Assembly: GCA_018660265.1 (NCBI GenBank)
Contig: JABJKS010000089.1
Span: 124,001 to 188,000, forward strand
From: Rhodospirillaceae bacterium
GTDB lineage: Bacteria; Pseudomonadota; Alphaproteobacteria; GCA-2731375
DNA: 64,000 nucleotides
Direction: 5' to 3'
Each line of letters begins with the position of its first letter. Position 1 is the stretch's first letter. Position numbers and translations under genes: made by a program. The notes beneath the pieces are model-generated. The model saw nothing but the letters and a program-made list of their open reading frames with translations, was not told the origin of the DNA and searched no databases. This document shows positions 1-64,000 of this stretch, piece after piece.

Positions 1-249
1 TTGCCAACTGTCACCGCTGTTGATGGGGTCGGAGACTTCCAGGCGAAAGCCGCCTTTGGGAAATGGGCCGAAAAACCGCTCCACCGGGCCGCCGCCGGGA
101 TAGACAAAATCGTCGTAGCGGTCACTGATCGACAGCCGCTCAGAGCCGCGCCCCACGACCATCATGGATAATGGCGCGCGTTCGTGGGTGATCCGCTGGA
201 TCTGTACCAGGCCGCCGGTCGTCAGGGCGAATATGGCAACGTCTTTCAC
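1..249 (-). CDS. Unrecognised protein, partial (runs off the window)
   Basis: An open frame starts at a GTG (249-247) that overlaps the TGA stop of the gene before it (GTGA junction), and stays open for 83 codons to the window edge. The visible N-terminus (VKDVAIFALTTGGLVQIQRI) is followed by a polar stretch rich in Gly, Pro and Phe. I see no membrane segment and recognise no motif or family. The translational coupling makes it the next gene of the minus-strand operon that also holds the two lytic transglycosylases, so a role linked to the cell envelope is possible, but that is inference from position only. The true length is unknown because the 3' end is missing. Confidence 0.6.
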   Translation of the reverse strand, partial: MKDVAIFALTTGGLVQIQRITHERAPLSMMVVGRGSERLSISDRYDDFVYPGGGPVERFFGPFPKGGFRLEVSDPINSGDSWQ

Positions 250-800
250 CGCAGTAGAGCCTGGGTCCGGGGATCCCGCAACAGGGTCATGATGGGGTTG
301 TCCGCCTGGACGATAAATTGGACGACACCACGATGGGCTTTAGGTAGTGGGAAACGGTGGCAATGATCCGCCTCGTCACACAGCAACAACAGCTCCGGCG
401 CGGGCGCGTCAGCACCGCCATCCAATTCCACCACGATAATGAACTGATCCGCCTCCGCCTGGCTCGCCTCAACCGAAATTTGACAGCCAACGCCGCGCCG
501 TACGGGGATCGCCTCCGAACTGGCGGCAATGACGTCGGCCAACTGATACATCGACGCCACCCGTTGAAATTCCCTATAGGTTCGGCGCAGAGCCAAGTTG
601 GAGGATAATGCCGCCTCCAACGCCCCATCGGGTGCCGGATCAAGGGCCATTGCATGGGCATACAGGCGGCTGGCGGATATGGACGCCGGCTGGTTCTCCA
701 TCACACTGCCATCAGCCAAATCCTGACTGGTAACATTCTCGGCGAAGCGCTGCCGCGCCGCCTCCCGTTCAGCCCCCTCAGGCAATTTGATCTCGATCAT
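246..800 (-). CDS. Hypothetical protein, 184 aa, in transglycosylase operon
   Basis: The start chosen is the ATG at 800, which has a GAGGAG ribosome-binding site six bases upstream; a start ten codons earlier is possible but lacks one. The protein is acidic, has no signal peptide or membrane segment, and begins MIEIKLPEGAEREAARQRFA. The C-terminal half (from about residue 95) looks like a small beta-rich domain, with Cys codons in GVGCQ, LLCDE and DHCHR. I do not recognise the family. It follows the 166-residue transglycosylase by 34 bases and is coupled to the next gene through GTGA, so it belongs to the same transcript. A cytoplasmic regulatory or adaptor role is only a guess. Confidence 0.7.
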   Translation of the reverse strand: MIEIKLPEGAEREAARQRFAENVTSQDLADGSVMENQPASISASRLYAHAMALDPAPDGALEAALSSNLALRRTYREFQRVASMYQLADVIAASSEAIPVRRGVGCQISVEASQAEADQFIIVVELDGGADAPAPELLLLCDEADHCHRFPLPKAHRGVVQFIVQADNPIMTLLRDPRTQALLR

Positions 801-834
801 CGCCGTCTCCTCGTTCCGCAAATCGCCCAACCGC

Positions 835-1335
835 TCATTTGTAGGATCCCAGACGAACCTGTCGTTGATAGTCTAACCTAAGTCCCTGCACCTTGCGTAC
901 ATAGGAATGGGTGGCGGGAATAATTCGTGCGGCAGGCAAATCGCCGACCGCCGAACCACCGTTGTAGAATGATAACGCCAGATCCACCCGCCCGCGATAG
1001 CGCCGCAGCAGACGCTTTAAAAAATGCAGCCCCAGACGCACATTAATACGCGGTTGCCATAGCTGATCCGGGGTGATGCCGTATTCCTCCCACGCGGTGC
1101 GGGGCATGATCTGCATCACCCCGCGCGCGCCCTTGTGACTGACCACATTCGGCTTGAAATTGCTTTCCGCCTGCGCCACTGCCAGGGCCAGATCCGCCGC
1201 GACCCCAATATTTCGCGCCTCGGCCACCACAAGACGTTGAATTTCAGCCCGCGACCCAGCTTGCCCCGCAGCATGAACTTCGCCAAACAGACCGGTTGCC
1301 AAAATCACCGTCAGCAATAACAATTTGCCCGGCAT
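835..1335 (-). CDS. Lytic transglycosylase, SLT domain (short)
   Basis: A peptidoglycan lytic transglycosylase would cleave the MurNAc-GlcNAc bond to form 1,6-anhydro-MurNAc in the periplasm. Residues 1-23 form a Sec signal peptide ending AHAAG-like at HAAG. The goose-lysozyme-like SLT core follows: the catalytic Glu57 in AESNF, the GVMQIMP motif, the N-V-R-L-G-L helix, and the FYNGG motif equivalent to AYN-G. At 166 residues it is essentially signal plus catalytic domain, with no extra binding module. Three bases separate it from the paralogue upstream, and a GAGGGG site precedes its ATG. Substrate preference cannot be told from sequence. Confidence 0.9.
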   Translation of the reverse strand: MPGKLLLLTVILATGLFGEVHAAGQAGSRAEIQRLVVAEARNIGVAADLALAVAQAESNFKPNVVSHKGARGVMQIMPRTAWEEYGITPDQLWQPRINVRLGLHFLKRLLRRYRGRVDLALSFYNGGSAVGDLPAARIIPATHSYVRKVQGLRLDYQRQVRLGSYK

Positions 1336-1338
1336 GAC

Positions 1339-2181
1339 TTAACCCCTCCCACCGTGCCGGCGGCCGCGATAGGGAGAGAAATCATCCAAATCAGCGTGGT
1401 CATGATGCTGGTGGGTATGGCGCAGATGACGCTGTGCCAGACGCCTGCGGGTATGTTCCGCACGGGCAGCGCGACGGGCGGCGCGCGCTTTGCGTACCAT
1501 ATCCAGCCTGCGAAGGTGACGCCAATCAGCTTCTGCAACCGCTTCGACGTTCATTTCTGTCGACGCATCACCAAGGTATTCAGGGTGCCGCTCAACCTTA
1601 TTGGCAACAGTGCGGGCGGGTTTCCAGCTTTCCTTTGACGGCGGGGCGGGCGTATCCCAGACCGCAGCCTGCGCGGCATAGCGCTTTTCCCATTTCAGAA
1701 CGGATTGCACATAGCGCCGGGTGAAGCCATGGGCCTTGGCACCCGCGCCACGGCCATGCAGACTGCCGCCGTTATAATGCGACAGAGCCAAATCCCAGCG
1801 TCCGCCATATCGATCAATCAATTGCTCCAAAAAACTCAGGCCCAGTTGAATATTCAGGCGTGGGTCCCACAACTCATCCTCGCCAACGCCAAATTCATCG
1901 CGCGCTGTTCGCGGCATGATCTGCATCACCCCCCGGGCCCCGCGTTCGGACAATGCGGCGACTTGAAAATCAGATTCCACTTTTGCCAGGGCCAGGGCAA
2001 GGGACGGCGGCAGGGATGTCGCCTCCGCCTCCGCCACGATCAGGCGCTTTACCCCATTGCGATCGAACGCGCCGTTAGCAGGCCGGGCATCTGCGCTGTG
2101 AAAGAATGTGGTCGCAGCCAGGGCCAGCCCCAATACAGTCGCTTTCATCAAGTTCCGCCGTATCATTTTTTGATGTATCAT
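1339..2181 (-). CDS. Lytic transglycosylase, SLT domain, with basic C-terminal tail
   Basis: This is a second periplasmic SLT-family transglycosylase in tandem with the shorter one. A signal peptide ends near ADARPANG (about residue 33). The catalytic Glu69 lies in KVESDF, followed by GVMQIMPRTA, the N-I-Q-L-G-L-S-F helix and SHYNGG. Beyond about residue 170 is an Arg/Ala/His-rich tail, with R-R-A-A-R-A and HLRHTHQHH stretches, that the paralogue lacks; it could bind nucleic acid, metal or acidic wall polymer. The start at 2181 overlaps the stop of the preceding gene (ATGA); an internal Met12 (MKATVLGLAL) is an alternative signal-peptide start. The two cores are similar enough to suggest a local duplication. 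Confidence 0.9.
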   Translation of the reverse strand: MIHQKMIRRNLMKATVLGLALAATTFFHSADARPANGAFDRNGVKRLIVAEAEATSLPPSLALALAKVESDFQVAALSERGARGVMQIMPRTARDEFGVGEDELWDPRLNIQLGLSFLEQLIDRYGGRWDLALSHYNGGSLHGRGAGAKAHGFTRRYVQSVLKWEKRYAAQAAVWDTPAPPSKESWKPARTVANKVERHPEYLGDASTEMNVEAVAEADWRHLRRLDMVRKARAARRAARAEHTRRRLAQRHLRHTHQHHDHADLDDFSPYRGRRHGGRG

Positions 2182-2621
2182 TTTGCATGCTCCTTTATGG
2201 CATCCAGCCAGGCTTGGGTCAGTGTTGTGATGGTCAAATTGGCTAAGGCCAGGCGACCCTTGACCGCCATAACCTCTGCCAGGGAAAGATTGGGCGGCAC
2301 GGCCAGAACCGGCTGCGCCATAGCCGCCATGACGGCTGTCTCCAGGGGTTGCAGCTGTTCGTCGAGAAACCGCCCCTCACTGAAGATGATCAACTGCCGG
2401 GGGGCGACGGCGCGGGCGTCATTGGCAACTTGGGTGCCCGTCTGATGTTCGGATGAAGGCACAAGATGCAGATCATCCGCCGGCAATTTGGCTTTTGTCG
2501 GTGTTGTGGCACCTGCCTGCCCGCCCATGGAGACCATGGTCAAAATCATGATGGCAAAAAACGCCATGGCCAAGGCCAGGGCAATCTCTGTCATGGCGTT
2601 CCCGCTGTCATTCCCTGTCAT
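2178..2621 (-). CDS. Single-pass membrane-anchored protein, first gene of the operon
   Basis: The start at 2621 is chosen because GAGG lies nine bases upstream and because the protein then opens with a short polar segment (MTGNDSGNA) followed by one hydrophobic helix (MTEIALALAMAFFAIMIL). The remaining ~115 residues are predicted to be periplasmic, with segments such as RQLIIFSEGRFLD and TLTQAWLDAIKEHAK. The topology, a short cytoplasmic N-terminus, one helix with T-E-x-A-L-A-L-A, then a periplasmic region, recalls ExbD/MotB-type proteins, but I cannot assign it. It is the promoter-proximal gene of a minus-strand operon with two transglycosylases (ATGA overlap with the next gene), so it may anchor or regulate them. 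Confidence 0.65.
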   Translation of the reverse strand: MTGNDSGNAMTEIALALAMAFFAIMILTMVSMGGQAGATTPTKAKLPADDLHLVPSSEHQTGTQVANDARAVAPRQLIIFSEGRFLDEQLQPLETAVMAAMAQPVLAVPPNLSLAEVMAVKGRLALANLTITTLTQAWLDAIKEHAK

Positions 2622-3081
2622 ATCATCGCGCCTCAGATTGCTTTTAAACCAACCCCATATCGAGGGGAACAACAGAGGATATGAGAGGGTCAGGCATGGT
2701 TTTTGCCTGTCGATAAGCGCAAAATTCCAAATTTTTGAATAAATCCATCTGACAGGCATACCGGGCACTCTGAAAATACGAATTTTCTTGGTTATTATCC
2801 TCTTAATATTGTGTTTACTCCCTCAATATTTGTATTTATAATTATTAACCCTATTTTTAAGGGAAATCGGCGCTGTTTGCGACGGAGCGATTCACGGTTT
2901 TCGAATTTGTGTGTTATAGAGGCCTGAACGCTGTAATCGTCGCACTGATCGGGGACTTGACCGGGGCGGCAAAATTAACGATGAAGCGCAGGGAATGGCT
3001 CGCCCAGAGCCAGCGCGACAGACTAATCATCGGGACAAAAACGACGGCGTGACGGGATCAATTGGAATTGGGAAGTACGAT
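2622..3081. other. 460-base divergent intergenic region
   Basis: No gene is visible here. It holds the start regions of the minus-strand transglycosylase operon and of gltB. An inverted repeat pairs TGCCTGTC (2704-2711) with GACAGGCA (2751-2758) across 39 bases. A strongly AT-rich stretch runs from about 2790 to 2860. The open frame that extends upstream of gltB to 2995 has no homology-like character, and gltB is better started at 3082. Confidence 0.6.
2891..2920 (+). promoter_or_regulatory. Candidate sigma-70-type promoter for gltB
   Basis: TTCACG (2891-2896) and TATAGA (2915-2920) are separated by 18 bases, directly downstream of an AT-rich stretch and about 160 bases before the gltB start. 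The -35 match is weak, so this is tentative. Confidence 0.3.
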
Positions 3082-6000
3082 ATGAATGTAAGGGGCTTGC
3101 CAGAGCCGCAAGGCTTATACACCCCAGAAAACGAGCACGATAATTGCGGCGTTGGGTTCTTGGCGAACATTAAGAACCGGAAAAGCCACGAGATAATTCG
3201 TCAGGGGCTACAAATTCTGGTTAATCTGGACCATCGGGGCGCGGTTGGCGCTGACCCGTTGGCCGGTGATGGCGCAGGTATCCTGCTGCAAATTCCGGAT
3301 CGACTGTTTCGCGAGGACTGTGCGGATAAAGGCATTACCCTGCCTGCCGTCGGCGATTATGCGGTCGGCATGATTTTCCTGCCTCAGGATGCGGAAACGA
3401 CCGCACAATGCATAGAGGCAATGGAACAGGTTATTCGCAATGAAGGGCAAATCTGCCTGGGCTGGCGGGATGTGCCCGTGGACAACAGCTGCCTTGGGGA
3501 AAGTGTTAAGCCGGACGAGCCGAGGATCCGGCAGGTCTTTGTCGCCCGTGGCCCCAAGACCCCGGATCAACAGGCGTTTGAACGGAAACTGTTCGTCATT
3601 CGCAAAACGACCCATCGCGCGGTCTGGAAATCTGCGGACGAGGCACCCAAAGCCTTTTATATAACCTCCATGTCCACCCGCACCATTGTCTATAAGGGCA
3701 TGGTTCTGTCGGGCAATTTGTCAAACTATTATCTGGACCTCCAGGATGAGCGCGCGGAATCCGCCCTGGCCCTGGTCCATCAGAGGTTTTCGACAAACAC
3801 ATTTCCATCGTGGCGACTGGCCCAGCCCTTCCGCTATCTGTGCCACAATGGCGAAATCAATACAGTTCGCGGCAACATCAATTGGATGGCGGCACGTCGG
3901 CACGCCATGAGCTCATCGGTGCTGGGCGATGATCTGGACAAACTATGGCCCTTGATCGGCGATGGTGCATCGGACTCCGCGACGGCTGACAACGCCTTTG
4001 AATTGCTGGTAGCGGGCGGCTATTCCCTGTCCCACGCCATGATGATGATGATCCCCGAGGCGTGGAACGACAACGCCTTGATGGACGCGGACCGCCGCGC
4101 CTTCTACGAATATCACGCCGCGTTGATGGAACCATGGGATGGCCCAGCCGCCATTCCCTTCACCGATGGCCGGCAAATTGGTGCCACCCTGGACCGCAAT
4201 GGCCTGCGCCCGGCCCGTTATGTGGTCACGGATGATGATCTGGTCATCATGGGTTCGGAAGTTGGCGTCCTGGATATACCGGAAGAAAAAATCGTCCAAA
4301 AATGGCGTTTGCAGCCGGGCAAGATGTTTCTGATCGACCTGGAAGAAGGCCGCATCATTGGGGATGAGGAGATCAAGGCGTCCCTGGCCCAGGCCAAGCC
4401 GTACCAAAAATGGCTGGATGACACGCAAATCCAGCTTGAGGATCTGCCGGACGAAATCGGCCCCATGACGCCGGATGCCCGCACCTTGCTGGATCGGCAG
4501 CAGGCCTTTGGCTATACCCAGGAAGACACGAAATTCTTCCTCACCCCCATGGCGTTAACCGGCCAGGATCCCATCGGATCCATGGGCATAGATATACCTT
4601 TAGCTGTGCTGTCGGATCAGCCGAAGCGGATGTCGGATTACTTTAAGCAATGTTTTGCCCAGGTTACAAATCCACCCATTGATCCGATCCGCGAAGAATT
4701 GGTGATGTCTCTGGTCTCCCTTATCGGGCCCCGGCCCAATTTGCTGGACCCCGATGACGCCGGCACCAAAAAACGCCTTGAAGTCCGCCAACCGATCCTG
4801 ACCAACATGGATTTGGAGCGGGTCCGGCGGATCGAAAACCAGGTCGATCAGGTCTTTCGTACCTATACTTTAGACATCACCTATCCCGCTTCGGAAGGCG
4901 GGGCGGGCATGGCCAAGGCGCTTGAAGAGCTGTGCCAGCATGCCGAGGACGTGGTGGAACGCCCCTACAATATTCTGATCCTGTCAGACCGGGGTGTGGA
5001 TACGGACCGTGTGGCCATTCCCATTCTGCTCGCCACCGCAGGCGTGCATCATCATTTGATCCGCACGGGACAACGCACCGAAGTGGGCCTTGTGGTGGAA
5101 ACCGGCGAGGCCCGTCGGGTCCACGATTTCTGTCTGCTGGCCGGCTATGGCGCAGAGGCGATCAATCCTTATCTCGCCTTTGACACTTTATCGGCGCTGC
5201 GCCCGAAATTGCCCGAAGACCTGGAAGAAAGCGAATTGCACCACCGCTATATCAAGGCGGTGGACAAGGGGATTTTGAAGGTGATGTCGAAGATGGGCAT
5301 CTCCACCTATCAATCCTATTGCGGGGCGCAGGTTTTCGATGCCGTTGGCTTAAGGCAAAGCTTCCTGGATCAGCATTTCACCGGTACCCGGTGCGCCATC
5401 GACGGCGTCGGCCTGGCTGAAATTGCCGAGGAGACAGTGCGCCGGCACACCCTTGCCTATCGCGATATCCTGCCCTATCGGGATAGTTTGGAGGCCGGCG
5501 GCGAGTTGGCCTATCGCCTGCGTGGTGAGGAACATGCCTGGACACCGGAAACCGTGGCCCTGCTGCAGCATGCGGTCCGCGCCGGTGATCGGAGCAAATA
5601 CAAGGCCTATGCCAAACGCATGAACGCGCAGGATAAAAAGCTGCGCTATATTCGCGGCCTGTTCGAATTCAAATTCGCCGACCAGCCGATCCCCCTGGAC
5701 GAAGTGGAACCGGTTACGGAGATCTTTAAGCGGTTTGCCACAGGCGCCATGTCCTTTGGTTCGATCAGTTGGGAGGCGCATACCAATCTGGCCATCGCCA
5801 TGAACCGCATCGGTGGCAAGTCCAACTCCGGCGAGGGCGGCGAAGAGGCGGAACGTTATCGCCCCTTGAAAAACGGCGACGACATGCGGTCGGCCATCAA
5901 ACAGGTGGCCTCCGGCCGCTTTGGCGTGATGGCGGAATATCTGGTCAATGCCGCCGATATTCAGATCAAAATGGCCCAGGGTGCCAAGCCTGGTGAAGGC

Positions 6001-7761
6001 GGGCAGTTGCCCGGCCATAAGGTGGATGAATGGATTGCCCGGGTGCGTCATTCGACACCGGGCGTTGGCCTTATCTCGCCACCGCCGCATCACGATATTT
6101 ATTCCATCGAGGATCTGGCCCAGCTGATCCATGATCTGAAAAACGTCAATCCTGAGGCCCGCGTATCAGTGAAACTGGTATCGGAGCTGGGGGTCGGCAC
6201 GGTCGCTGCCGGCGTTTCCAAGGCGCATGCCGATCATGTCACGATTTCCGGCTACGATGGCGGCACGGGCGCTTCCCCGATAACGTCCATCCAAAGTGCG
6301 GGCAGTCCGTGGGAAATCGGCCTGGCCGAAACCCATCAGACCTTGGTCATGAACGGCCTGCGTGGCCGCATCGCCGTACAGGTTGATGGCGGTCTGCGCA
6401 CCGGACGGGATGTGGTTGTCGGTGCCTTGTTGGGCGCCGATGAATTCGGCATCGCGACCGCTGCCTTGATCTCACAGGGCTGTATCATGATGCGCAAGTG
6501 CCATCTGAATACCTGCCCGGTGGGCGTGGCAACGCAGGACCCGGAATTGCGCAAGCTGTTCCCGGGCCAACCGGAACACGTGATCAATTTCTTCACCTAT
6601 CTGGCTGAGGAAGTCCGCGAGCTGATGGCCAAATTAGGGTTCCGTACTTTTGATGAGATGATCGGCCAACGTGATCGTCTGGAAATGCGCGATGCCGTGG
6701 AACATTGGAAAGCCAAGGGCCTAAACCTTGGGCCCCTGCTGCATATGCCGCAACCGGGCCCAGGTGTTGCAATCCGTAATTGCGAGACCCAGGACCATGG
6801 CCTTGATAAGGCGCTGGACAACCGGTTGATCGAATTATCCGAACCCGCCATAGAACGCGGAGAAGCGGTTAGGATCAACCTGCCGGTCAGGAACATCAAT
6901 CGCACCATCGGGGCTATGTTGTCCGGGCGCATTGCCAAGAAGTATGGTGGTGCCGGCCTTGAAGATGACACCATCCATGCCAAGTTCACGGGCAGTGCGG
7001 GGCAAAGCTTCGCCGCATTCCTAAGCCACGGCGTCACCTTTGAATTGGAAGGCGACGCCAATGACTATGTGGGCAAGGGGCTATCGGGGGGTCGGGTGGT
7101 GATCTATCCGCCCAAGATCTCCACTATCACGCCGGAGGAGAATATCCTGATCGGCAACACGGTGTTGTACGGTGCCATCTCGGGCGAATGCTATTTCCGC
7201 GGTGTCGCGGGCGAAAGGTTCGCGGTACGAAATTCCGGTGTCACGGCGGTGGTCGAAGGCGTTGGTGATCATGGCTGCGAATATATGACCGGCGGCGTAG
7301 TGGTCGTCCTTGGCAATACGGGGCGGAACTTCGCGGCTGGGATGAGCGGCGGCATCGCCTATGTCCTGGACGAAAGCAGTGATTTCCACCTGCGTTGCAA
7401 CATGGCCATGGTGGCGCTGGAGCCCATTGCGGATGAGGATCAGGTTTTGGAAGATTTGGACCATCAGGGCGGTGATCTGGAAACCCATGGCCGGGTCGAT
7501 CTGGTGCATGACATGACCCGCTATGACGCCCAACGTCTGCATAACTTGATAGAGAACCATCTGCGCTATACGGGCAGTGAACGGGCGGCCATGGTTCTGG
7601 ATAATTGGGATGAATACCTGCCGCGTTTCGTCAAGGTGATGCCGGTGGATTACCGCCGCGCGTTGCAGGAAATGCAGGCTCAGGCTCAGATAACATCCCG
7701 GGGACAGTCCGGCGCGGATGACCAGCATGTTGGCGAATCCGTTGCTGTGGGGGGTGAGTAA
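3082..7761 (+). CDS. gltB: Glutamate synthase (NADPH) large subunit
   Basis: Large subunit of NADPH-GOGAT, which makes two glutamates from glutamine and 2-oxoglutarate, the second step of ammonia assimilation. I start it at the ATG at 3082 (GGAAG six bases upstream), giving 1559 residues, normal for the alpha subunit. The glutaminase nucleophile is Cys22 in DNCGVGF, after a short propeptide that is removed. The class II amidotransferase domain is followed by the central domain, the FMN-binding barrel ([22 protein letters not shown]), the 3Fe-4S cysteines Cys1134, Cys1140 and Cys1145 (C-x5-C-x4-C), and the C-terminal beta-helix domain rich in Gly. gltD follows five bases later in the same operon. 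Confidence 0.97.
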
Positions 7762-7766
7762 ACAGT

Positions 7767-9209
7767 ATGGGTAAACCAACAGGCTTCATGGAGATCGCAC
7801 GCCGCGACCGCTCCTACGCACCGGCGGCTGACCGTCTGCGCCATTATGATGAATTCACCGTGCCCCTGACCGAGCCCGAGGCCCGCCAGCAGGGGGCCCG
7901 CTGTATGGATTGCGGCATTCCCTATTGCCACAATGGTTGCCCGGTCAACAATATCATTCCCGAATGGAACGATCTGGTCTACCAGGGCGATTGGCATGCG
8001 GCACTGCGTAACCTGCAATCCACCAACAATTTTCCGGAATTCACGGGCCGCATTTGCCCGGCCCCGTGTGAGGCCGCCTGCACCCTGAACATCACGGACG
8101 AACCGGTCACCATCAAAACCATTGAAGTATCGATCATCGAAAAAGGTTGGGCTGAAGGTTGGATCGTCCCCCGTATCGCCAAGCACAAAACCGGCAAGAC
8201 CGTCGCCGTTGTCGGTTCCGGTCCCGCTGGCATGGCCTGCGCGCAACAGCTGGCCCGTGCCGGGCATTCCGTTGTGCTGTATGAAAAGAACGCCCGGATC
8301 GGCGGTCTGATGCGTTATGGCATTCCGGATTTCAAGCTGGAGAAGAAATTTATCGACCGGCGCATGGCGCAAATGCGGGCCGAGGGCGTGGAATTTCGCC
8401 CCAACAGCCATATCGGCGTCACCATTTCTATCGAAGAAATTCAGGAAAAATTCGACGCTGTGGTTTTGGCCGGCGGTGCGGAGCACCCCCGCGACATGCC
8501 CGTACCCGGGCGGGAGCTGGATGGCGTGCATTACGCGATGGAATTCCTGACCCAGCAGAACCGCCGCCTGAGCGAGGAGCCTTTGGGCGAGGCGAAGGAA
8601 ATCCTGGCGACAGGCAAGCATGTGGTCGTCATCGGCGGTGGCGATACAGGGTCTGATTGCGTCGGGACCTCCAATCGGCAGAACGCAGCCTCTGTCACGC
8701 AGTTGGAAATCATGCCAAAACCGCCTGAAATTGAAGATAAGGCCCTGACCTGGCCTGATTGGCCCATGAAACTGCGCACATCGAGCTCTCATGATGAAGG
8801 GTGCGAACGGGATTGGGCCGTCTTGACCAAGAAAGTCCGGGCCGATGCCAACGGCAATATCGAGGCATTGGAACTGGTCCGGGTCAGTTGGGATCAATCG
8901 GGCGGCAGCATGAATATGAACGAGATCCCCAACAGCGAGTTTGAATTAAAGGCGAATCTGGTCCTCCTCGCCATGGGCTTCATGCACCCCTCCAAAGAGG
9001 GCATGCTGGAGAACCTTGGCGTTGATCTGGACGGGCGCGGCAATGTGCAAGCCAACATGGAAGATTACAAGACCTCCATCGATGGTGTGTTCTCTGCCGG
9101 TGATATGCGCCGGGGCCAATCCCTTGTGGTCTGGGCCATTCGTGAAGGCCGGCAATGCGCCCGCGCCGTGGACCAGGCCCTGATGGGTAGCTCCGTCCTG
9201 CCACGATAG
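7767..9209 (+). CDS. gltD: Glutamate synthase (NADPH) small subunit
   Basis: Small (beta) subunit of GOGAT: takes electrons from NADPH through FAD and two 4Fe-4S clusters to the large subunit. The N-terminal cysteine motifs are clear ([16 protein letters not shown] and [12 protein letters not shown]). They are followed by the FAD dinucleotide fold [16 protein letters not shown] near residue 147, the [13 protein letters not shown] stretch, the NADPH site [12 protein letters not shown], and the C-terminal FAD motif [18 protein letters not shown]. Its 480 residues are the usual length. It sits five bases after gltB, so the two are cotranscribed, and is followed ten bases later by an exporter gene. 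Confidence 0.97.
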
Positions 9210-9219
9210 AAGCTATGCC

Positions 9220-10110
9220 TTGAACCAGGATAGCGCCGACCCGGAAACGCCTGCGCCTCATTTGTTCGGTGCGGCCTTGTGGATGCTGGGGGCGGTGGTG
9301 TCATTTTCCACCATGGCTGTGGCCGGACGTGAGGTTTTCAAGGAACTGGACGTCTATCAATTGATGTTCTATCGCAGCGGCATCGGCCTCGTCATGGTGC
9401 TGATCTACGCCAGCCTTACTAAAAACGGTTTTCGCCATTTCAGGACCAAGCGCCTAAAACTGCATTTCGTCCGCAATATGATCCATCTTGTAGGCCAGTT
9501 CGGCTGGTTCCTTGCCCTGGGCCTGATCCCTCTGGCGCAATTGTTCGCGTTGGAGTTCACGACGCCATTGTGGATTGCCGTTCTGGCACCGTTCCTATTG
9601 GGGGAGAGGTTAACGAAGACCCGCCTGCTTGCTGTCATCCTGGGGTTTTGCGGTGTCATGGTGGTCCTCCGCCCAGGCCTGGAAACCATCAACATCGGTT
9701 CGATCGCAATGCTGATCGGTTCTATCGGCTTCGCCTGCTCCATGATGGTGACCAAGCGACTGACACCGACGGAAAAGCCGATAACTATTCTGTTTTACAT
9801 GGCCCTGGTGCAAACCCCGGTGGGCCTAATGCTCGCCTTCACGCAATTACACTGGCCGGGGCTGATCACGTCGTTGTGGCTGATCCTGGTGGCAATCCTG
9901 GGCTTCACCGCGCATTTTTGCATCGTCCGCGCCATGCGCCTGGCCGATGCCATCGTCGTGGCACCAATGGATTTTCTGCGCCTGCCCTTGATCACGGCAG
10001 TTGGCATACTATTGTACAACGAACCCATCGAACTCTGGGTCCTGGCCGGTGGTGTCCTGGTCCTCCTGGGCAACTACACCAACTTGATGGCCGAACGCCG
10101 CAAGGCCTGA
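9220..10110 (+). CDS. EamA/DMT-superfamily transporter
   Basis: An integral inner-membrane protein of 296 residues with about ten hydrophobic helices and two EamA-type halves (first starting at [17 protein letters not shown], second at [20 protein letters not shown]). DMT proteins of this class export small metabolites such as amino acids, bases or S-adenosylmethionine; the substrate cannot be told. The start is a TTG at 9220, ten bases after the gltD stop, so it may be read through from gltBD; an ATG at 9215 is out of frame and stops at once. The C-terminus ends NLMAERRKA, cytoplasmic and basic. One of four DMT paralogues in the window. Confidence 0.85.
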
Positions 10111-10171
10111 AGCAAGATCTAAATCATGACCTTCATCCTTGCACAGATGATGGTATTGGCATTATTATTGG

Positions 10172-10183
10172 TCGGTCGACCGA
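10172..10183. promoter_or_regulatory. 12-bp perfect palindrome upstream of the DUF1326 gene
   Basis: TCGGTCGACCGA is a perfect palindrome in the 228-base gap before the DUF1326/DUF2182 pair, followed by AT-rich sequence. It resembles the half-site style of TetR-family operators, but no regulator gene lies next to it. Confidence 0.3.
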
Positions 10184-10338
10184 ACTATATCAAAATTATG
10201 GCTGTACTTGCATGAAGCCTTCCCAAATCTACAATATTATGACAAATATATGCAGGGGTTCTCAAAACGAATTGTAAGCGTTCGAGTTCGAGTTTGTGCC
10301 AATCAAAACAACGAACACACAACAGGAGAACAAGAACA

Positions 10339-11016
10339 ATGACTGATACGAAATGGTACTGGAAAGGACGTTATATCGAATATTGCAGCTGTGATGTGGG
10401 CTGTCCCTGCGAAAATATGGCACCCCCGACACAGGGGCATTGCGATGGTGTCATCGGCTTTCAAATTGACGAAGGCCATTACGGCGATGTCAACATGGAT
10501 GGCGTCATGGTCGCCGCGACCTACTTCTTCCCCCGCGCTATTCACCACGGCGGCGGCCACATGCAGCCCATTCTTCGGCCGGAAACGACAGAAGAACAAA
10601 TCGCTGCCGTATTCGCCATCATGGGCGGTGAAGGTCAGCCTGTGGGCTCCATGTTTCAGATCTTTTCGGTGATTGTAGAAACCATCCATGAACCGCAATT
10701 CGCGCCCATTGAGTTTGAATGGGACATCAACAAGCGACTGGCCCGGATCCATGTTCCCGATATTGTAACGGCAACCACAGCCCCCATCCGCAATCCGGTA
10801 ACGGATGAGGAGGTGGAAGTTCGCACGGTTCTGCCCAGTGGCTGGGTCTTTTACGAGGCCCAGGTCGCCTCGGGCACTGCCAAGGGAACGGGCGATATTA
10901 AGTTCGACTACAGCCAACGGCACAGCTCGCTTGCCACCTTTGCCTTCAACAACAATGGCATGGCCCATTCTTATGAAGAGGCAAAGGAACTGTATGGCCT
11001 GGACGCCATGCGCTAA
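10339..11016 (+). CDS. DUF1326 domain protein
   Basis: The ATG at 10339 is preceded by AGGAG at a normal distance and gives 225 residues. The N-terminus carries the cysteine cluster typical of DUF1326 (YCSCDVGCPCENM), followed by the GHCDGVIGFQID motif, in which a further Cys and a His could complete a metal or redox site. Function is not established for the family. There is no signal peptide or membrane segment. The DUF2182 membrane protein follows after a stable hairpin, an arrangement seen repeatedly for these two families, which suggests that they work together. A diverged paralogue lies at 63371-63994. Metal handling is the best guess from the Cys cluster and its partners. Confidence 0.88.
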   Translation: MTDTKWYWKGRYIEYCSCDVGCPCENMAPPTQGHCDGVIGFQIDEGHYGDVNMDGVMVAATYFFPRAIHHGGGHMQPILRPETTEEQIAAVFAIMGGEGQPVGSMFQIFSVIVETIHEPQFAPIEFEWDINKRLARIHVPDIVTATTAPIRNPVTDEEVEVRTVLPSGWVFYEAQVASGTAKGTGDIKFDYSQRHSSLATFAFNNNGMAHSYEEAKELYGLDAMR

Positions 11017-11030
11017 ATCGCGAAGAATAA

Positions 11031-11059
11031 GGCAGCGCTCCCATATTTGGGGCGCTGCC
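11031..11059 (+). terminator. Stable hairpin between DUF1326 and DUF2182 genes
   Basis: GGCAGCGC (11031-11038) pairs with GCGCTGCC (11052-11059), and CCC/GGG extends the stem inward past a bulged T. There is no clear run of U after it, so it may be a weak terminator or an mRNA processing or stability element that lowers DUF2182 expression relative to DUF1326. Confidence 0.5.
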
Positions 11060-11085
11060 GGCTTTGCAAATAAAAGATAACGGTT

Positions 11086-11880
11086 ATGGAACGCGTTTTG
11101 ATACGGGATCGGGCCCTGGTCATCATTGCTTTGGCAGTGCTGAGCATCCTGTCATGGTCCTATCTGGCTGTCCTGGCCAGGGACATGGCCCAGGGCGACA
11201 TGAGCCTGATGGGCATGGCTGCGATGGCAACAGGATCCATGCAAGCAACCATGAGCCAATGGACCACCACCACCTTTGCCCTGATGGCGGTGATGTGGTT
11301 CGTCATGATGGTGGGCATGATGGTACCGTCCGCTGCCCCCATGATCTTGTTGTTCGCCACCGTAACCCGAAAGCAGTCGTGGGACGAAAACCCCGGCCTG
11401 CGCATCGCGATCTTCACCGGCACTTATCTTTTTATCTGGGCCCTGTTCAGCATAGCCGCCACGATAGGCCAATGGGCGTTGACCGAGGCGGCCCTGGTCT
11501 CTCCCATGATGGTCGGCACCTCAAAATGGTTGACCATAGTTTTGTTGGCCGCCTGCGGCATCTATCAACTGACACCGTTAAAGCAAGCCTGCCTGGGCAA
11601 ATGCCGCTCACCATTGGCCTTCCTCATGACCGGTTGGCTGCCGGGCGATCTCGGTGCCTTAAAAATGGGGCTGTCCCATGGTGCCTATTGCCTGGGCTGT
11701 TGCTGGCTGTTAATGGGTCTGTTGTTCGTGGGCGGTGTCATGAACCTGCTGTGGGTCGCCGTGATCGCCATTCTGGTTCTGGGGGAAAAGGTTCTGCCGC
11801 GTGGGGATCTATTCGGCAAGTTCGGCGGCGGCGTCATCTTGGCTCTGGCCGCTTATATGATTGCCGGGGAACTATTCTAA
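11086..11880 (+). CDS. DUF2182 predicted metal-binding membrane protein
   Basis: A 264-residue polytopic membrane protein with about seven hydrophobic helices. The segments MMVGMMVPSAAPM and LSHGAYCLGCCWLLM are hallmarks of DUF2182 (COG5486, described as predicted metal-binding integral membrane proteins): Met-rich helices and a His-Gly-x-Tyr-Cys-x2-Cys-Cys motif. A further pair, QACLGKCRSP, lies between helices. It is the partner of the DUF1326 protein upstream. Its stop overlaps the stop of the convergent COG0523 GTPase by four bases. Transport or insertion of a transition metal would fit the Met/Cys/His content but is not proven. Confidence 0.88.
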   Translation: MERVLIRDRALVIIALAVLSILSWSYLAVLARDMAQGDMSLMGMAAMATGSMQATMSQWTTTTFALMAVMWFVMMVGMMVPSAAPMILLFATVTRKQSWDENPGLRIAIFTGTYLFIWALFSIAATIGQWALTEAALVSPMMVGTSKWLTIVLLAACGIYQLTPLKQACLGKCRSPLAFLMTGWLPGDLGALKMGLSHGAYCLGCCWLLMGLLFVGGVMNLLWVAVIAILVLGEKVLPRGDLFGKFGGGVILALAAYMIAGELF

Positions 11881-12809
11881 ATCTTGTCCAGCCAGCCCTG
11901 AATTTCCGCTTCATCGGGCATTTCCGGCGTACCGAGAAAGACCAGGCGGTCGCCATCGGGGGCGCTGTCCGCCGGGGTAAGCTCATGACGACGGCCGACC
12001 AACTGAAACAGCCAATGGCCGGGTTCATCCCGCAGTTCGAATATCCCCTTTGCCCGCAGGACAGATAGAGGCAGATCGTCCATCAAGGCCAGGAATGCCG
12101 CTCTATTTAAGGGCCGGGTCAGATTAAGAGAGACGGAGCGGAAGGCGTCCTCGTGCCCGTGCCCGTGTCCGTCCTTGTGCCCGTGATTGTTATTGTGGCC
12201 CGCCGCCGTCACAACCGCATTGTTGGCACCACCTAACAACAGCGCGGCGGGCACCTCGCCCCGGCTGGCTTTGACAATGGCGGCATTGGGCGCTTGCGAT
12301 GCCAGCCAAAGCTGGACCTCGTTCTGATCATAGTCATCCAACAGATCGCATTTGTTCAAGATCACCAAATCGGCGGCGGCCAGTTGTCGGCGAATGGTAT
12401 CGCCGACATATTGATCCTCGGCCTTTTCCTCAACCAATTCCGCATCCGCCAGAACGACCACGGCATCCCGGCTTAAACCGGGATGCAACACGGCGATATC
12501 GGCAATGGGCCGGGGGTCGGCGACGCCGCTCGCCTCTACCAGAATATGTTCCGGTGGATCATCCCGGCGTACCATCTGCATCAACGCCAGCATCAGGTCA
12601 TCCCCCATGGTGCAGCAAATACAGCCATTAGCCAGGGTCACCGTATCGCCGCCATGGCTGGACAACAGATCACCATCCACTGCCAGATCACCGAAGTCAT
12701 TAACCAGCACCGCAAAACGTAAGCCGGTATCCTGGGCGAGTAGGTTATTTAACAAGGTCGTCTTGCCTGCACCCAAAAAGCCGCCAATGACCGTCAAAGG
12801 TATGGGCAT
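11877..12809 (-). CDS. COG0523 (CobW-like) GTPase / metal chaperone
   Basis: A G3E-family P-loop GTPase of 310 residues, thought to deliver metal (often Zn) to client proteins. Walker A is GFLGAGKTT (residues 8-16), followed by VNDFGD, the family's metal motif Cys-x-Cys-Cys in NGCICC (about residue 62), the D-P-R switch region, and the base-recognition motif NKCD. A linker near residues 213-230 is rich in His and Gly (HNNNHGHKDGHGHGHED), a likely metal-loading loop, before the CobW C-terminal domain. It is adjacent to an amidohydrolase (one-base spacing), a possible metal-dependent client. No Zur-like box was recognised. Confidence 0.93.
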   Translation of the reverse strand: MPIPLTVIGGFLGAGKTTLLNNLLAQDTGLRFAVLVNDFGDLAVDGDLLSSHGGDTVTLANGCICCTMGDDLMLALMQMVRRDDPPEHILVEASGVADPRPIADIAVLHPGLSRDAVVVLADAELVEEKAEDQYVGDTIRRQLAAADLVILNKCDLLDDYDQNEVQLWLASQAPNAAIVKASRGEVPAALLLGGANNAVVTAAGHNNNHGHKDGHGHGHEDAFRSVSLNLTRPLNRAAFLALMDDLPLSVLRAKGIFELRDEPGHWLFQLVGRRHELTPADSAPDGDRLVFLGTPEMPDEAEIQGWLDKI

Positions 12810-14477
12810 CTATTCACCATTGTGCACGGGCGTGTGCGCGGGCTTGTGCGCGGGAAAAACTCTACCCCCCAACACCGTCCCCCAAACTCCGACATCGCGC
12901 AGTGCCTCTGGCGCGATGGTCGTCGGGTCATCCTCCAGGACCGCAAAATCAGCACGCTTGCCAACTTCGATGCTGCCAACCTCGTGATCCATCTTCATGG
13001 CATAGGCCGCACCAAGGGTGATGGCGCGCAACGCCGAGGCAGCGGAAATACGTTCATTCGGGCCTAGCAAATAGCCAGACGACGTCAGTCGGTTGACCGC
13101 ACACCAGGCGGTAAACAACGGCCCCAACGGCGTCACCGGCGCATCGGAATGAATGGCGAACGGCACGCCCAGTCGTTCCGCCGTCGCCGCGGCGTTGGAG
13201 CGTTTGGCCCGGTCAGGCCCCATGGTCGTGGCCCGATGTTCATCGCCCCAATAATAGAGATGATTGGAAAACAGGTTCACACCAATACCCAGGGCAGCCA
13301 TGCGGCGATACTGGCTTTCATCCGCCATCTGGCAATGTTGCAGGGTATGGCGATGGTCCCGGCGCGGCGATTTGGTCAACGTCGCCTCTATGGCATTGAT
13401 GGCGACTTCCGATGCCTCATCCGCATTGGTATGAATATAAACCTGCAAACCCGCATCGTGATAAGCCTGAACCATGCCTTGCAGTTCATCGGGCCCTGTA
13501 TTCCACACACCATTGGGCAGCCCGTTGTAATAGCCGGGCCATTTCATCCGGCCCGTCATGCCCTGGATCGAGCCATCGGTGACCAGTTTTACCAGGCCAA
13601 AATGCAGCTTGTCGTTATTCAACTTCACCAGTTCGGCCATACGTTCGACGCCTTGGGCGCTGGGTACACTGGCACCACCAAAGGCGGGTGCAATGCGAAA
13701 GCGAAAATCCTCCCGCGCGGTCCAGGCCGCCAGGTTTTGCACGGCTTCATCCGGCGCGGAATTGAACAGATCCGTCGCCGTGGTGACGCCGGTCTGACAG
13801 GCGATCTGGCCAAAATTATCCAGGGCAAGCTTCTCGGAGGCCTCGGTAGAATAATCCAGCCCGATGGTGTCCAACGCCATGAATTTGGCTGCTATTTCCT
13901 GCAATTCGCCCGTGGGCTCACCCTTGGCATCCTTGGCAATGCCCTCGACATTCGTTGCGGCGGTTATATTGGCAGCCTGCAAAACTGCGCGCGAGGCATT
14001 CAACAAATGCAAGTTGGAATGCAGGATGACCACCGGGCGGGTCGTCGATATTCGATCCATATGGCCCAAATCCATACGGCCACCATCGAAATAGATCGGA
14101 TCGAATCCCCAGGCAATTAACGGCGTATCCTTGTCCGGCATCGCCGCCTCTATCCGGGCAAGTTTGTCGGCCACTGCATCAATACTGCCCAAGCCCTCGT
14201 GGATCTTGCCATCGGGCCCGGTGCGGGCGTGGAAGCCGACATAGTGATAGCGCCAGATACTACCTTCCATCAGATGGCAATGGCCTTCGACAAAGCCGGG
14301 CATCAAGATCTTTTCGGCAAATTGGTCGTCCAGGCTATGCTCACCCCAGCCCTGCACGTCCTCCAAAGATCCCACACCCAGAATCCGGCCATCACGCACA
14401 GCCACATGACTGGCCTCTGCCTGGTAGTTGTTCATGGTGATAATCTTGCGGGCGGAATAAATAGTAATATCAGACAT
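12810..14477 (-). CDS. YtcJ-like metal-dependent amidohydrolase
   Basis: Amidohydrolase_3 family enzyme of 555 residues; such proteins hydrolyse amide or related bonds with a metal in a TIM barrel. The metal-binding HxH is in GFVEGHCHLMEGS, a later His pair is in HTLQHCQM, and the final Asp is in AIHSDAPVTPLGP. The start at 14477 is supported by GAGGAG six bases upstream; a start six codons earlier would lie upstream of that site. It abuts the COG0523 GTPase gene and follows the LLM-type oxidoreductase by 19 bases, so the three probably form one transcript. The substrate is unknown. No signal peptide is present, so it is cytoplasmic. Confidence 0.9.
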   Translation of the reverse strand: MSDITIYSARKIITMNNYQAEASHVAVRDGRILGVGSLEDVQGWGEHSLDDQFAEKILMPGFVEGHCHLMEGSIWRYHYVGFHARTGPDGKIHEGLGSIDAVADKLARIEAAMPDKDTPLIAWGFDPIYFDGGRMDLGHMDRISTTRPVVILHSNLHLLNASRAVLQAANITAATNVEGIAKDAKGEPTGELQEIAAKFMALDTIGLDYSTEASEKLALDNFGQIACQTGVTTATDLFNSAPDEAVQNLAAWTAREDFRFRIAPAFGGASVPSAQGVERMAELVKLNNDKLHFGLVKLVTDGSIQGMTGRMKWPGYYNGLPNGVWNTGPDELQGMVQAYHDAGLQVYIHTNADEASEVAINAIEATLTKSPRRDHRHTLQHCQMADESQYRRMAALGIGVNLFSNHLYYWGDEHRATTMGPDRAKRSNAAATAERLGVPFAIHSDAPVTPLGPLFTAWCAVNRLTSSGYLLGPNERISAASALRAITLGAAYAMKMDHEVGSIEVGKRADFAVLEDDPTTIAPEALRDVGVWGTVLGGRVFPAHKPAHTPVHNGE

Positions 14478-14496
14478 CAATGACTCCTCGCTCAAA

Positions 14497-15333
14497 CTAG
14501 TTGTGCCAGGGCTGCAGCACGGTCCACAAACCTTCCACCGCGCGCAACCAATCTTCCAGCCCGCGCTGCCGCGGTTCCATGATCAAGGCGTCTATGCCAG
14601 CAGCGCTATAGGCCTCCGCCATGGCTTTCAGGCTGTCATGGTCATCCTCCAACGGATCCCAAAAAACCCGCATGGAGAGGGGGAAATCCGAGCCACGTGC
14701 CGCACGCAAATCGGCCGTTATGGCGGCAATATCCTCCACCGGGACGCGGGTGCCGTGCCAACCGTCACCCATAGCCTTGGCCCGGCGCAGGGCGGGGGCG
14801 GAATTGCCGCCCACCCAAATTGGGATCTTTCGGCCCGGCTGGGGCAAGGTGCGGATACCTTCCAAAGCCGCCGTCACCACCTTAGGCTGATAGGTTATGG
14901 GGTCTTCGGTCCAGCAGGCCCGCAGGATATTGATGATATCGTCGGTCCGCGCGCCACGATCGCCAAAGGGCACGCCCATGGCGTCAAACTCCCCCTCCAT
15001 CCAGCCGACACCGGTGCCCAGGATCACCCGCCCCTCGCTCAACAGATCCAAGGTCGCAAGTTCCTTGGCCAGATGGGCCGGTGTGCGCAAGGGCAATACC
15101 AACACAGAAGTGCCCAGCTCAACCCGGGAGGTCGCCGCTGCGGCCCAGGTCAGCGTGATCAGCGGTTCATAAAAACTGGCCGATGGCGGATAAGGGGCGT
15201 CATGGGGGATCGCCAGATGATCATTGACCCAGATGCTGTCAAAGCCCAAATCCTCCGCCTGGCGGGCACCACGGCGCACCGCCTCCGGCCCGGCCTTGCG
15301 TCCGATCTGTGGAATATGAATGCCGAATTTCAT
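14497..15333 (-). CDS. LLM-class (luciferase-like) flavin-dependent oxidoreductase
   Basis: A 278-residue bacterial-luciferase-like TIM-barrel protein. The sequence pattern FGIHIPQIGRKAG at the N-terminus, DSIWVNDHLAIP, LGTSVLVLPLRTPAHLAKE and GRVILGTGVGWMEGEFDAMG is that of the probable F420-dependent subgroup (TIGR03619 type), although in proteobacteria FMN may be used. It would oxidise or reduce a small substrate. It is the first gene of the minus-strand unit with the YtcJ-like amidohydrolase, and is divergent from the selenoprotein gene across a 109-base region that must hold both promoters. That arrangement suggests joint control of the two units. Confidence 0.9.
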   Translation of the reverse strand: MKFGIHIPQIGRKAGPEAVRRGARQAEDLGFDSIWVNDHLAIPHDAPYPPSASFYEPLITLTWAAAATSRVELGTSVLVLPLRTPAHLAKELATLDLLSEGRVILGTGVGWMEGEFDAMGVPFGDRGARTDDIINILRACWTEDPITYQPKVVTAALEGIRTLPQPGRKIPIWVGGNSAPALRRAKAMGDGWHGTRVPVEDIAAITADLRAARGSDFPLSMRVFWDPLEDDHDSLKAMAEAYSAAGIDALIMEPRQRGLEDWLRAVEGLWTVLQPWHN

Positions 15334-15442
15334 TGCGTGTCATCCTCCTATAGTTGGGCCCATAATGGCACGGTTTAGGCACTTGTGCGGAACCAATTGC
15401 CCTGATGTAATCGCAGTAATTGAATAGAGAGGAATTGCCCCC

Positions 15443-17098
15443 ATGGCCCAAGACCTTATGAACCCCTGCGGCATCTTTGCCAATGAAGATGCCCCCCTGG
15501 CTGTACGTGGAAAAATGATCGGCGGCGATGACAAGGTCGTCATCGGGCTGTTTTCCAACCAAAAGGCCAATGCGGATTTATTCATGGATAACCTGGAAAA
15601 TCTGCTGGGCGCGCGCTTTGATAATGTGGAGTTTTTGCGCGGCTACAAGGCAGCCTCGGTGCCCGCAAATTTTTCCGACGAATTCCTGGACCGTTGTGAC
15701 TTCGTTGCCGCAGGCTTTGGCGATTGAGGCTCGTGCACGTCGTGGTGTATCCATGACAGCATAAAACTTGAAAATCACGGCATCGCGACAGCGACGGTCT
15801 GTAGCGATGAATTCTATTCCCTGGGCAAGGCCGAAACCCAATGTCTGGGTATGCCTGGCCTTCCCATCGCCATTGTGCCCCATCCCGTGGCCAAGCTGCT
15901 GCCGGATGAGGTCGCGGCCCTGGCGGCAAATGTGGTGGATGAAATCATCCGCCTTTGGCAAACAGATGCGGAGGATCTGCGGGCGGAGTTCAAGGACAAG
16001 GAACCCCCGGTCAAAAAACGCCTGCGCTATAAGTCCTTGTTCGAGGGTAATTTTTCCGCCCCCGATGCACCAAAGCTGATCAAAGGCCCCGATGATCTGG
16101 AGGGGGTTAACCGCCTGTTCTACAGCCGGGGCTGGACCGACGGCCTGCCCGTCATCCCGCCAACACCGGAACGCTATGAGGCTATGCTGGGCGACAGCGG
16201 TCTTGATCCGGAGCAATTGTTGGCGCTGATTGAACCGCGCCAAGGCCAGGCAACCGTCGCCAAAATTGTCATCAACGCAGTTATGGCCGGCTGTTTGCCG
16301 GAGCATCTGCCGGTTCTGTTAGCGGCAGCGAAAGCCTTGGGTCAATCCGCCCTGAACCTCAAGGCCCTGAATACCACGACCCATCCCTGCACGGTGCTGG
16401 CCTTGATCAGCGGGCCGGTCAATGACGAGATCGACGTCAACACCACCTACAACACTATGGGCCAGGGCAGTCTGGCAAACGCCGCCATTGGCCGGGCCAT
16501 TCGCTCCATATTGCTGAATGTCGGCGGTGGCACGCCGGGCATTCTGGATAGGGCCACCATGGGCACGCCTGCGAAATTCAGTTTTTGCTTTGGCGAGAAC
16601 CAGGACGAAAATCCCTGGGGCGAAACATTGGCCATGGAAAGAGGCTTCGCCGCCGATCAAAGCACCATTACCCTTTGTGGGGTTGAAGGCCCGCATAACG
16701 TCAATGACCACTATGGCAAAGGGGCGGAAGAAATCCTGCAAACAATTGGCGGTACCATGTGCTCACCGGGCCTGAACAACAGTTATCTGGGCGGAGAGAT
16801 CATGTTGGTCCTGGGCCCGGAACATGCGGAGATCATTCATAAAGACGGCTTCTCCAAGGCGGATATCAAGAATTGGCTGATCGAGAATGCGGTTATTCCG
16901 GCCCACGTACTGTCGGAACCACAACGGGTCATCATGCGCCAGTATGTTCCCGAACGCCTTTTGGCAAATGGTGATCAGGGCGCGCGCATTGCCACAACCC
17001 ATGCTGATATCCAACTGGTGGTGGCGGGCGGGGCGGGGCGGCATTCCGCCATCATACCTTCGTTCGGGAATACCCGTGCTGTAACAGAGGTGATTTAG
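15443..17098 (+). CDS. UGSC-family selenoprotein (in-frame UGA = selenocysteine 95)
   Basis: One continuous frame from the ATG at 15443 (GAGAGG upstream) to the stop at 17098 is broken only by TGA at 15725-15727. Read as Sec, it gives 551 residues with the motif GFGD-Sec95-G-S-Cys98-T-S-W-Cys102, the signature of the UGSC family, in which Sec or Cys occupies this site. The 41 codons after the TGA continue the same domain (HDSIKLENHGIATATV). A SECIS-like hairpin sits at 15739-15757. The N-terminal UGSC domain covers about residues 1-210; a second, larger domain follows (RLFYSRGWTDGLPVIPPT to the end, with NTTTHPCTVLAL). The Sec-x2-Cys pair suggests redox chemistry; the true reaction is unknown. 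A PhnD-like gene follows four bases later. A caller that treats TGA as stop would report two fragments, 15443-15727 and 15851-17098. Confidence 0.92.
15739..15757 (+). promoter_or_regulatory. Bacterial SECIS-like hairpin of the UGSC gene
   Basis: GTCGTGG (15739-15745) pairs over all seven positions, one of them G-U, with CCATGAC (15751-15757) around the loop TGTAT (15746-15750). The stem starts 11 bases after the UGA and the apical loop lies about 19 bases from it, within the usual spacing for SelB recognition. The loop contains the GU expected in bacterial SECIS elements. GC/GC pairs (15735-15736 with 15759-15760) can extend the base. Confidence 0.8.
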
Positions 17099-17102
17099 CG
17101 CC

Positions 17103-17918
17103 ATGTGCTCCATGCGACTAGCAGGACTGACCATGTATGACCTGGACCCGGTGCGGGCGGCGACGGATGCCTGGTGGGCCGGTTTGGCCAGGGCCTGCCG
17201 GGCGGAGGGGATCCGGGAGGTACCCGATACATTGTGGCGCGGCGGGCCCCGGGAAGATCTATGGCAATCCCCGGATCTGATGATCTCCCAAACCTGCGGC
17301 TATCCATTGTTGAAGCATTTCACCTCTCATCTGACCTTGCTGGCCACGCCTATCTATGGTGCGGACGGCTGCTATGGCCCGAACTATTGCTCCCTGATCG
17401 TCGTCAACGCAGACAACCCGGCCCGGACATTGGACGATCTGCGCGGTGGCATCTGCGCCATCAACGATTGGGATTCCCAATCGGGCATGAACGTCCTGCG
17501 CCATACCATCGCGCCGTTGGCCAAAGACGGGCGGTTCTTTGCCGAGGTAAAGGTGGCGGGAAAGCATCAATTTTCCGTTGCCATGATTGCCCGGGGGGAA
17601 GCGGACGTGGCCGCAATTGATTGCGTCACCCACGGCCTGATGGCCCGCCACGATCCAAGCTCCGTCGAGGGCACGCGGGTCCTGGCCCAAACCCAGGCCG
17701 CCCCCGCCCTGCCCTATGTCACGGGCAAGCAAACGATCGGGCGAGAACGCAAACGCCTGCGTGCCGCCCTGGACCGCGCCATGGCAGACCCGGATCTGGC
17801 CGAAGCGCGGGACGCATTGATGATCAAGGGCTTCGCCGATCTGGCCCTGCGGGACTACCAGGTGATGCTGGAAATGGAAAAGGCGGCGGCAGAGGCTGGT
17901 TATCCGGATCTGAACTGA
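17103..17918 (+). CDS. PhnD/SsuA-like periplasmic-binding-fold protein
   Basis: A 271-residue protein with the PhnD-type ligand-binding fold: MYDLDPVRAATDAWWAGLA, then DLMISQTCGYPL, then ADNPARTLDDLRGGICAIND and HQFSVAMIARGEADVAAIDCVTHGL, all typical of phosphate/phosphonate-type substrate-binding proteins. No signal peptide is present, unlike a true transporter component, and no permease or ATPase is nearby, so it may act in the cytoplasm as a binding protein or enzyme. The start at 17103 has GAGG 12 bases upstream; Met5 or Met11 are alternatives. It lies four bases after the UGSC selenoprotein gene and is almost certainly cotranscribed with it. The ligand is unknown. Confidence 0.82.
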   Translation: MCSMRLAGLTMYDLDPVRAATDAWWAGLARACRAEGIREVPDTLWRGGPREDLWQSPDLMISQTCGYPLLKHFTSHLTLLATPIYGADGCYGPNYCSLIVVNADNPARTLDDLRGGICAINDWDSQSGMNVLRHTIAPLAKDGRFFAEVKVAGKHQFSVAMIARGEADVAAIDCVTHGLMARHDPSSVEGTRVLAQTQAAPALPYVTGKQTIGRERKRLRAALDRAMADPDLAEARDALMIKGFADLALRDYQVMLEMEKAAAEAGYPDLN

Positions 17919-18008
17919 GCCAAATCAGAAGCCATTGGAATTATTGGCATATTCATTGCATGAAATAGGGGGAATAACTTTTTTCCGGCAATTGGATAGA
18001 ACCGCGCC

Positions 18009-18581
18009 ATGACGACGATCAGCCCAGGTATTCCCGCAAATCTGCTGTTTTTTAGACAGGTTGAGCCTAAAGCGATAGCTGGCGAGCCCGGCTATGCCCA
18101 GATCATGGCGGAAAAAATTGCCGAGCTGACCGCGCAAAAGGCGGCACATAGTTCCGCCGCCCTGCAGCGAAGTGCCCGTTCCGAACTGGAATTTGTCACC
18201 GGCCCCATAAATCCTGCCGCAATTGCTACAACCGCTCAGCCACAGGCACCCAACCCTGTGAAACCGGGGGGTCCTGCCGCCTCTCTCATGTCCACAGACG
18301 TGAGCGCCACCTTGTTGGCGGCACAGGAAGCACGCGGCAGTAATAACAGGCAGCCGGCACCGGCAACACCCAGCTACGGCAGCGACGCCAAAGACACATT
18401 TATGGAATATGCCGCCCTGACACCGGCCCAGCGATTTTACAAAGATATTCTGAAAGATCTGGGTTTGACGGAGGAAGAACTGGCAAACCTGCCGCCGGAA
18501 GAACGGGCCAAGATTGAGAAATTGATCGCCGACAAAATGCGCGAGCGGACGGAAAATGCCCTGACCACGGGCCTAGCCTAG
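18009..18581 (+). CDS. Hypothetical protein, 190 aa
   Basis: No family recognised. The protein has a low-complexity middle rich in Ala, Pro, Thr and Gln (about residues 65-120), a conserved-looking C-terminal third (PAQRFYKDILKDLGLTEEEL followed by ANLPPEERAKIEKL), and no signal peptide or membrane helix. The C-terminal helix-rich segment with its acidic LTEEELANLPPEE pattern looks like a small interaction domain. It is a stand-alone gene between the PhnD-like gene and the GMC oxidoreductase, 90 bases after the former. Codon use resembles its neighbours. Confidence 0.75.
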   Translation: MTTISPGIPANLLFFRQVEPKAIAGEPGYAQIMAEKIAELTAQKAAHSSAALQRSARSELEFVTGPINPAAIATTAQPQAPNPVKPGGPAASLMSTDVSATLLAAQEARGSNNRQPAPATPSYGSDAKDTFMEYAALTPAQRFYKDILKDLGLTEEELANLPPEERAKIEKLIADKMRERTENALTTGLA

Positions 18582-18657
18582 CGCGCAGTTGAGGGCTTTA
18601 ACGCCGACGCCATAAATATGGTCGCGAGTGGCAATCCGCTACGGCTATGATGTCGTC

Positions 18658-20256
18658 ATGACCCTGTTTGATTACATCATCGTTGGCGGCGGCTCCGCCG
18701 GTTGTGTATTGGCCGGTCGCCTGACGGAAGATCCCAATCTACGGGTCTGCTTGTTGGAGGCCGGGCCACAGGACACCTCCCCCTTCATTAAGGCACCTTT
18801 GGGAATTGGGGCAACGGTGCCCGGCAAATACTTAAATTGGGCCTTTCAGACAACACCGCAAACCGGGCTGAACGGGCGGCGGGGCTATCAACCTCGGGGC
18901 AAGGTCCTGGGTGGGTCATCCGCCATCAACGCCATGATTTATACCCGCGGTCACGCCTGGGACTATGATCATTGGGCAGCGTTGGGCAATCCCGGCTGGT
19001 CCTTTGCCGACGTGCTGCCCTATTTCAAGGCATCCCAAAATCAGGAAAGAAACCGAGATCTGGGCGGGGACGATTACCACGGTATTGGCGGTCCACTGAA
19101 CGTCGCCGATCTGCGCAGTCCCAACCCCCTGGCCCAGGCCTTCGTCGATGCGGGTGCGGAAATACAGCTACCCCGAAATGACGATTTCAACGGGCCGGAG
19201 CAGGAGGGTGTGGGCTCGTATCAGGTCACCCAAATTGGTGGCGAGCGCTGCTCCGCTGCCCGGGCCTACCTGGACCCTGCCCGGCAACGGGACAATTTAT
19301 CAATCCTGACCGGTGCCTATGCCACGAAAATCATACTGGAGGGCAAACGCGCCGTCGGCGTGACCTATGAACAGAATAGCCGGATGGGGGAGGTCCGGGC
19401 CGGGCGCGACGTCATTCTTTCGGCAGGCGCCTTTCAGTCGCCGCAGTTATTACTGCTGTCGGGCATCGGGCCCGGCGCGGAGCTGCAACGGCATGGCATC
19501 GCCATAGCCCATGAATTGCCCGGTGTGGGACAGAACCTGCAAGACCATATTGATATCGTACTGCCCTATCTCTCACCCTCGCCCTATGCCATGGGCCTGA
19601 CGCCGGGGGGGATCGCCAGGTTGATCAAGGGGATCTTTGAATGGCGGCGGACGCGCACCGGCATCATCACTTCCAACTCCACGGAAACCGGCGGCTTCGT
19701 GAAAAGCCGGGCCGATCTGGCCATCCCCGATCTACAACTGCATTTTAATGCAGCCATCGTCGACGATCATACCCGCAAGCGTCATTATCATCGCGGCTAT
19801 TGTGCCCATGTCTGTGTCCTGCGCCCGAAAAGCCGTGGCACCATCTGCCTGAACAACTCCGACCCAAAGGCCCCGCCCCGGATTGATCCGAATTTCCTAG
19901 GCGAGCGCGAGGACCTGGACGGCCTGGTGGCGGGCTATAAACTGACCCGCCGCATTCTGGAAGCCCCTGCCCTTGCGCCATATCGCGGCCGGGAACTTCT
20001 GACCACAGATGTGCAGACCGACGACCAGATCATCGAAGACATTCGCAATCGCGCCGACACCATCTATCACCCCGTGGGCACCGCCAAAATGGGCCCGGAC
20101 GCCATGGCCGTGGTGGATAGCCAGCTACGTGTTCATGGCATGGATGGCCTGCGCGTTATCGATGCCTCCATCATGCCCACACTGATCGGCGGCAACACCA
20201 ACGCACCAACAATCATGATCGCGGAAAAAGCAGCGGCGGCTCTCCGCGCAAAGTAA
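18658..20256 (+). CDS. GMC-family FAD-dependent oxidoreductase (choline dehydrogenase-like)
   Basis: A glucose-methanol-choline oxidoreductase of 532 residues that oxidises an alcohol with FAD. The FAD dinucleotide fold YIIVGGGSAGCVLAGRL lies at the very N-terminus, which supports the start at 18658 over one ten codons upstream. Next come the GMC signature region (RGKVLGGSSAINAMIYTRG) and FQSPQLLLLSGIGP. The C-terminal catalytic region is DTIYHPVGTAKMG, with the conserved His, and NTNAPTIMIAEKAA. It resembles BetA and AlkJ types; the substrate alcohol is not defined. No BetB or BetI is nearby, so choline oxidation to betaine is not supported. It probably acts at the inner membrane face, passing electrons to quinone. 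Confidence 0.9.
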   Translation: MTLFDYIIVGGGSAGCVLAGRLTEDPNLRVCLLEAGPQDTSPFIKAPLGIGATVPGKYLNWAFQTTPQTGLNGRRGYQPRGKVLGGSSAINAMIYTRGHAWDYDHWAALGNPGWSFADVLPYFKASQNQERNRDLGGDDYHGIGGPLNVADLRSPNPLAQAFVDAGAEIQLPRNDDFNGPEQEGVGSYQVTQIGGERCSAARAYLDPARQRDNLSILTGAYATKIILEGKRAVGVTYEQNSRMGEVRAGRDVILSAGAFQSPQLLLLSGIGPGAELQRHGIAIAHELPGVGQNLQDHIDIVLPYLSPSPYAMGLTPGGIARLIKGIFEWRRTRTGIITSNSTETGGFVKSRADLAIPDLQLHFNAAIVDDHTRKRHYHRGYCAHVCVLRPKSRGTICLNNSDPKAPPRIDPNFLGEREDLDGLVAGYKLTRRILEAPALAPYRGRELLTTDVQTDDQIIEDIRNRADTIYHPVGTAKMGPDAMAVVDSQLRVHGMDGLRVIDASIMPTLIGGNTNAPTIMIAEKAAAALRAK

Positions 20257-20284
20257 GATTATCTATGGGAATTTACCGGGCAGG

Positions 20285-20962
20285 CTACTTTGAAACGCGA
20301 TATTCCTGAATGATCGGCAAAGTCGCCAGATAGCTGTGCATCCAGGTCGGCGCAAGTTTGTAGGCCCGGAATAGGGCTTTTTTTGCTTCTGCCGCACGGT
20401 TTTGTAGGTGTAAAAACCGACCCCAGTCGTAGTGAATTTCCCAGCTGTCCGGATCCAGTTGAACGGCCTGGGTGTAATCAGCCTCGGCCTTGGCGACCTC
20501 ACCCATTTGCGTCCAAACACCGGCCCGGCGCGCATAGCTGAGGCCATGTTTGGGATCAAGGCTTAGGGCGCGGTTGCAGGCCGCCATCGCCTCGTCCAAT
20601 GCCTTGAAATGGGTCGCGTTTTCAAAACAGATAGCGGACCAACCATCCACATAGTTCGGATTCCACTCAACCGCCTTCTTATGGTCTCGTAGTGACAAAG
20701 AATGCTTTTCCAGCTTGCTGCGCGCGACACCGCGAAAATGGTGTGCGATGGCCAATTGCTTGGTGGTCAGCCCACCATCGGAGATGGCCAGGCCGAAGAT
20801 ATTCATAGCGGCAGCAAATTCGCCCTCGTCAAACAGCTCCATCGCGAAATCGAGATCTTTTGATGGACCGGCCCACGCGGGGGAATGCGCGGCAAGTAAT
20901 AGCCCGCCGAGGCAAAAAGCTCTCAGGATAAAGGTTTGGACGATGCGAAATCGATACGACAT
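20285..20962 (-). CDS. Secreted TPR-repeat protein
   Basis: A 225-residue protein with an N-terminal signal peptide (FCLGGLLLAAHSPAWAG, cleavage near residue 32) and about four degenerate tetratricopeptide repeats. These include IAHHFRGVARSKLEKHSLSL, EAMAACNRALSLDPKHGLSY and KAEADYTQAVQLDPDSWEIH. TPR domains mediate protein-protein contacts; a periplasmic scaffold is likely. It lies nine bases downstream of pntB on the same strand and may be the last gene of the pnt operon, though a link with transhydrogenase is not known. Confidence 0.82.
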   Translation of the reverse strand: MSYRFRIVQTFILRAFCLGGLLLAAHSPAWAGPSKDLDFAMELFDEGEFAAAMNIFGLAISDGGLTTKQLAIAHHFRGVARSKLEKHSLSLRDHKKAVEWNPNYVDGWSAICFENATHFKALDEAMAACNRALSLDPKHGLSYARRAGVWTQMGEVAKAEADYTQAVQLDPDSWEIHYDWGRFLHLQNRAAEAKKALFRAYKLAPTWMHSYLATLPIIQEYRVSK

Positions 20963-20971
20963 ATCTGCCTG

Positions 20972-22354
20972 TTATAGCGCCTTGACGATATCCTCAACCA
21001 TTTTTTTGGCATCTGCGAACAGCATCATGGTGTTGTCCGCATAGAACAGATCGTTATCAATACCCGCATAGCCGGGAGACAGGCTACGCTTAACAAAGAG
21101 GCAGGTGCGGGCCCGGTCCACATCCAAAATTGGCATGCCCGCAATGGGGCTGCCCGGCTCGTGCGCGGCAGGGTTGGTGACGTCATTGGCACCGATGACG
21201 AAGGCCACATCGGTGTTGGAGAAATCGGAATTAATCTCCTCCAACTCGAACACTTCGTCATATGACACATTGGCTTCCGCCAACAGCACATTCATATGAC
21301 CCGGCATACGGCCTGCCACCGGGTGAATGGCATAGGTGACCTTAACTCCATGGCCTTTCAACATATCGCCCATTTCCCGCACCGCGTGCTGGGCCTGGGC
21401 CACGGCCATACCATATCCGGGTACAATAATGACCGAAGACGCATTCTTCATGATAAAGGCGGCATCCTCGGCGCTACCCGCTTTCACAGGTTTATCGCTG
21501 CGCGTGCTGTCCACCGCCGTATCGCCGCCAAAGCCGCCCAGCAGCACAGAGATAAAGCTTCGGTTCATGGCCTTGCACATGATGTAGGACAGAATGGCAC
21601 CCGAAGACCCAACCAGAGCACCGGTAATAATCAGGGCTGTATTTTCCAGGGTGAAGCCAATGCCGGCTGCTGCCCAGCCGGAATAGCTGTTCAACATGGA
21701 GACGACGACGGGCATATCCGCACCGCCAATGGGAATGATCAACAAGAAACCCAGGACAAATGCCAACAGCGTCATGGCCCAGAACCATTCAACCTGGGGC
21801 TCAATGGCAAACAACACCACCAGGGCTATGATCACCACGCCCATCGAAGCATTCACGGCATGCTGGCCGGGGAAGGTAATCGGGTTGCCCGTGACCAGGC
21901 CCTTCAGCTTGCCAAATGCGATGATGGAGCCCGAGAATGTAATGGCACCCACGACGACGCCGATGCCCATCTCGATGCGGCTGGCTAGTTTCAACAACCC
22001 TTCGGCATCGGCAATGCCGTAGGCGCCGGGATTATAAAAGGCGGCAGCCGCAACCAAAACCGCGGCCAGGCCCACTAAAGAGTGAAAAGCCGCGACCAAT
22101 TCGGGCATTTCCGTCATGGCGATGCGCCGGGCGATAATCGTACCGATGGCACCGCCAATGACCAGGGCCGTCAGGATCCAGGTATAAGAGACCACTTCGG
22201 GGTTGATCACCGTGGTGATGACCGCAATGGCCATGCCGATCATGCCGTAAACATTACCGCTGCGCGCGGTTTCGGGAGAGGACAGGCCGCGCAGGGCCAT
22301 GATGAAAAGAACCGAGGCGATCAGGTAGGCCAGGGCCGTCAGATTTGCCGACAT
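20972..22354 (-). CDS. pntB: NAD(P) transhydrogenase subunit beta
   Basis: Membrane subunit of the proton-translocating transhydrogenase, which drives hydride transfer from NADH to NADP+ with the proton gradient. The first ~265 residues form about nine hydrophobic helices. The C-terminal ~180 residues are the NADP(H)-binding domain III, with VIIVPGYGMAVAQAQHAVREM, HPVAGRMPGHMNVLLAEA, FVIGANDVTNPAAH and KRSLSPGYAGIDN. At 460 residues the length is standard. It follows the small subunit gene by 13 bases. Confidence 0.97.
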   Translation of the reverse strand: MSANLTALAYLIASVLFIMALRGLSSPETARSGNVYGMIGMAIAVITTVINPEVVSYTWILTALVIGGAIGTIIARRIAMTEMPELVAAFHSLVGLAAVLVAAAAFYNPGAYGIADAEGLLKLASRIEMGIGVVVGAITFSGSIIAFGKLKGLVTGNPITFPGQHAVNASMGVVIIALVVLFAIEPQVEWFWAMTLLAFVLGFLLIIPIGGADMPVVVSMLNSYSGWAAAGIGFTLENTALIITGALVGSSGAILSYIMCKAMNRSFISVLLGGFGGDTAVDSTRSDKPVKAGSAEDAAFIMKNASSVIIVPGYGMAVAQAQHAVREMGDMLKGHGVKVTYAIHPVAGRMPGHMNVLLAEANVSYDEVFELEEINSDFSNTDVAFVIGANDVTNPAAHEPGSPIAGMPILDVDRARTCLFVKRSLSPGYAGIDNDLFYADNTMMLFADAKKMVEDIVKAL

Positions 22355-22367
22355 TATTCCGCTGCCC

Positions 22368-22667
22368 CTATTGCTTTTTCTTGTACATGGCCAGCATGCG
22401 CTGGGTGACGAGGAAGCCGCCGAATATATTCACCGCCGCCAGGCCGATGGCCACCGCGCCAAGCACTTTGGACAAGGACATCTCAACCGGGCCGGCAGCG
22501 ATTAAGGCCCCGACAATAATGACCGAGGAGATGGCGTTGGTCACGGACATCAAGGGCGTATGCAAGGCGGCGGTCACTGACCAGACCACGTAGTAACCAA
22601 CGAAGATCGCCAGCACGAAAATCGCCAGTCGATAGATGAATGGATCGATACTATTGGCCACATCCAT
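22368..22667 (-). CDS. pntAB: NAD(P) transhydrogenase subunit alpha, part 2
   Basis: A 99-residue membrane subunit with three or four hydrophobic helices (IYRLAIFVLAIFVGYYVVWSV, SSVIIVGALIAAGP, VAIGLAAVNIFGGFLV). In many alphaproteobacteria, as in Rhodospirillum rubrum, the alpha chain is split into a soluble NAD(H)-binding part and this short membrane part. It lies between pntAA (six bases upstream) and pntB (13 bases downstream), completing the three-gene set. The conserved LHTPLMSVTNAISS segment is typical. Confidence 0.95.
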   Translation of the reverse strand: MDVANSIDPFIYRLAIFVLAIFVGYYVVWSVTAALHTPLMSVTNAISSVIIVGALIAAGPVEMSLSKVLGAVAIGLAAVNIFGGFLVTQRMLAMYKKKQ

Positions 22668-22673
22668 TATTGC

Positions 22674-23873
22674 TTACTCCCCCTCAGGCTTTGTCGGCGC
22701 ACTCAACATTGGATGAATGACGGCACCGTCCCTGGTCAGACAGACGCCGGACACGGTTTCATCCTCAAAGTCAAACGAGAGGTTGCCGCTTTCACCATCA
22801 ATATGAGGCGATAGAAAATTAAACAGGTTCCGGGCATACAGGTTGGAGGCATCCACCGCCAGACGGGCCGGAAAGTTTGAATGGCCAACAATTGTGACGC
22901 CGTTGACGACCACCACTTCGCCCATTTTCGACAACGTGCAGTTGCCGCCGTTTTCAACCGCCAGATCAACGATGACGGAACCGGGCTTCATGGATGCCAC
23001 CATAGCGTCGTCCACCAAGGTTGGCGCCGCACGGCCCGGGATCAGCGCTGTGCAGATCACAATATCCTGCTTGGCAATGGTTTCGGCGATTAAAGCGGCC
23101 TGTTTCTTTTGATACGCGGCGCTCATTTCCTTGGCGTAACCGGCCTCGGTCTCGGCCTGCGCCGTTTCCTCGTCCTCCACCATGACGAAATTCGCACCCA
23201 GGCTTTCCACCTGCTCCTTGGCGACGGGCCGCACATCCGTGGCAGAGACGACCGCGCCCAAACGCCGGGCCGTGGCGATGGCCTGCAATCCGGCAACACC
23301 GGCCCCCATGACAAATATCTTGGCAGGCGCAATGGTGCCCGCTGCCGTCATCATCATGGGCAGGGCCCGATTGAATTCTTCCGTCGCATCCAGAACCGAC
23401 TTGTAGCCAGCCAGGTTGGCCTGGCTGGAAAGGACATCCATGCTTTGCGCCCGCGAGATCCGGGGCATCAATTCCATGGCAAAGGCATCAATCCCCGCGG
23501 CCGCATACGCGTCACAGTCGGATCGCCGGACAAGAGGGTTCAACATCGCAATGAGGATCTGCCCTTTGCGCATTTGCGCCAATTCGTCCCCACCGTCGTC
23601 CCCGGCATTTTCGGCATCCCCGGCATTTTCGTCGGCCATAAGGGGCCGGCGCACTTTCAAGACCACGTCTGCATCGGCCAGGGCCGCGGTGGCGTCGCCT
23701 GCGATGGTCGCACCAGCATCCTGAAAATCACTGTCGGCCATAAAAGCCCCGGCACCGGCCTCAGCCTCCACCACAACATCAACGCCCAGTCCGACAAACT
23801 TTTTCACGGTCTCCGGCGTTGCCGCCACCCGTCGTTCGTCGGCCCGCCGTTCTTTCAACACGGCAATCTTCAT
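22674..23873 (-). CDS. pntAA: NAD(P) transhydrogenase subunit alpha, part 1 (with loop insertion)
   Basis: Soluble NAD(H)-binding domain I of the transhydrogenase, 399 residues, alanine-dehydrogenase-like. The N-terminus KIAVLKERRADERRVAATPE is the family signature; the NAD fold is FVMGAGVAGLQAIATARRLG, followed by SATDVRP and the mobile-loop region. The family's loop after the first KVRRP motif is expanded here by an acidic near-repeat (ENAGDAENAGDDGGDE). It is encoded by two copies of a 14-base unit, CCCCGGCATTTTCG on the plus strand, at 23600-23613 and 23618-23631, an 18-base tandem step. The frame is kept, so the enzyme is probably functional. First gene of the pnt operon. Confidence 0.96.
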   Translation of the reverse strand: MKIAVLKERRADERRVAATPETVKKFVGLGVDVVVEAEAGAGAFMADSDFQDAGATIAGDATAALADADVVLKVRRPLMADENAGDAENAGDDGGDELAQMRKGQILIAMLNPLVRRSDCDAYAAAGIDAFAMELMPRISRAQSMDVLSSQANLAGYKSVLDATEEFNRALPMMMTAAGTIAPAKIFVMGAGVAGLQAIATARRLGAVVSATDVRPVAKEQVESLGANFVMVEDEETAQAETEAGYAKEMSAAYQKKQAALIAETIAKQDIVICTALIPGRAAPTLVDDAMVASMKPGSVIVDLAVENGGNCTLSKMGEVVVVNGVTIVGHSNFPARLAVDASNLYARNLFNFLSPHIDGESGNLSFDFEDETVSGVCLTRDGAVIHPMLSAPTKPEGE

Positions 23874-24026
23874 AAATCCTATCCTGAATGGGAATACCTA
23901 ACGCGCATTGGTATCGGCGGATAATAACAAAGCCCGCGCTTCAATCAATGGAAGGTTTCCGCCAATAGTGCCATTTGCATGTTATTTGTGCGCCATATTT
24001 ACTTAATGGCGGGCTAACGCCTTGCC

Positions 24027-25397
24027 TTAGGTCAAACCCAGGTCAAATTTTTTCAACAAACGCGCCTGCTTACGCGCCATTTTGGCGGCGTCAAAGTCTT
24101 CGATCAATTCATGGAAATGACGGTACCAGTTCACCTCCGCATTCAAATGCATAAAGACCCCGCCCAGGCCGATGGCGGCACGATCCATAAAGACGAATTC
24201 CTGGGGCGGGCGCACGCCGCCTAATTCGCGCAGGCTGCGATGCACCTTTTCGGCTACATCGCGGCCATAGACCCCGGCGGCATCATCTTCACGAATGCGC
24301 CTGCTGCGATCTTCCAGCAGGGGGCCATAAACGAAATTGGCCCACAGGTTCAGGGTCTCGATCACTTCTGAACTCAGCCCGGTGAAGCCCCAGGTCTCGT
24401 AGGCATGTACCGCCAGGTCTCGGTCACCATCACGAATGGCCCGATATAGATCGATCACACCTTGAACGAATTTCGCCTCGAACACCCGAACGCAGCCGAA
24501 ATCCAGCAGATTGATCCCCAGATCGGGGCGAACGGAATAGTTGCCCAAATGAGGGTCGCCGTGGATCACCCCGGCGCTATAGAACGGCACATACCAGGTG
24601 CGGAACATATTCAAGGCTATTGTGTTACGGGTTTCCAGGTCAGCCTCGCGGAAATCCAACAACGGCTGGCCCTCCAACCAGTTCATGGTCAACAGCCGCC
24701 TTGTTGACAGTTCCGGCACAACCCGGGGGATATGGATCTGTTTTTCCGCCTTTAAGGCCTCGGCAAACAGGGCCATATGGCGGGCCTCTTGTTCGTAATC
24801 CAATTCCTCGCGCAGGCGCTCGCTGATTTCCTTGTGCACGTTGGAGGTATCGATGGTTCGGTCATAGCGGCCATAAATGGAAAATATCAATTTTAGTTGC
24901 GATAAATCCGCCTCTACCGCTGAGCTCATATCAGGATATTGCAACTTGCAGGCCAGGGCGTTGCCGTCGAGCTCGGCCCCCAGACTGGCCCTGTGCACCT
25001 GACCCAGAGAGGCGGCTGCGGCGGCCTCGTGTTCAAAGCTGTCGAAACGATCCTGCCAATCGGGGCCCAGCTCCGCCGCCATGCGTCGTTTGACGAACAG
25101 CCAACCCATTGCCGGCGCATTGGCCTGCAGCTGGATCAGCTCCTGCACATATTCCTGGGGCAAGGCCTCAGGGATGGTTGCCAGGATCTGCGCCACTTTC
25201 ATCAACGGGCCTTTCAGGCCGCCCAGGGCATTTTTCAAATCCTTGGCATGGGCCGGTTTATCCAGGGCAAAACCAAAGACTTTGTCGCCGGCCAGGCGCG
25301 CGGCCAAGCCACCGACCGCCGTGCCGACCTTGGCATAGCGGCGGACGCGGCCACCCATGCTGTCCCGCTCTCCATCGCAGGAATTATCACTGCTCAT
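24027..25397 (-). CDS. ABC1/AarF (UbiB-like) atypical kinase
   Basis: ADCK/UbiB-superfamily atypical kinase, 456 residues from the ATG at 25397, which has GAAGG at a good distance; a start 12 codons earlier overlaps pepF more deeply. Family motifs are visible: the KxGQ equivalent MKVAQILATIPEALP, the Ala-rich loop AAAASLGQVHRA in place of a P-loop, the Lys in LACKLQYP, EELDYEQEARHM, the catalytic/metal motif HGDPHLGNY and LLDFGCVR. No C-terminal membrane helices are seen, unlike E. coli UbiB. Such proteins support ubiquinone or lipid metabolism through ATPase activity. It lies immediately downstream of pepF and overlaps no other gene. Confidence 0.9.
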   Translation of the reverse strand: MSSDNSCDGERDSMGGRVRRYAKVGTAVGGLAARLAGDKVFGFALDKPAHAKDLKNALGGLKGPLMKVAQILATIPEALPQEYVQELIQLQANAPAMGWLFVKRRMAAELGPDWQDRFDSFEHEAAAAASLGQVHRASLGAELDGNALACKLQYPDMSSAVEADLSQLKLIFSIYGRYDRTIDTSNVHKEISERLREELDYEQEARHMALFAEALKAEKQIHIPRVVPELSTRRLLTMNWLEGQPLLDFREADLETRNTIALNMFRTWYVPFYSAGVIHGDPHLGNYSVRPDLGINLLDFGCVRVFEAKFVQGVIDLYRAIRDGDRDLAVHAYETWGFTGLSSEVIETLNLWANFVYGPLLEDRSRRIREDDAAGVYGRDVAEKVHRSLRELGGVRPPQEFVFMDRAAIGLGGVFMHLNAEVNWYRHFHELIEDFDAAKMARKQARLLKKFDLGLT

Positions 25398-25407
25398 TGT
25401 TTTGCCT

Positions 25408-27183
25408 TCACGATAGCTCTTCCAATTCATCAATGAAGCGTTCGATGACGCCTAGGCCCTGCTGCCAGAATTCAGGGTCGGCGGCATCCAATCCGAATGG
25501 TGCCAGAAGTTCACGATGCCGCAAACTGCCGCCCGCGCGCAACATATCAAGATACTTTTCGGCGAAACCCTCATGTGCATCCTGATAAACAGCATATAGA
25601 GAGTTCACGAGGCAATCGCCAAAAGCATATGCATAAACATAAAACGGCGAATGAATGAAATGCGGGATATAGCACCAATAGTTGGCATATTCGGGATGCA
25701 GGCGAATGGCCGGGCCCAGGCTCTCGCCCTGCACGGCCATCCAGATCTCGCCTATTCGTTCAACCGACAGCTCCCCCTGCCGCCGTTCATTATGCAAGCG
25801 TCTTTCGAAATCATAGAAAGCGATCTGGCGCACGACAGTGTTCAACATATCCTCTGTCTTGCCCGCCAACATGGCCTTGCGCCGGGTAGGATCAGCTTCG
25901 CTGTCCAGCATGGCGCGAAAGGTCAATTGCTCGCCAAACACGCTCGCCGTCTCGGCCAGGGTCAGGGGCGTATCGGCCATCAGGGCACCCTGCCCGGCAG
26001 CCAGAACCTGGTGCACGCCATGGCCCAGCTCGTGCGCCAGCGTCATCACATCCCGGGTCCGGCCCTGGTAGTTCAACAATAGATAGGGATGCGCCGATGG
26101 CACCGTCGGGTGGGCAAAGGCACCACCGGATTTGCCGGGCACTGACGGCGCATCAATCCAGTCATTATCAAAAAAGCGCTGACCTACCTCCCGCAAGACG
26201 GGTGAGAAGCGGCCATAGGCATCGAGCACCTGATCCTGGGCCACTTGAAAACTTATGGTCTGCTGGTCCTCGTTAGGCAGCGGTGCATTACGGTCCCAGT
26301 AATCCAAAGCCTCGACCCCGAACCACTTCGCTTTCAGGGCATAATAGCGGTGGGAGAGGCGCGGGTAGGCTGCTGTAACCGCCTCTGCCAGGGCATCCAC
26401 AACCTCGTCTTCCACAAGATTGGATAAATGCCGGGCACTGTCCGGCCTGGCAAACTTGCGCCACTTATCCTCAATCTCCTTGTCCTTGGCCAGTGTATTG
26501 GTGATCAGGGCGAACAAGCCCTTTTGCTGATCAAATCCGGCACCCAATGCCTTGGCCGCCGCCTTGCGTTGTGCCCCATCAGCTTCAGACAACAGATGCA
26601 GGGTCTGCTCCAATGACAGATCGGCATCCGCGCCCTCAGGTGAAAACCGCATATCAGCCATGGTCTCATCAAATAGACGATTCCATGCTGCCCGCCCCGT
26701 GACCTGTTTTTCGTGCAGCAATTGCTCCTGCTCATCAGCCAACTGATGCGGGCGGGCGGCACGCACATCCCGCAACCAGGGAGAAAAGTGCGCCAGGGAG
26801 GGTTCTGCCGCCAACAAGGCCGCGAACGCCGCATCCTCAATTCGGTTCAACTCCAACGTGAAAAAAATCAATTTTGTGGTGATCTCGCTCAACCGTTCCA
26901 TGGTGGTTTGATAAAACCGGCCCACCTCACGATCAGCTATATTGGCCGCGTGATACAATTGGGCATAGCTGGCGATCCGGCCCAGGAAATCCTCATCCCG
27001 CTCGTAGCGCTGAATGGCCCGGGCAAGATCCGCCGCAGATAAAGTCCCAACTTTGCCCGCGAAATCCCCGTTAAATTGCTCTGCCGCCGTGGCAGCCTTG
27101 TCCAAATCCGCTGCCAAATCCGCAGCATCCGGGCCGCTATAAAGATCGCTCAAATCCCAGCGCGGCAAATTCCCCAGTTTCAT
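25408..27183 (-). CDS. pepF: Oligoendopeptidase F (M3 family metallopeptidase)
   Basis: A cytosolic zinc metallopeptidase of the M3B group, 591 residues, that trims short peptides. The zinc motif HELGHGVHQ lies near residue 384, followed about 28 residues later by the third-ligand region LAETASVFGEQL. The N-terminus (RWDLSDLYSGPDAADLAADL) is typical of the PepF/M3 family. The C-terminal FYVYAYAFGDCLVNSLYAVY segment is the conserved region that holds the catalytic Tyr/His residues. It is divergent from the NtrC-type regulator gene across 92 bases. Confidence in class is high; natural substrates are unknown. Confidence 0.95.
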   Translation of the reverse strand: MKLGNLPRWDLSDLYSGPDAADLAADLDKAATAAEQFNGDFAGKVGTLSAADLARAIQRYERDEDFLGRIASYAQLYHAANIADREVGRFYQTTMERLSEITTKLIFFTLELNRIEDAAFAALLAAEPSLAHFSPWLRDVRAARPHQLADEQEQLLHEKQVTGRAAWNRLFDETMADMRFSPEGADADLSLEQTLHLLSEADGAQRKAAAKALGAGFDQQKGLFALITNTLAKDKEIEDKWRKFARPDSARHLSNLVEDEVVDALAEAVTAAYPRLSHRYYALKAKWFGVEALDYWDRNAPLPNEDQQTISFQVAQDQVLDAYGRFSPVLREVGQRFFDNDWIDAPSVPGKSGGAFAHPTVPSAHPYLLLNYQGRTRDVMTLAHELGHGVHQVLAAGQGALMADTPLTLAETASVFGEQLTFRAMLDSEADPTRRKAMLAGKTEDMLNTVVRQIAFYDFERRLHNERRQGELSVERIGEIWMAVQGESLGPAIRLHPEYANYWCYIPHFIHSPFYVYAYAFGDCLVNSLYAVYQDAHEGFAEKYLDMLRAGGSLRHRELLAPFGLDAADPEFWQQGLGVIERFIDELEELS

Positions 27184-27275
27184 AATCCACCTATCTGCTT
27201 AATCGCCGCTTGTCCCGAAATGGCACAAGCGCTAGACTGTCGTTTAATAAGTAATGAGAGACGAGGTTGAGGGCA

Positions 27276-28700
27276 ATGGCGCAGACCGTGTTGATCGTCG
27301 ATGACGATCCCACTCAAAGACGGCTGTTGGAGGCCGTGGTCAGTCGCCACGGATACGATGTCGCGATTGCGAAGGGCGGCGAAGACGCTGTGGCCTTCAT
27401 GCAAACGGAAAAAGGCAACGCCATAGACTTGATCCTGCTGGATCTGGTGATGCCGGATCTGGATGGTTTCGCCGTGCTGCAACAGGTTAAATCGCGGCGG
27501 GCGGAACTTCCCGTCATCATTTTGACGGCGCAAAGCGGCATTGATGTCATCGTCAAGGTGATGCAATCGGGTGCCGCTGACTTCATTCCAAAACCAGCTA
27601 GCCCGGAACGTTTGCTGGTCTCCATGGAAAACGCCCTGAAGATGAACGTGCTGTCGGGCCAGGTCTCGCGTCTGAGCCGGCAGGTCGATGGCCGCATGCA
27701 GTTCGATGATCTGATCGCCGGCAGCGATGCCATGACGGATGCGTTGAGTTTGGCGCAAAGGGCCGCATCGTCAAATATTCCGATCCTGATCGAGGGCGAA
27801 AGCGGCGTCGGCAAGGAAATGATCGCCCGCGCTGTGCAGGGTTCGTCAGAACGTGCCGGTAAAGCTATCGTGACCGTGAACTGTGGTGCCATTCCTGAAA
27901 ACCTTGTGGAAAGCATTTTGTTCGGCCATGAAAAAGGTGCCTTCACCGGTGCCAATGAGCGTCATGCCGGTAAATTTCAGGAAGCTGACGGCGGTACATT
28001 ATTCTTGGACGAGATTGGCGAACTGCGCCAGGACATGCAGGTAAAATTGCTGCGTGCCCTGCAGGAGGGGGAGGTCGACCCGGTCGGTGCCCGCAAACCG
28101 GTGAAGGTGGATATTCGGTTGATATCCGCCACCAACCGGGATCTGCAACAACAGGTGAACGAAGGAAATTTCCGTGAGGATCTGTATTATCGCCTGAACG
28201 TGTTCCCGATCCATATTCCGCCCCTGCGCCAGCGCCTGGATGATATTGCCGCCCTGGCGCAGCATTTCATCGATAAATTGTCGGCCACGGAACGGAAGGC
28301 GGTGCGCGGCCTGTCCTCGGATGCTCTCGAATTATTGATGGGGTTTGATTGGCCGGGCAATGTACGTCAGTTGGAGAATGCGATTTTCCGGGCAGTTGTT
28401 TTGTGCGATGGCGATGAACTGGATATCGGGGATTTTCCACAGATCGCCAAAAGCATGGGCATGACGGCACCGGCACTGATAAATGGCGGTGACGGCGGTG
28501 GCGCTGGTGGCGCAGGTGCTTTACCGGCCCTGAACGATAGCGGTGACGTCCGCACCCTGGATGCCATGGAAGCCGATATGATCCGCCTGGCCATTGACAA
28601 GTACGCCGGCCAAATGACGGAGGTCGCCCGCCGTCTGGGGATTGGCCGGTCGACACTGTATCGTAAAGTCGCGGAATTCGGCATCGAAGCCGGGCGCTAA
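27276..28700 (+). CDS. NtrC-type sigma-54-dependent response regulator
   Basis: A 474-residue activator with three domains. The receiver (residues 1-120) has the acidic pocket DDDP near residue 9 and the phosphoacceptor Asp56 in LLDLVMPDLDG. The AAA+ domain has Walker A GESGVGKE (about 173), GAFTGA for sigma-54 contact (about 220), Walker B GGTLFLDEIGEL, and the arginine-finger region RLNVFPIHIPPLRQR. The C-terminal Fis-type helix-turn-helix is TEVARRLGIGRSTLYRKV. A Gly-rich linker (NGGDGGGAGGAGA) precedes it. No sensor kinase is adjacent, so its input is unknown. The indolepyruvate oxidoreductase gene starts 38 bases later. The start is the ATG at 27276 with GAGG upstream; a TTG three codons earlier is less likely. 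Confidence 0.94.
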   Translation: MAQTVLIVDDDPTQRRLLEAVVSRHGYDVAIAKGGEDAVAFMQTEKGNAIDLILLDLVMPDLDGFAVLQQVKSRRAELPVIILTAQSGIDVIVKVMQSGAADFIPKPASPERLLVSMENALKMNVLSGQVSRLSRQVDGRMQFDDLIAGSDAMTDALSLAQRAASSNIPILIEGESGVGKEMIARAVQGSSERAGKAIVTVNCGAIPENLVESILFGHEKGAFTGANERHAGKFQEADGGTLFLDEIGELRQDMQVKLLRALQEGEVDPVGARKPVKVDIRLISATNRDLQQQVNEGNFREDLYYRLNVFPIHIPPLRQRLDDIAALAQHFIDKLSATERKAVRGLSSDALELLMGFDWPGNVRQLENAIFRAVVLCDGDELDIGDFPQIAKSMGMTAPALINGGDGGGAGGAGALPALNDSGDVRTLDAMEADMIRLAIDKYAGQMTEVARRLGIGRSTLYRKVAEFGIEAGR

Positions 28701-28738
28701 GTTTTACTTAGCACGACGTAATTTATTGGGGATTTGGC

Positions 28739-31700
28739 ATGACGACGGCCAGCACGGCATTAAGCAATGTTTCATTGGACGATAAGTACGCCTTGGAGAG
28801 TGGACGGGTCTTCCTGACCGGGACCCAGGCCATGGTCCGCCTGCCCATGATGCAGCGGCAAAGGGATCTGGCCGCAGGCCTTAACACGGGTTGTTATATC
28901 TCGGGCTATCGCGGCTCCCCCCTTGGGGCGTTTGATCAACAGCTGTGGCTGGCCAAGCCATTCCTGGAAAAGAACCACATCCAGTTTCAGCCGGGCGTCA
29001 ACGAAGATATGGCCGCCACTGCGGTCTGGGGCAGCCAGCAACTAAACCTCGGCCCGGATTCGGAATACGACGGCGTCTTTGGCATTTGGTACGGCAAAGC
29101 GCCGGGCGTTGATCGCTGCGGCGATGTGGTGCGCCACGCCAACCACGCGGGCACGGATCCCAATGGCGGCGTCTTGATGATGTGCGGCGATGATCATGCC
29201 GCCGTATCCTCCACCGTACCGGGGCAAAGCGAACATAACCTGGCATCCTGGATGGTACCCATACTGTACCCGGCGGGGGTCCAGGAATATCTTGACTATG
29301 GCCTGCTGGGCATTGCCATGTCGCGGTATGCCGGCGTCTGGGTAGGTTTCAAGTGCGTTTCGGAAGTGGTGGAAAGCTCGGCTTCGGTCGATGTGGACCC
29401 GGCGCGGCTGGATATCCAGTATCCCGATTTCGAAATGCCCCCCGGCGGCCTGAATATCCGCTGGCCCGATGATCGGTGGAGCCAGGAAGAACGTCTGCAA
29501 CGGCATAAAGTCTACGCCGCCCTGGCTTTTGCCCGCGCCAACGGCATTGACCGCGTGGTCTGGGACGCCCCGCAACCGCGCATTGGCATCGTCGCAGCCG
29601 GCAAGTCTTATCTCGATACCCGTCAGGCCCTGGAAGATATGGGCATAGATGAGGAGATGGCGGCATCCATCGGCCTGCGCCTGTACAAGGTGGGCATGCC
29701 CTGGCCTCTGGAGCGTGAAGGCATCCGCGCCTTCGCCGAAGGCCTGGATGAAGTCCTGGTAATCGAGGAAAAGCGCGCGGTCATCGAAAACCAACTGAAA
29801 GAACAGCTGTATAATTGGCGCGCGGACGTGCGGCCACGGGTGGTTGGAAAATTCGATGAGGACGGCAAGATGCTTTGCCCCTCGGACGGGGAACTATCGC
29901 CGGGCCAGATTGCCCGCATCATCGTCTCCCGCATCGGCTCTTACGTCACCTCCCCCACTATTGAAGAGCGCATGGCCCAGCTGGATCGCAAGGAAGCCGC
30001 CGCCAAGCGGACCACGGCACCGGTGCAACGCGCGCCCTATTTCTGTTCCGGCTGCCCGCATAACACCTCCACCAAAGTGCCGGACGGCAGTCGCGCCATG
30101 GCCGGGATCGGCTGTCACTTCATGGCCCTGTCCATGGATCGTTCGACCGAGACATTCTCGCAAATGGGCGGCGAAGGGGTGGCCTGGTTGGGGCAATCCG
30201 CCTTCACGGGGGAAGAACATATCTTTGCCAACTTGGGCGATGGCACCTACTACCATTCGGGCATCACCGCCGTTCGCGCCGCTGTCGCCTCCGGCGTCAA
30301 CATCACCTACAAAATCCTATTCAACGATGCCGTCGCCATGACCGGCGGCCAGCCCCATGACGGCCCGTTGAGCCCTTGGCAGATCAGCCAGCAGGTCCAC
30401 CACGAGGGCGTCACAAAAATCATCGTGGTCACGGACGAACCGGACAAATATGCCATCGGCACGTCCTGGGCCCCGGGCGTCACCATCCGCCATCGGGACG
30501 AATTGGACCAGGTACAAAAGGAATTGCGCAAGACCTCTGGTTGCTCTGTCATGATCTATGATCAGACCTGCGCGGCGGAAAAACGCCGTCGTCGCAAGCG
30601 GGGTACATTTCCCGATCCCGACCGCCGGGCCTTTATCAACGAAGCGGTTTGCGAAGGCTGCGGCGATTGTTCCGTGCAATCCAACTGTGTTTCCGTTGAA
30701 CCGTTGGAAACCTTCCTGGGCCGCAAGCGCCAGATCAATCAATCCAGTTGCAACAAGGATTTTTCCTGCATCAAAGGTTTTTGTCCCAGCTTTGTCACCG
30801 TGTCGGGCGCTGTGCCCAGGCGGGCAAAAGGCGCGGATACGGATGCCCTGGATGCCGCCGTCGCCGCCCTGCCAGAACCCAACCAATCAAGTGCGGAAGG
30901 CGGTTACAACATATTGGTCGCAGGCATCGGCGGCACCGGTGTCATCACCGTTGGGGCCCTGCTGGGCATGGCCGCCCATATTGAGGGCAAGGGCGTTACC
31001 GTGCTGGATTTCACCGGCATTGCCCAGAAGAACGGCGCGGTGATGAGCCATATTCGTATCGCGCCAAAGCCAGAGGACCTGCACGCAGTCCGCATTGCAG
31101 CCGGTGGTACGGATTTGTTGTTGGGCGCCGACATGGTCACCGCCGCCTCGCCGGATGCTCTGCGCAAATACAGCCGCGGCGGCACCCAGGCGATTGTGAA
31201 CAGCCACCTCGCCCCCACGGCCCAGTTCACCATGGACCCGGACATGGATTTCCATGACCAGGACCTGCGCAACCTGATCCGCGACAGCGCCGGCGACAAC
31301 CGCACGGAATTCCTTGATGCCACCGGGCTGGCCACCAACCTGATGGGGGATGCCATCGCGGCCAATCTGTTCCTGTTGGGCCATGCCCATCAGCGCGGCG
31401 CACTGCCGGTCAGCGGCGCGGCCATCGACCGGGCCATTGAATTGAATGGCGTCGCCGTAGCCATGAACCGCCGTGCCTTTGCCCTGGGCCGCCTGGCAGC
31501 GGAGGATCTGGATCAAGTCACGAAAATGGCCTATCCCAGCGATCCTGTAGAGCCGGCGGTTGTTGAAACGCTCGACGATATGATCGCGCGGCGGCGCGAA
31601 ATCCTGACCGATTATCAAGATGAAGGCTACGCCAACCAGTATGAAAGCTTCGTTAGGCAGGTGGAGGCAGCGGAACAGACCAAGGGCAAGGGTATGTCGG

Positions 31701-32227
31701 GTCTGACAGAGGCCGTGGCGCAAAACCTGTTCAAGTTGATGGCCTACAAGGATGAATATGAAGTGGCCCGGCTGTACACGGACACTGCCTTTCAGACCTC
31801 GTTGGAGAAACAGTTTGAAGGCGACCTGAAACTGACCTTCCACCTGGCCCCGCCCCTGTTGTCCCGTCGCGATCCGGACAGCGGTGAGTTGATTAAGCGG
31901 GAATACGGCCCCTGGATCATGACCGCCTTTAAATATCTGGCGAAAATGAAAGGTCTGCGTGGCGGCACATTTGATATCTTTGGCCGCACTGACGAGCGGC
32001 GCGCCGAACGCGCCGCCATCCCTGCCTATCGGGGGGTGATGGAGGAAGTCATCGCGAGCCTAAACCCGGACAACCACGCCCTGGCCCTGGCCATCGCCAA
32101 TATCCCGGCACGAATTCGCGGCTATGGCCATATCAAGGAACGCAACCAAAAAGCAGCAGCAGCCGAACAAACAGCCCTGCTGGAAGCCTGGCGCAACCCC
32201 CAATCCCAACCAACAGCAGCGGAGTGA
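28739..32227 (+). CDS. Fused indolepyruvate ferredoxin oxidoreductase (alpha + beta)
   Basis: A 1162-residue thiamine-diphosphate oxidoreductase that would convert aryl or branched 2-oxo acids plus CoA to acyl-CoA, reducing ferredoxin. The N-terminal pyrimidine-binding domain has SGYRGSPLGAFDQQL. The TPP/Mg domain is ANLGDGTYYHSGITAVRAA with FNDAVAMTGGQ. A ferredoxin-like segment CEGCGDCSVQSNC (near residue 640) has too few cysteines for two classical clusters. The gamma-like domain starts at NILVAGIGGTGVITVGALLG near residue 722. The fusion of large and small chains is common in proteobacteria. A GMTAEE-like membrane part is absent, so it is cytosolic. The SDR gene follows four bases after its stop. 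Confidence 0.93.
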   Translation: MTTASTALSNVSLDDKYALESGRVFLTGTQAMVRLPMMQRQRDLAAGLNTGCYISGYRGSPLGAFDQQLWLAKPFLEKNHIQFQPGVNEDMAATAVWGSQQLNLGPDSEYDGVFGIWYGKAPGVDRCGDVVRHANHAGTDPNGGVLMMCGDDHAAVSSTVPGQSEHNLASWMVPILYPAGVQEYLDYGLLGIAMSRYAGVWVGFKCVSEVVESSASVDVDPARLDIQYPDFEMPPGGLNIRWPDDRWSQEERLQRHKVYAALAFARANGIDRVVWDAPQPRIGIVAAGKSYLDTRQALEDMGIDEEMAASIGLRLYKVGMPWPLEREGIRAFAEGLDEVLVIEEKRAVIENQLKEQLYNWRADVRPRVVGKFDEDGKMLCPSDGELSPGQIARIIVSRIGSYVTSPTIEERMAQLDRKEAAAKRTTAPVQRAPYFCSGCPHNTSTKVPDGSRAMAGIGCHFMALSMDRSTETFSQMGGEGVAWLGQSAFTGEEHIFANLGDGTYYHSGITAVRAAVASGVNITYKILFNDAVAMTGGQPHDGPLSPWQISQQVHHEGVTKIIVVTDEPDKYAIGTSWAPGVTIRHRDELDQVQKELRKTSGCSVMIYDQTCAAEKRRRRKRGTFPDPDRRAFINEAVCEGCGDCSVQSNCVSVEPLETFLGRKRQINQSSCNKDFSCIKGFCPSFVTVSGAVPRRAKGADTDALDAAVAALPEPNQSSAEGGYNILVAGIGGTGVITVGALLGMAAHIEGKGVTVLDFTGIAQKNGAVMSHIRIAPKPEDLHAVRIAAGGTDLLLGADMVTAASPDALRKYSRGGTQAIVNSHLAPTAQFTMDPDMDFHDQDLRNLIRDSAGDNRTEFLDATGLATNLMGDAIAANLFLLGHAHQRGALPVSGAAIDRAIELNGVAVAMNRRAFALGRLAAEDLDQVTKMAYPSDPVEPAVVETLDDMIARRREILTDYQDEGYANQYESFVRQVEAAEQTKGKGMSGLTEAVAQNLFKLMAYKDEYEVARLYTDTAFQTSLEKQFEGDLKLTFHLAPPLLSRRDPDSGELIKREYGPWIMTAFKYLAKMKGLRGGTFDIFGRTDERRAERAAIPAYRGVMEEVIASLNPDNHALALAIANIPARIRGYGHIKERNQKAAAAEQTALLEAWRNPQSQPTAAE

Positions 32228-32231
32228 ACCC

Positions 32232-32936
32232 ATGACAGACAATAATCCTAAGGAATGTGGCACTTGTATCATCGTCGGCGTGGGCCCTGGCCTTGGTGCG
32301 GCGTTGGCGCGGCGGTTTGCGGCGGCGGGGCACAACGTGGCCGTGGCAGCACGGAATGCGGATAAACTGGCCGGGCTGGTGGAGGAAATTGGAACCGCAG
32401 GCGGCACGGCGAAAGCCTATGCTTGCGACACCACTTCGGAAGCTGATGTCATGGCCCTGTTCGAGGCGGCGGAAGCTGATCTGGGTGCCATGGATGTGAC
32501 CATCTATAACGCCTCCGGCCGGGTGAGAAAGCCCGTGGGGGAAATTACCGTGGCTGAATTTACCGAGAGTTGGGAACGGTCCTGCCTGGGCGGATTTATT
32601 GTCGGGCGTGAAGGGGCGCGCCGTTTAGGACCCAAAGGCGCGGGCAGTATTCTGTTTACGGGTGCCACCGCATCCATGAAAGGCTTCTCCAACTCAGCGA
32701 CCTTTGCCGCCGGGAAATTCGCCTTGCGGGGCTTGGCAGAGTCCATGGCCAGGGAGCTGCAGCCCCAAGGGGTGCACGTGGCCCATTTCAATATCGATGG
32801 CGGTATTGGCGAAAATGGCGAGGATAGCAGCCTGCGCCCTGCCGCCATTGCCGAAACCTATTATCAAACCCATATACAGCATCGCAGTGCCTGGTCCCAC
32901 AGCGTCGAAGTGCGGCCCTGGCTGGAGAATTTCTAA
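32232..32936 (+). CDS. Short-chain dehydrogenase/reductase (SDR)
   Basis: A 234-residue SDR from the ATG at 32232 with GGAG eleven bases upstream. The cofactor motif is the variant IIVGVGPGLGAALARRF in place of TGxxxGxG, and the Asp and Asn motifs are CDTTSEADV and TIYNASG. In place of the usual Tyr-x3-Lys catalytic pair, the sequence after LFTGATASMKG reads SNSATFAAGKFALRGLAESM. The Ser-Thr-Phe at the Tyr position means that the catalytic Tyr is replaced by Phe, with Lys kept (FAAGK). This is seen in a subset of divergent SDRs and may change or abolish classical reductase activity. It is cotranscribed with the indolepyruvate oxidoreductase. Confidence 0.88.
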   Translation: MTDNNPKECGTCIIVGVGPGLGAALARRFAAAGHNVAVAARNADKLAGLVEEIGTAGGTAKAYACDTTSEADVMALFEAAEADLGAMDVTIYNASGRVRKPVGEITVAEFTESWERSCLGGFIVGREGARRLGPKGAGSILFTGATASMKGFSNSATFAAGKFALRGLAESMARELQPQGVHVAHFNIDGGIGENGEDSSLRPAAIAETYYQTHIQHRSAWSHSVEVRPWLENF

Positions 32937-32966
32937 AAGCCCCGATTTCTAAGGACCCTGCGACGT

Positions 32967-33419
32967 ATGAATTTTTTCAAAAGCATCATCGCCTATTACC
33001 GGGCCCGCCCGCCGGTGATTTTGCTGTACCATCACGGGGCGTTGTTTGGCGTCTGCGCGGCCATTATTATCGGGTCCCGCCTGACCTGGGCACCGGAAAT
33101 GCCGATTTTCTGGATATTGTTGATCTGGTATCTAATTTTTTCCCTGCATTTTTTGCTGTTGCGCAGCCTCGGCGCAAACAATGAATGGGCCGATGACCGG
33201 GCTGATAAGCTGCGCCGGCAGGCCTATGATTTCTCCCATGTCAAAGATATCTATGTGAAGCCGATCACCCTCAGGACGCCTTATGTAGCCCCCAGTGAAG
33301 CCTTCCTGGAAAGCCAGCGGGCGCAATCTGAAGCGGAGGATCAGGCCGGACGAGCGGACAAGCTGGGTGGCGGGCCGGGCGACAGGCCAGACGACAAGAC
33401 TGACGACAAGGCAAAATAA
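32967..33419 (+). CDS. Small two-helix membrane protein, unrecognised
   Basis: 150 residues. A short basic N-terminus (MNFFKSIIAYYRARP) is followed by two hydrophobic helices (VILLYHHGALFGVCAAIIIG and FWILLIWYLIFSLHFLLL). The soluble C-terminal tail ends in a highly charged Asp/Lys/Arg/Gly stretch (DRPDDKTDDKAK). I know no function. It sits 30 bases after the SDR gene and nine before a DMT exporter, in the same direction, so the four genes may share a transcript. Confidence 0.7.
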   Translation: MNFFKSIIAYYRARPPVILLYHHGALFGVCAAIIIGSRLTWAPEMPIFWILLIWYLIFSLHFLLLRSLGANNEWADDRADKLRRQAYDFSHVKDIYVKPITLRTPYVAPSEAFLESQRAQSEAEDQAGRADKLGGGPGDRPDDKTDDKAK

Positions 33420-33428
33420 GCCACCGAC

Positions 33429-34355
33429 ATGACAGCCCCTTCGCGGCCAACAGTCCGCCATTACCTTTTATTGCTCGCGCTCGCTTCCGCCTGGGGCTCT
33501 TCGTTTCTGTTTATCGAACTGGCGTTGGCCGACCTGCCCGCCGTGATGGTTGCCATGGGCCGGACAGCCATTGCCGCCGGGGTATTGTATTTGGTCGCCA
33601 AACGCCAGGGACATGATCTGCCCGGTCCCCCCAGTCCCGGTGGCAATGGTGGGCAATGGTTCATTTTGGCCATCCTGGCTGTCGTTGGGTATGCCCTGCC
33701 GTTCTTTCTGATCGCCAACGCCCAAACCCATCTGGATAGCAACCTGGCCGGCATCTTTATTGGCGCAACGCCCTTGGTGACGTTGGTTGTCGTGCATTTC
33801 GGCACCCGCGACGAGAAGATGACCAAGACCCGTATCATGGGCGTTGCCGCAGGCTTCTTGGGCATCGTGGTCCTGCTGGGTCCCAGTGCATGGGGCGCAT
33901 GGGGTACCCGGGGTGCGCTCACCGGCCTGGATGATGATTTACTGGCCCAGGGATCGTTGTTATTGGTCGGTCTCAGCTTCGCAGCCAACGCTCTCATCGC
34001 CCGGCGCATGACACCCCTGCCCCCCGCCGTGGCCGCCTGTGCCGTATCGCTGCTGGCCACGGTGATGCTGTTCCCTATCGCCATAGCCACGGACCCCGGA
34101 CTGGGCACAAGTCCTGGTTGGCTTGCCATCGGTGCGGTCTTTATTTTGGGCGCCTATTGCACCGGGGCGGCCGCATGGCTGTTTTTCATTCTGGTGCAGG
34201 AACGTGGCGCGAACTTTGTTATCTCCGCCAACTATCTATTGCCCCTTGTCGCCATGACCCTGGGCGTGGTCTTCCTGAGCGAACAACCCAGACCGGAAGC
34301 TTTCATCGCAATCGCATTGATCTGCGGCGGTATCTGGTTGAGCAATCGGACCTAA
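33429..34355 (+). CDS. EamA/DMT-superfamily transporter
   Basis: 308 residues with about ten transmembrane helices and two EamA repeats. The opening LALASAWGSSFLFIELALADLPAV is the family's conserved first helix, and SANYLLPLVAMTLGVVFLSEQ is the conserved ninth/tenth-helix region. It would export a small metabolite through the inner membrane; the substrate is not evident. Its stop overlaps the stop of the convergent nagA gene by four bases. It is a paralogue of the proteins at 9220, 43115 and 56381 but clearly diverged. Confidence 0.87.
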   Translation: MTAPSRPTVRHYLLLLALASAWGSSFLFIELALADLPAVMVAMGRTAIAAGVLYLVAKRQGHDLPGPPSPGGNGGQWFILAILAVVGYALPFFLIANAQTHLDSNLAGIFIGATPLVTLVVVHFGTRDEKMTKTRIMGVAAGFLGIVVLLGPSAWGAWGTRGALTGLDDDLLAQGSLLLVGLSFAANALIARRMTPLPPAVAACAVSLLATVMLFPIAIATDPGLGTSPGWLAIGAVFILGAYCTGAAAWLFFILVQERGANFVISANYLLPLVAMTLGVVFLSEQPRPEAFIAIALICGGIWLSNRT

Positions 34356-35488
34356 CGTCCAGCGATCCAGGTTCGCTGTACATTCAATTCATCGTCCAGC
34401 AGGACAAGGTCGGCCAGGTATCCTGGGGCAATGCACCCGCGACGATCATCCATGCCCAGAAATTCCGCCGGATAAAGCGAAGCCATACGCAGCGCCTCCT
34501 CAAGCGGCAAACCTAACAATGCAACAGTATTGCGCACCGCGCCGGCCATATCGAGGTTGGAGCCGGCCAAGGTGCCATCCGCCAGCACGCAACGGCCACC
34601 TTCGACAGTTACGGTTTGTCCGGACAATCGAAAACTTTCCGCGTCCACCCCAACACTGGGCATGGCGTCAGTCACCAACATCATGCGCCCCGTTGCCTTG
34701 GCCGCCACGGCAACGCGCAGGGTGGTGGGGTGAACATGATGGCCATCGACAATAATGCCGCACCACGTCCCAGGATCAGCCAGGGCCGCACCGACAATGC
34801 CCGGCTGCCGACTTTCCATAGGCGGCATGGCATTGAATAAATGGGTGAAGCCTGCCAGGCCTTCAGCAATGGCGGCATCGATTTGACCTTGATCGGCCGC
34901 ACTATGGCCTGCACAGACGCGCACGCCTGTCGCAACTAATTGGGCAATGGTGCCGGGCGGCACCATTTCAGGGGCCAAAGTCACGACGACGGCGCCCAGA
35001 TCATTCAGGCTAAAAAGATCCGATATTCCGCAATCCACGGGCCGGATCAGGGCATTATCGTGAGCCCCCTTTTTTGCCGGATTCAAATAGGGACCTTCGA
35101 AATGCAGGCCCAGCAACCCAGGCAAACCCTGCTGCAAGCCAGCCCGCACCCCATCGCGGGCGGCGGCCATCGTATCCCAATCATCGCTGATCAAGGTTGG
35201 CAACAGCCCCGTGGTGCCAAAGCGCCGATGGGCAGCGATGATCTTCTCAATTGCCGCCATGTCCGGGCGGTCGTTGAATAGAACACCACCACCGCCATTG
35301 ACCTGACAGTCGATAAAACCGGGGGCCAAAAGCCCGCCCCCCAGATCGATCGCACCGTCTTGTCCAGCACCCGACGGCGTGATGTCCTGAACACAGCCAT
35401 TGGCCACACGCACGCTATGGTCGGAGAGAATCTCATCGCCCGTAAAAATACGGCAATTGGTCAATGTCTGCGTCATATCCTGCATCAT
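34352..35488 (-). CDS. nagA: N-acetylglucosamine-6-phosphate deacetylase
   Basis: Removes acetate from GlcNAc-6-phosphate, giving glucosamine-6-phosphate for wall recycling or catabolism. It is a 378-residue TIM-barrel metalloenzyme. Metal and substrate motifs are GLLGLHFEGPYLNPAKKGAHD (metal Glu), CAGHSAADQ (His), THLFNAMPPMESRQPG (His and substrate loop), IVDGHHVHP, and the catalytic Asp in LVTDAMPSVG. The start ATG overlaps the stop of the sugar kinase gene (ATGA), so the pair is translationally coupled. No nagB deaminase gene is visible nearby. Confidence 0.95.
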   Translation of the reverse strand: MMQDMTQTLTNCRIFTGDEILSDHSVRVANGCVQDITPSGAGQDGAIDLGGGLLAPGFIDCQVNGGGGVLFNDRPDMAAIEKIIAAHRRFGTTGLLPTLISDDWDTMAAARDGVRAGLQQGLPGLLGLHFEGPYLNPAKKGAHDNALIRPVDCGISDLFSLNDLGAVVVTLAPEMVPPGTIAQLVATGVRVCAGHSAADQGQIDAAIAEGLAGFTHLFNAMPPMESRQPGIVGAALADPGTWCGIIVDGHHVHPTTLRVAVAAKATGRMMLVTDAMPSVGVDAESFRLSGQTVTVEGGRCVLADGTLAGSNLDMAGAVRNTVALLGLPLEEALRMASLYPAEFLGMDDRRGCIAPGYLADLVLLDDELNVQRTWIAGR

Positions 35489-36372
35489 GTAATGTTACCG
35501 GATCGGGCCAATACCAAGGCACCGTGTAAGGCATCGAACTTGGCCGGGGCCAGCAGGGGGCGAACGCGATCCGGCAGCCAAGGATCGATAGATCCGGCCA
35601 AACCACCGACCAGGGTAATTTCCGGTGCGCCCTTGGCGGCCAGGGCTTCGATCAATTCGGCGACCTCGATTGCGGTCTGCCGGACCAATGCAATGGCGGT
35701 ATCGTCCTGTGCCTGGGCTTGTTCAAATACCAAAGGTGCATGACGGGCATAATCGCCGGGGCTCGCCCCTTCCGCCCACAGGAACATCGCCTCGGGGCTG
35801 TGATCGAAACATTGCAGAATTCTGCGCCCCAGAGGGCTGGATGGCTTGATCCCATCTTGCTCGGACAAGGCCCGGCGCAAGGCTGCCCGGCCCAGGGCGG
35901 CACCACTGCCCTGATCTGAAAGGGCGAAGCCCCAACCACTTACCGTATGTTCCCGGCCATCCACCAGGGCCAACCCGCAACTGCCCGTGCCTGCAATAAC
36001 GATACCACCATTGCCCCCAGCATGGGCACCCAGACAGGCTATATGGGCATCGGTCTCGGCCACGAATGTTGCGAATGGATGGCCAAACGTAGCCAGCTTC
36101 GCCCGCTCCCGCGCCAGGGAAAGACCCGCCAGACCGGCACCCGCGTGTAATGTCCCCATGACGTCGGGGACCAGCCCGGCCTGTGACAATGCAACTTGGG
36201 TGGCTATGGTGATCTGATCGAAAACCTGGGGCAGACCCAATAATGTATTTGCCGGGCCCGCAGTCCCTTCACCCAGGATAGTTCCGGTGCGATCAGACAA
36301 ACGCACGCGGCAGCCGGAGCCGCCGCCGTCTATACCCAGAAATATAGGTTCTTTGTCCTGCTGCCCGTTCAC
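35485..36372 (-). CDS. BadF/BadG-type ATPase, probable N-acetylglucosamine kinase
   Basis: ASKHA-fold sugar kinase of 295 residues starting at a GTG at 36372, with GAGG seven bases upstream; earlier in-frame starts extend into a non-homologous region. The phosphate-1 loop is FLGIDGGGSGCRVRLSD and the second phosphate motif is IVIAGTGSCGLA. A conserved WGFALSDQGSGAALG segment and the adenosine motif ITLVGGLAGSI follow. Members of this group include GlcNAc and glucosamine kinases and eukaryotic NAGK. Coupling to nagA strongly suggests that it makes GlcNAc-6-phosphate from GlcNAc, perhaps recycled from the wall. It is cytosolic. Confidence 0.88.
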   Translation of the reverse strand: MNGQQDKEPIFLGIDGGGSGCRVRLSDRTGTILGEGTAGPANTLLGLPQVFDQITIATQVALSQAGLVPDVMGTLHAGAGLAGLSLARERAKLATFGHPFATFVAETDAHIACLGAHAGGNGGIVIAGTGSCGLALVDGREHTVSGWGFALSDQGSGAALGRAALRRALSEQDGIKPSSPLGRRILQCFDHSPEAMFLWAEGASPGDYARHAPLVFEQAQAQDDTAIALVRQTAIEVAELIEALAAKGAPEITLVGGLAGSIDPWLPDRVRPLLAPAKFDALHGALVLARSGNIT

Positions 36373-36619
36373 ACCAATCCCTCGGCAAATTCGAATCCCG
36401 CTGACCCTAGGCATACCAGATTTCACTCCCCCATGCCTATCATCAGCACGGCATCCAACCTGCGACAACCGGCCTTTATGTCCTGTACAACGCCCGCGCA
36501 AGGCATTAAAAGGCGCTACAGGAAATGCTCCACAGCGCCTTTATGGTGGCGATTGCACGCCGCCGGTTTGGATGATCCGAAAGCTGGCGCACGAAACCCG
36601 CATTCCGGATGAAGAGATC

Positions 36620-38776
36620 ATGACAGAATTCGAAAATGTCCTCCCGGCACTTGGCCAGGCATTGAACCAACGTGGCTATACTGCCCTGACCCCGGTGCAG
36701 GAGGCTGTGCTGGACCCGAAACTGCAGGACACGGACGTTTTAGTCTCGGCCCAGACCGGGTCGGGCAAAACCGTTGCCTTTGGCCTGACTCTCGCCCCCG
36801 CCCTGTTGGATGGGGCAGATCGTTTCTCTGGTCATGAGCAAGGCAACCATCCGCCCCTGGCCCTTGCCGTGGCACCAACACGGGAATTGGCTCTGCAGGT
36901 GAAGCGGGAGCTGGAATGGTTGTATAAGGAAACCGGTGCCACCCTGGCCAGCTGTGTGGGCGGCATGGATATGCGAACCGAACGGCGGAACCTGCAACGG
37001 GGCGCACATATCGTGGTCGGAACGCCCGGCCGGTTGCGCGATCATATAGAACGCGGATCGTTGGATATGACAGGCCTGCGCGCCGTGGTCCTGGACGAAG
37101 CGGACGAGATGCTGGATCTGGGCTTTCGCGAGGATCTTGAATTCATACTCGGTGCCGCACCCGAAACCCGCCGGACCCTGATGTTTTCGGCGACGGTACC
37201 GCGCACAATTGCCGCCCTGGCCAAACGTTATCAGCGCGATGCGGTGCGCATCTCCACCCAAGCCGAACAAAGCCAGCATCTGGATATCGAATACCGCGCC
37301 CTGACCATTGCCAGCAATGACCGGGAAAACGCTATTATCAACGTCCTGCGCTATTACGAGGCGGAAAGCGCATTGGTCTTTTGCGGCACGCGGGCGGCAG
37401 TCAATCACATGACGGCCCGTTTCAACAATCGTGGCTTTTCCGTTGTCGCCCTGTCCGGCGAGTTAAGCCAGAATGAGCGCACCCTGGCCCTACAAGCCAT
37501 GCGCAACGGCAGAGCCAGGGTCTGTATCGCCACGGATGTGGCCGCCCGCGGCATTGATCTGCCGAATTGCGGACTGGTTATCCATGCGGATATGCCTAAA
37601 ACCAAGGAAAGCCTGCTGCATCGGAGTGGCCGTACGGGCCGGGCCGGACGCAAGGGCGTTTCCGTTCTGATGGTGCCGCACAATTGGCGCAAACGGACGG
37701 AACGGCTGCTGGGCGGGGCGCGGATTGATGCCACATGGGCCAGGCCGCCGACGGTGCTGGAGATCATGCGCCGGGACAATGAACGCCTGCTGACCGATCC
37801 CAGCCTGTCCGAGCCATTGACGGAGGAAGAACAGACCTTCGTGGCGGAGCTGCTATCCCAACATAGTGCTGAGCAGGTGGCTGCCGCTTTTGTCCGGCGT
37901 TTTCATGGCGATCGTTCAGCGCCTGAGGAGCTATTGGATACGGGACCACCCGAACAAAAAGACAAACGCCGGGACGATTTCAAGGATGGCGTCTGGTTCT
38001 CCTTAAGCGTTGGCCGCAATAAACAGGCCGAACCCCGTTGGTTGTTGCCCATGTTGTGCAAGGCAGGCGATATCACCAAGCGTGATATTGGTGCCATCAG
38101 AATTGATCAGGCCCAAACCTATGTGGAACTGGCACCGGGCTGTGTTGATCGTTTCCTCGCCGCCATTGGCCCGGAGGCGACGGTGGAGAAAGGCGTCACC
38201 GTGTCCCGCATGGACAATGCGCCGCAAAACTTCAAGCCACGCTCCGAGCGGCCGGGGCGTTCCGAACGCCCAGAACGTTCGGAACGTTCCGAAAGGCCGT
38301 ATACGAAAAACAAACCCTTTGCCGCGCGCAAAAAGGCTGGGTATGAGCGCAAGAATGACGAACGCACGGTTGCCTTGGAACCGGACAGAGCGCCGGGCCA
38401 GCGTGCGGAAGATAAACGGCACGAGGTCAGCAAGCCGGCACGCGAAGAGATAAAGACAGAAAAATTCGATGCCGTAATTCACCCCGCCCCGAAAGCCAAA
38501 GACGAAAAGTATCAGGGCAAAAAGCGCCGGGATATCCAACCCTGGGACAAGTCTGAAAAGCCTGAAAAGCCTGAAAAGACGGAAAAGTTCGATAAGCCGG
38601 AAAAGTCAGAGAAATCAGAGAAGCGGCCCGCCAAGAGACCTGTCTTAAAGGCCAAGAAAAGAATGTCGAAAAAGTCCAAGTTGGCCATCAAAGCTGCAAA
38701 GGCCATCAACATACCGAAAATCAAAGGCGCGCCGCGACCCGGCTCCGGCCCTTTGAAGCGGAGAAAAGCGCCATAG
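36620..38776 (+). CDS. DEAD-box RNA helicase with DbpA-type RNA-binding domain and charged tail
   Basis: 718 residues. Helicase motifs in order: Q-motif region GYTALTPVQEA, motif I SAQTGSGKT, Ia PTRELALQV, Ib TPGRLRDHI, II DEADEMLDLGF, III FSATVP, IV-V VFCGTRA and ARGIDLP, and VI HRSGRTGRAGRKG. From about residue 455 is a DbpA/CsdA-type RNA-binding domain (WFSLSVGRNKQAEP, then TYVELAPGCVDRFLAAIG). The last ~170 residues are disordered and very basic/acidic, with SER-P and KPEK-type repeats. Likely roles are ribosome assembly or cold-dependent RNA unwinding. The start at 36620 has GAAGAG only three bases upstream and is moderately certain; the frame remains open upstream. Confidence 0.93.
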   Translation: MTEFENVLPALGQALNQRGYTALTPVQEAVLDPKLQDTDVLVSAQTGSGKTVAFGLTLAPALLDGADRFSGHEQGNHPPLALAVAPTRELALQVKRELEWLYKETGATLASCVGGMDMRTERRNLQRGAHIVVGTPGRLRDHIERGSLDMTGLRAVVLDEADEMLDLGFREDLEFILGAAPETRRTLMFSATVPRTIAALAKRYQRDAVRISTQAEQSQHLDIEYRALTIASNDRENAIINVLRYYEAESALVFCGTRAAVNHMTARFNNRGFSVVALSGELSQNERTLALQAMRNGRARVCIATDVAARGIDLPNCGLVIHADMPKTKESLLHRSGRTGRAGRKGVSVLMVPHNWRKRTERLLGGARIDATWARPPTVLEIMRRDNERLLTDPSLSEPLTEEEQTFVAELLSQHSAEQVAAAFVRRFHGDRSAPEELLDTGPPEQKDKRRDDFKDGVWFSLSVGRNKQAEPRWLLPMLCKAGDITKRDIGAIRIDQAQTYVELAPGCVDRFLAAIGPEATVEKGVTVSRMDNAPQNFKPRSERPGRSERPERSERSERPYTKNKPFAARKKAGYERKNDERTVALEPDRAPGQRAEDKRHEVSKPAREEIKTEKFDAVIHPAPKAKDEKYQGKKRRDIQPWDKSEKPEKPEKTEKFDKPEKSEKSEKRPAKRPVLKAKKRMSKKSKLAIKAAKAINIPKIKGAPRPGSGPLKRRKAP
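38550..38633 (+). repeat. Degenerate tandem repeat in the helicase tail (KPEK units)
   Basis: A 9-base unit close to CCTGAAAAG is repeated exactly and then degenerately, giving KPEKPEKPEK and then TEKFDKPEKSEKSEK at the protein level. A second tract, at 38240-38300, encodes RSER-P units from GTTCCGAACG-like repeats. Both are coding low-complexity repeats inside one gene. Confidence 0.7.
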
Positions 38777-38786
38777 TTGGACGAAG

Positions 38787-39617
38787 TTAAGCGCCCGGCC
38801 AAACCTGAGGGTAGTGAGGCGCGCGCAAGCGATCACCGTCATTGAATTTGGCACTGCGCAGATGTTCATTCGTTCCGGGGCGGGTGTCATATTGAATATC
38901 ATCGCCCGTATAGCGCACCGTATAGCCGCGCCGGCGCACATCGTCGCGCAGATTGCCGCCCGCACCATGCACGGTCAGGGCATGGAAAACATAGATATCG
39001 CCGGGCTCTAAATCCCAAGTGACGATATCATAGTCGCGGCGCGCGGCCTCAATATCCGGGATTTCCACATAGTCGGGATTTCGTTCGTAATCGTCGTGGG
39101 CCTTGGTATCGCCAAAGCGTTCCGGTTGATAAAAGGTATTCCATTTGTGAGAACCGCGGATGAATTCCAGGGCTCCGCTATCCTTGGTCACCGGGTCTGG
39201 TGACATCCAGAAGGACACGATCTGCCAGCCCCGGATCGGCCAATAAGGTTGATCATTATGCCAGCGGGTCGGGTTCGGTGTGCCGGCTTCCTTCACGAAC
39301 AACTGATCGTACAACAAATTGACACTATCACTGTTCAGAAAGCGCGCGGCCAGGGCCGGCATGGAAGAGTCCCGGCAAAAGGCCCGAAAATCCGGATCAT
39401 GCTCCCATATCCGCAAATTGCCATGAAACCGTCCCTTGCCGCCCGTCGCCGGATAGCCGTGTACAAAAGGGGCAGGCTCTGCGATATCACGTTCGATTGC
39501 GCCCGCGATCCGTTCCAGCCATTCAGGCGATACCGCCCCGCGCAAAACCACGACACCATCTTCATTGTAGGCCTGGATATCCTCATCACGGATGTTCGCC
39601 TGGGTGGGGCTATTCAT
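38787..39617 (-). CDS. Phytanoyl-CoA dioxygenase (PhyH) family protein
   Basis: A 276-residue Fe(II)/2-oxoglutarate-dependent dioxygenase candidate. The metal-binding His-x-Asp is in TRWHNDQPYWPI, the distal His is in FHALTVHGAGGN, and the 2-oxoglutarate Arg is in RRRGYTVRYTGDD. The start at 39617 is favoured by AAGG nine bases upstream and by the natural N-terminus MNSPTQANIRDEDIQAYNED. Members hydroxylate or halogenate varied small molecules, so the substrate is unknown. It is divergent from the ParDE module across a region of clearly higher AT content and convergent with the helicase gene. A second, only distantly related PhyH gene is at 58530-59678. Confidence 0.9.
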   Translation of the reverse strand: MNSPTQANIRDEDIQAYNEDGVVVLRGAVSPEWLERIAGAIERDIAEPAPFVHGYPATGGKGRFHGNLRIWEHDPDFRAFCRDSSMPALAARFLNSDSVNLLYDQLFVKEAGTPNPTRWHNDQPYWPIRGWQIVSFWMSPDPVTKDSGALEFIRGSHKWNTFYQPERFGDTKAHDDYERNPDYVEIPDIEAARRDYDIVTWDLEPGDIYVFHALTVHGAGGNLRDDVRRRGYTVRYTGDDIQYDTRPGTNEHLRSAKFNDGDRLRAPHYPQVWPGA

Positions 39618-39727
39618 GGCACGGCCTTTTCTGATAGTTACAATTAGCATAACAATAGTTGATTTTTAGATCATTGAATTTTACCAATAATTACTAAATA
39701 TTAGCAGTGATACAGAAAGGTAATTTG

Positions 39728-39964
39728 ATGGCGAAAACAACCAGCATCGCACTTGGGGACCATTTTACAGGGTTTGTCAGCCAACAGCTATCCACCGGTC
39801 GATACGGCTCGGCCAGCGAGGTCGTCAGAGCGGGTCTGCGCATTCTCGAAGAGCATGAAGCCAAATATCAGGCCTTACAGAATGCTGTAACTACCGGCTT
39901 AGATAGTGGTGTGACGGACGATTTTAGCATGGATAAGATCCAGCAGGAGTTGGACGCAGAATAG
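39728..39964 (+). CDS. parD: ParD-type antitoxin
   Basis: 78 residues, starting at the ATG at 39728 with AAGG seven bases upstream. The N-terminal ribbon-helix-helix (TSIALGDHFTGFVSQQLSTG, then YGSASEVVRAGLRILEEHE) is characteristic of ParD-family antitoxins, which bind DNA and autoregulate. The C-terminal ~35 residues would wrap the toxin. Its stop codon overlaps the GTG start of the toxin by one base. The sequence just upstream (39635-39727) is far more AT-rich than the surroundings, which may point to acquisition by transfer and probably holds the promoter. Confidence 0.9.
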   Translation: MAKTTSIALGDHFTGFVSQQLSTGRYGSASEVVRAGLRILEEHEAKYQALQNAVTTGLDSGVTDDFSMDKIQQELDAE

Positions 39965-40416
39965 TGCCGGGCTTTCATGTCAGCAACGCCGCCCAGGTTG
40001 ATATCCGCAGCATCGGTCGATACACACAAAGGCAATGGGGCGCGGCGCAACGACGTCTATATCTGTCCGGCTTAGAGTTGAAATTTTCACAGCTCGCCAA
40101 AAACCCGGAACTCTCACCAGAACGATGGGAATTCGTGCCGCCTGTGCGCATCTACAATTACGAAAAACATCTCGTCGTTTACATACCCGAGGGCGCAGGC
40201 ATCTTAGTTATCCGGGTCCAAAGCATCGTCGATAAATTCCATGCGGTCCTTGCCCCAATACAGCTCCCCATCGATGACAAAGCTGGGGACGCCGAAGACG
40301 CCTCGATCCAGGGCATTATTGGTGCTGTCGATCAACATTTGACGCACGGTTTCGCTTTCCGCTGCCTGCTCCAAATCGTCACCGGTAACACCCAAGGCCT
40401 CGGCCAAAGGGCGTAA
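39964..40416 (+). CDS. parE: ParE-type toxin with aberrant C-terminus (antisense overlap)
   Basis: Residues 1-85 are a recognisable ParE/RelE-superfamily toxin (SIGRYTQRQWGAAQRRLYL, LAKNPELSPERWEF, YEKHLVVYIPEGAGILVIRV). ParE proteins normally end within about 12 residues of this point in a LHxxMD-type motif. Here the frame has no stop and continues for 65 more residues that are only the antisense of the isomerase gene at 40204-40803. The C-terminal helix or strand of the toxin is therefore lost or replaced. It may be an inactive remnant, or a toxin with a novel tail. The start is a GTG overlapping the parD stop. Overlap with the convergent gene is 213 bases. Confidence 0.75.
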   Translation: MPGFHVSNAAQVDIRSIGRYTQRQWGAAQRRLYLSGLELKFSQLAKNPELSPERWEFVPPVRIYNYEKHLVVYIPEGAGILVIRVQSIVDKFHAVLAPIQLPIDDKAGDAEDASIQGIIGAVDQHLTHGFAFRCLLQIVTGNTQGLGQRA

Positions 40417-40803
40417 GCCGGAGAAATCGGCGATGGTGGCATCATTGCCTTCCCAATAAGCCGCCATCAGGGCATCAATGAACGCAACCTCCTTGCCCCA
40501 TTGCCGCATGGCCAGGCTGGCGCGCAGGGCGCGGGAGGTTTTGATGGGAAAGATGTCCGGCATCCGAAAGGCTAGATTGTGGCGCTCTGCCCAACGATCC
40601 AGATCACGCAAACGGTTGGATATTTTGGCGCTGGGTTCCTCCATCAGGACATAATTGTGATGGCGAAAGACAAAGCCCAAGTTGACGGGATGCAAAATCA
40701 GCTGGGCCCCATGGCGGGCCACGATGGGTTTGATCAAATGCCAGGCAAAATAGGAATTGGTGGAGCCGACTTCCCAATAAAAATCGATTTGTTTTTGCGC
40801 CAT
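40204..40803 (-). CDS. 2-hydroxychromene-2-carboxylate isomerase-like (DsbA-fold) protein
   Basis: A 199-residue thioredoxin-fold protein of the kappa-GST/HCCA-isomerase type. It has FYWEVGSTNSYFAW in place of the FDFxSPYSY motif, the DIFPIKTSRALRASL helix, and GVFGVPSFVIDGELYWGKDRMEF with the cis-Pro. These enzymes isomerise ring-cleavage products with glutathione, in aromatic (naphthalene-type) catabolism. The active-site Cys is not present, as in many HCCA isomerases, where Ser is used (here in GSTNS). It is last in a minus-strand operon with an enoyl-CoA hydratase and an FAD-dependent dehydrogenase, which fits a small degradative pathway. Its last residues (DALDPDN) overlap the misread ParE frame. 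Confidence 0.88.
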   Translation of the reverse strand: MAQKQIDFYWEVGSTNSYFAWHLIKPIVARHGAQLILHPVNLGFVFRHHNYVLMEEPSAKISNRLRDLDRWAERHNLAFRMPDIFPIKTSRALRASLAMRQWGKEVAFIDALMAAYWEGNDATIADFSGLRPLAEALGVTGDDLEQAAESETVRQMLIDSTNNALDRGVFGVPSFVIDGELYWGKDRMEFIDDALDPDN

Positions 40804-40807
40804 GATC

Positions 40808-41584
40808 CTACTCTAACGCCCCATGGCGGCCTGCGCCGGCCACGAAACGCCCTGCCCCCGATTGGAACTGATCTTCAAAGGCCGCTTTGGAACCAGCGAT
40901 CTCGCGATCAATCGCCTCCGCCTCCTCATAGTCCCATTGGCTGATGATTGAGGCACGATCGGACAACATGGCCACTTGCGGGAAGCTGGCCAATTGCTGT
41001 GCTAATGCCGTCGCGGCATCCAACGCCTTACCGGCGGGAACAAGCCGATCCGCCAGTCCCATGGCCTTGGCCTCCTCGGCATCTACGCCCCGACCCGTCA
41101 TCATCATATCCAAGGCCCGGCTTTCGCCCACAATGCGGGGCAGGCGCACAGTACAGCCGTTGGGCATGGGGCCACCAAATCGCCGGCAAAACACGCCGAA
41201 CACAGCCGTTTCGGAGGCCACGCGCAGATCACACCAGACAGCCAAGGCCAAGCCCGCTGCGACCGCGTGGCCTTCGACGGCGGCAATAACCGGTTTTGAC
41301 AGCCGACGCCGCGTGGCCCCACGATCCGTCCCCGCCCAGCAGTATCCGAGAGATGCACCGGAGGCCAATTCAGCCAAATCCGCGCCGGCACAGAATGCAC
41401 CGTCCGATCCTGTCAGAACGGCCACCCTTGCCGCCTCGTCAACCTCAAATGCAGCAAAGACATCGTGCAGGGTTTGTACGGTTTCCACATCGCAGGCGTT
41501 TTTAACCTGTGGCCGGTTGATGGTGACAATAGTGACCGGCCCATCTTGTGAGACCAGGACCTTGCCGTCCGCATGTTCGATCAT
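40808..41584 (-). CDS. Enoyl-CoA hydratase/isomerase (crotonase) family
   Basis: 258 residues, crotonase fold: GPVTIVTINRPQVKNACD, the oxyanion-hole motif GAFCAGADLAELASG, AVEGHAVAAGLALAVWCDLRVA and VGESRALDMMMTGRGVDAEEA. The two catalytic acidic residues of true hydratases are not obvious. The loop where the first Glu should lie reads FCRRFGGPMPNG, and the second site is similarly altered, so a different crotonase activity is possible. It overlaps the upstream dehydrogenase by four bases (ATGA) and is followed four bases later by the isomerase-like gene. Substrate unknown. Confidence 0.87.
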   Translation of the reverse strand: MIEHADGKVLVSQDGPVTIVTINRPQVKNACDVETVQTLHDVFAAFEVDEAARVAVLTGSDGAFCAGADLAELASGASLGYCWAGTDRGATRRRLSKPVIAAVEGHAVAAGLALAVWCDLRVASETAVFGVFCRRFGGPMPNGCTVRLPRIVGESRALDMMMTGRGVDAEEAKAMGLADRLVPAGKALDAATALAQQLASFPQVAMLSDRASIISQWDYEEAEAIDREIAGSKAAFEDQFQSGAGRFVAGAGRHGALE

Positions 41585-43059
41585 CGCTGTTCCTCCCTGG
41601 AATTTCTTCGACGGGCCGCATCCTCACCCGCCAGACGCCCGGTCACCGCGCCGCGCATAACGGACGTAGCGCCGGTATAGACCCGATAGTAGATGCCCGC
41701 GACCTCACCGGCGGCATACAGGCCTGGTATGGCATCGCCTTCCGCATTGATGACACGGGCGCGCTCATCGATCTTAACGCCGCCAAAGGTGAAGCAGTTG
41801 GCGCAAATCATCGGCCAGGCCTTAAAGGGCGGTCGGACGATGGGTCTGGCCCAATGTGATTTGCGCAGTGCCAAGCCGGTGGTGGCCAAACCATCAGTGC
41901 GCAGGGGATCAAATTTCTCTTCGACCGGACAGGCCTGATTGTAGGCCTCGACCGTGGCGCTGAAATCCCGGGCATCAACTTCCATCAACCCGGCCAGTTC
42001 ATCTAAGGAGCCCGCTTCAAGCGGCGGAATACGGGAGCGTACGGTCACCGGCCAGTTTTCAACATCATCCAATCCGGCGTCAAACACCGCATAGGCGATG
42101 CCATGACGCTGCCCCATGATGATGCGGGCAACCGCCTCGTACGTCGCATCGACCATGCCCGGCGCCTCGTCCGTAAAACGCTGACCCGCATCATTGACCA
42201 GAATGCCGTAGGAATAGTTCAACACCACCGGTTCAATATCGGTTGATCGCGGATCAACGGGCTGGGCATGAAAACTGCCGTAGTCACCACAGGATGCCGC
42301 CCCGGCCTCCAGGGCCATCGCCACGCCTTCGCCCCGATTGTAATGGCCCCCACGGGCCACGGGACGGATGAATTGCGCCTGCGGGCCCATATAATGGCTC
42401 AGCATTTCCTGATTGCCCTCGAACCCGCCACTGGCCAGGATCACACTGCGCCCGCGAATTTCCATCGGCTTATTACCGGGGCCCACGGCACGGATACCTA
42501 TGATGGCCCCCTCATCGTTATGGATCAAACCCCGCGCCGCGGTCTCGTAAAATATTGCGATGTCATCCGGCCGATCATCTGCGTAGGCACCCAGGGCCTC
42601 AATTAATGCCAGGCCGCCGCCGATGGGCCCCATGCGCGTGGTTGACTGGCTGAGGAAATAGAGCGGCAGGAAATCAAATTTGACGCCAAATTCCTTCAAC
42701 CATTTCAATGCCTTCGGTGCTTCCTCGGCAATGGTGGCGATCAGATGGGGGTCTGCCAGGCCCAAAGCCCGCAGCACCCGCGGCTGGTTCTCCCGATCCC
42801 GCACCGCATCGCGCAAAACGCCTGGGTCCGGCCAGCCGCCCGCATTGGCGGCAAAGCGATCCTCGAAATCATCCGACACCGCGTCCTCAGACTTCATGCG
42901 CCAGAAGCTTTCCGTATAGCGGGTATTGCCGCCGCGTTCATCCTGGGGTGCACGTTCCAACACGGCGACCCGCGCGCCATTCTGCTGGGCCGTAATGGCC
43001 GCCGATAGCCCCGCTATGCCGCAGCCGACCACCACAACATCGAATTCAATTGCCTGCAT
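41581..43059 (-). CDS. FAD-dependent dehydrogenase (FrdA/TcuA-type)
   Basis: A 492-residue flavoprotein with an N-terminal FAD fold (DVVVVGCGIAGLSAAITAQQNG), the FAD-binding RGGNTRYTESFWRM segment, ILASGGFEGNQEMLSHYMG, and the C-terminal ITGEVAGIYY-like AAGEVAGIYYRVYTGATSVM. This pattern matches the FAD_binding_2 group that includes fumarate reductase flavoproteins and tricarballylate dehydrogenase TcuA. No haem motif or Tat signal is seen, so it is likely to be a cytosolic dehydrogenase acting on a carboxylic acid. It is first in the three-gene operon running 43059 to 40204. Naming it tcuA is not justified without a tcuB or tcuC partner. Confidence 0.87.
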   Translation of the reverse strand: MQAIEFDVVVVGCGIAGLSAAITAQQNGARVAVLERAPQDERGGNTRYTESFWRMKSEDAVSDDFEDRFAANAGGWPDPGVLRDAVRDRENQPRVLRALGLADPHLIATIAEEAPKALKWLKEFGVKFDFLPLYFLSQSTTRMGPIGGGLALIEALGAYADDRPDDIAIFYETAARGLIHNDEGAIIGIRAVGPGNKPMEIRGRSVILASGGFEGNQEMLSHYMGPQAQFIRPVARGGHYNRGEGVAMALEAGAASCGDYGSFHAQPVDPRSTDIEPVVLNYSYGILVNDAGQRFTDEAPGMVDATYEAVARIIMGQRHGIAYAVFDAGLDDVENWPVTVRSRIPPLEAGSLDELAGLMEVDARDFSATVEAYNQACPVEEKFDPLRTDGLATTGLALRKSHWARPIVRPPFKAWPMICANCFTFGGVKIDERARVINAEGDAIPGLYAAGEVAGIYYRVYTGATSVMRGAVTGRLAGEDAARRRNSREEQR

Positions 43060-43114
43060 AATTCAACAGCCTCACTACATCAGTCCGTCACAACGTTTCG
43101 AACCCGATGATAGG

Positions 43115-44035
43115 CTATTTCTCGGCAGATTGAAGCCGCCTCAATCGCGCTTCCCGGAAGGCGATATAGGTGGTGGAGGCGAAAATCACCGTGCCGCCGA
43201 CCCAGGTCCAAATCTCGGGTATTTCGCCAAAAACCATGAAACCGATGGCCGAGGCCCATATAAGACGGACGAAATCAAAGGGCAGGATCGCCGTTGCGTC
43301 AGCCAGTTTAAGGGATTCCGCCATGGCCACATGGGCCAGGCTGCCAAATATCCCCATGACCGCAAACATGCCCAGGAGCTGCCAACTGGGCCAGGTCCAG
43401 AAAAACATCGCGGCCACAAGGGTAAAGGGGATCAGGAATATGTTCTGATAGGTGGTGATGGTCAGGGAAGATTCTGTTCGCCCCAGGGACTTAATGATCA
43501 AAATTGCGCAGGCCCAGATAGAGGACGAGGTCATGACCAGTACGGCGCCAAAATCCAGTTCAATAAAGCCGGGGCGGACAATAATCATGGCACCGGTAAA
43601 ACCCAAAATCAGCGCAACAATACGGCGCATCCGCACCTTTTCGCCCAGGAATATGATCGCACCAAGGGTTGCAAACAGAGGGGCTGTAAAGCTGACGGCG
43701 GAGATCTTGGCCAGGGGCGTAATGGACAGGGCATAGAAAAACATCAACATCGCAAACACCTGCATGATGCCACGCAAGGCATGCAGCTTTATCCGCCGGG
43801 TGCGAAAGGTCGCCCCGCCATTGCGCAAGGCAAAGGGCAGCACCGCCAACAGGCCAAATAAATTACGGAAAAAAGCCACCTCGAACGGGTGGATTTGTCC
43901 TGTCGTCGTGGCATAGCGGATCACCGTGTGCATGGATGTAAAACACAGGGTGGCAAACAGAATCAGCACGATGGCGCGAATATGCGGTGGCAAGCGCCCC
44001 AACGTGCCTTCGATGGCGGCGCTTAAGGATGTCAT
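43115..44035 (-). CDS. EamA/DMT-superfamily transporter
   Basis: 306 residues with about ten hydrophobic helices in two EamA halves (ILFATLCFTSMHTVIRYATT at the start, MAESLKLADATAILPFDFVRL in the second half). The conserved segment PFEVAFFRNLFGLLAVLP resembles the RhaT/SAM-type subgroup common in alphaproteobacteria. It probably exports a small metabolite. It is monocistronic, 55 bases downstream of the dehydrogenase operon start and pointing the same way. C-terminal tail REARLRRLQSAEK. Confidence 0.87.
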   Translation of the reverse strand: MTSLSAAIEGTLGRLPPHIRAIVLILFATLCFTSMHTVIRYATTTGQIHPFEVAFFRNLFGLLAVLPFALRNGGATFRTRRIKLHALRGIMQVFAMLMFFYALSITPLAKISAVSFTAPLFATLGAIIFLGEKVRMRRIVALILGFTGAMIIVRPGFIELDFGAVLVMTSSSIWACAILIIKSLGRTESSLTITTYQNIFLIPFTLVAAMFFWTWPSWQLLGMFAVMGIFGSLAHVAMAESLKLADATAILPFDFVRLIWASAIGFMVFGEIPEIWTWVGGTVIFASTTYIAFREARLRRLQSAEK

Positions 44036-44135
44036 GATGGCGCCAACCTAAACCTCGCCTGTCCCCTGGACAAGTGTGGATGGCGCATGGCACCTATGCA
44101 TTGCAAAATAATAGGGGACAATATGGAGATCCGGC

Positions 44136-44588
44136 ATGAGCAACTTTCGCGTACTTTCCACCAATCACACATCCTTCACTGTCTCCGACCTGGATCGGAG
44201 CGTGGCTTTCTTCGTAGAGGCCCTGGGCTTTGAGATGATCAGCCGGGCACCACGCAACCCGGACTTGATTCAAACCATCACCGGCGTGCCGGGCGCGGAT
44301 ATCGAGGTGGCTTATATCCAAGGTCCCGGCCATCGATTGGAATTGATCCAGTATCACAGCCCCGCTGAACGCAGCCGGATCGAATGCCGGCCGTGCGACA
44401 CGGGCTTTGCCCATGTCGCCTATGATGTGGATGATGCAGAAGCCGCCGTCGCCGCCTCTGCCCCGCATCAGGTATTACCTTTGGGGCCAATCACCAGCAT
44501 CGACAAAGGCCCCAACGCAGGTGGCAAAGTGGTCTACCTGCGCGACCCCGATGGGGTAACAATTGAATATATACAAAAGCCAAACTAG
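44136..44588 (+). CDS. VOC-family (glyoxalase/dioxygenase-fold) protein
   Basis: 150 residues with two beta-alpha-beta-beta-beta units. The first has NHTSFTVSDLDRSVAFFVEALGFEM, with a metal-type His near its start; the second has CDTGFAHVAYDVDDAEAAVA, with another His, and ends YLRDPDGVTIEYIQ, whose final Glu is the usual last metal ligand. It is probably a metal-dependent lyase, dioxygenase or epimerase; the substrate is unknown. GGAG precedes the ATG by seven bases. It lies just upstream of the transporter operon but is separated from it by 119 bases, so it may have its own promoter. Confidence 0.88.
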   Translation: MSNFRVLSTNHTSFTVSDLDRSVAFFVEALGFEMISRAPRNPDLIQTITGVPGADIEVAYIQGPGHRLELIQYHSPAERSRIECRPCDTGFAHVAYDVDDAEAAVAASAPHQVLPLGPITSIDKGPNAGGKVVYLRDPDGVTIEYIQKPN

Positions 44589-44707
44589 ACGCTTTGGCCC
44601 CGGCGCGAATTTCGCTACAATCAGGGCAATACCCTGGCTGGAAACTAAGAACAAGCCGGGCAACAAAAATGACGATCAACACCTAACGTCTTGGGAGAAT
44701 TAGGGAA

Positions 44708-45868
44708 ATGTCAAAACGAATTCTAGGAATGACAATCGCGCTGGCCATGGCGACGACGCCCGTGGCGGCGGAAACAGTCAAGGTCGGCTTTATCACCACC
44801 TTGTCCGGCGGGGCCGCCATTATTGGCAAGCCCATGAAGAATGCCTTTGAGTTGGGCATGGAACATGTGGGCGGCAAATTAGGCGGCATGGATACGGAGA
44901 TCATCTTTGGCGACGACAAGCGCAAACCGGATGTGGCCAAACAATTGGCCAACAAGATGGTCAAAAAGGATCGGGTGGATTTCGTCACCGGCATCATCTG
45001 GTCAAATTTGTTGATTGCCATTCATGGCCCGGTGACCCGGTCCAAGACCTTCCTGATCAGCTCCAACGCGGGGCCATCTGCGGTGGCGGGCAAAAAGTGC
45101 TCTGAAGATTTCTTTAATGTCGCCTTCCAGAATGACATGATGCCCGAAGGTATGGGCCAACATATGTCCGCCAAGAAAATCGATAACGTCTATATCATGG
45201 CACCGAATTATCAGGCCGGTAAGGACATGATGAAAGGCTTCAAGCGGACGTTCAATGGCAAGATCGCCGGCGAGGTCTATACCAAACTTGGCCAAAAGGA
45301 CTATCAGGCGGAAATTTCAGCTCTACGCGCGGCCAAACCAACTGCGGTCTTCGTCTTTTTGCCAGGCGGCATGGGCATCAACTTCATCAAGCAATATGCC
45401 CAAGCAGGTCTTTCCGACAAAATTCCGCTGTATTCCGCCTATACAGTTGACGCGATTTCATTGCCCGCATTGAAAGAAGCCGCCGTAGGTACCTTTGGCG
45501 TACAGCATTGGAGCCCGGACCTAGGGAACTCCGTCAATCGTCGCTTTGTTGAGGGCTACCGCAAGAAATACGGCAAGACACCGCCCTTTTATGCGGCCCA
45601 GGCCTATGACACGGTAATGTTCCTGGATAACGCGATCCGCAAGGCGGGTGGTATCTCTGATCGGGCGAAACTGCGGGCCGCCATGCGGGCCGGCGATTTC
45701 CCGACCACACGGGGAACCTTTAAGTTCAACAACAATCACTTCCCCATTCAGAACATCTATCTGCGGGAAGCGGTTAACGACAATGGCAATTACGTAACAA
45801 AGACCCGTCGCGTGATCATTTCCGCCCATGGCGACAGCTATGCCAAATCCTGCCCCATGAAGTGGTAG
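44708..45868 (+). CDS. ABC transporter substrate-binding protein, Liv (HAAT) type
   Basis: 386 residues. The signal peptide (residues 1-21) ends PVAAETVKVGF. The mature protein has the Peripla_BP_6 pattern: GFITTLSGGAAIIGKPMKNAFELG, AKQLANKMVKKDRVDFVTG, AAQAYDTVMFLDNAIRKAGG and a final disulfide-like Cys in KSCPMKW. It captures a ligand in the periplasm for the permease and ATPase genes downstream. Aromatic or short-chain carboxylates as well as branched amino acids are possible ligands in this group. It is first in the operon, followed by a strong hairpin that likely raises its relative mRNA level. Confidence 0.93.
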   Translation: MSKRILGMTIALAMATTPVAAETVKVGFITTLSGGAAIIGKPMKNAFELGMEHVGGKLGGMDTEIIFGDDKRKPDVAKQLANKMVKKDRVDFVTGIIWSNLLIAIHGPVTRSKTFLISSNAGPSAVAGKKCSEDFFNVAFQNDMMPEGMGQHMSAKKIDNVYIMAPNYQAGKDMMKGFKRTFNGKIAGEVYTKLGQKDYQAEISALRAAKPTAVFVFLPGGMGINFIKQYAQAGLSDKIPLYSAYTVDAISLPALKEAAVGTFGVQHWSPDLGNSVNRRFVEGYRKKYGKTPPFYAAQAYDTVMFLDNAIRKAGGISDRAKLRAAMRAGDFPTTRGTFKFNNNHFPIQNIYLREAVNDNGNYVTKTRRVIISAHGDSYAKSCPMKW

Positions 45869-45888
45869 GCTAAAACATTGACAGCAGC

Positions 45889-45909
45889 AGGGGTGCCATT
45901 GGCACCCCT
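45889..45909 (+). terminator. Hairpin between the binding-protein and permease genes
   Basis: AGGGGTGCC (45889-45897) pairs perfectly with GGCACCCCT (45901-45909) around the loop ATT. It has no long U run. Such intercistronic hairpins after the binding-protein gene commonly partially terminate or protect the upstream message, so that the binding protein is made in excess. Confidence 0.7.
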
Positions 45910-45949
45910 GTTTGCGTCTGTGGCAAAGCCGTAGGCTATAGGATAGAAG

Positions 45950-46873
45950 ATGGATCCACTGCTGCTGTTAGAACAGGCCTTCAACGGGCTGCAGTTTGGG
46001 GTGATGTTGTTCCTGATCGCCGCCGGGCTGACCCTGGTGTTCGGCATCATGGATCTGGTCAATCTGGCCCACGGCAGTTTAGTGATGATCGGGGCTTACC
46101 TGGCCACCACACTTATCGCCTGGACGGACTCGTTCATTTTTGGCATCGCCCTGGCCCTGCCCGCCACCTTTGCCGTCGGCGTCTTGGTAGAGGTCGTCGC
46201 ACTGCGCACTTTGTATCGCCGCAACCATCTTGATCAGGTTCTGGCAACGTTTGGTCTGATCCTGTTTTTCAATGAAGTGGTGCGCATTATCTGGGGGGCA
46301 CAATCGATTTATTCCGGCTTGCCCGATTATCTGTCGGGGCAGGTTGAAATTATTCCAGGCGCCCCCTATCCGGTGTTCCGCCTGGTCATCATCGCCGTTG
46401 GCCTGATCGTCGCGGCCCTTATCTATACCATCGTGGCCCATACCCGTCTGGGCATGTTGATCCGGGCCGGGGCCTCCAACAACGAAATGGTCGGTGCCCT
46501 GGGCATCAACATCAAATCCCTGTTCACCTTTGTCTTTGCCCTGGGCGCGGTCTTCGCCGGATTGGCGGGCATGATGCTGGGTCCGCTGACCAGTGTGGAA
46601 CCCGGGATTGGTGAGCCGTTGTTGATCCTGGCTTTTGTGGTCATCATCATTGGCGGTATCGGGTCCATTCGCGGGGCATTTATTGCCGCCATTCTGATCG
46701 GGATGGCGGATACGGTTGGCCGGGTGTTCCTGCCCGTACTGTTACGCATCTTTGTTTCCGATGCCGCCGCCGATACAGCCGGGCCGGCACTCGCCTCCAT
46801 GTTGATCTATATCCTAATGGCCGCAATTTTAGTGGTCCGGCCCCGGGGCCTGTTCCCGGCCAGAACCGGCTAG
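45950..46873 (+). CDS. livH: Branched-chain amino acid-type ABC permease (LivH family)
   Basis: 307 residues with about eight hydrophobic helices. Family markers: EQAFNGLQFGVMLFLIAAGLTLVFGIMDLVNLAHGSL at the N-terminus (two helices and the NLAHG motif), RAGASNNEMVGALGINIKSLF (the cytoplasmic coupling loop facing the ATPase), and GGIGSIRGAFIAAILIG. It pairs with LivM as the inner-membrane channel. AGGAT precedes the ATG. The livM start follows 20 bases after its stop. The symbol reflects family; ligand specificity is unproven. Confidence 0.92.
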   Translation: MDPLLLLEQAFNGLQFGVMLFLIAAGLTLVFGIMDLVNLAHGSLVMIGAYLATTLIAWTDSFIFGIALALPATFAVGVLVEVVALRTLYRRNHLDQVLATFGLILFFNEVVRIIWGAQSIYSGLPDYLSGQVEIIPGAPYPVFRLVIIAVGLIVAALIYTIVAHTRLGMLIRAGASNNEMVGALGINIKSLFTFVFALGAVFAGLAGMMLGPLTSVEPGIGEPLLILAFVVIIIGGIGSIRGAFIAAILIGMADTVGRVFLPVLLRIFVSDAAADTAGPALASMLIYILMAAILVVRPRGLFPARTG

Positions 46874-46893
46874 GCCGATTAGGATGGCCCGCT

Positions 46894-47871
46894 ATGAATA
46901 GGCAACAAATCTGGATAAGCCTGATCACCCTGACGCTGTTTGCCGTGGTCCCGCCTCTGACGGTTCTATTCGATCAGCCGTTCTATCTCGATATGTTTGC
47001 CCGCATCATGATCCTGGCCATCGCCGCCGTCAGCCTGGATTTAATCCTGGGCCATGGCGGCATGGTCAGCTTCGGCCACGCCGTCTATATGGGCATTGGG
47101 GCCTATGCGGTTGGTATCCTCAGCTACTACGGCATCGACAACGGCTTTATTCAGTTTCCCTTGGCGATGCTCGCCTCCGCCCTGATCGGACTGATATTCG
47201 GTGCCATGAGCCTGCGGACATCGGGCGTCTATTTTATCATGATCACCTTGGCCTTCGCCCAAATGCTGTTTTTTCTGGCCATCAGTCTGGAGGAGTTCGG
47301 CGGCGACGACGGCATGTCCGCAGCGCGGAGCGAGTTCGCCGGTCTGATTGATATGTATGACGGCGTCCAGTTCTATTATTTGATATTCGCGTGCCTGGCC
47401 CTGGTGCTTTATCTGTTGCACCGCCTCGTGCTGTCCCGTTTTGGCATGGTGATCCGGGCCTCCCGCAGCAACGAAAAGCGCATGCATGCCATCGGCTATC
47501 CCACCTACCGCTATAAGCTGGCCGCATTTACCATTGCCGGGACCATCTGTGGCCTGGCCGGCGCCCTGTTCGCCAACCTGAACGAATTCGTCTCGCCCGA
47601 CGTGATGCATTGGACCCATTCGGGCGAGATTATGGTCATGGTCATCATGGGCGGTATCGGCACCTTGATCGGGCCGGTGCTGGGTGCCAGTGCCTTTCTG
47701 TTGTTGGAAGAATATCTGCCTGAGTGGATGGAGATGGTCATGACCAATGGCGGTGAGCATTGGGCCATTGTCATGGGCCCCATTCTGATCGCCATCGTGC
47801 TGTTTGGCCGGGGGGGTATTCATGCCCTTTTCGCCTCCCGTGGCAAAATTGGGGTGAAGCAGAATGACTGA
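46894..47871 (+). CDS. livM: Branched-chain amino acid-type ABC permease (LivM family)
   Basis: 325 residues, polytopic. Family markers: LDLILGHGGMVSFGHAVYMGIGAYA, the RASRSNEKRMHAIGYPTYRYKL coupling loop, and MGGIGTLIGPVLGASAFLLLEEYL. Partner of LivH. Its stop overlaps the livG start by eight bases, so the ATPase is translationally coupled to it. The C-terminal tail (LFASRGKIGVKQND) is cytoplasmic and basic. Confidence 0.92.
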   Translation: MNRQQIWISLITLTLFAVVPPLTVLFDQPFYLDMFARIMILAIAAVSLDLILGHGGMVSFGHAVYMGIGAYAVGILSYYGIDNGFIQFPLAMLASALIGLIFGAMSLRTSGVYFIMITLAFAQMLFFLAISLEEFGGDDGMSAARSEFAGLIDMYDGVQFYYLIFACLALVLYLLHRLVLSRFGMVIRASRSNEKRMHAIGYPTYRYKLAAFTIAGTICGLAGALFANLNEFVSPDVMHWTHSGEIMVMVIMGGIGTLIGPVLGASAFLLLEEYLPEWMEMVMTNGGEHWAIVMGPILIAIVLFGRGGIHALFASRGKIGVKQND

Positions 47872-48634
47872 AGCCGCCCTGCGTATTGAAGGCCTGTGCA
47901 AAAGCTTTGGCAGCTTGGTCGCCACGGATGATCTGCATCTGGACATCGCACCAGGGGAAATTCACGCCATTATCGGTCCCAACGGTGCGGGCAAAACCAC
48001 GTTGATTGCCCAGCTGTCGGGGGAATTGCGCTCTGACCGGGGGCGGGTCAGCTTTGCCGGGCGGGATATCACGTCCATGTCCATGCCCGCGCGTTCCGCC
48101 CTGGGATTGGCGCGATCCTTCCAGGTTACCTCCATCTTTCAGGACTTTTCGGCATTGGACAACGTTGCCTTGGCAGTGCAGGCCCAGGCGGGCCATTCGT
48201 TCCATTTCTGGCGTCCGGCGCAAAAGGACCCCAGATTGCAGGACCCGGCGCGGGAAGCGTTGGCGCGTATTGGCCTGGGCGATCGTGGAGATGTTCCGGC
48301 TGCGAATTTAAGCCATGGGGAACAGCGCCAGCTTGAAATCGCCATGGCGCTGGCCACCAGGCCGTCCTTGTTATTGCTGGATGAACCCATGGCCGGAATG
48401 GGCCGGGATGAATCCCGCCATATGGTGGATCTGTTGCAGGGCCTGAAGGGGGACCATACGATTGTCCTGATCGAACATGACATGGATGCGGTCTTTGCCC
48501 TGGCCGATCGTATCACTGTCCTGGTTTATGGTCGGGCCATTGCCACCGGGGCACCCGCGCAAATCCGCGCCGATAGGGCGGTGCGTGCAGCATATCTGGG
48601 AACGGAATCCAGCACGGATATTGGCGATGCTTGA
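47864..48634 (+). CDS. livG: ABC transporter ATP-binding protein (LivG family)
   Basis: 256 residues. Walker A GPNGAGKTT near residue 39, Q-loop region after SFAGRDITSM, the signature LSHGEQRQLEIAMAL, and Walker B LLLLDEPMAGMG. The H-loop is IVLIEHDMDAVF. It energises the LivHM channel together with LivF as a heterodimer. Start and stop both overlap the neighbouring cistrons (eight bases with livM, eight with livF), so the three are tightly coupled. Confidence 0.94.
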   Translation: MTEAALRIEGLCKSFGSLVATDDLHLDIAPGEIHAIIGPNGAGKTTLIAQLSGELRSDRGRVSFAGRDITSMSMPARSALGLARSFQVTSIFQDFSALDNVALAVQAQAGHSFHFWRPAQKDPRLQDPAREALARIGLGDRGDVPAANLSHGEQRQLEIAMALATRPSLLLLDEPMAGMGRDESRHMVDLLQGLKGDHTIVLIEHDMDAVFALADRITVLVYGRAIATGAPAQIRADRAVRAAYLGTESSTDIGDA

Positions 48635-49337
48635 GCTATCGGGCATAGATGCCTTTTATGGGCGCAGTCAGGCCCTATTCGGGATGAGCTTATCTGTCGA
48701 GGCAGGCCAGGTGGTCAGCCTGATGGGGCGCAACGGTATGGGCAAGACCACCACCATCCGTTCCATCATGGGCTTGATCGATGCACGTGCGGGCGAGATA
48801 CGCTTTAACGGGCAAAGCCTGACCGGTCTGCCCCCTTATCGCATTGCCCAGATGGGCCTGGGTCTGGTGCCCGAGGGGCGGCAGATATTCCCGAACCTGA
48901 CCGTGCGCGAGAACCTGGTAGCGACCGCGCGCAAGAGCACGCAGAAGACCACGCCTGGCGGCCATTGGGATCTGCAACGGGTCTATGATCTGTTCCCCCG
49001 CCTTTCCGAGCGCCAGAACAGTATGGGCGATCAGCTTTCGGGCGGCGAACAACAGATGCTGGCCATTGGCCGGGCCTTGATGACCAACCCAAAACTTTTA
49101 TTGCTGGATGAGGCAACGGAAGGGCTTGCCCCCTTGATCCGAACGGAAATTTGGTCTTGTTTGACAGGCCTGAAGGCTGTGGGTCAGGCTATCCTGGTGA
49201 TCGATAAAAATGTCGATGCCTTGACGGCGATCTGCGACCGCCACTTCATTGTCGAAAAAGGCCATCTGGTCTGGAGCGGTAATTCAACGGAATTGCGCGC
49301 CAACCCGGATATTCAACATCAATACCTTGGAATTTAG
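48627..49337 (+). CDS. livF: ABC transporter ATP-binding protein (LivF family)
   Basis: 236 residues from the ATG at 48627, where the typical N-terminus MLELSGIDAFYGRSQALFGM begins; the frame is open 50 codons further upstream but that stretch is only the antisense-like extension over livG. Walker A GRNGMGKTT, signature LSGGEQQMLAIGRAL, and Walker B LLLLDEATEGLAP. It pairs with LivG. At the switch position it has VIDKNVDAL where most LivF proteins read VEQN, so the Glu of that loop is replaced by Asp and the H-loop residue by Lys. It is last in the transporter operon, 20 bases ahead of the RraA-family gene. Confidence 0.93.
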   Translation: MLELSGIDAFYGRSQALFGMSLSVEAGQVVSLMGRNGMGKTTTIRSIMGLIDARAGEIRFNGQSLTGLPPYRIAQMGLGLVPEGRQIFPNLTVRENLVATARKSTQKTTPGGHWDLQRVYDLFPRLSERQNSMGDQLSGGEQQMLAIGRALMTNPKLLLLDEATEGLAPLIRTEIWSCLTGLKAVGQAILVIDKNVDALTAICDRHFIVEKGHLVWSGNSTELRANPDIQHQYLGI

Positions 49338-49357
49338 ATTTAGGAAGTCACCAAACT

Positions 49358-50065
49358 ATGACCGAACAACTGAACGAAACCGAACTGGCCGCCTTGCGTG
49401 CCTGGGACACGCCCACGATCTGCAACGCACTGGAACTGACGTCGCCCGAGCGCCGGGCCATTGGCTTCACGGTTGAGCCGCTGGTATGTGCCTTCCCCGA
49501 CCTCGCCCCCATGGTCGGCTATGCCCGCACCGCCACCATCCGCGCCTTTCAGCCCAGCACCCGCCCAGGGGCGGAGATGCGGGAGCAGCGCCTGAATTAT
49601 TATCGCTATGTCGCAAATGGCAACAGCCCCACCATCGCCATCATCCAGGACCTGGACGGGCCGCGCCGGGGCTATGGTGCCTTTTGGGGTGAGGTGCAAT
49701 CCACTATCCACGATTCCCTAGGTTGTTTGGGCGTCGTCACTGACGGCTCCGTCCGTGATATCGACGCGGTGGCACCCGGCTTCCAGTTCATCGCAGATCG
49801 GATCGGGCCGTCACACGCCCATGTGCATCTGGAAGATTTTGATCTGGACGTTAATGTATCCGGCATGCTGGTCAGCTCTGGCGATCTGGTCCACGCCGAC
49901 CGCCACGGTGCCGTGGTCATCCCCCACGACATCGCGCGCGACGTGGCAGAAGCCTGCAAGCTGTTGGAACGCCGGGAAGCCGTAATCCTGGAAGCCTGCC
50001 GGCAGCCGGACTTCGACGTAGAAGTCCTGGGCCGCGCCTTGGCGGATTCCGACGAGATTCATTAG
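49358..50065 (+). CDS. RraA-family protein
   Basis: A 235-residue RraA-fold protein, beginning MTEQLNETELAALRAWDTPTICNALE. The conserved phosphate-type loop is LGCLGVVTDGSVRDIDAV, and GDLVHADRHGAVVIPHDIA is the family's C-terminal motif. RraA relatives include RNase E regulators, 4-hydroxy-4-methyl-2-oxoglutarate/oxaloacetate aldolases and dimethylmenaquinone-methyltransferase-annotated proteins. The Asp and Arg of the aldolase site are kept in the TDGSVRD loop, so an aldolase or decarboxylase acting on a transported acid is plausible. It follows livF by 20 bases in the same direction, which supports a metabolic rather than an RNase role. Confidence 0.85.
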   Translation: MTEQLNETELAALRAWDTPTICNALELTSPERRAIGFTVEPLVCAFPDLAPMVGYARTATIRAFQPSTRPGAEMREQRLNYYRYVANGNSPTIAIIQDLDGPRRGYGAFWGEVQSTIHDSLGCLGVVTDGSVRDIDAVAPGFQFIADRIGPSHAHVHLEDFDLDVNVSGMLVSSGDLVHADRHGAVVIPHDIARDVAEACKLLERREAVILEACRQPDFDVEVLGRALADSDEIH

Positions 50066-50092
50066 AGAGAGCCTTCCGCTCATGAATTGAAG

Positions 50093-50122
50093 TTGACAAA
50101 ACTGTACCTTTTTTGGTACTAT
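50093..50122 (+). promoter_or_regulatory. Sigma-70 promoter of the HigBA operon
   Basis: TTGACA (50093-50098) and TACTAT (50117-50122), 18 bases apart. The predicted start point, about 50129, lies on or next to the ATG at 50130, so the toxin message would be leaderless or nearly so. Confidence 0.7.
50104..50119. promoter_or_regulatory. Operator-like palindrome GTACC-N6-GGTAC
   Basis: GTACC (50104-50108) and GGTAC (50115-50119) are perfect inverted arms separated by six T. The site lies between the -35 and -10 hexamers, overlapping the latter, where binding of the antitoxin would block RNA polymerase. Confidence 0.65.
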
Positions 50123-50129
50123 TCCGTTG

Positions 50130-50474
50130 ATGTTCGATAAGAGCAAAAAGATATCCGCTGACTTTTATAGGCTCGACAGCGGACGCGAGCCTGTACGAGA
50201 TTGGCTGTTGCGCTTGGATCGCGAAGATCGTCAAACCATCGGGAAAGACATCCAGAAGGTCGAATTTGGTTGGCCAATTGGTATGCCTTACTGCCGTAAT
50301 ATAGAAAAAGGCCTTTATGAAGTTCGCAGCAACATATCAAACGGTCGCATTGCACGAGTTTTGTTCTGCATACAACGAAACCAGATGATTTTGTTGCATG
50401 GCTTTATCAAAAAGACCCAAGCGACACCGGTTAAGGAGAAAACCGTCGCCCGCAATAGAATGAAAGGTGCCTAG
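50130..50474 (+). CDS. higB: HigB-type toxin (RelE superfamily, Gp49-like)
   Basis: 114 residues. The Gp49-like/HigB pattern is clear: SGREPVRDWLLRLDREDRQTIGKD, GLYEVRSNISNGRIARVLFC, ILLHGFIKKTQATPVKE and ARNRMKG. Members are ribosome-dependent mRNA interferases or related toxins. The toxin gene precedes the antitoxin gene, the usual HigBA order. The ATG at 50130 (a TTG directly upstream is possible) has no ribosome-binding site and lies at the predicted transcription start point, so leaderless translation is likely. The local AT content is above that of neighbouring genes, a sign of possible transfer. Confidence 0.88.
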   Translation: MFDKSKKISADFYRLDSGREPVRDWLLRLDREDRQTIGKDIQKVEFGWPIGMPYCRNIEKGLYEVRSNISNGRIARVLFCIQRNQMILLHGFIKKTQATPVKEKTVARNRMKGA

Positions 50475-50478
50475 CCAG

Positions 50479-50763
50479 ATGATCAAGAAGAAAAACATCG
50501 GATCTTCGTTTGACGAATTCCTTGCTGAAGACGGCCTGCTCGAGAGCACCGAGGAACAGGCAATAAAGGAAATTCTCGCCGATCAGATTAGGGATGCTAT
50601 GAACAATGAAGGCCTGAATAAGGTTGCCATGGCGCGCCGCATGAAAACCAGCCGTCAGGCGTTGGATCGCCTGCTTGATCCATCAAACACAAGCGTAACC
50701 TTACATACCATGCAGCGTGCTGCATCTGTTTTAGGGCGCAGACTAAGGTTGGAGTTACAATAG
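50479..50763 (+). CDS. higA: HigA-type antitoxin (HTH_XRE)
   Basis: 94 residues from the ATG at 50479, AAGG about eleven bases upstream; a GTG at 50467 overlapping the toxin stop is an alternative. The helix-turn-helix is NKVAMARRMKTSRQALDRLL, followed by TLHTMQRAASVLGRRLRLEL, the typical XRE ending of HigA-like antitoxins. The first ~35 residues, acidic, probably bind and neutralise the toxin. It should autoregulate through the palindrome at 50104-50119. Confidence 0.88.
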   Translation: MIKKKNIGSSFDEFLAEDGLLESTEEQAIKEILADQIRDAMNNEGLNKVAMARRMKTSRQALDRLLDPSNTSVTLHTMQRAASVLGRRLRLELQ

Positions 50764-50794
50764 ATATTGTTTTATCCGCTACGTCTCCAAACAA

Positions 50795-50828
50795 AAAAGC
50801 CTCCCTGCCAGACGACAGAGAGGCTTTT
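50795..50828. terminator. Bidirectional intrinsic terminator
   Basis: AAAAGCCTC (50795-50803) pairs perfectly with GAGGCTTTT (50820-50828) around a 16-base loop, with A-rich and T-rich flanks on both sides. It lies between the converging higBA and FadB-like genes and can end both transcripts. Confidence 0.85.
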
Positions 50829-50845
50829 CTTTTTTGTCGGCGGAT

Positions 50846-52936
50846 TTACGCGGCTTGCAGGTCTGCGAAGCTTTTGCCTTCGGCGACCAGTTTTTCCAGC
50901 AACGGAGCTGGGCGCCAGCGTTCTCCGAATTCGGCGTGGAAGCGTTTCATATCCGCCAGAACCTTGTCCAGGCCGATGGCATCTGCCCAATGCATCGGAC
51001 CACCCTTGTAGGCTGGGAAGCCATAGCCGTTGATATAGATGATATCGATATCGGAAGGACGCATGGCCATGCCTTCATCCAGGATCTGCGCGCCGATGTT
51101 GATCAGGGGGTAGAGGCAACGTTTGACGATTTCATCGTTATCAAAATCCCGCCGCGCAATATTTTTATCTTTCGAGACCTGTTCGATGATCGCCTGGACC
51201 TCTGCATTTGGAATAGGTGTGCGGTCACCTTCCTTGTAATCGTAATAGCCGCCACCGGTTTTCTGGCCAAAGCGGTCCAGCTCACAAATACGGTCGGGAA
51301 TAGTGCCGCCATACTCCTCATTCGATGGGCGATCAGCGGCCTTAGCCTTGCGCACAAGCCAACCCACATCCAGGCCTGCCATATCACCCATGGCGAAGGG
51401 CCCCATGGCCAGGCCGAAGTCATAGATCGCGCCATCAACCTGCTGGGGCAAGGCCCCTCCTTCAAGCACGAAGGTGCCTTCACCGGTGTAGCCGTGCAGC
51501 ATACGATTGCCGACAAAGCCAAAGCAGTTGCCGACCAGAACAGAGATCTTACCGACCTTGCGGCCAATCCCCATGGCGGTGGCAATCGTCTCGGGCGAGG
51601 TGGCTTCACCACGCACCACTTCCAACAGGCGCATGACATTGGCGGGTGAGAAGAAATGCATGCCGATGACGCTTTCGGGCCGTTTGGTAGCAGAGGCAAT
51701 CTCGTCAATGCTTAAGGTCGAGGTGTTCGACGCCATGATCGCGCCGGGCTTCATCACCGCATCCAACTTGGCAAAGATTTCCTTTTTCAATTCCATCTTT
51801 TCGAACACCGCCTCGATCACCAGGTCGGCATCACCAATGTCGGCAAAATCAGTCGTGGTGGAGAACATGGCCATACGTTGATCCATCTTTTCCTGGCTCA
51901 ACCGACCTTTTTTCACGGTGTTGGCATAGTTCCGTTCAATAATCGCCATGCCGCGATCCAGGGCATCCTGGGCCACTTCCAGCATCATTACGGGAATGCC
52001 TGCATTGGCAAAATTCATTGCGATACCACCACCCATGGTGCCGGCACCGACCATGGCGATCTTTTTGATATCCTTCATAGGCGTGTCTTTTGGCACATCG
52101 GGGATCTTCGCCACTTCACGCTCGGCAAAGAAAACATGGCGCTGGGCGGCGGATTCAGGCGATGTCACACAATCCGTAAACAAGGCCCGCTCCCGCGCGA
52201 TACCTTCATCGAAAGGCAAGGTTGCTGCCGCCTCAATGCAATCGATATTTTTCCAAGGGGCGAGGAAGCCACGGAATTTCCTGGCATTGGCTTTGCGATA
52301 GGCCTCAAACACGCCGGCCTCCGCCTCACACGGCAGATCACGAATTTTCTTCAACGGGGCGCCTTCGGCGACAAGTTTTTCGGCAAAGGCAACCGCCCCT
52401 TCCAACAGATCGTCACCAACCTCGTCGATGATACCTAGCTCCTTCGCCTGTGGCGCGGGCACAAAATCACCGGAGGTGACCAGATCCAAAGCCTTTTGCA
52501 CACCAACCAGGCGGGGCAGACGTTGCGTACCACCGGCACCCGGCAACAGACCCAATTTCACTTCCGGCAAACCCACAAGGGCGGACGGCACGGCAAAACG
52601 GTAATGGCAGCAAAGTGCGGTTTCCAAACCGCCGCCCAACGCCGTGCCATGAATGGCGGCAACGATCAGCTTGGAGCTGTTTTCCATCTGCACCAGAACG
52701 TCGTGGAACGGTTTTCCTTGCGGTGGCTTGCCGAATTCGCGGATATCAGCACCGGCAATAAAGGTGCGCCCGCCGCCCAAAAGAACCATGCCCTTAACAT
52801 CATTGTCCGCCTGGCCTTTGTCAAAGGCCGCGCCCAAACCATCGCGAACGGCAGCGCTTAAAGCGTTTACCGGCGGGCTGTTGACAGTAATGACGGCAAT
52901 TTCGCCCCGTTTTGCATAATCGACGGCGTCTGACAT
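50846..52936 (-). CDS. Bifunctional enoyl-CoA hydratase / 3-hydroxyacyl-CoA dehydrogenase (FadB/FadJ type)
   Basis: 696 residues from the ATG at 52936 (AGGAG nine bases upstream; a start 26 codons earlier is unlikely). The N-terminal crotonase domain (residues 1-190) has GRTFIAGADIREFGKPP and AIHGTALGGGLETALCCHYR. It keeps the hydratase acidic loops: LPEVKLGLLPGAGGTQRLPR contains the catalytic Glu of the GGxQRLPR type. The NAD domain starts at KKIAMVGAGTMGGGIAMNFAN near residue 297; the dehydrogenase has GMHFFSPANVMRLLEVVRG (catalytic His) and two C-terminal domains. It carries out two steps of beta-oxidation. It is monocistronic; no thiolase (fadA) is adjacent. Confidence 0.95.
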   Translation of the reverse strand: MSDAVDYAKRGEIAVITVNSPPVNALSAAVRDGLGAAFDKGQADNDVKGMVLLGGGRTFIAGADIREFGKPPQGKPFHDVLVQMENSSKLIVAAIHGTALGGGLETALCCHYRFAVPSALVGLPEVKLGLLPGAGGTQRLPRLVGVQKALDLVTSGDFVPAPQAKELGIIDEVGDDLLEGAVAFAEKLVAEGAPLKKIRDLPCEAEAGVFEAYRKANARKFRGFLAPWKNIDCIEAAATLPFDEGIARERALFTDCVTSPESAAQRHVFFAEREVAKIPDVPKDTPMKDIKKIAMVGAGTMGGGIAMNFANAGIPVMMLEVAQDALDRGMAIIERNYANTVKKGRLSQEKMDQRMAMFSTTTDFADIGDADLVIEAVFEKMELKKEIFAKLDAVMKPGAIMASNTSTLSIDEIASATKRPESVIGMHFFSPANVMRLLEVVRGEATSPETIATAMGIGRKVGKISVLVGNCFGFVGNRMLHGYTGEGTFVLEGGALPQQVDGAIYDFGLAMGPFAMGDMAGLDVGWLVRKAKAADRPSNEEYGGTIPDRICELDRFGQKTGGGYYDYKEGDRTPIPNAEVQAIIEQVSKDKNIARRDFDNDEIVKRCLYPLINIGAQILDEGMAMRPSDIDIIYINGYGFPAYKGGPMHWADAIGLDKVLADMKRFHAEFGERWRPAPLLEKLVAEGKSFADLQAA

Positions 52937-53065
52937 ACCAAAATACTCCTGTGATCGCGCCACGCCCAACAGTCCGGACAGCGCATTTATTGAATGATTG
53001 CTTGCCCGTTTCATAGCACGAATCCCGGGCCCTGAAAGCCGGGAAAACGTCGAAGTTGGAACTGA

Positions 53066-54676
53066 CTATGATTTATTGATTTGTCGCCGCGCGGCACCAA
53101 TACCACCCAGGCCAGCAAGTCCCGTGAGCAGGAGAACGAGGCCTCCCGGCAGAGGTACGACGGCGGCATCATCACCATCCAGACCGAAGACCATATTCAT
53201 CCCCGCATAGCCATGGCCCCAGCCATTGGCAATGCCGGACAGATCCTCCTCCGTGGCCAGCTTGAAAAAATCATTGGCGGAGGCGAATTGGAAAGACACA
53301 TCCAGGCCGGAGGTGAAGTCGGTCGTATCTATGATCTGCTCAATGACAGCGTCACTGAACGTCAAAAAATGATAGCCAATGGGATCGCCAAGCTCTGCCT
53401 GCCCCAAGGTCATGTCACCGATGAAAACGCCGTTGACATAGACACCGACCCCGGCATCGTTATCACTGAATTCATCAACGGTCTGGATCGCTAAAGCGGG
53501 GGCGTCCCAGCGCGTCCGTCTGTAATCGTCAAACAGAAAACTGCCATCGGCGAGAACGACTTCTTCGCCCAAAAGACTACCAATTTCATGAGCGCCAATG
53601 TGATCCGTGGCGGCTAGCTGGGAAAAGCTCGCGCCCCCGTCCATCCCACTGTTGCTGGAAGTCTTGACAGATTGGCGAATTTCGGTGCCATGGCCAATGA
53701 CAACAACGGTCAACGTTTCGTCATCACCCATTGTGTCATGCAGGTCTTCCAGGGCCTTTTTCAAATTCTGCGGTGTTGAAGCGTCATCACGGATAGACGG
53801 CGTTTTACCCGCCGCTGCATCGCTGTCAATTTTGGCAACATCCGCAGCGTTCACAGGCGTCATGACACTAACGGTATCATAACCCGCCTTTTTAAGCGCA
53901 TTTTTGGCCTGCTCCACCTCAATCTCGCTGGTCTTGCCGGCGATGGTGCGAAAGATGATAGCGTGGTTGCTGTTGGTGCCCGAAGCAATTTTCTTGCTGC
54001 TGGGATCGTCAGCGGTTTCCGCTGTCTCAGGCTCCTGAATACTTTCGTCCCGGCCCCCGCTGTCCCAGGGCAAGGGTACTTTCCTTGGTTTTTTACCCTC
54101 CGCAACCCGTTTCTTGTTGTACTCGATGACGCGTTGTCGATAACGTTCATGCTTTTTCTTCTTCGCCTCTTCTTCCTCGGGCGTTTTTGGCAGGCGTGAT
54201 TCACCCTTATTGCCCTCATCAATATGATCATCCACCGGTTTCTCGGGGTCTTTGTCAATGGAGTCAAAAAAGCTCGGCAGGAAGCCGGTCAGGCTGTCGT
54301 CGCTTTTTTGTCTGGTAATCCTGGTTGTCTGCCCTGCCCCACAGGTGGCAATGACTTGGTTTGAACCTGATAACCCGCTTTGCACGGTACCGATCCCAGC
54401 AGCGGAATGGCAGGTATTCAAGATCACGTTGATGGATTGATAATTATCCTTGCCGATCGCATCCTCAATGATCGTGCCCAATTCCTTTCCCGTCATCCGC
54501 GCATTGGGATCGTACGACCAACCTCCATCCGGCTTAACTTCCAGCCGGGGTGCTGAAACACCCAAATCATGGCCATCGGCCCGAACCTCACCTGCTATTG
54601 ACCAGGAAACAAGCCCGATTGACACGAGCAAAGGCAGGCGCAGACCGCGCCGCACTGTATCCAGGAGTCCATTCAT
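53066..54676 (-). CDS. Secreted caspase-like protein with swapped halves and VPLPA-CTERM sorting tail
   Basis: 536 residues from Met at 54676 (54697 is an alternative). A signal peptide is followed by a Cys half: GKELGTIIEDAIG, then INVILNTCHSAAG with Cys89-His90, then NQVIATCGAGQTT, as in the second half of caspase/legumain folds. A charged linker (Glu/Lys-rich, residues ~145-230) leads to a His half: HAIIFRTIAGKTSEIEVEQA, NLKKALEDLHDTMG, TLTVVVIGHGTEI with His329. In known families the His strand comes first, so the order is swapped. A further ~120-residue domain and a C-terminal tail (VVPLPGGLVLLLTGLAGLGG then RR) match VPLPA/PEP-CTERM sorting signals. Activity is inferred, not shown. Confidence 0.75.
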   Translation of the reverse strand: MNGLLDTVRRGLRLPLLVSIGLVSWSIAGEVRADGHDLGVSAPRLEVKPDGGWSYDPNARMTGKELGTIIEDAIGKDNYQSINVILNTCHSAAGIGTVQSGLSGSNQVIATCGAGQTTRITRQKSDDSLTGFLPSFFDSIDKDPEKPVDDHIDEGNKGESRLPKTPEEEEAKKKKHERYRQRVIEYNKKRVAEGKKPRKVPLPWDSGGRDESIQEPETAETADDPSSKKIASGTNSNHAIIFRTIAGKTSEIEVEQAKNALKKAGYDTVSVMTPVNAADVAKIDSDAAAGKTPSIRDDASTPQNLKKALEDLHDTMGDDETLTVVVIGHGTEIRQSVKTSSNSGMDGGASFSQLAATDHIGAHEIGSLLGEEVVLADGSFLFDDYRRTRWDAPALAIQTVDEFSDNDAGVGVYVNGVFIGDMTLGQAELGDPIGYHFLTFSDAVIEQIIDTTDFTSGLDVSFQFASANDFFKLATEEDLSGIANGWGHGYAGMNMVFGLDGDDAAVVPLPGGLVLLLTGLAGLGGIGAARRQINKS

Positions 54677-54760
54677 CACGCCCCGCCGATGCTGCATTAT
54701 GGTAAATTACCCATTTGTATTAACATAGGTTAACCATATTTGCACGGCCTAATTGGGTGG

Positions 54761-55441
54761 CTAAATGGGCGCTGCGCCTTTGCAAATAATGACAACGTCA
54801 TCGCCAACAATCATCAAACTTGTCGCCTCTTTTGCCACGGACCAGCGCCCAACCAACCATTGGAAGGTCTTTTCTGAGAAGAAGCTGATGTGGGTTGGGT
54901 CGGTGATGTAGTGCCAGGTGGCGAAGGCCTGCCTATCCCGAACCCGCTTGGTCATGATGCCGAGATAGCCGCCCGGCACCAAACTGTCCCAAAGGCAGTC
55001 CAGGTCGCGGCCAGGGGCGGCCATATGTTCAACCACCTCGCTTAAGCTGATAAAATCGTAGGGGTGGTCCAGCACGGATCGATCCGGGGCATAATAGGGA
55101 TCATAAAGGGCGACACTATGGCCCGCCTCCGCAAACATCACGGATAGGGTCGGGCCGGGACCACAGCCAACGTCAAGGCCCCTTGAGCCAGGTGCCAGGC
55201 ACTGATTGAGCGGTTCATAGAGCCGGTTGAGAAAGCGCCGATAGCCGGGGTCTTCGGGTTGGTTGTCATGTCGGTCGTATTCGGCTTTCTCCTCCGCCTG
55301 GGACAAATGCTGGACTGCAGGCACGAAGACCAGCGCACAAACCAGGCAATTTAGGTAATCCCGCGCCCTATCCGAATGGTAGGGTACAGTGTCTACGCCA
55401 TGGCACAGAGGGCAGGGATTTTTGTTGGGCAGGGTCATCAT
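54761..55441 (-). CDS. Class I SAM-dependent methyltransferase with zinc-ribbon N-terminus
   Basis: 226 residues. An N-terminal four-Cys knuckle (CPLCHG and CLVCAL) precedes a Rossmann methyltransferase core with motif I LDVGCGPGPTLSVM, the acidic loop end ALYDPYYAP, and the post-motif DFISLSEVVEHM (Methyltransf_12/23 type). Such proteins often modify sugars or small acceptors; the substrate is unknown. The start could be either of two adjacent ATG codons. It faces the GNAT gene divergently with 57 bases between them. Confidence 0.88.
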   Translation of the reverse strand: MMTLPNKNPCPLCHGVDTVPYHSDRARDYLNCLVCALVFVPAVQHLSQAEEKAEYDRHDNQPEDPGYRRFLNRLYEPLNQCLAPGSRGLDVGCGPGPTLSVMFAEAGHSVALYDPYYAPDRSVLDHPYDFISLSEVVEHMAAPGRDLDCLWDSLVPGGYLGIMTKRVRDRQAFATWHYITDPTHISFFSEKTFQWLVGRWSVAKEATSLMIVGDDVVIICKGAAPI

Positions 55442-55498
55442 CTATGGCCAACCTAACGCCGCATTGAGGGAAGAGGTAGACAAATTGAGGCGATACCC

Positions 55499-55942
55499 GT
55501 GATCGAATTTTCATTTCGCCAAGTTAAAGCGGCTGACTTTGAAGAGTTGCTGGCGCTGCGCATCCTGGTTATGCAGGAGCATCTGGAACGGATCGGACGA
55601 TTTGAACCTGATCGAGCCCGGCAACGGTTTGCCGCAGGTTTCGATCCGCAATTCATGCGTAAAATCATTGTACAGGGACGCATGGCCGGCGTTGTATCCC
55701 TAAAAACCATGGGAGATCATTTGGAGTTGGAGCATTTCTATCTGCATCCCGATCGGCAAAACGGTGGTCTGGGCGGCGCTGTCCTGGCGCGTCTGATTAG
55801 AGAGGCAGATGAACAGGCCCTGCCCATAAGGCTGGGCGTGTTGCAAAATAGCCCGGCCGCGGTGTTTTATGAACGCCACGGCTTTGCAAAAACCCACGAA
55901 GAGGCCTGGGACGTCTATTATCATCGCCCGGTAATCGCGTAG
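55499..55942 (+). CDS. GNAT-family N-acetyltransferase
   Basis: 147 residues starting at a GTG with GAGG eight bases upstream. The acetyl-CoA motif A is YLHPDRQNGGLGGAVLARLI (Q-x2-G-x-G pattern). It is preceded by GVVSLKTMGDHLELEHF and followed by LGVLQNSPAAVFYERHGFAK, whose NSxAxxFYxxxGF is the classic motif B. It transfers acetyl to an amine acceptor; the substrate is unknown. The DUF188 gene starts 14 bases after it, so they are probably cotranscribed. Confidence 0.9.
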   Translation: MIEFSFRQVKAADFEELLALRILVMQEHLERIGRFEPDRARQRFAAGFDPQFMRKIIVQGRMAGVVSLKTMGDHLELEHFYLHPDRQNGGLGGAVLARLIREADEQALPIRLGVLQNSPAAVFYERHGFAKTHEEAWDVYYHRPVIA

Positions 55943-55956
55943 AGGACAGAAATCCA

Positions 55957-56412
55957 ATGACCGAGATCTATGTTGATGCCGATGCCTGCCCGGTCAAGGA
56001 CGAGGTAATCCGCGTGGCGGAGCGCCATAATCTGATCGTTCACATGGTCAGCGACGGTGGTATCCGCCCCTATCCAAGCCCCCTGGTACGCCTGGTCTTC
56101 GTGGCCCAGGGGCCCGATGCGGCGGATGACTGGATTGCCGAGAATATGGGTCCAGGCGATGTTGCCATCACCAACGATATCCTGCTGGCGGATCGCTGTC
56201 TGAAGGCGGGCGGCAGCGCCTTGCAGCCCAACGGTAAAATTTTTACGGACGCCTCCATCGGCGGGGCCGTGGCGACCCGGAACCTGATGAGCAGCCTGCG
56301 GGAAACGGGGGAGATTACGGGCGGCCCGGCTCCGTTCTCGAAACAGGATCGATCCAAATTTCTGCAATCCCTCGATACAGTTATTCAGCAGGCCTTACGC
56401 CAGAAACTCTAG
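55957..56412 (+). CDS. YaiI/YqxD (DUF188) family protein
   Basis: 151 residues of the UPF0178/DUF188 family, a PIN-like fold of unknown function. The conserved opening IYVDADACPVKDEVIRVAER carries the Asp cluster, and GDVAITNDILLADRCLKAGG and TDASIGGAVATRNLM are family motifs; the acidic residues suggest a metal-dependent nuclease, unproven. SD AGAGG precedes the ATG. Its 3' end overlaps the convergent DMT gene by 32 bases. Confidence 0.93.
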   Translation: MTEIYVDADACPVKDEVIRVAERHNLIVHMVSDGGIRPYPSPLVRLVFVAQGPDAADDWIAENMGPGDVAITNDILLADRCLKAGGSALQPNGKIFTDASIGGAVATRNLMSSLRETGEITGGPAPFSKQDRSKFLQSLDTVIQQALRQKL

Positions 56413-57289
56413 TGGCCCGCTGCAGGATAATGGTGGCACCGATGATCAGGATTAGACCGGGATAGGTTGCCATGGGCGGCAGGTGGTCGCCAAAGCCAAG
56501 GCCGATCAGCAAGACCAGGGGCGGGTTCAGATAAGTGAATGACATCACCTTTGTCGGCCCGATCACCGTGGCGCTGGCCTGGGTTATGAAGAAGGTAAGA
56601 ATGGTCGTGAAGACGGCCAAATAAGCGATCCCGCCGTAAACATAGCCTGGCACCAACCCCCAACTAACATCGCCCAGGCGGCCCAAGGACAGCAGAAATA
56701 ACCAGCCGGCACCAGTTACCAAGGTCCAAAACGTCATCCGGGCCATGGGTTCACCACGGTGCAATAATTTTACCATCGGGGTAAAACAGCTCATGGCGAT
56801 GGTCGCCCCAAAAAATATAGCATCACCCTTCCCCAGCTGCATCGCCAGTAAGGCATCCAAATCACCCCGGAAGATCACCCAGACCGCACCAAGCATACCA
56901 ACGGGCAGGGCCAGACGCGCCGCGCGCCCCAGCTTTTCGCGCAACAATATTGCCGATGCGACAGCTGCAACAGCAGGTGCCAGGGTGAAAATGGTTGCAG
57001 TATTCAGGGCGGAGGTTAGGCGCAGGGCCGAAAACATACCCCAGAAAAATATCACCAGGCAGGCGCTGATGGCACCATATCGGGCCAGATCGGATAAACT
57101 TGGCAGAGGCAAACCATAACGCCAGGCGACGATGGGTCCGAACAACAACGCGGCCAAAGTAAAGCGCAACAAGGTTAGGACGACACTATCCATATCGTGG
57201 GTAATCGCCGCGCCGACGGGAAACGACGTCGCCACCAGAACGGTGGAAAGCAGCATAAGGCCCTGGGCGCGCCTAGCGGATTGTTCCAT
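56381..57289 (-). CDS. EamA/DMT-superfamily transporter
   Basis: 302 residues with about ten helices and two EamA halves (GLMLLSTVLVATSFPVGAAI at the start; FFITQASATVIGPTKVMSFTYLN in the second half). It is the fourth DMT protein of the window, of the type that exports metabolites. The stop lies 32 bases inside the end of the DUF188 gene on the other strand, a convergent overlap without a visible terminator. The start has no strong ribosome-binding site. It lies downstream of the LysR-type regulator gene by 37 bases and could be in its transcript. Confidence 0.87.
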   Translation of the reverse strand: MEQSARRAQGLMLLSTVLVATSFPVGAAITHDMDSVVLTLLRFTLAALLFGPIVAWRYGLPLPSLSDLARYGAISACLVIFFWGMFSALRLTSALNTATIFTLAPAVAAVASAILLREKLGRAARLALPVGMLGAVWVIFRGDLDALLAMQLGKGDAIFFGATIAMSCFTPMVKLLHRGEPMARMTFWTLVTGAGWLFLLSLGRLGDVSWGLVPGYVYGGIAYLAVFTTILTFFITQASATVIGPTKVMSFTYLNPPLVLLIGLGFGDHLPPMATYPGLILIIGATIILQRATRVSGVRPAE

Positions 57290-57326
57290 TGCCCCACCTC
57301 ATCTAAGCCTGCACCTACGCCGCTAC

Positions 57327-58208
57327 CTATGCCGCTACCTGGGCCAACACCCAGTCATGGAAGGCTGTGATTTTGGGTTGTTCCCGTGATCCTATTGGCG
57401 TGACAAGGTAGTAGCCGGTTTCTTTTGGCAGGGACAGACCAAAGGGCGAGACGACAGAACCATTGGCAATATCAGCAGCGGCAATGGCGTGCATGCTCAA
57501 CGCAACACCAAGACCATTGATAGCGGCCTGCATTACGGCCGTCGTGTCATCAAAAGTCAGATTACCCAGTGGTTTCAGGTTAGGGACGCCCGCCATGGTC
57601 AGCCACGCCTGCCAGTCATCTGGATAGGCGGAAAAATGCAACAGGGTATGCTTGGACAAATCAACGGGGCAGTTCAAGGCGCGATCACCTGTCACCAACG
57701 CGGGCGCTGCAATGGGGATACTGTCTTCATGTAACAACAGGTCTGAATGCAGACCAGGCCATGTACCAAGGCCGTAACGAACGGCAATATCAACACCGTC
57801 TTCACGAAAATTGCTCAACGCCATGCCCGTGGATATGCGGATGTCGATATCAGGATATTGCCGTTGAAAATCGCCCAGGCGCGGCACCAGCCATTTCACC
57901 GCGAACGAGGCCGAACTGCTGACCGTCAGGGTACCCTGCCCTTCCACATCCCGTAGCTTGGCCGCCGCACTTTCCAGGCGCTGGAAGGCATCGCGGACAT
58001 CGGGCAAAAGCACCTTGCCTGCCGTGCTCAAGCCAACGGATCTGGTTTGGCGATGAAACAACTCGCACCCCAACTCCTCCTCCAGACGGCGAATACGGTG
58101 GCTGATCGCCGTCGGTGTGACGGCCAACTCTGCCGCCGCGAGCTTGAAACTAAGATGCCGCGCCGCCGCTTCAAAAGCCCGCAGCCCACTTAATGATGGC
58201 AATCGCAT
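57327..58208 (-). CDS. LysR-family transcriptional regulator, GcvA-like
   Basis: 293 residues from the ATG at 58208, with GAGG six bases upstream; longer starts lack one. The N-terminal winged helix (GLRAFEAAARHLSFKLAAAEL, then TPTAISHRIRRLEEELG) is the typical GcvA-type HTH. The C-terminal region, VSSSASFAVKWLVPRLGDFQRQYPDIDIRIS, is the effector domain. It probably binds the inverted repeat at 58231-58251 and controls the divergent small gene. The DMT gene follows downstream. Confidence 0.92.
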   Translation of the reverse strand: MRLPSLSGLRAFEAAARHLSFKLAAAELAVTPTAISHRIRRLEEELGCELFHRQTRSVGLSTAGKVLLPDVRDAFQRLESAAAKLRDVEGQGTLTVSSSASFAVKWLVPRLGDFQRQYPDIDIRISTGMALSNFREDGVDIAVRYGLGTWPGLHSDLLLHEDSIPIAAPALVTGDRALNCPVDLSKHTLLHFSAYPDDWQAWLTMAGVPNLKPLGNLTFDDTTAVMQAAINGLGVALSMHAIAAADIANGSVVSPFGLSLPKETGYYLVTPIGSREQPKITAFHDWVLAQVAA

Positions 58209-58230
58209 CGCGAACCTCATGGATGAACTA

Positions 58231-58251
58231 ATCTCATCTATCGAATGAGAT
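58231..58251. promoter_or_regulatory. Inverted repeat between LysR-type regulator and DUF1127-like gene
   Basis: ATCTCAT (58231-58237) and ATGAGAT (58245-58251) are perfect arms around seven bases. The position in the divergent gap, and the T-N11-A type spacing, suit a LysR recognition site. Confidence 0.6.
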
Positions 58252-58326
58252 CTTGTCCTTTGAAATATGTTGCTTTCAGCCACATTTACAAGTCCAGACA
58301 AAGACGATCATCAACAGGAGAGCACC

Positions 58327-58533
58327 ATGACTGAATTGACATCATCCTACCATCAAGCCCGCTATAGCATTTTTGACTTGATATCGCAGCTCAAGACGAC
58401 AGGGGCGGTTTGGCGACAACGGGTTCGCGAACGGCGCTATCTGGCGCAGATGCACTGGCGTGAGGCGGCGGATATGAACGTGCCCCATAGCGCCATTGAA
58501 GCCGAAATCGCCAAGCCAATGTGGCGTGCCTAA
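58327..58533 (+). CDS. Small DUF1127-like protein
   Basis: 68 residues from the ATG at 58327 (AGGAG six bases upstream). After a variable N-terminus, the helix-rich C-terminal half (RVRERRYLAQMHWREAADMN then AEIAKPMWRA) follows the DUF1127 pattern: Arg-rich helix, then D-x-G-like turn, then E-x-x-K-P-x-W-R. Family members are small basic proteins linked to stress, phosphate and RNA metabolism. It is divergent from the LysR gene and overlaps the end of the convergent PhyH-like gene by four bases. Confidence 0.75.
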   Translation: MTELTSSYHQARYSIFDLISQLKTTGAVWRQRVRERRYLAQMHWREAADMNVPHSAIEAEIAKPMWRA

Positions 58534-59678
58534 ATATACATATCCCGCAGGTTATAATTCTGGACGACAGAACGGCGGGTGTCTTCGTTCCAGCGGTTGT
58601 CATCCTCGTGGCCCAGCATGGGTTGGTAGGGATAACGTTCTTCCTCGGGGAAACGCTGCTGCCGCGCGTCGGCGGCAACCGCAATCATCCGGCTGCGTTC
58701 AAAGATCCGATCAGCGTCAAAGGTCTCGACCGTGCCGTGTAATCGCGCGGTCGTCACATCAAGGATGCGCGCCCGCGGAAAAAAGCCGGCGTTCAAGGTA
58801 ATGCGACGGTCGGGAGAGGTATTGGCGAACGACCCATGCACCAGCTGCCTGTTCGTCATGAAGACATCGCCGGCCTCACACAGCATGGGCACGGCACCCT
58901 TCAATCGTTCGGATCCGCTTTCCGCCATGTGTTGCTTAATATCAACATGTTTTAGTTTGTGACTGCCAGGCAAGACCCAGACGCAATTGCCAGCCGTGGA
59001 TGGATATAGCTGAGACATAAAATTGAAACCATGTGCACCGTGGTTCCAATCGGCAGCGTCCCAATGGGTGGTACCGTCCCGATGCCAGGCGACGGCGGGT
59101 CCGAGACCAGGCTCCTTTACAAAAGTAACTTCGTTATAGGGCACAAAATCCGCGCCAAGGATGGAGGCCGCCGCCGCCAACAGACCCGGATGGGCATAGA
59201 GGCGGAGGCAACTGTCCATCAATTGCAGATTGCCCAACAGGTTCTGCACAATGGACCCAGGTGCATCGGCTGCGGGTGTGGGTTCCACCAGTTTAACCGG
59301 ATGCCGGCCCTTGTTTTTTGCGGTACCGCCCAAAGGATCGCTCAACGGTTTGGCAAAGCGATAGGACGGCAACTCAAACTCCAACCCCATGGCAGCCCGG
59401 CCTTGATGATCATGGCTGCCGCCCTCTGCCACCGGTGCGCGGTCCAAAACGTTCTGCACATCGGCACGCAGTTCCGCAAGCTCATCTGGCCCAATCACAG
59501 CCTCGAAAACATAAAAGCCGTGTTGCCAATAAGCCTCCAGAATATCGCTGGTTAGATTGCCGTCATCATCAAGTTTGATGGGGCCGCGATTGCCTAAGGC
59601 ATGGGCCAAGCGGTTACCTTCTGCAATGTAATCGGCCATGGTCGCCGCATGTTCTGTCGCTGTAAGCGTATGTGCCAT
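58530..59678 (-). CDS. Phytanoyl-CoA dioxygenase (PhyH) family protein
   Basis: 382 residues, a larger Fe(II)/2-oxoglutarate dioxygenase candidate. The metal motif His-x-Asp is in AVAWHRDGTTHWD, the distal His is in NRQLVHGSFANTSPDRRITLN, and the Arg following it may bind 2-oxoglutarate. It has an extra N-terminal helical part with YWQHGFYVFEAVIGPDELAE, as in ectoine- or mimosine-type relatives, though substrate is open. It follows the nitronate monooxygenase gene by 12 bases on the same strand, so the two may act together. Confidence 0.9.
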   Translation of the reverse strand: MAHTLTATEHAATMADYIAEGNRLAHALGNRGPIKLDDDGNLTSDILEAYWQHGFYVFEAVIGPDELAELRADVQNVLDRAPVAEGGSHDHQGRAAMGLEFELPSYRFAKPLSDPLGGTAKNKGRHPVKLVEPTPAADAPGSIVQNLLGNLQLMDSCLRLYAHPGLLAAAASILGADFVPYNEVTFVKEPGLGPAVAWHRDGTTHWDAADWNHGAHGFNFMSQLYPSTAGNCVWVLPGSHKLKHVDIKQHMAESGSERLKGAVPMLCEAGDVFMTNRQLVHGSFANTSPDRRITLNAGFFPRARILDVTTARLHGTVETFDADRIFERSRMIAVAADARQQRFPEEERYPYQPMLGHEDDNRWNEDTRRSVVQNYNLRDMYI

Positions 59679-59690
59679 TCTATTTAAGTC

Positions 59691-60815
59691 CTACTGTGCA
59701 AACTCAACCCGGTTTGGCGTATCGGTCAGGGCCTGAACCGTGCCGGAGACCAGATCAGCCATAATATCGGCGGCGGGACGTCGTTGTTTTAACATACCCG
59801 TCCCCTGCCCGGCAGCATTCATATACAAATCCCAACGTCCGGCCTTTTGCGCCGCACTTAGAAAATCTTCCATCAAGACACGTTGATACGGCGTCGGCAG
59901 TGACGGCAGGCCCGATTGCGCCCAGGCATCGGAGACCACGTTATGTTTGGCGCGCAGGGACTTGCCGGTCCAGGATTCCGAAATGCGAAAGTCCGACGCC
60001 TTGCCCTCAACCAGTTCGTCCTTCACCACATCGGGCAGGCCGCATTCCTCCGCCACCAGAAAGGCAGATCCCATCCAGACCCCGATGGCCCCCAAGGTCA
60101 AAGCAGCGGCAATGCCCCGCCCGTCCGAGATACCGCCGGCGGCAACGATGGGCACAGGGGCCACGGACGTCACCGCCTCTGCCACCAGGGGCAGGGTGGA
60201 TACGCGGCCCGTATGACCGCCGCCTTCCGTGCCTTGGCAGACGATCAGGTCAACGCCGGCCTCTTTATGGCGTTCGGCATTGCGCACGGTACCAGCCAGA
60301 CCGATCACCACCATGCCCTGATCCCTGGCGCGGGGAACAATACGGGCAGGGTCGCCCAGACCGGCGGCAAAAATCGGCACTTTTTCTTCCAACACCACTT
60401 CGATTTGCGCCTCGGCATATTTGTCGGAATTGACGATATCGTTTTCCACCGGCGACGGCGTTAGTTCGAACCGTTCCAACAGACTATGCATAAAGGCGAC
60501 ATGTTCGGGGTGATTATTACGCAGTTCCTCGCGCACGCCGGTTCTGGTGGTGGAGGCCGCCGCCAGGGATGCGGGCAGCAGCAGATCGACGCCAAAGGGT
60601 TTGTCCGTCAACTGACGCACCCGTTGGATACGTCGGCGGACTTCCTCCGGTGAAAGAGCCGAGCCACCCAGCACACCGCAGCCCCCCGCGTCTGATACTG
60701 CCGCGACTAATTCGGGCGGGGTGCCCATGCCCCAAACCCCCATGCCGGCCAGCATGATCGGGTACTCAATCTTCAAAAGGTCGCAAAGTTCACTGCGCAG
60801 GACGGGACGGGTCAT
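59691..60815 (-). CDS. Nitronate monooxygenase (NMO/FabK-like flavoprotein)
   Basis: A 374-residue FMN TIM-barrel enzyme of the 2-nitropropane dioxygenase/FabK superfamily. The N-terminus YPIMLAGMGVWGMGTPPELVAAV, the middle FAAGLGDPARIVPRARDQG, GTEGGGHTGRVSTLPLV (FMN phosphate region) and VAAGGISDGRGIAAAL are characteristic. It may oxidise nitronates or reduce enoyl substrates; the family is heterogeneous. Upstream of it lies a 182-base region with palindromic elements and the divergent PPOX gene. Confidence 0.9.
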   Translation of the reverse strand: MTRPVLRSELCDLLKIEYPIMLAGMGVWGMGTPPELVAAVSDAGGCGVLGGSALSPEEVRRRIQRVRQLTDKPFGVDLLLPASLAAASTTRTGVREELRNNHPEHVAFMHSLLERFELTPSPVENDIVNSDKYAEAQIEVVLEEKVPIFAAGLGDPARIVPRARDQGMVVIGLAGTVRNAERHKEAGVDLIVCQGTEGGGHTGRVSTLPLVAEAVTSVAPVPIVAAGGISDGRGIAAALTLGAIGVWMGSAFLVAEECGLPDVVKDELVEGKASDFRISESWTGKSLRAKHNVVSDAWAQSGLPSLPTPYQRVLMEDFLSAAQKAGRWDLYMNAAGQGTGMLKQRRPAADIMADLVSGTVQALTDTPNRVEFAQ

Positions 60816-60855
60816 ATGGGATACTTCTCTACAGGTCGATAGGGGTGCTATATCC

Positions 60856-60966
60856 TAAAGCAATTCCGGTCCAAAGAGAATTGCCCTAAAACACCTTGAG
60901 CGGTCTTAGGGGATTGGAAAAATTGCTTTATTCTTAAGATTAGAAGCATTTCCTAGTTGGAAATGC
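60856..60966. repeat. Palindrome-rich intergenic element
   Basis: Three nested inverted repeats lie in the gap between the nitronate monooxygenase and PPOX genes. TAAAGCAATT (60856-60865) matches AATTGCTTTA (60921-60930). GCAATTC (60860-60866) matches GAATTGC (60878-60884). GCATTTCC (60946-60953) matches GGAAATGC (60959-60966) around TAGTT. The layout resembles dispersed palindromic repeats known from alphaproteobacteria, and could form a cruciform, terminator or attachment site for a regulator. Confidence 0.55.
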
Positions 60967-60997
60967 GTAGGCCTAAATACGGGAATGGGAGCTAGAG

Positions 60998-61633
60998 ATG
61001 GCAGACGAGACACCAACAGAATTTGTCGCCGACGAAACAGGCCTGCGCAGCCTGTATGATGCGGTACATCCACTGGCCGCGAACAAGGCCATCCCCCGAT
61101 TGGAAAAACACAGCCGCCACTTTATCGCGCTATCGCCGTTTTTGTGCATAGCATCATCGGACCCGGCGGGACCGGCGGATGTTTCGCCACGGGGCGATGC
61201 GCCGGGCTTTGTCAAAGTGCTGGATGATCAGACCCTGTTGATCCCGGACCGGATTGGCAACAACCGCCTGGACACTTCTGCCAACATTGCCAACAACGCC
61301 CATATTGGCCTGCTGTTTCTGATCCCCGGTGTGACGGAAACCCTGCGCGTCAATGGCCAGGCGCGCATTTGTACGGACGCCGAAGTTCTGGCGGAATTTG
61401 AAGTACGGGGCAAAATCCCGAAAACCGGCATCCTGGTACAGATTGAAGAGGTGCTGTTTCAATGTTCCAAGGCGCTGGTCCGTTCGAAACTGTGGCAGGA
61501 GGATTATAAGGTTGAACGCAAAACCGCCATGCCGTCCCTGGGCCAGATGATCAAGGATCAAATTGGGGCCGAGCAATCCGGTGAGGAACTGGAAGCCTAT
61601 GTTCAGAAAAGCGTGAAGGAACGCATGTACTGA
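60998..61633 (+). CDS. Pyridoxamine 5'-phosphate oxidase-fold FMN protein (DR_2398 type)
   Basis: 211 residues with the split-barrel FMN-binding fold. SPFLCIASSDPAGPADVSPRGDAPGFVKVLDDQTLLIPDRIGNNR is the conserved block (the middle DGPADVSPRG motif holds the FMN phosphate), and LLFLIPGVTETLRVNGQA follows. The pattern matches the PPOX class, DR_2398 subfamily; the substrate is unknown and it is unlikely to make vitamin B6. GGGAG precedes the ATG. Its stop overlaps the start of the phosphatase gene (TGATG), so they are coupled. Confidence 0.9.
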   Translation: MADETPTEFVADETGLRSLYDAVHPLAANKAIPRLEKHSRHFIALSPFLCIASSDPAGPADVSPRGDAPGFVKVLDDQTLLIPDRIGNNRLDTSANIANNAHIGLLFLIPGVTETLRVNGQARICTDAEVLAEFEVRGKIPKTGILVQIEEVLFQCSKALVRSKLWQEDYKVERKTAMPSLGQMIKDQIGAEQSGEELEAYVQKSVKERMY

Positions 61634-62181
61634 TGGCGACATTGTATCTGGTCCGCCACGGGCAGGCCGCAGCCTCCTGGGACGAAGACCCTGACCCGGG
61701 CCTGAATGATCTAGGCCATCAACAGGCAGCGGAACTGGCGGCACGGATGGCACCTCTTGGTCCTTTGGCGATGATCGTCTCGCCGCTGCAACGGACCAGA
61801 GAAACAGCCCTGCCGCTGGAGGCCGCGTGGAACACCACGGCGGACGTTGTCGATGCCGTCCGGGAAATTCCATCTCCCACCGAAGATCTGAGCCAGCGGC
61901 GAACCTGGCTGAAAAATGTTATGGCCGGCACCTGGGCAGAGGCGGACAGCTGGTTGCATCCCTGGCGTCAGGGCATGATTGATACTTTATTGGAGTTACG
62001 CCAGGACACGGTGATTGTCAGCCATTTCGTCGCCATCAATGTGGCTGTCGGCGCGGCGCAAAATGATGAACGCCTGACCTTGTTCCGGCCCAATAATTGC
62101 TCTGTCACGGTACTGGAAACAGACGGGCAAACCCTGTCCGTGGTTGAGTTGGGCGAGGTTTTGGAGACCGTCGTTAACTAG
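61633..62181 (+). CDS. Histidine phosphatase (SixA-like)
   Basis: 182 residues. The catalytic RHG motif is LYLVRHGQAAASW near residue 8, followed by LNDLGHQQAAELAAR and the second Arg motif VSPLQRTRETALPLE; the second His is in DTVIVSHFVAINVAVG. It is a phosphoglycerate-mutase-like phosphatase of unknown substrate, with a short insertion (SQRRTWLKNVMAGTWA). It is translationally coupled to the PPOX gene and precedes the dehydrogenase gene by 17 bases. Confidence 0.9.
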   Translation: MATLYLVRHGQAAASWDEDPDPGLNDLGHQQAAELAARMAPLGPLAMIVSPLQRTRETALPLEAAWNTTADVVDAVREIPSPTEDLSQRRTWLKNVMAGTWAEADSWLHPWRQGMIDTLLELRQDTVIVSHFVAINVAVGAAQNDERLTLFRPNNCSVTVLETDGQTLSVVELGEVLETVVN

Positions 62182-62198
62182 CAAATTGGTGATTTGAT

Positions 62199-63161
62199 AT
62201 GACGCCCCAGGTTGATCCAAATGCCGTGCGTAATGTTACTTGTATTGGCTGCGGTGTTATCGGGGCCGGTTGGGTGGCGCATTTTTTGGCCCGGGGATTT
62301 GCTGTTACTGCCTGGGACCCGTCACCTGAGGGGGAGGCTACCCTTCGTCATATTATCACAGCTGCCCGCCCCGCATTGATAGACCTTGGTCTAGACCCAG
62401 AGGCAGGACAACTGACATATGCGCCCACTCTGGCAGCGGCCTGCGCGGCAGCTGAATTCGTCCAGGAAAGCGCGCCGGAGCGTTTGGATCTAAAGATTGA
62501 ACTTTTGGCAGAGATCGACCGGGCCACGCCGCCCACCACTATCATCGCCTCATCTACCTCCGGGTTCCTGATGAATGATATGCAGGCCGGCGCTGCGCAT
62601 CCCGAACGGATGGTCGTGGGGCATCCTTTCAATCCGCCCTATCTGTTGCCCTTGGTCGAAGTCGTCGGTGGCAAAAAGACCGCCCCAGGCGTGGTTGATC
62701 GGGCCACGGCCTTTTACGAAGCGGCCGGAAAGACCGTAATCCCCATGGCCCGTGAAGTCCCAGGCTTCATCGCCGACCGTCTGCAACAGGCGATCTGGCA
62801 CGAGGCCCTGCATATGATAGAGGCGGGGGAGGCGACCGTGGCCGAAATCGACAAGGCCATCGCGGCAGGACCCGGCCTGCGTTGGGCCATCATGGGCCAT
62901 TGCCTGACCTTTCATCTGGCAGGAGGTGAAGGCGGCATGGCGCATTTTCTGGAACATTTTGACGCGGCGACCGGCGCTCCCTGGACCCGCCTGGCAGCAC
63001 CCGAGATGACGCCGGAATTGGAACAGGCCTTAATCACCGGCTGTGATGATGCCGCAGGTGGCAGATCCGTTGCTGAACTGACAGAACATCGGGACCGCTG
63101 TCTGGTTGCCCTGATGCGTGCCTTGGAAGCAGCACGGGCCCCGGATGGTGCCATTCCCTAA
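62199..63161 (+). CDS. 3-Hydroxyacyl-CoA / L-carnitine dehydrogenase family
   Basis: 320 residues. The NAD fold is VTCIGCGVIGAGWVAHFLARGFAVTAWDP, the catalytic His region is VVGHPFNPPYLLPLVEVVGG, and the second domain starts REVPGFIADRLQQAIWHEAL. The GHPFNPP motif and the compact length match the carnitine dehydrogenase/HCDH group rather than multifunctional FadB. No carnitine genes are adjacent, so 3-hydroxyacyl-CoA oxidation remains equally possible. Its last four bases overlap the small membrane protein gene on the other strand. Confidence 0.9.
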   Translation: MTPQVDPNAVRNVTCIGCGVIGAGWVAHFLARGFAVTAWDPSPEGEATLRHIITAARPALIDLGLDPEAGQLTYAPTLAAACAAAEFVQESAPERLDLKIELLAEIDRATPPTTIIASSTSGFLMNDMQAGAAHPERMVVGHPFNPPYLLPLVEVVGGKKTAPGVVDRATAFYEAAGKTVIPMAREVPGFIADRLQQAIWHEALHMIEAGEATVAEIDKAIAAGPGLRWAIMGHCLTFHLAGGEGGMAHFLEHFDAATGAPWTRLAAPEMTPELEQALITGCDDAAGGRSVAELTEHRDRCLVALMRALEAARAPDGAIP

Positions 63162-63340
63162 TCCGAAGTGCGGCGGAACACGGGGACCAGGAACACGAGA
63201 CAGGCGATCAGGAAAAACAAACCGCCAAGTCCCGACAGCCAATCGCCGCCTTTGATGGCAGAGGCAATAAAGAACAACGCCGAGACAATGAAAAGAAGCC
63301 AGCCGGCAATCTCAAACTTCTTACCGGTTGCCGGGCTCAA
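63158..63340 (-). CDS. Small two-helix membrane protein
   Basis: 60 residues, starting at a TTG (63340) with a near-perfect GGGAGG six bases upstream. Two hydrophobic helices (IAGWLLFIVSALFFIASAI and LGGLFFLIACLVFLVPVF) flank a short loop (KGGDWLSG), ending in a basic tail. No family recognised. It lies 30 bases downstream of the DUF1326 gene on the same strand, so the two may be cotranscribed. Confidence 0.7.
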   Translation of the reverse strand: MSPATGKKFEIAGWLLFIVSALFFIASAIKGGDWLSGLGGLFFLIACLVFLVPVFRRTSD

Positions 63341-63370
63341 CGGTGGCCTCCCAGCGAACTCTGGGCGAAC

Positions 63371-63994
63371 TCAAGCGGCCCAGCTAAACGGGGCAAAATG
63401 GCCGTTGTTACCTTTGCCCTGCATCTCCAGATCAAGATCGAAAGCCTGTATACGCGTGAACTTTGACCGGGCCAGGGCCAGTCGCGTGTTGGCGGGATGC
63501 CCCGTGTTATCAATATAGAACGGCTGTCCGTTACCGTTGCGCGAGGGCACCCCCTCAATCTCGTAGGTCAATACACCGGGGATTTCCACCGACCGGGATA
63601 GGCCGTCCATGACGAAATTAATGGGTTTGAATTGCAGGCCGCGATAGTCACTGACCAGATTGTCCCGGATCATGCCGGGCACGCCGCCGGCCTCCCCACT
63701 GACAATGCCGCCCAGGGCGGTACGTTGAGCCTCGTCCGCGCTGTCATCCACCACATTGGCGAAAATCCAGTTGCCGTGGGACATCACCCTGCCTGAGCGG
63801 ATCACGAGGGCAAATTTCAATCCCCCCAGATCCACATCACCACATTGCCCCTGATCGATACGAAAAATCATAAGAGCCGTGCAATGGTCAAACGTCGCCT
63901 CCCCCTGGGGGTTGGTATAGATACACGGACATAGATAGTCGCAATTGCAGCTTTCCATGTACTCGCCACTGATGTTCCATTTATTCGCGCTCAT
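63371..63994 (-). CDS. DUF1326 domain protein (second copy)
   Basis: 207 residues, complete, with its start six bases inside the window edge. The Cys cluster is MESCNCDYLCPCIY, followed by ATFDHCTALMIFRIDQGQCGD, so the family's C-x-C-x3-C-x-C and H-C positions are kept. It is a diverged paralogue of the protein at 10339-11016. No DUF2182 gene is visible downstream; the partner could lie beyond the edge. Function is unknown. The C-terminus (GKGNNGHFAPFSWAA) matches the other copy's general plan. Confidence 0.88.
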   Translation of the reverse strand: MSANKWNISGEYMESCNCDYLCPCIYTNPQGEATFDHCTALMIFRIDQGQCGDVDLGGLKFALVIRSGRVMSHGNWIFANVVDDSADEAQRTALGGIVSGEAGGVPGMIRDNLVSDYRGLQFKPINFVMDGLSRSVEIPGVLTYEIEGVPSRNGNGQPFYIDNTGHPANTRLALARSKFTRIQAFDLDLEMQGKGNNGHFAPFSWAA

Positions 63995-64000
63995 ATCATG

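Follow-up and report, generated by a model that had tools for sequence, protein, structure and literature searches.

Analysis of a 64,000-nucleotide stretch of Rhodospirillaceae DNA (hereafter the window) identified, at positions 15443–17098 of the forward strand, a gene whose product we judge from sequence comparison to be a selenoprotein (probability about 0.98). Its 551 residues, including a predicted selenocysteine (Sec95), join a UGSC domain (A) to an unannotated partner domain, designated B. The UGSC selenoprotein family and its fusion with a domain termed Unknown_1 are already known from a 2008 survey (PMC2398784); Unknown_1 may be identical to B. What appears to be new is (i) the near-obligate association with B, (ii) the unannotated and possibly new fold of this domain, (iii) the thioredoxin modules and (iv) a kinship with GrdB/PrdB at the profile level. 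The partner domain, the thioredoxin modules and this kinship turn an orphan selenoprotein, whose role is still listed among the uncharacterised ones in a 2026 review (PMC13188914), into a testable enzyme hypothesis.

The initial annotation had described one frame running from the ATG at 15443 to the stop at 17098, with a TGA at 15725–15727 as its sole interruption, flanked by GFGD-[TGA]-GSCTSWCIHD and followed by 41 stop-free codons before the next Met. Retranslation agreed with both statements. The 551-residue translation, preceded by a plausible ribosome-binding site (AGAGGAA) and closed by a TAG at 17096–17098, contains a single internal TGA at residue 95, followed by Cys98 in the motif U-G-S-C, and codons 96–136 are open as far as Met137 (15851). 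The expectation that standard annotation would yield two broken genes was also borne out: an ordinary ORF caller split the region into ORFs of 94 and 415 aa. The protein had been called hidden, which is true of naive ORF calling, but not of the family, which has already been catalogued.

Translated through the UGA, the protein matches PF24696 (E = 5e-41; 141 bits, cut-off 25) over residues ~7–173 and scores 136.9 bits against NF041046, above the curated cut-off of 125. Domain A (15461–15961, forward strand), defined by these profile matches and by a structure model and fold search, agrees with the UGSC family as it appears in these profiles and in the 2008 survey (PMC2398784) in its domain, the position of Sec, the UxxC motif and a large excess of Sec over Cys forms. 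At the locus studied the motif reads D-U-G-S-C-T-S-W-C. Its first position is occupied by Sec or Cys in 88 of 88 aligned UGSC homologues, exactly as had been claimed for residue 95. Among 89 scorable UGSC genes (compared loci, source genome included) 85 carry TGA and four a Cys codon, and all six UGSC paralogues of the source genome share the TGA. Natural Cys forms occur in Natrialba asiatica (L058) and Sphingomonas (L073), and a UGA form in Vineibacter terrae (L108). In a class-wide sample UGSC was found in 38 of 385 genomes, nearly always with TGA; all but five of the approximately 100 matches listed contain one TGA. The homologue alignment proposed in the initial annotation thus revealed genes that are not split at the UGA, but have UGA there or, in a few cases, Cys. 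In the GOS ocean metagenome survey of 2008, UGSC is represented by 255 Sec and 21 Cys forms and ranks fifth by number among the selenoprotein families tabulated (PMC2398784).

A bacterial SECIS element, whose presence after the UGA had been named as a check, was located at 15739–15757 (forward strand), 14 nt downstream of the first UGA base. It is a hairpin with a 7-bp stem (GUCGUGG/CCAUGAC) and the loop UGUAU (15746–15750), a G opening the loop, and the 45-nt stretch that contains it has a predicted folding energy of −14.5 kcal/mol (z = −2.2). Hairpins fitting the bacterial SECIS rules (our own implementation) occur in 84 of 85 Sec homologues. Since three of the four Cys homologues likewise yield some hairpin, a fit to these rules does not discriminate by itself, and covariation carries more weight. 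Across 29 diverse sequences the stem cells are paired in 90.6% of cases, with two-sided changes in five of the seven pairs; such changes affect 13 cells, compared to 3.6±1.5 in shuffles (0 of 500 as high), although the stem overlaps conserved codons, so that part of its conservation is coding, and the shuffles ignore relatedness. The signal was lost when the partner strand of the stem was slid. Of 84 sequences, 67 have AGT as the loop codon and 11 have TGT, a bias to be expected where RNA structure restricts the choice of serine codon and the protein does not. A search of the whole window against Rfam at gathering thresholds gave no match.

The source genome, a 5.55 Mb draft in 121 contigs (97% complete), contains a tRNA-Sec gene (selC) with anticodon TCA, a gene for SelB with selA immediately adjoining, and two selD genes, one of which encodes a SelD with its own in-frame TGA. 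The Sec machinery predicted for the host is therefore present. The second SelD (C97:58106, locus L039) has no TGA and lies within a 787-aa open frame, a length consistent with reported Ndh-SelD fusions. In this host, SelB and tRNA-Sec would decode the UGA at 15725 as Sec, guided by the hairpin downstream.

Comparison of codons 96–136 with those of two close homologues gave dN 0.10 and dS 2.8 (against locus L042, where this dS is saturated), and dN 0.03 and dS 0.67. The resulting dN/dS of ~0.04–0.05 points to constraint similar to or stronger than that on the remaining gene, and thus indicates that the 41-codon stretch preceding Met137 is translated. This bears directly on the possibility that two separate genes are present, one for a 94-aa product ending at the UGA and one for a 415-aa protein starting at Met137 (15851), which are exactly the ORFs returned by the standard caller. 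These constrained codons would belong to neither product, the division would fall in the middle of the UGSC domain, and the UGA is kept at this codon in 85 homologues, together with a SECIS hairpin, in a host with complete Sec machinery; we therefore consider two genes very improbable. The draft state of the genome (121 contigs) might suggest that the TGA is an error of sequencing or assembly, or else a nonsense mutation of recent origin; both are practically ruled out by the identical TGA in six paralogues and scores of independent genomes and by purifying selection past the codon. Reassignment of the genetic code was also ruled out, since TGA ends other genes of the window, such as 9220–10110, 17103–17918 and 25408–27183, neighbouring ones among them. 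The interpretation as a real selenoprotein of 551 residues, put forward in the initial annotation, is thus upheld by the PF24696/NF041046 matches, the SECIS covariation and the selection acting beyond the UGA, and sequence evidence could not make a stronger case for Sec at residue 95.

The product had further been treated as a single UGSC protein. This description fits residues 1–173, but residues 208–551 (16064–17095, forward strand) form a distinct fused partner domain, B, that had been overlooked. B matched no Pfam and no NCBIfam family, a sequence search of the PDB detected no relative, and a PHROGs search gave no match. Its structure was modelled with high confidence (pLDDT 96.5, pTM 0.93), and a fold search of the PDB with this model produced no convincing match (best E 3e-3, TM ~0.2); the matches to class I fumarase and cyclic amide hydrolase were rejected as weak and probably meaningless. 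Residues D233, G234, A282, G283, G324, P325, N346, G350, R351, E385 and G529 do not vary among 83 B sequences, and 98% of these have C284; judged from the alignment, this set looks like an active site.

All eight B copies of the source genome adjoin or are fused to its six UGSC genes. With B as the query, more than 580 relatives were detected in GTDB genomes, and nearly all of the best 80 loci have an adjacent UGSC gene. Conversely, at loci found via UGSC alone, B lies within 1.5 kb or is fused in 34 of 35 cases (six of the 34 being from the source genome). Approximately 30 fusions have the order A-B, as in the window, and the reverse order B-A, with a UGGC motif, was found in a Chloroflexi genome (L082, 8004–9596). 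An AlphaFold2 model of the whole window fusion reached pLDDT 89.7 and pTM 0.90. Because adjacency is near-universal and fusions occur in both orders, A and B are very probably two subunits of one enzyme that form a functional complex, and we infer that they bind each other. The partner is thus near-universal in the loci compared, rather than the occasional fusion described in the 2008 survey (PMC2398784). Annotation of B could label hundreds of genes at once.

Several loci depart from the usual arrangement. In two of them (L101, 5096–5623; L107, 6032–6484) B is fused to UGSC-like domains without the Sec/Cys motif (CDQGVTQNC and TGEGGNPT, respectively), which are perhaps non-catalytic paralogues. 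In four others (L113, L115 from Poribacteria, L097 and L048) no UGSC was detected in the flanking DNA examined, and B may sometimes act without A. Tandem arrays of two or three B paralogues next to one UGSC gene (L111, 6034–9056; L027, 7494–9832; L028, 9907–12185) suggest B hetero-oligomers.

The AlphaFold2 model of domain A (pLDDT mostly >90) has a parallel alpha/beta, flavodoxin-like architecture, and the Trx-like fold proposed in the 2008 survey (PMC2398784) was rejected on this basis. Foldseek with the fusion model gave weak best matches, to AzoR and flavodoxins (E 2e-4 to 1e-3). The likeness to these proteins is one of fold only: UGSC differs in having Sec at the start of a helix, TM-scores are low and there is no evidence of flavin binding.

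A probable distant relationship was indicated by profile comparison. GrdB and PrdB are homologous UxxC-type selenoproteins, and glycine reduction is linked to thioredoxin (PMC13188914). Alignment by hhalign of 85 UGSC domains with 22 PF07355-type proteins, which are alphaproteobacterial and not the biochemically characterised clostridial ones, gave P 9e-7 and a probability of 91% over ~66–100 columns around Sec, with Sec placed on Sec and the L/E-x-x-G-I-P-T-V segment behind it likewise in register. Controls were run on a smaller alignment, for which P was 5e-5, compared to best values of 0.07 with shuffled, 0.35 with reversed and 0.013 with 60 unrelated proteins. The UGSC catalytic region is thus probably a distant homologue of that of GrdB/PrdB, which does not amount to membership of PF07355; PF24696 was the sole Pfam match of the window protein, and none to PF07355 was obtained. 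No mention of a link between UGSC and GrdB/PrdB was found in the literature searched on UGSC selenoproteins, an absence that is not proof of novelty.

UGSC shares with GrdB/PrdB (PF07355, TIGR04483) the UxxC Sec motif and the E-x-x-G-I-P-T-V segment downstream, and resembles them in having a partner subunit and probably in thioredoxin-linked chemistry. In contrast, the UGSC domain is shorter (~175 aa). Where the GrdB UxxCxxC motif has its third Cys, UGSC usually has Ser. In the comparison of this motif the first Cys is present in 86 of 88 UGSC sequences and the third in 13 of 88, at +7 rather than +6. The absence of any Pfam or NCBIfam match for B also means that it has no detectable similarity to the pyruvoyl partner subunit of glycine/proline reductase.

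Thioredoxin-type modules accompany UGSC-B at a minority of loci; the window locus has neither a thioredoxin fusion nor a thioredoxin-reductase-like neighbour. In two of the six UGSC-B sets of the source genome the B gene encodes an N-terminal CxxC thioredoxin domain, with weak but consistent matches to TIGR01068 (E ~1e-5) and to PDB thioredoxins (E 2e-3). B proteins with an N-terminal CxxC thioredoxin-like domain are encoded at L025 (3434–4867) and L026 (10119–11612), in both cases just upstream of a UGSC gene that stands alone. A thioredoxin-reductase-like gene lies 12–19 bp from UGSC-B at L028 (source genome) and L117 (Reyranella); the matches of these genes to TIGR01292 (E 3e-69 and 5e-46) fall below the equivalog cut-off of the model.

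Recurrent neighbours of UGSC-B include TctC and SBP5 transporters, CoA-transferases, MmgE/PrpD and DUF6282, among others, and paralogous sets also lie beside genes for dehydratases, oxidoreductases and solute-binding proteins. Since these neighbours agree on no single pathway, no substrate is named. The multiple paralogous sets with varied neighbours suggest substrate-specific catabolic enzymes.

On balance we slightly favour a Sec reductase of two components that thioredoxin recharges, with Sec95 attacking a small organic substrate held by B. B would bind and activate the substrate via its invariant Asp, Asn, Arg and Glu. The selenolate of Sec95, at the helix start of the flavodoxin-like domain, would attack the substrate or take over a leaving group; Cys98 would free the product by forming a selenenyl-sulfide, which NADPH, thioredoxin reductase and thioredoxin would then reduce, restoring the selenol. 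The logic would be that of glycine/proline reductase with a different partner subunit, and the several paralogous A-B sets of a genome, in different catabolic neighbourhoods, would act on different substrates. Taken separately, recharging of the reductase by thioredoxin is a reasonably likely element of this scheme, and bond cleavage of the GrdB/PrdB type is plausible at somewhat less than even odds. Such an enzyme could account for the rarity of Sec-to-Cys replacement in UGSC.

The UxxC motif and the thioredoxin and thioredoxin-reductase associations would also suit a general thiol or peroxide oxidoreductase (thioredoxin- or peroxidase-like), in which the Sec95-Cys98 pair shuttles electrons and B has a docking or regulatory role; the Trx-like fold suggested in the 2008 survey (PMC2398784) points the same way. 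We regard this as unlikely, as the model predicts a flavodoxin-like and not a thioredoxin-like fold, B is conserved to the degree of an enzyme active site, and paralogues beside different catabolic genes and transporters are a better fit to substrate-specific enzymes than to a housekeeping reductase. Less probable still is a metal- or metalloid-handling protein, in which B would be a cofactor domain and Sec and Cys would bind an organometal or cleave it: Sec-mediated metal binding has been proposed for other selenoprotein families (PMC13188914) and flavodoxin-like folds can support varied chemistry, but no metal-transport or resistance genes recur by UGSC-B in the clusters examined, and a metal-site signature was not detected in B. 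Returning to the thioredoxin-recharged reductase, we tentatively propose, at odds below even, that UGSC-B may represent a widespread, unrecognised class of two-component Sec reductases, sister to glycine/proline reductase, whose substrate-activating subunit (B, possibly of new fold) is of a new type. The class would have radiated into several substrate-specific paralogues within single aquatic and soil bacteria, and dedicated thioredoxin modules would recharge it.

In the window, the selenoprotein gene is followed, 4 bp past its stop, by a gene on the same strand (17103–17918) for a PhnD-like, phosphonate-binding-type protein, and co-transcription of the two is possible. No homologue of this gene was found in the neighbourhoods compared. 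Its product has no obvious signal peptide, which is unusual for a periplasmic binding protein. A GMC oxidoreductase gene lies further downstream (18628–20256, forward strand), and its homologue directly follows the orthologous fusion at L042. The divergent upstream neighbour (14497–15333, reverse strand) encodes a luciferase-like oxidoreductase (F420-type, TIGR03619).

Five more GrdB/PrdB-like genes with an in-frame TGA (U-P-[V/L]-C) were detected in the source genome (C84:38634, C51:156194, C31:108418, C7:1931 and C4:38175; loci L122, L123, L125, L126 and L127), some of them near genes for CoA-transferase, acyl-CoA dehydrogenase or acyl-CoA ligase. With the six UGSC genes and one SelD, this bacterium has at least 12 Sec genes and is selenoprotein-rich. 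The PF07355 matches contain no stops and end at the end of the profile, just before the Sec codon; the Pfam GRDB model thus apparently breaks off at the UGA and omits the catalytic part.
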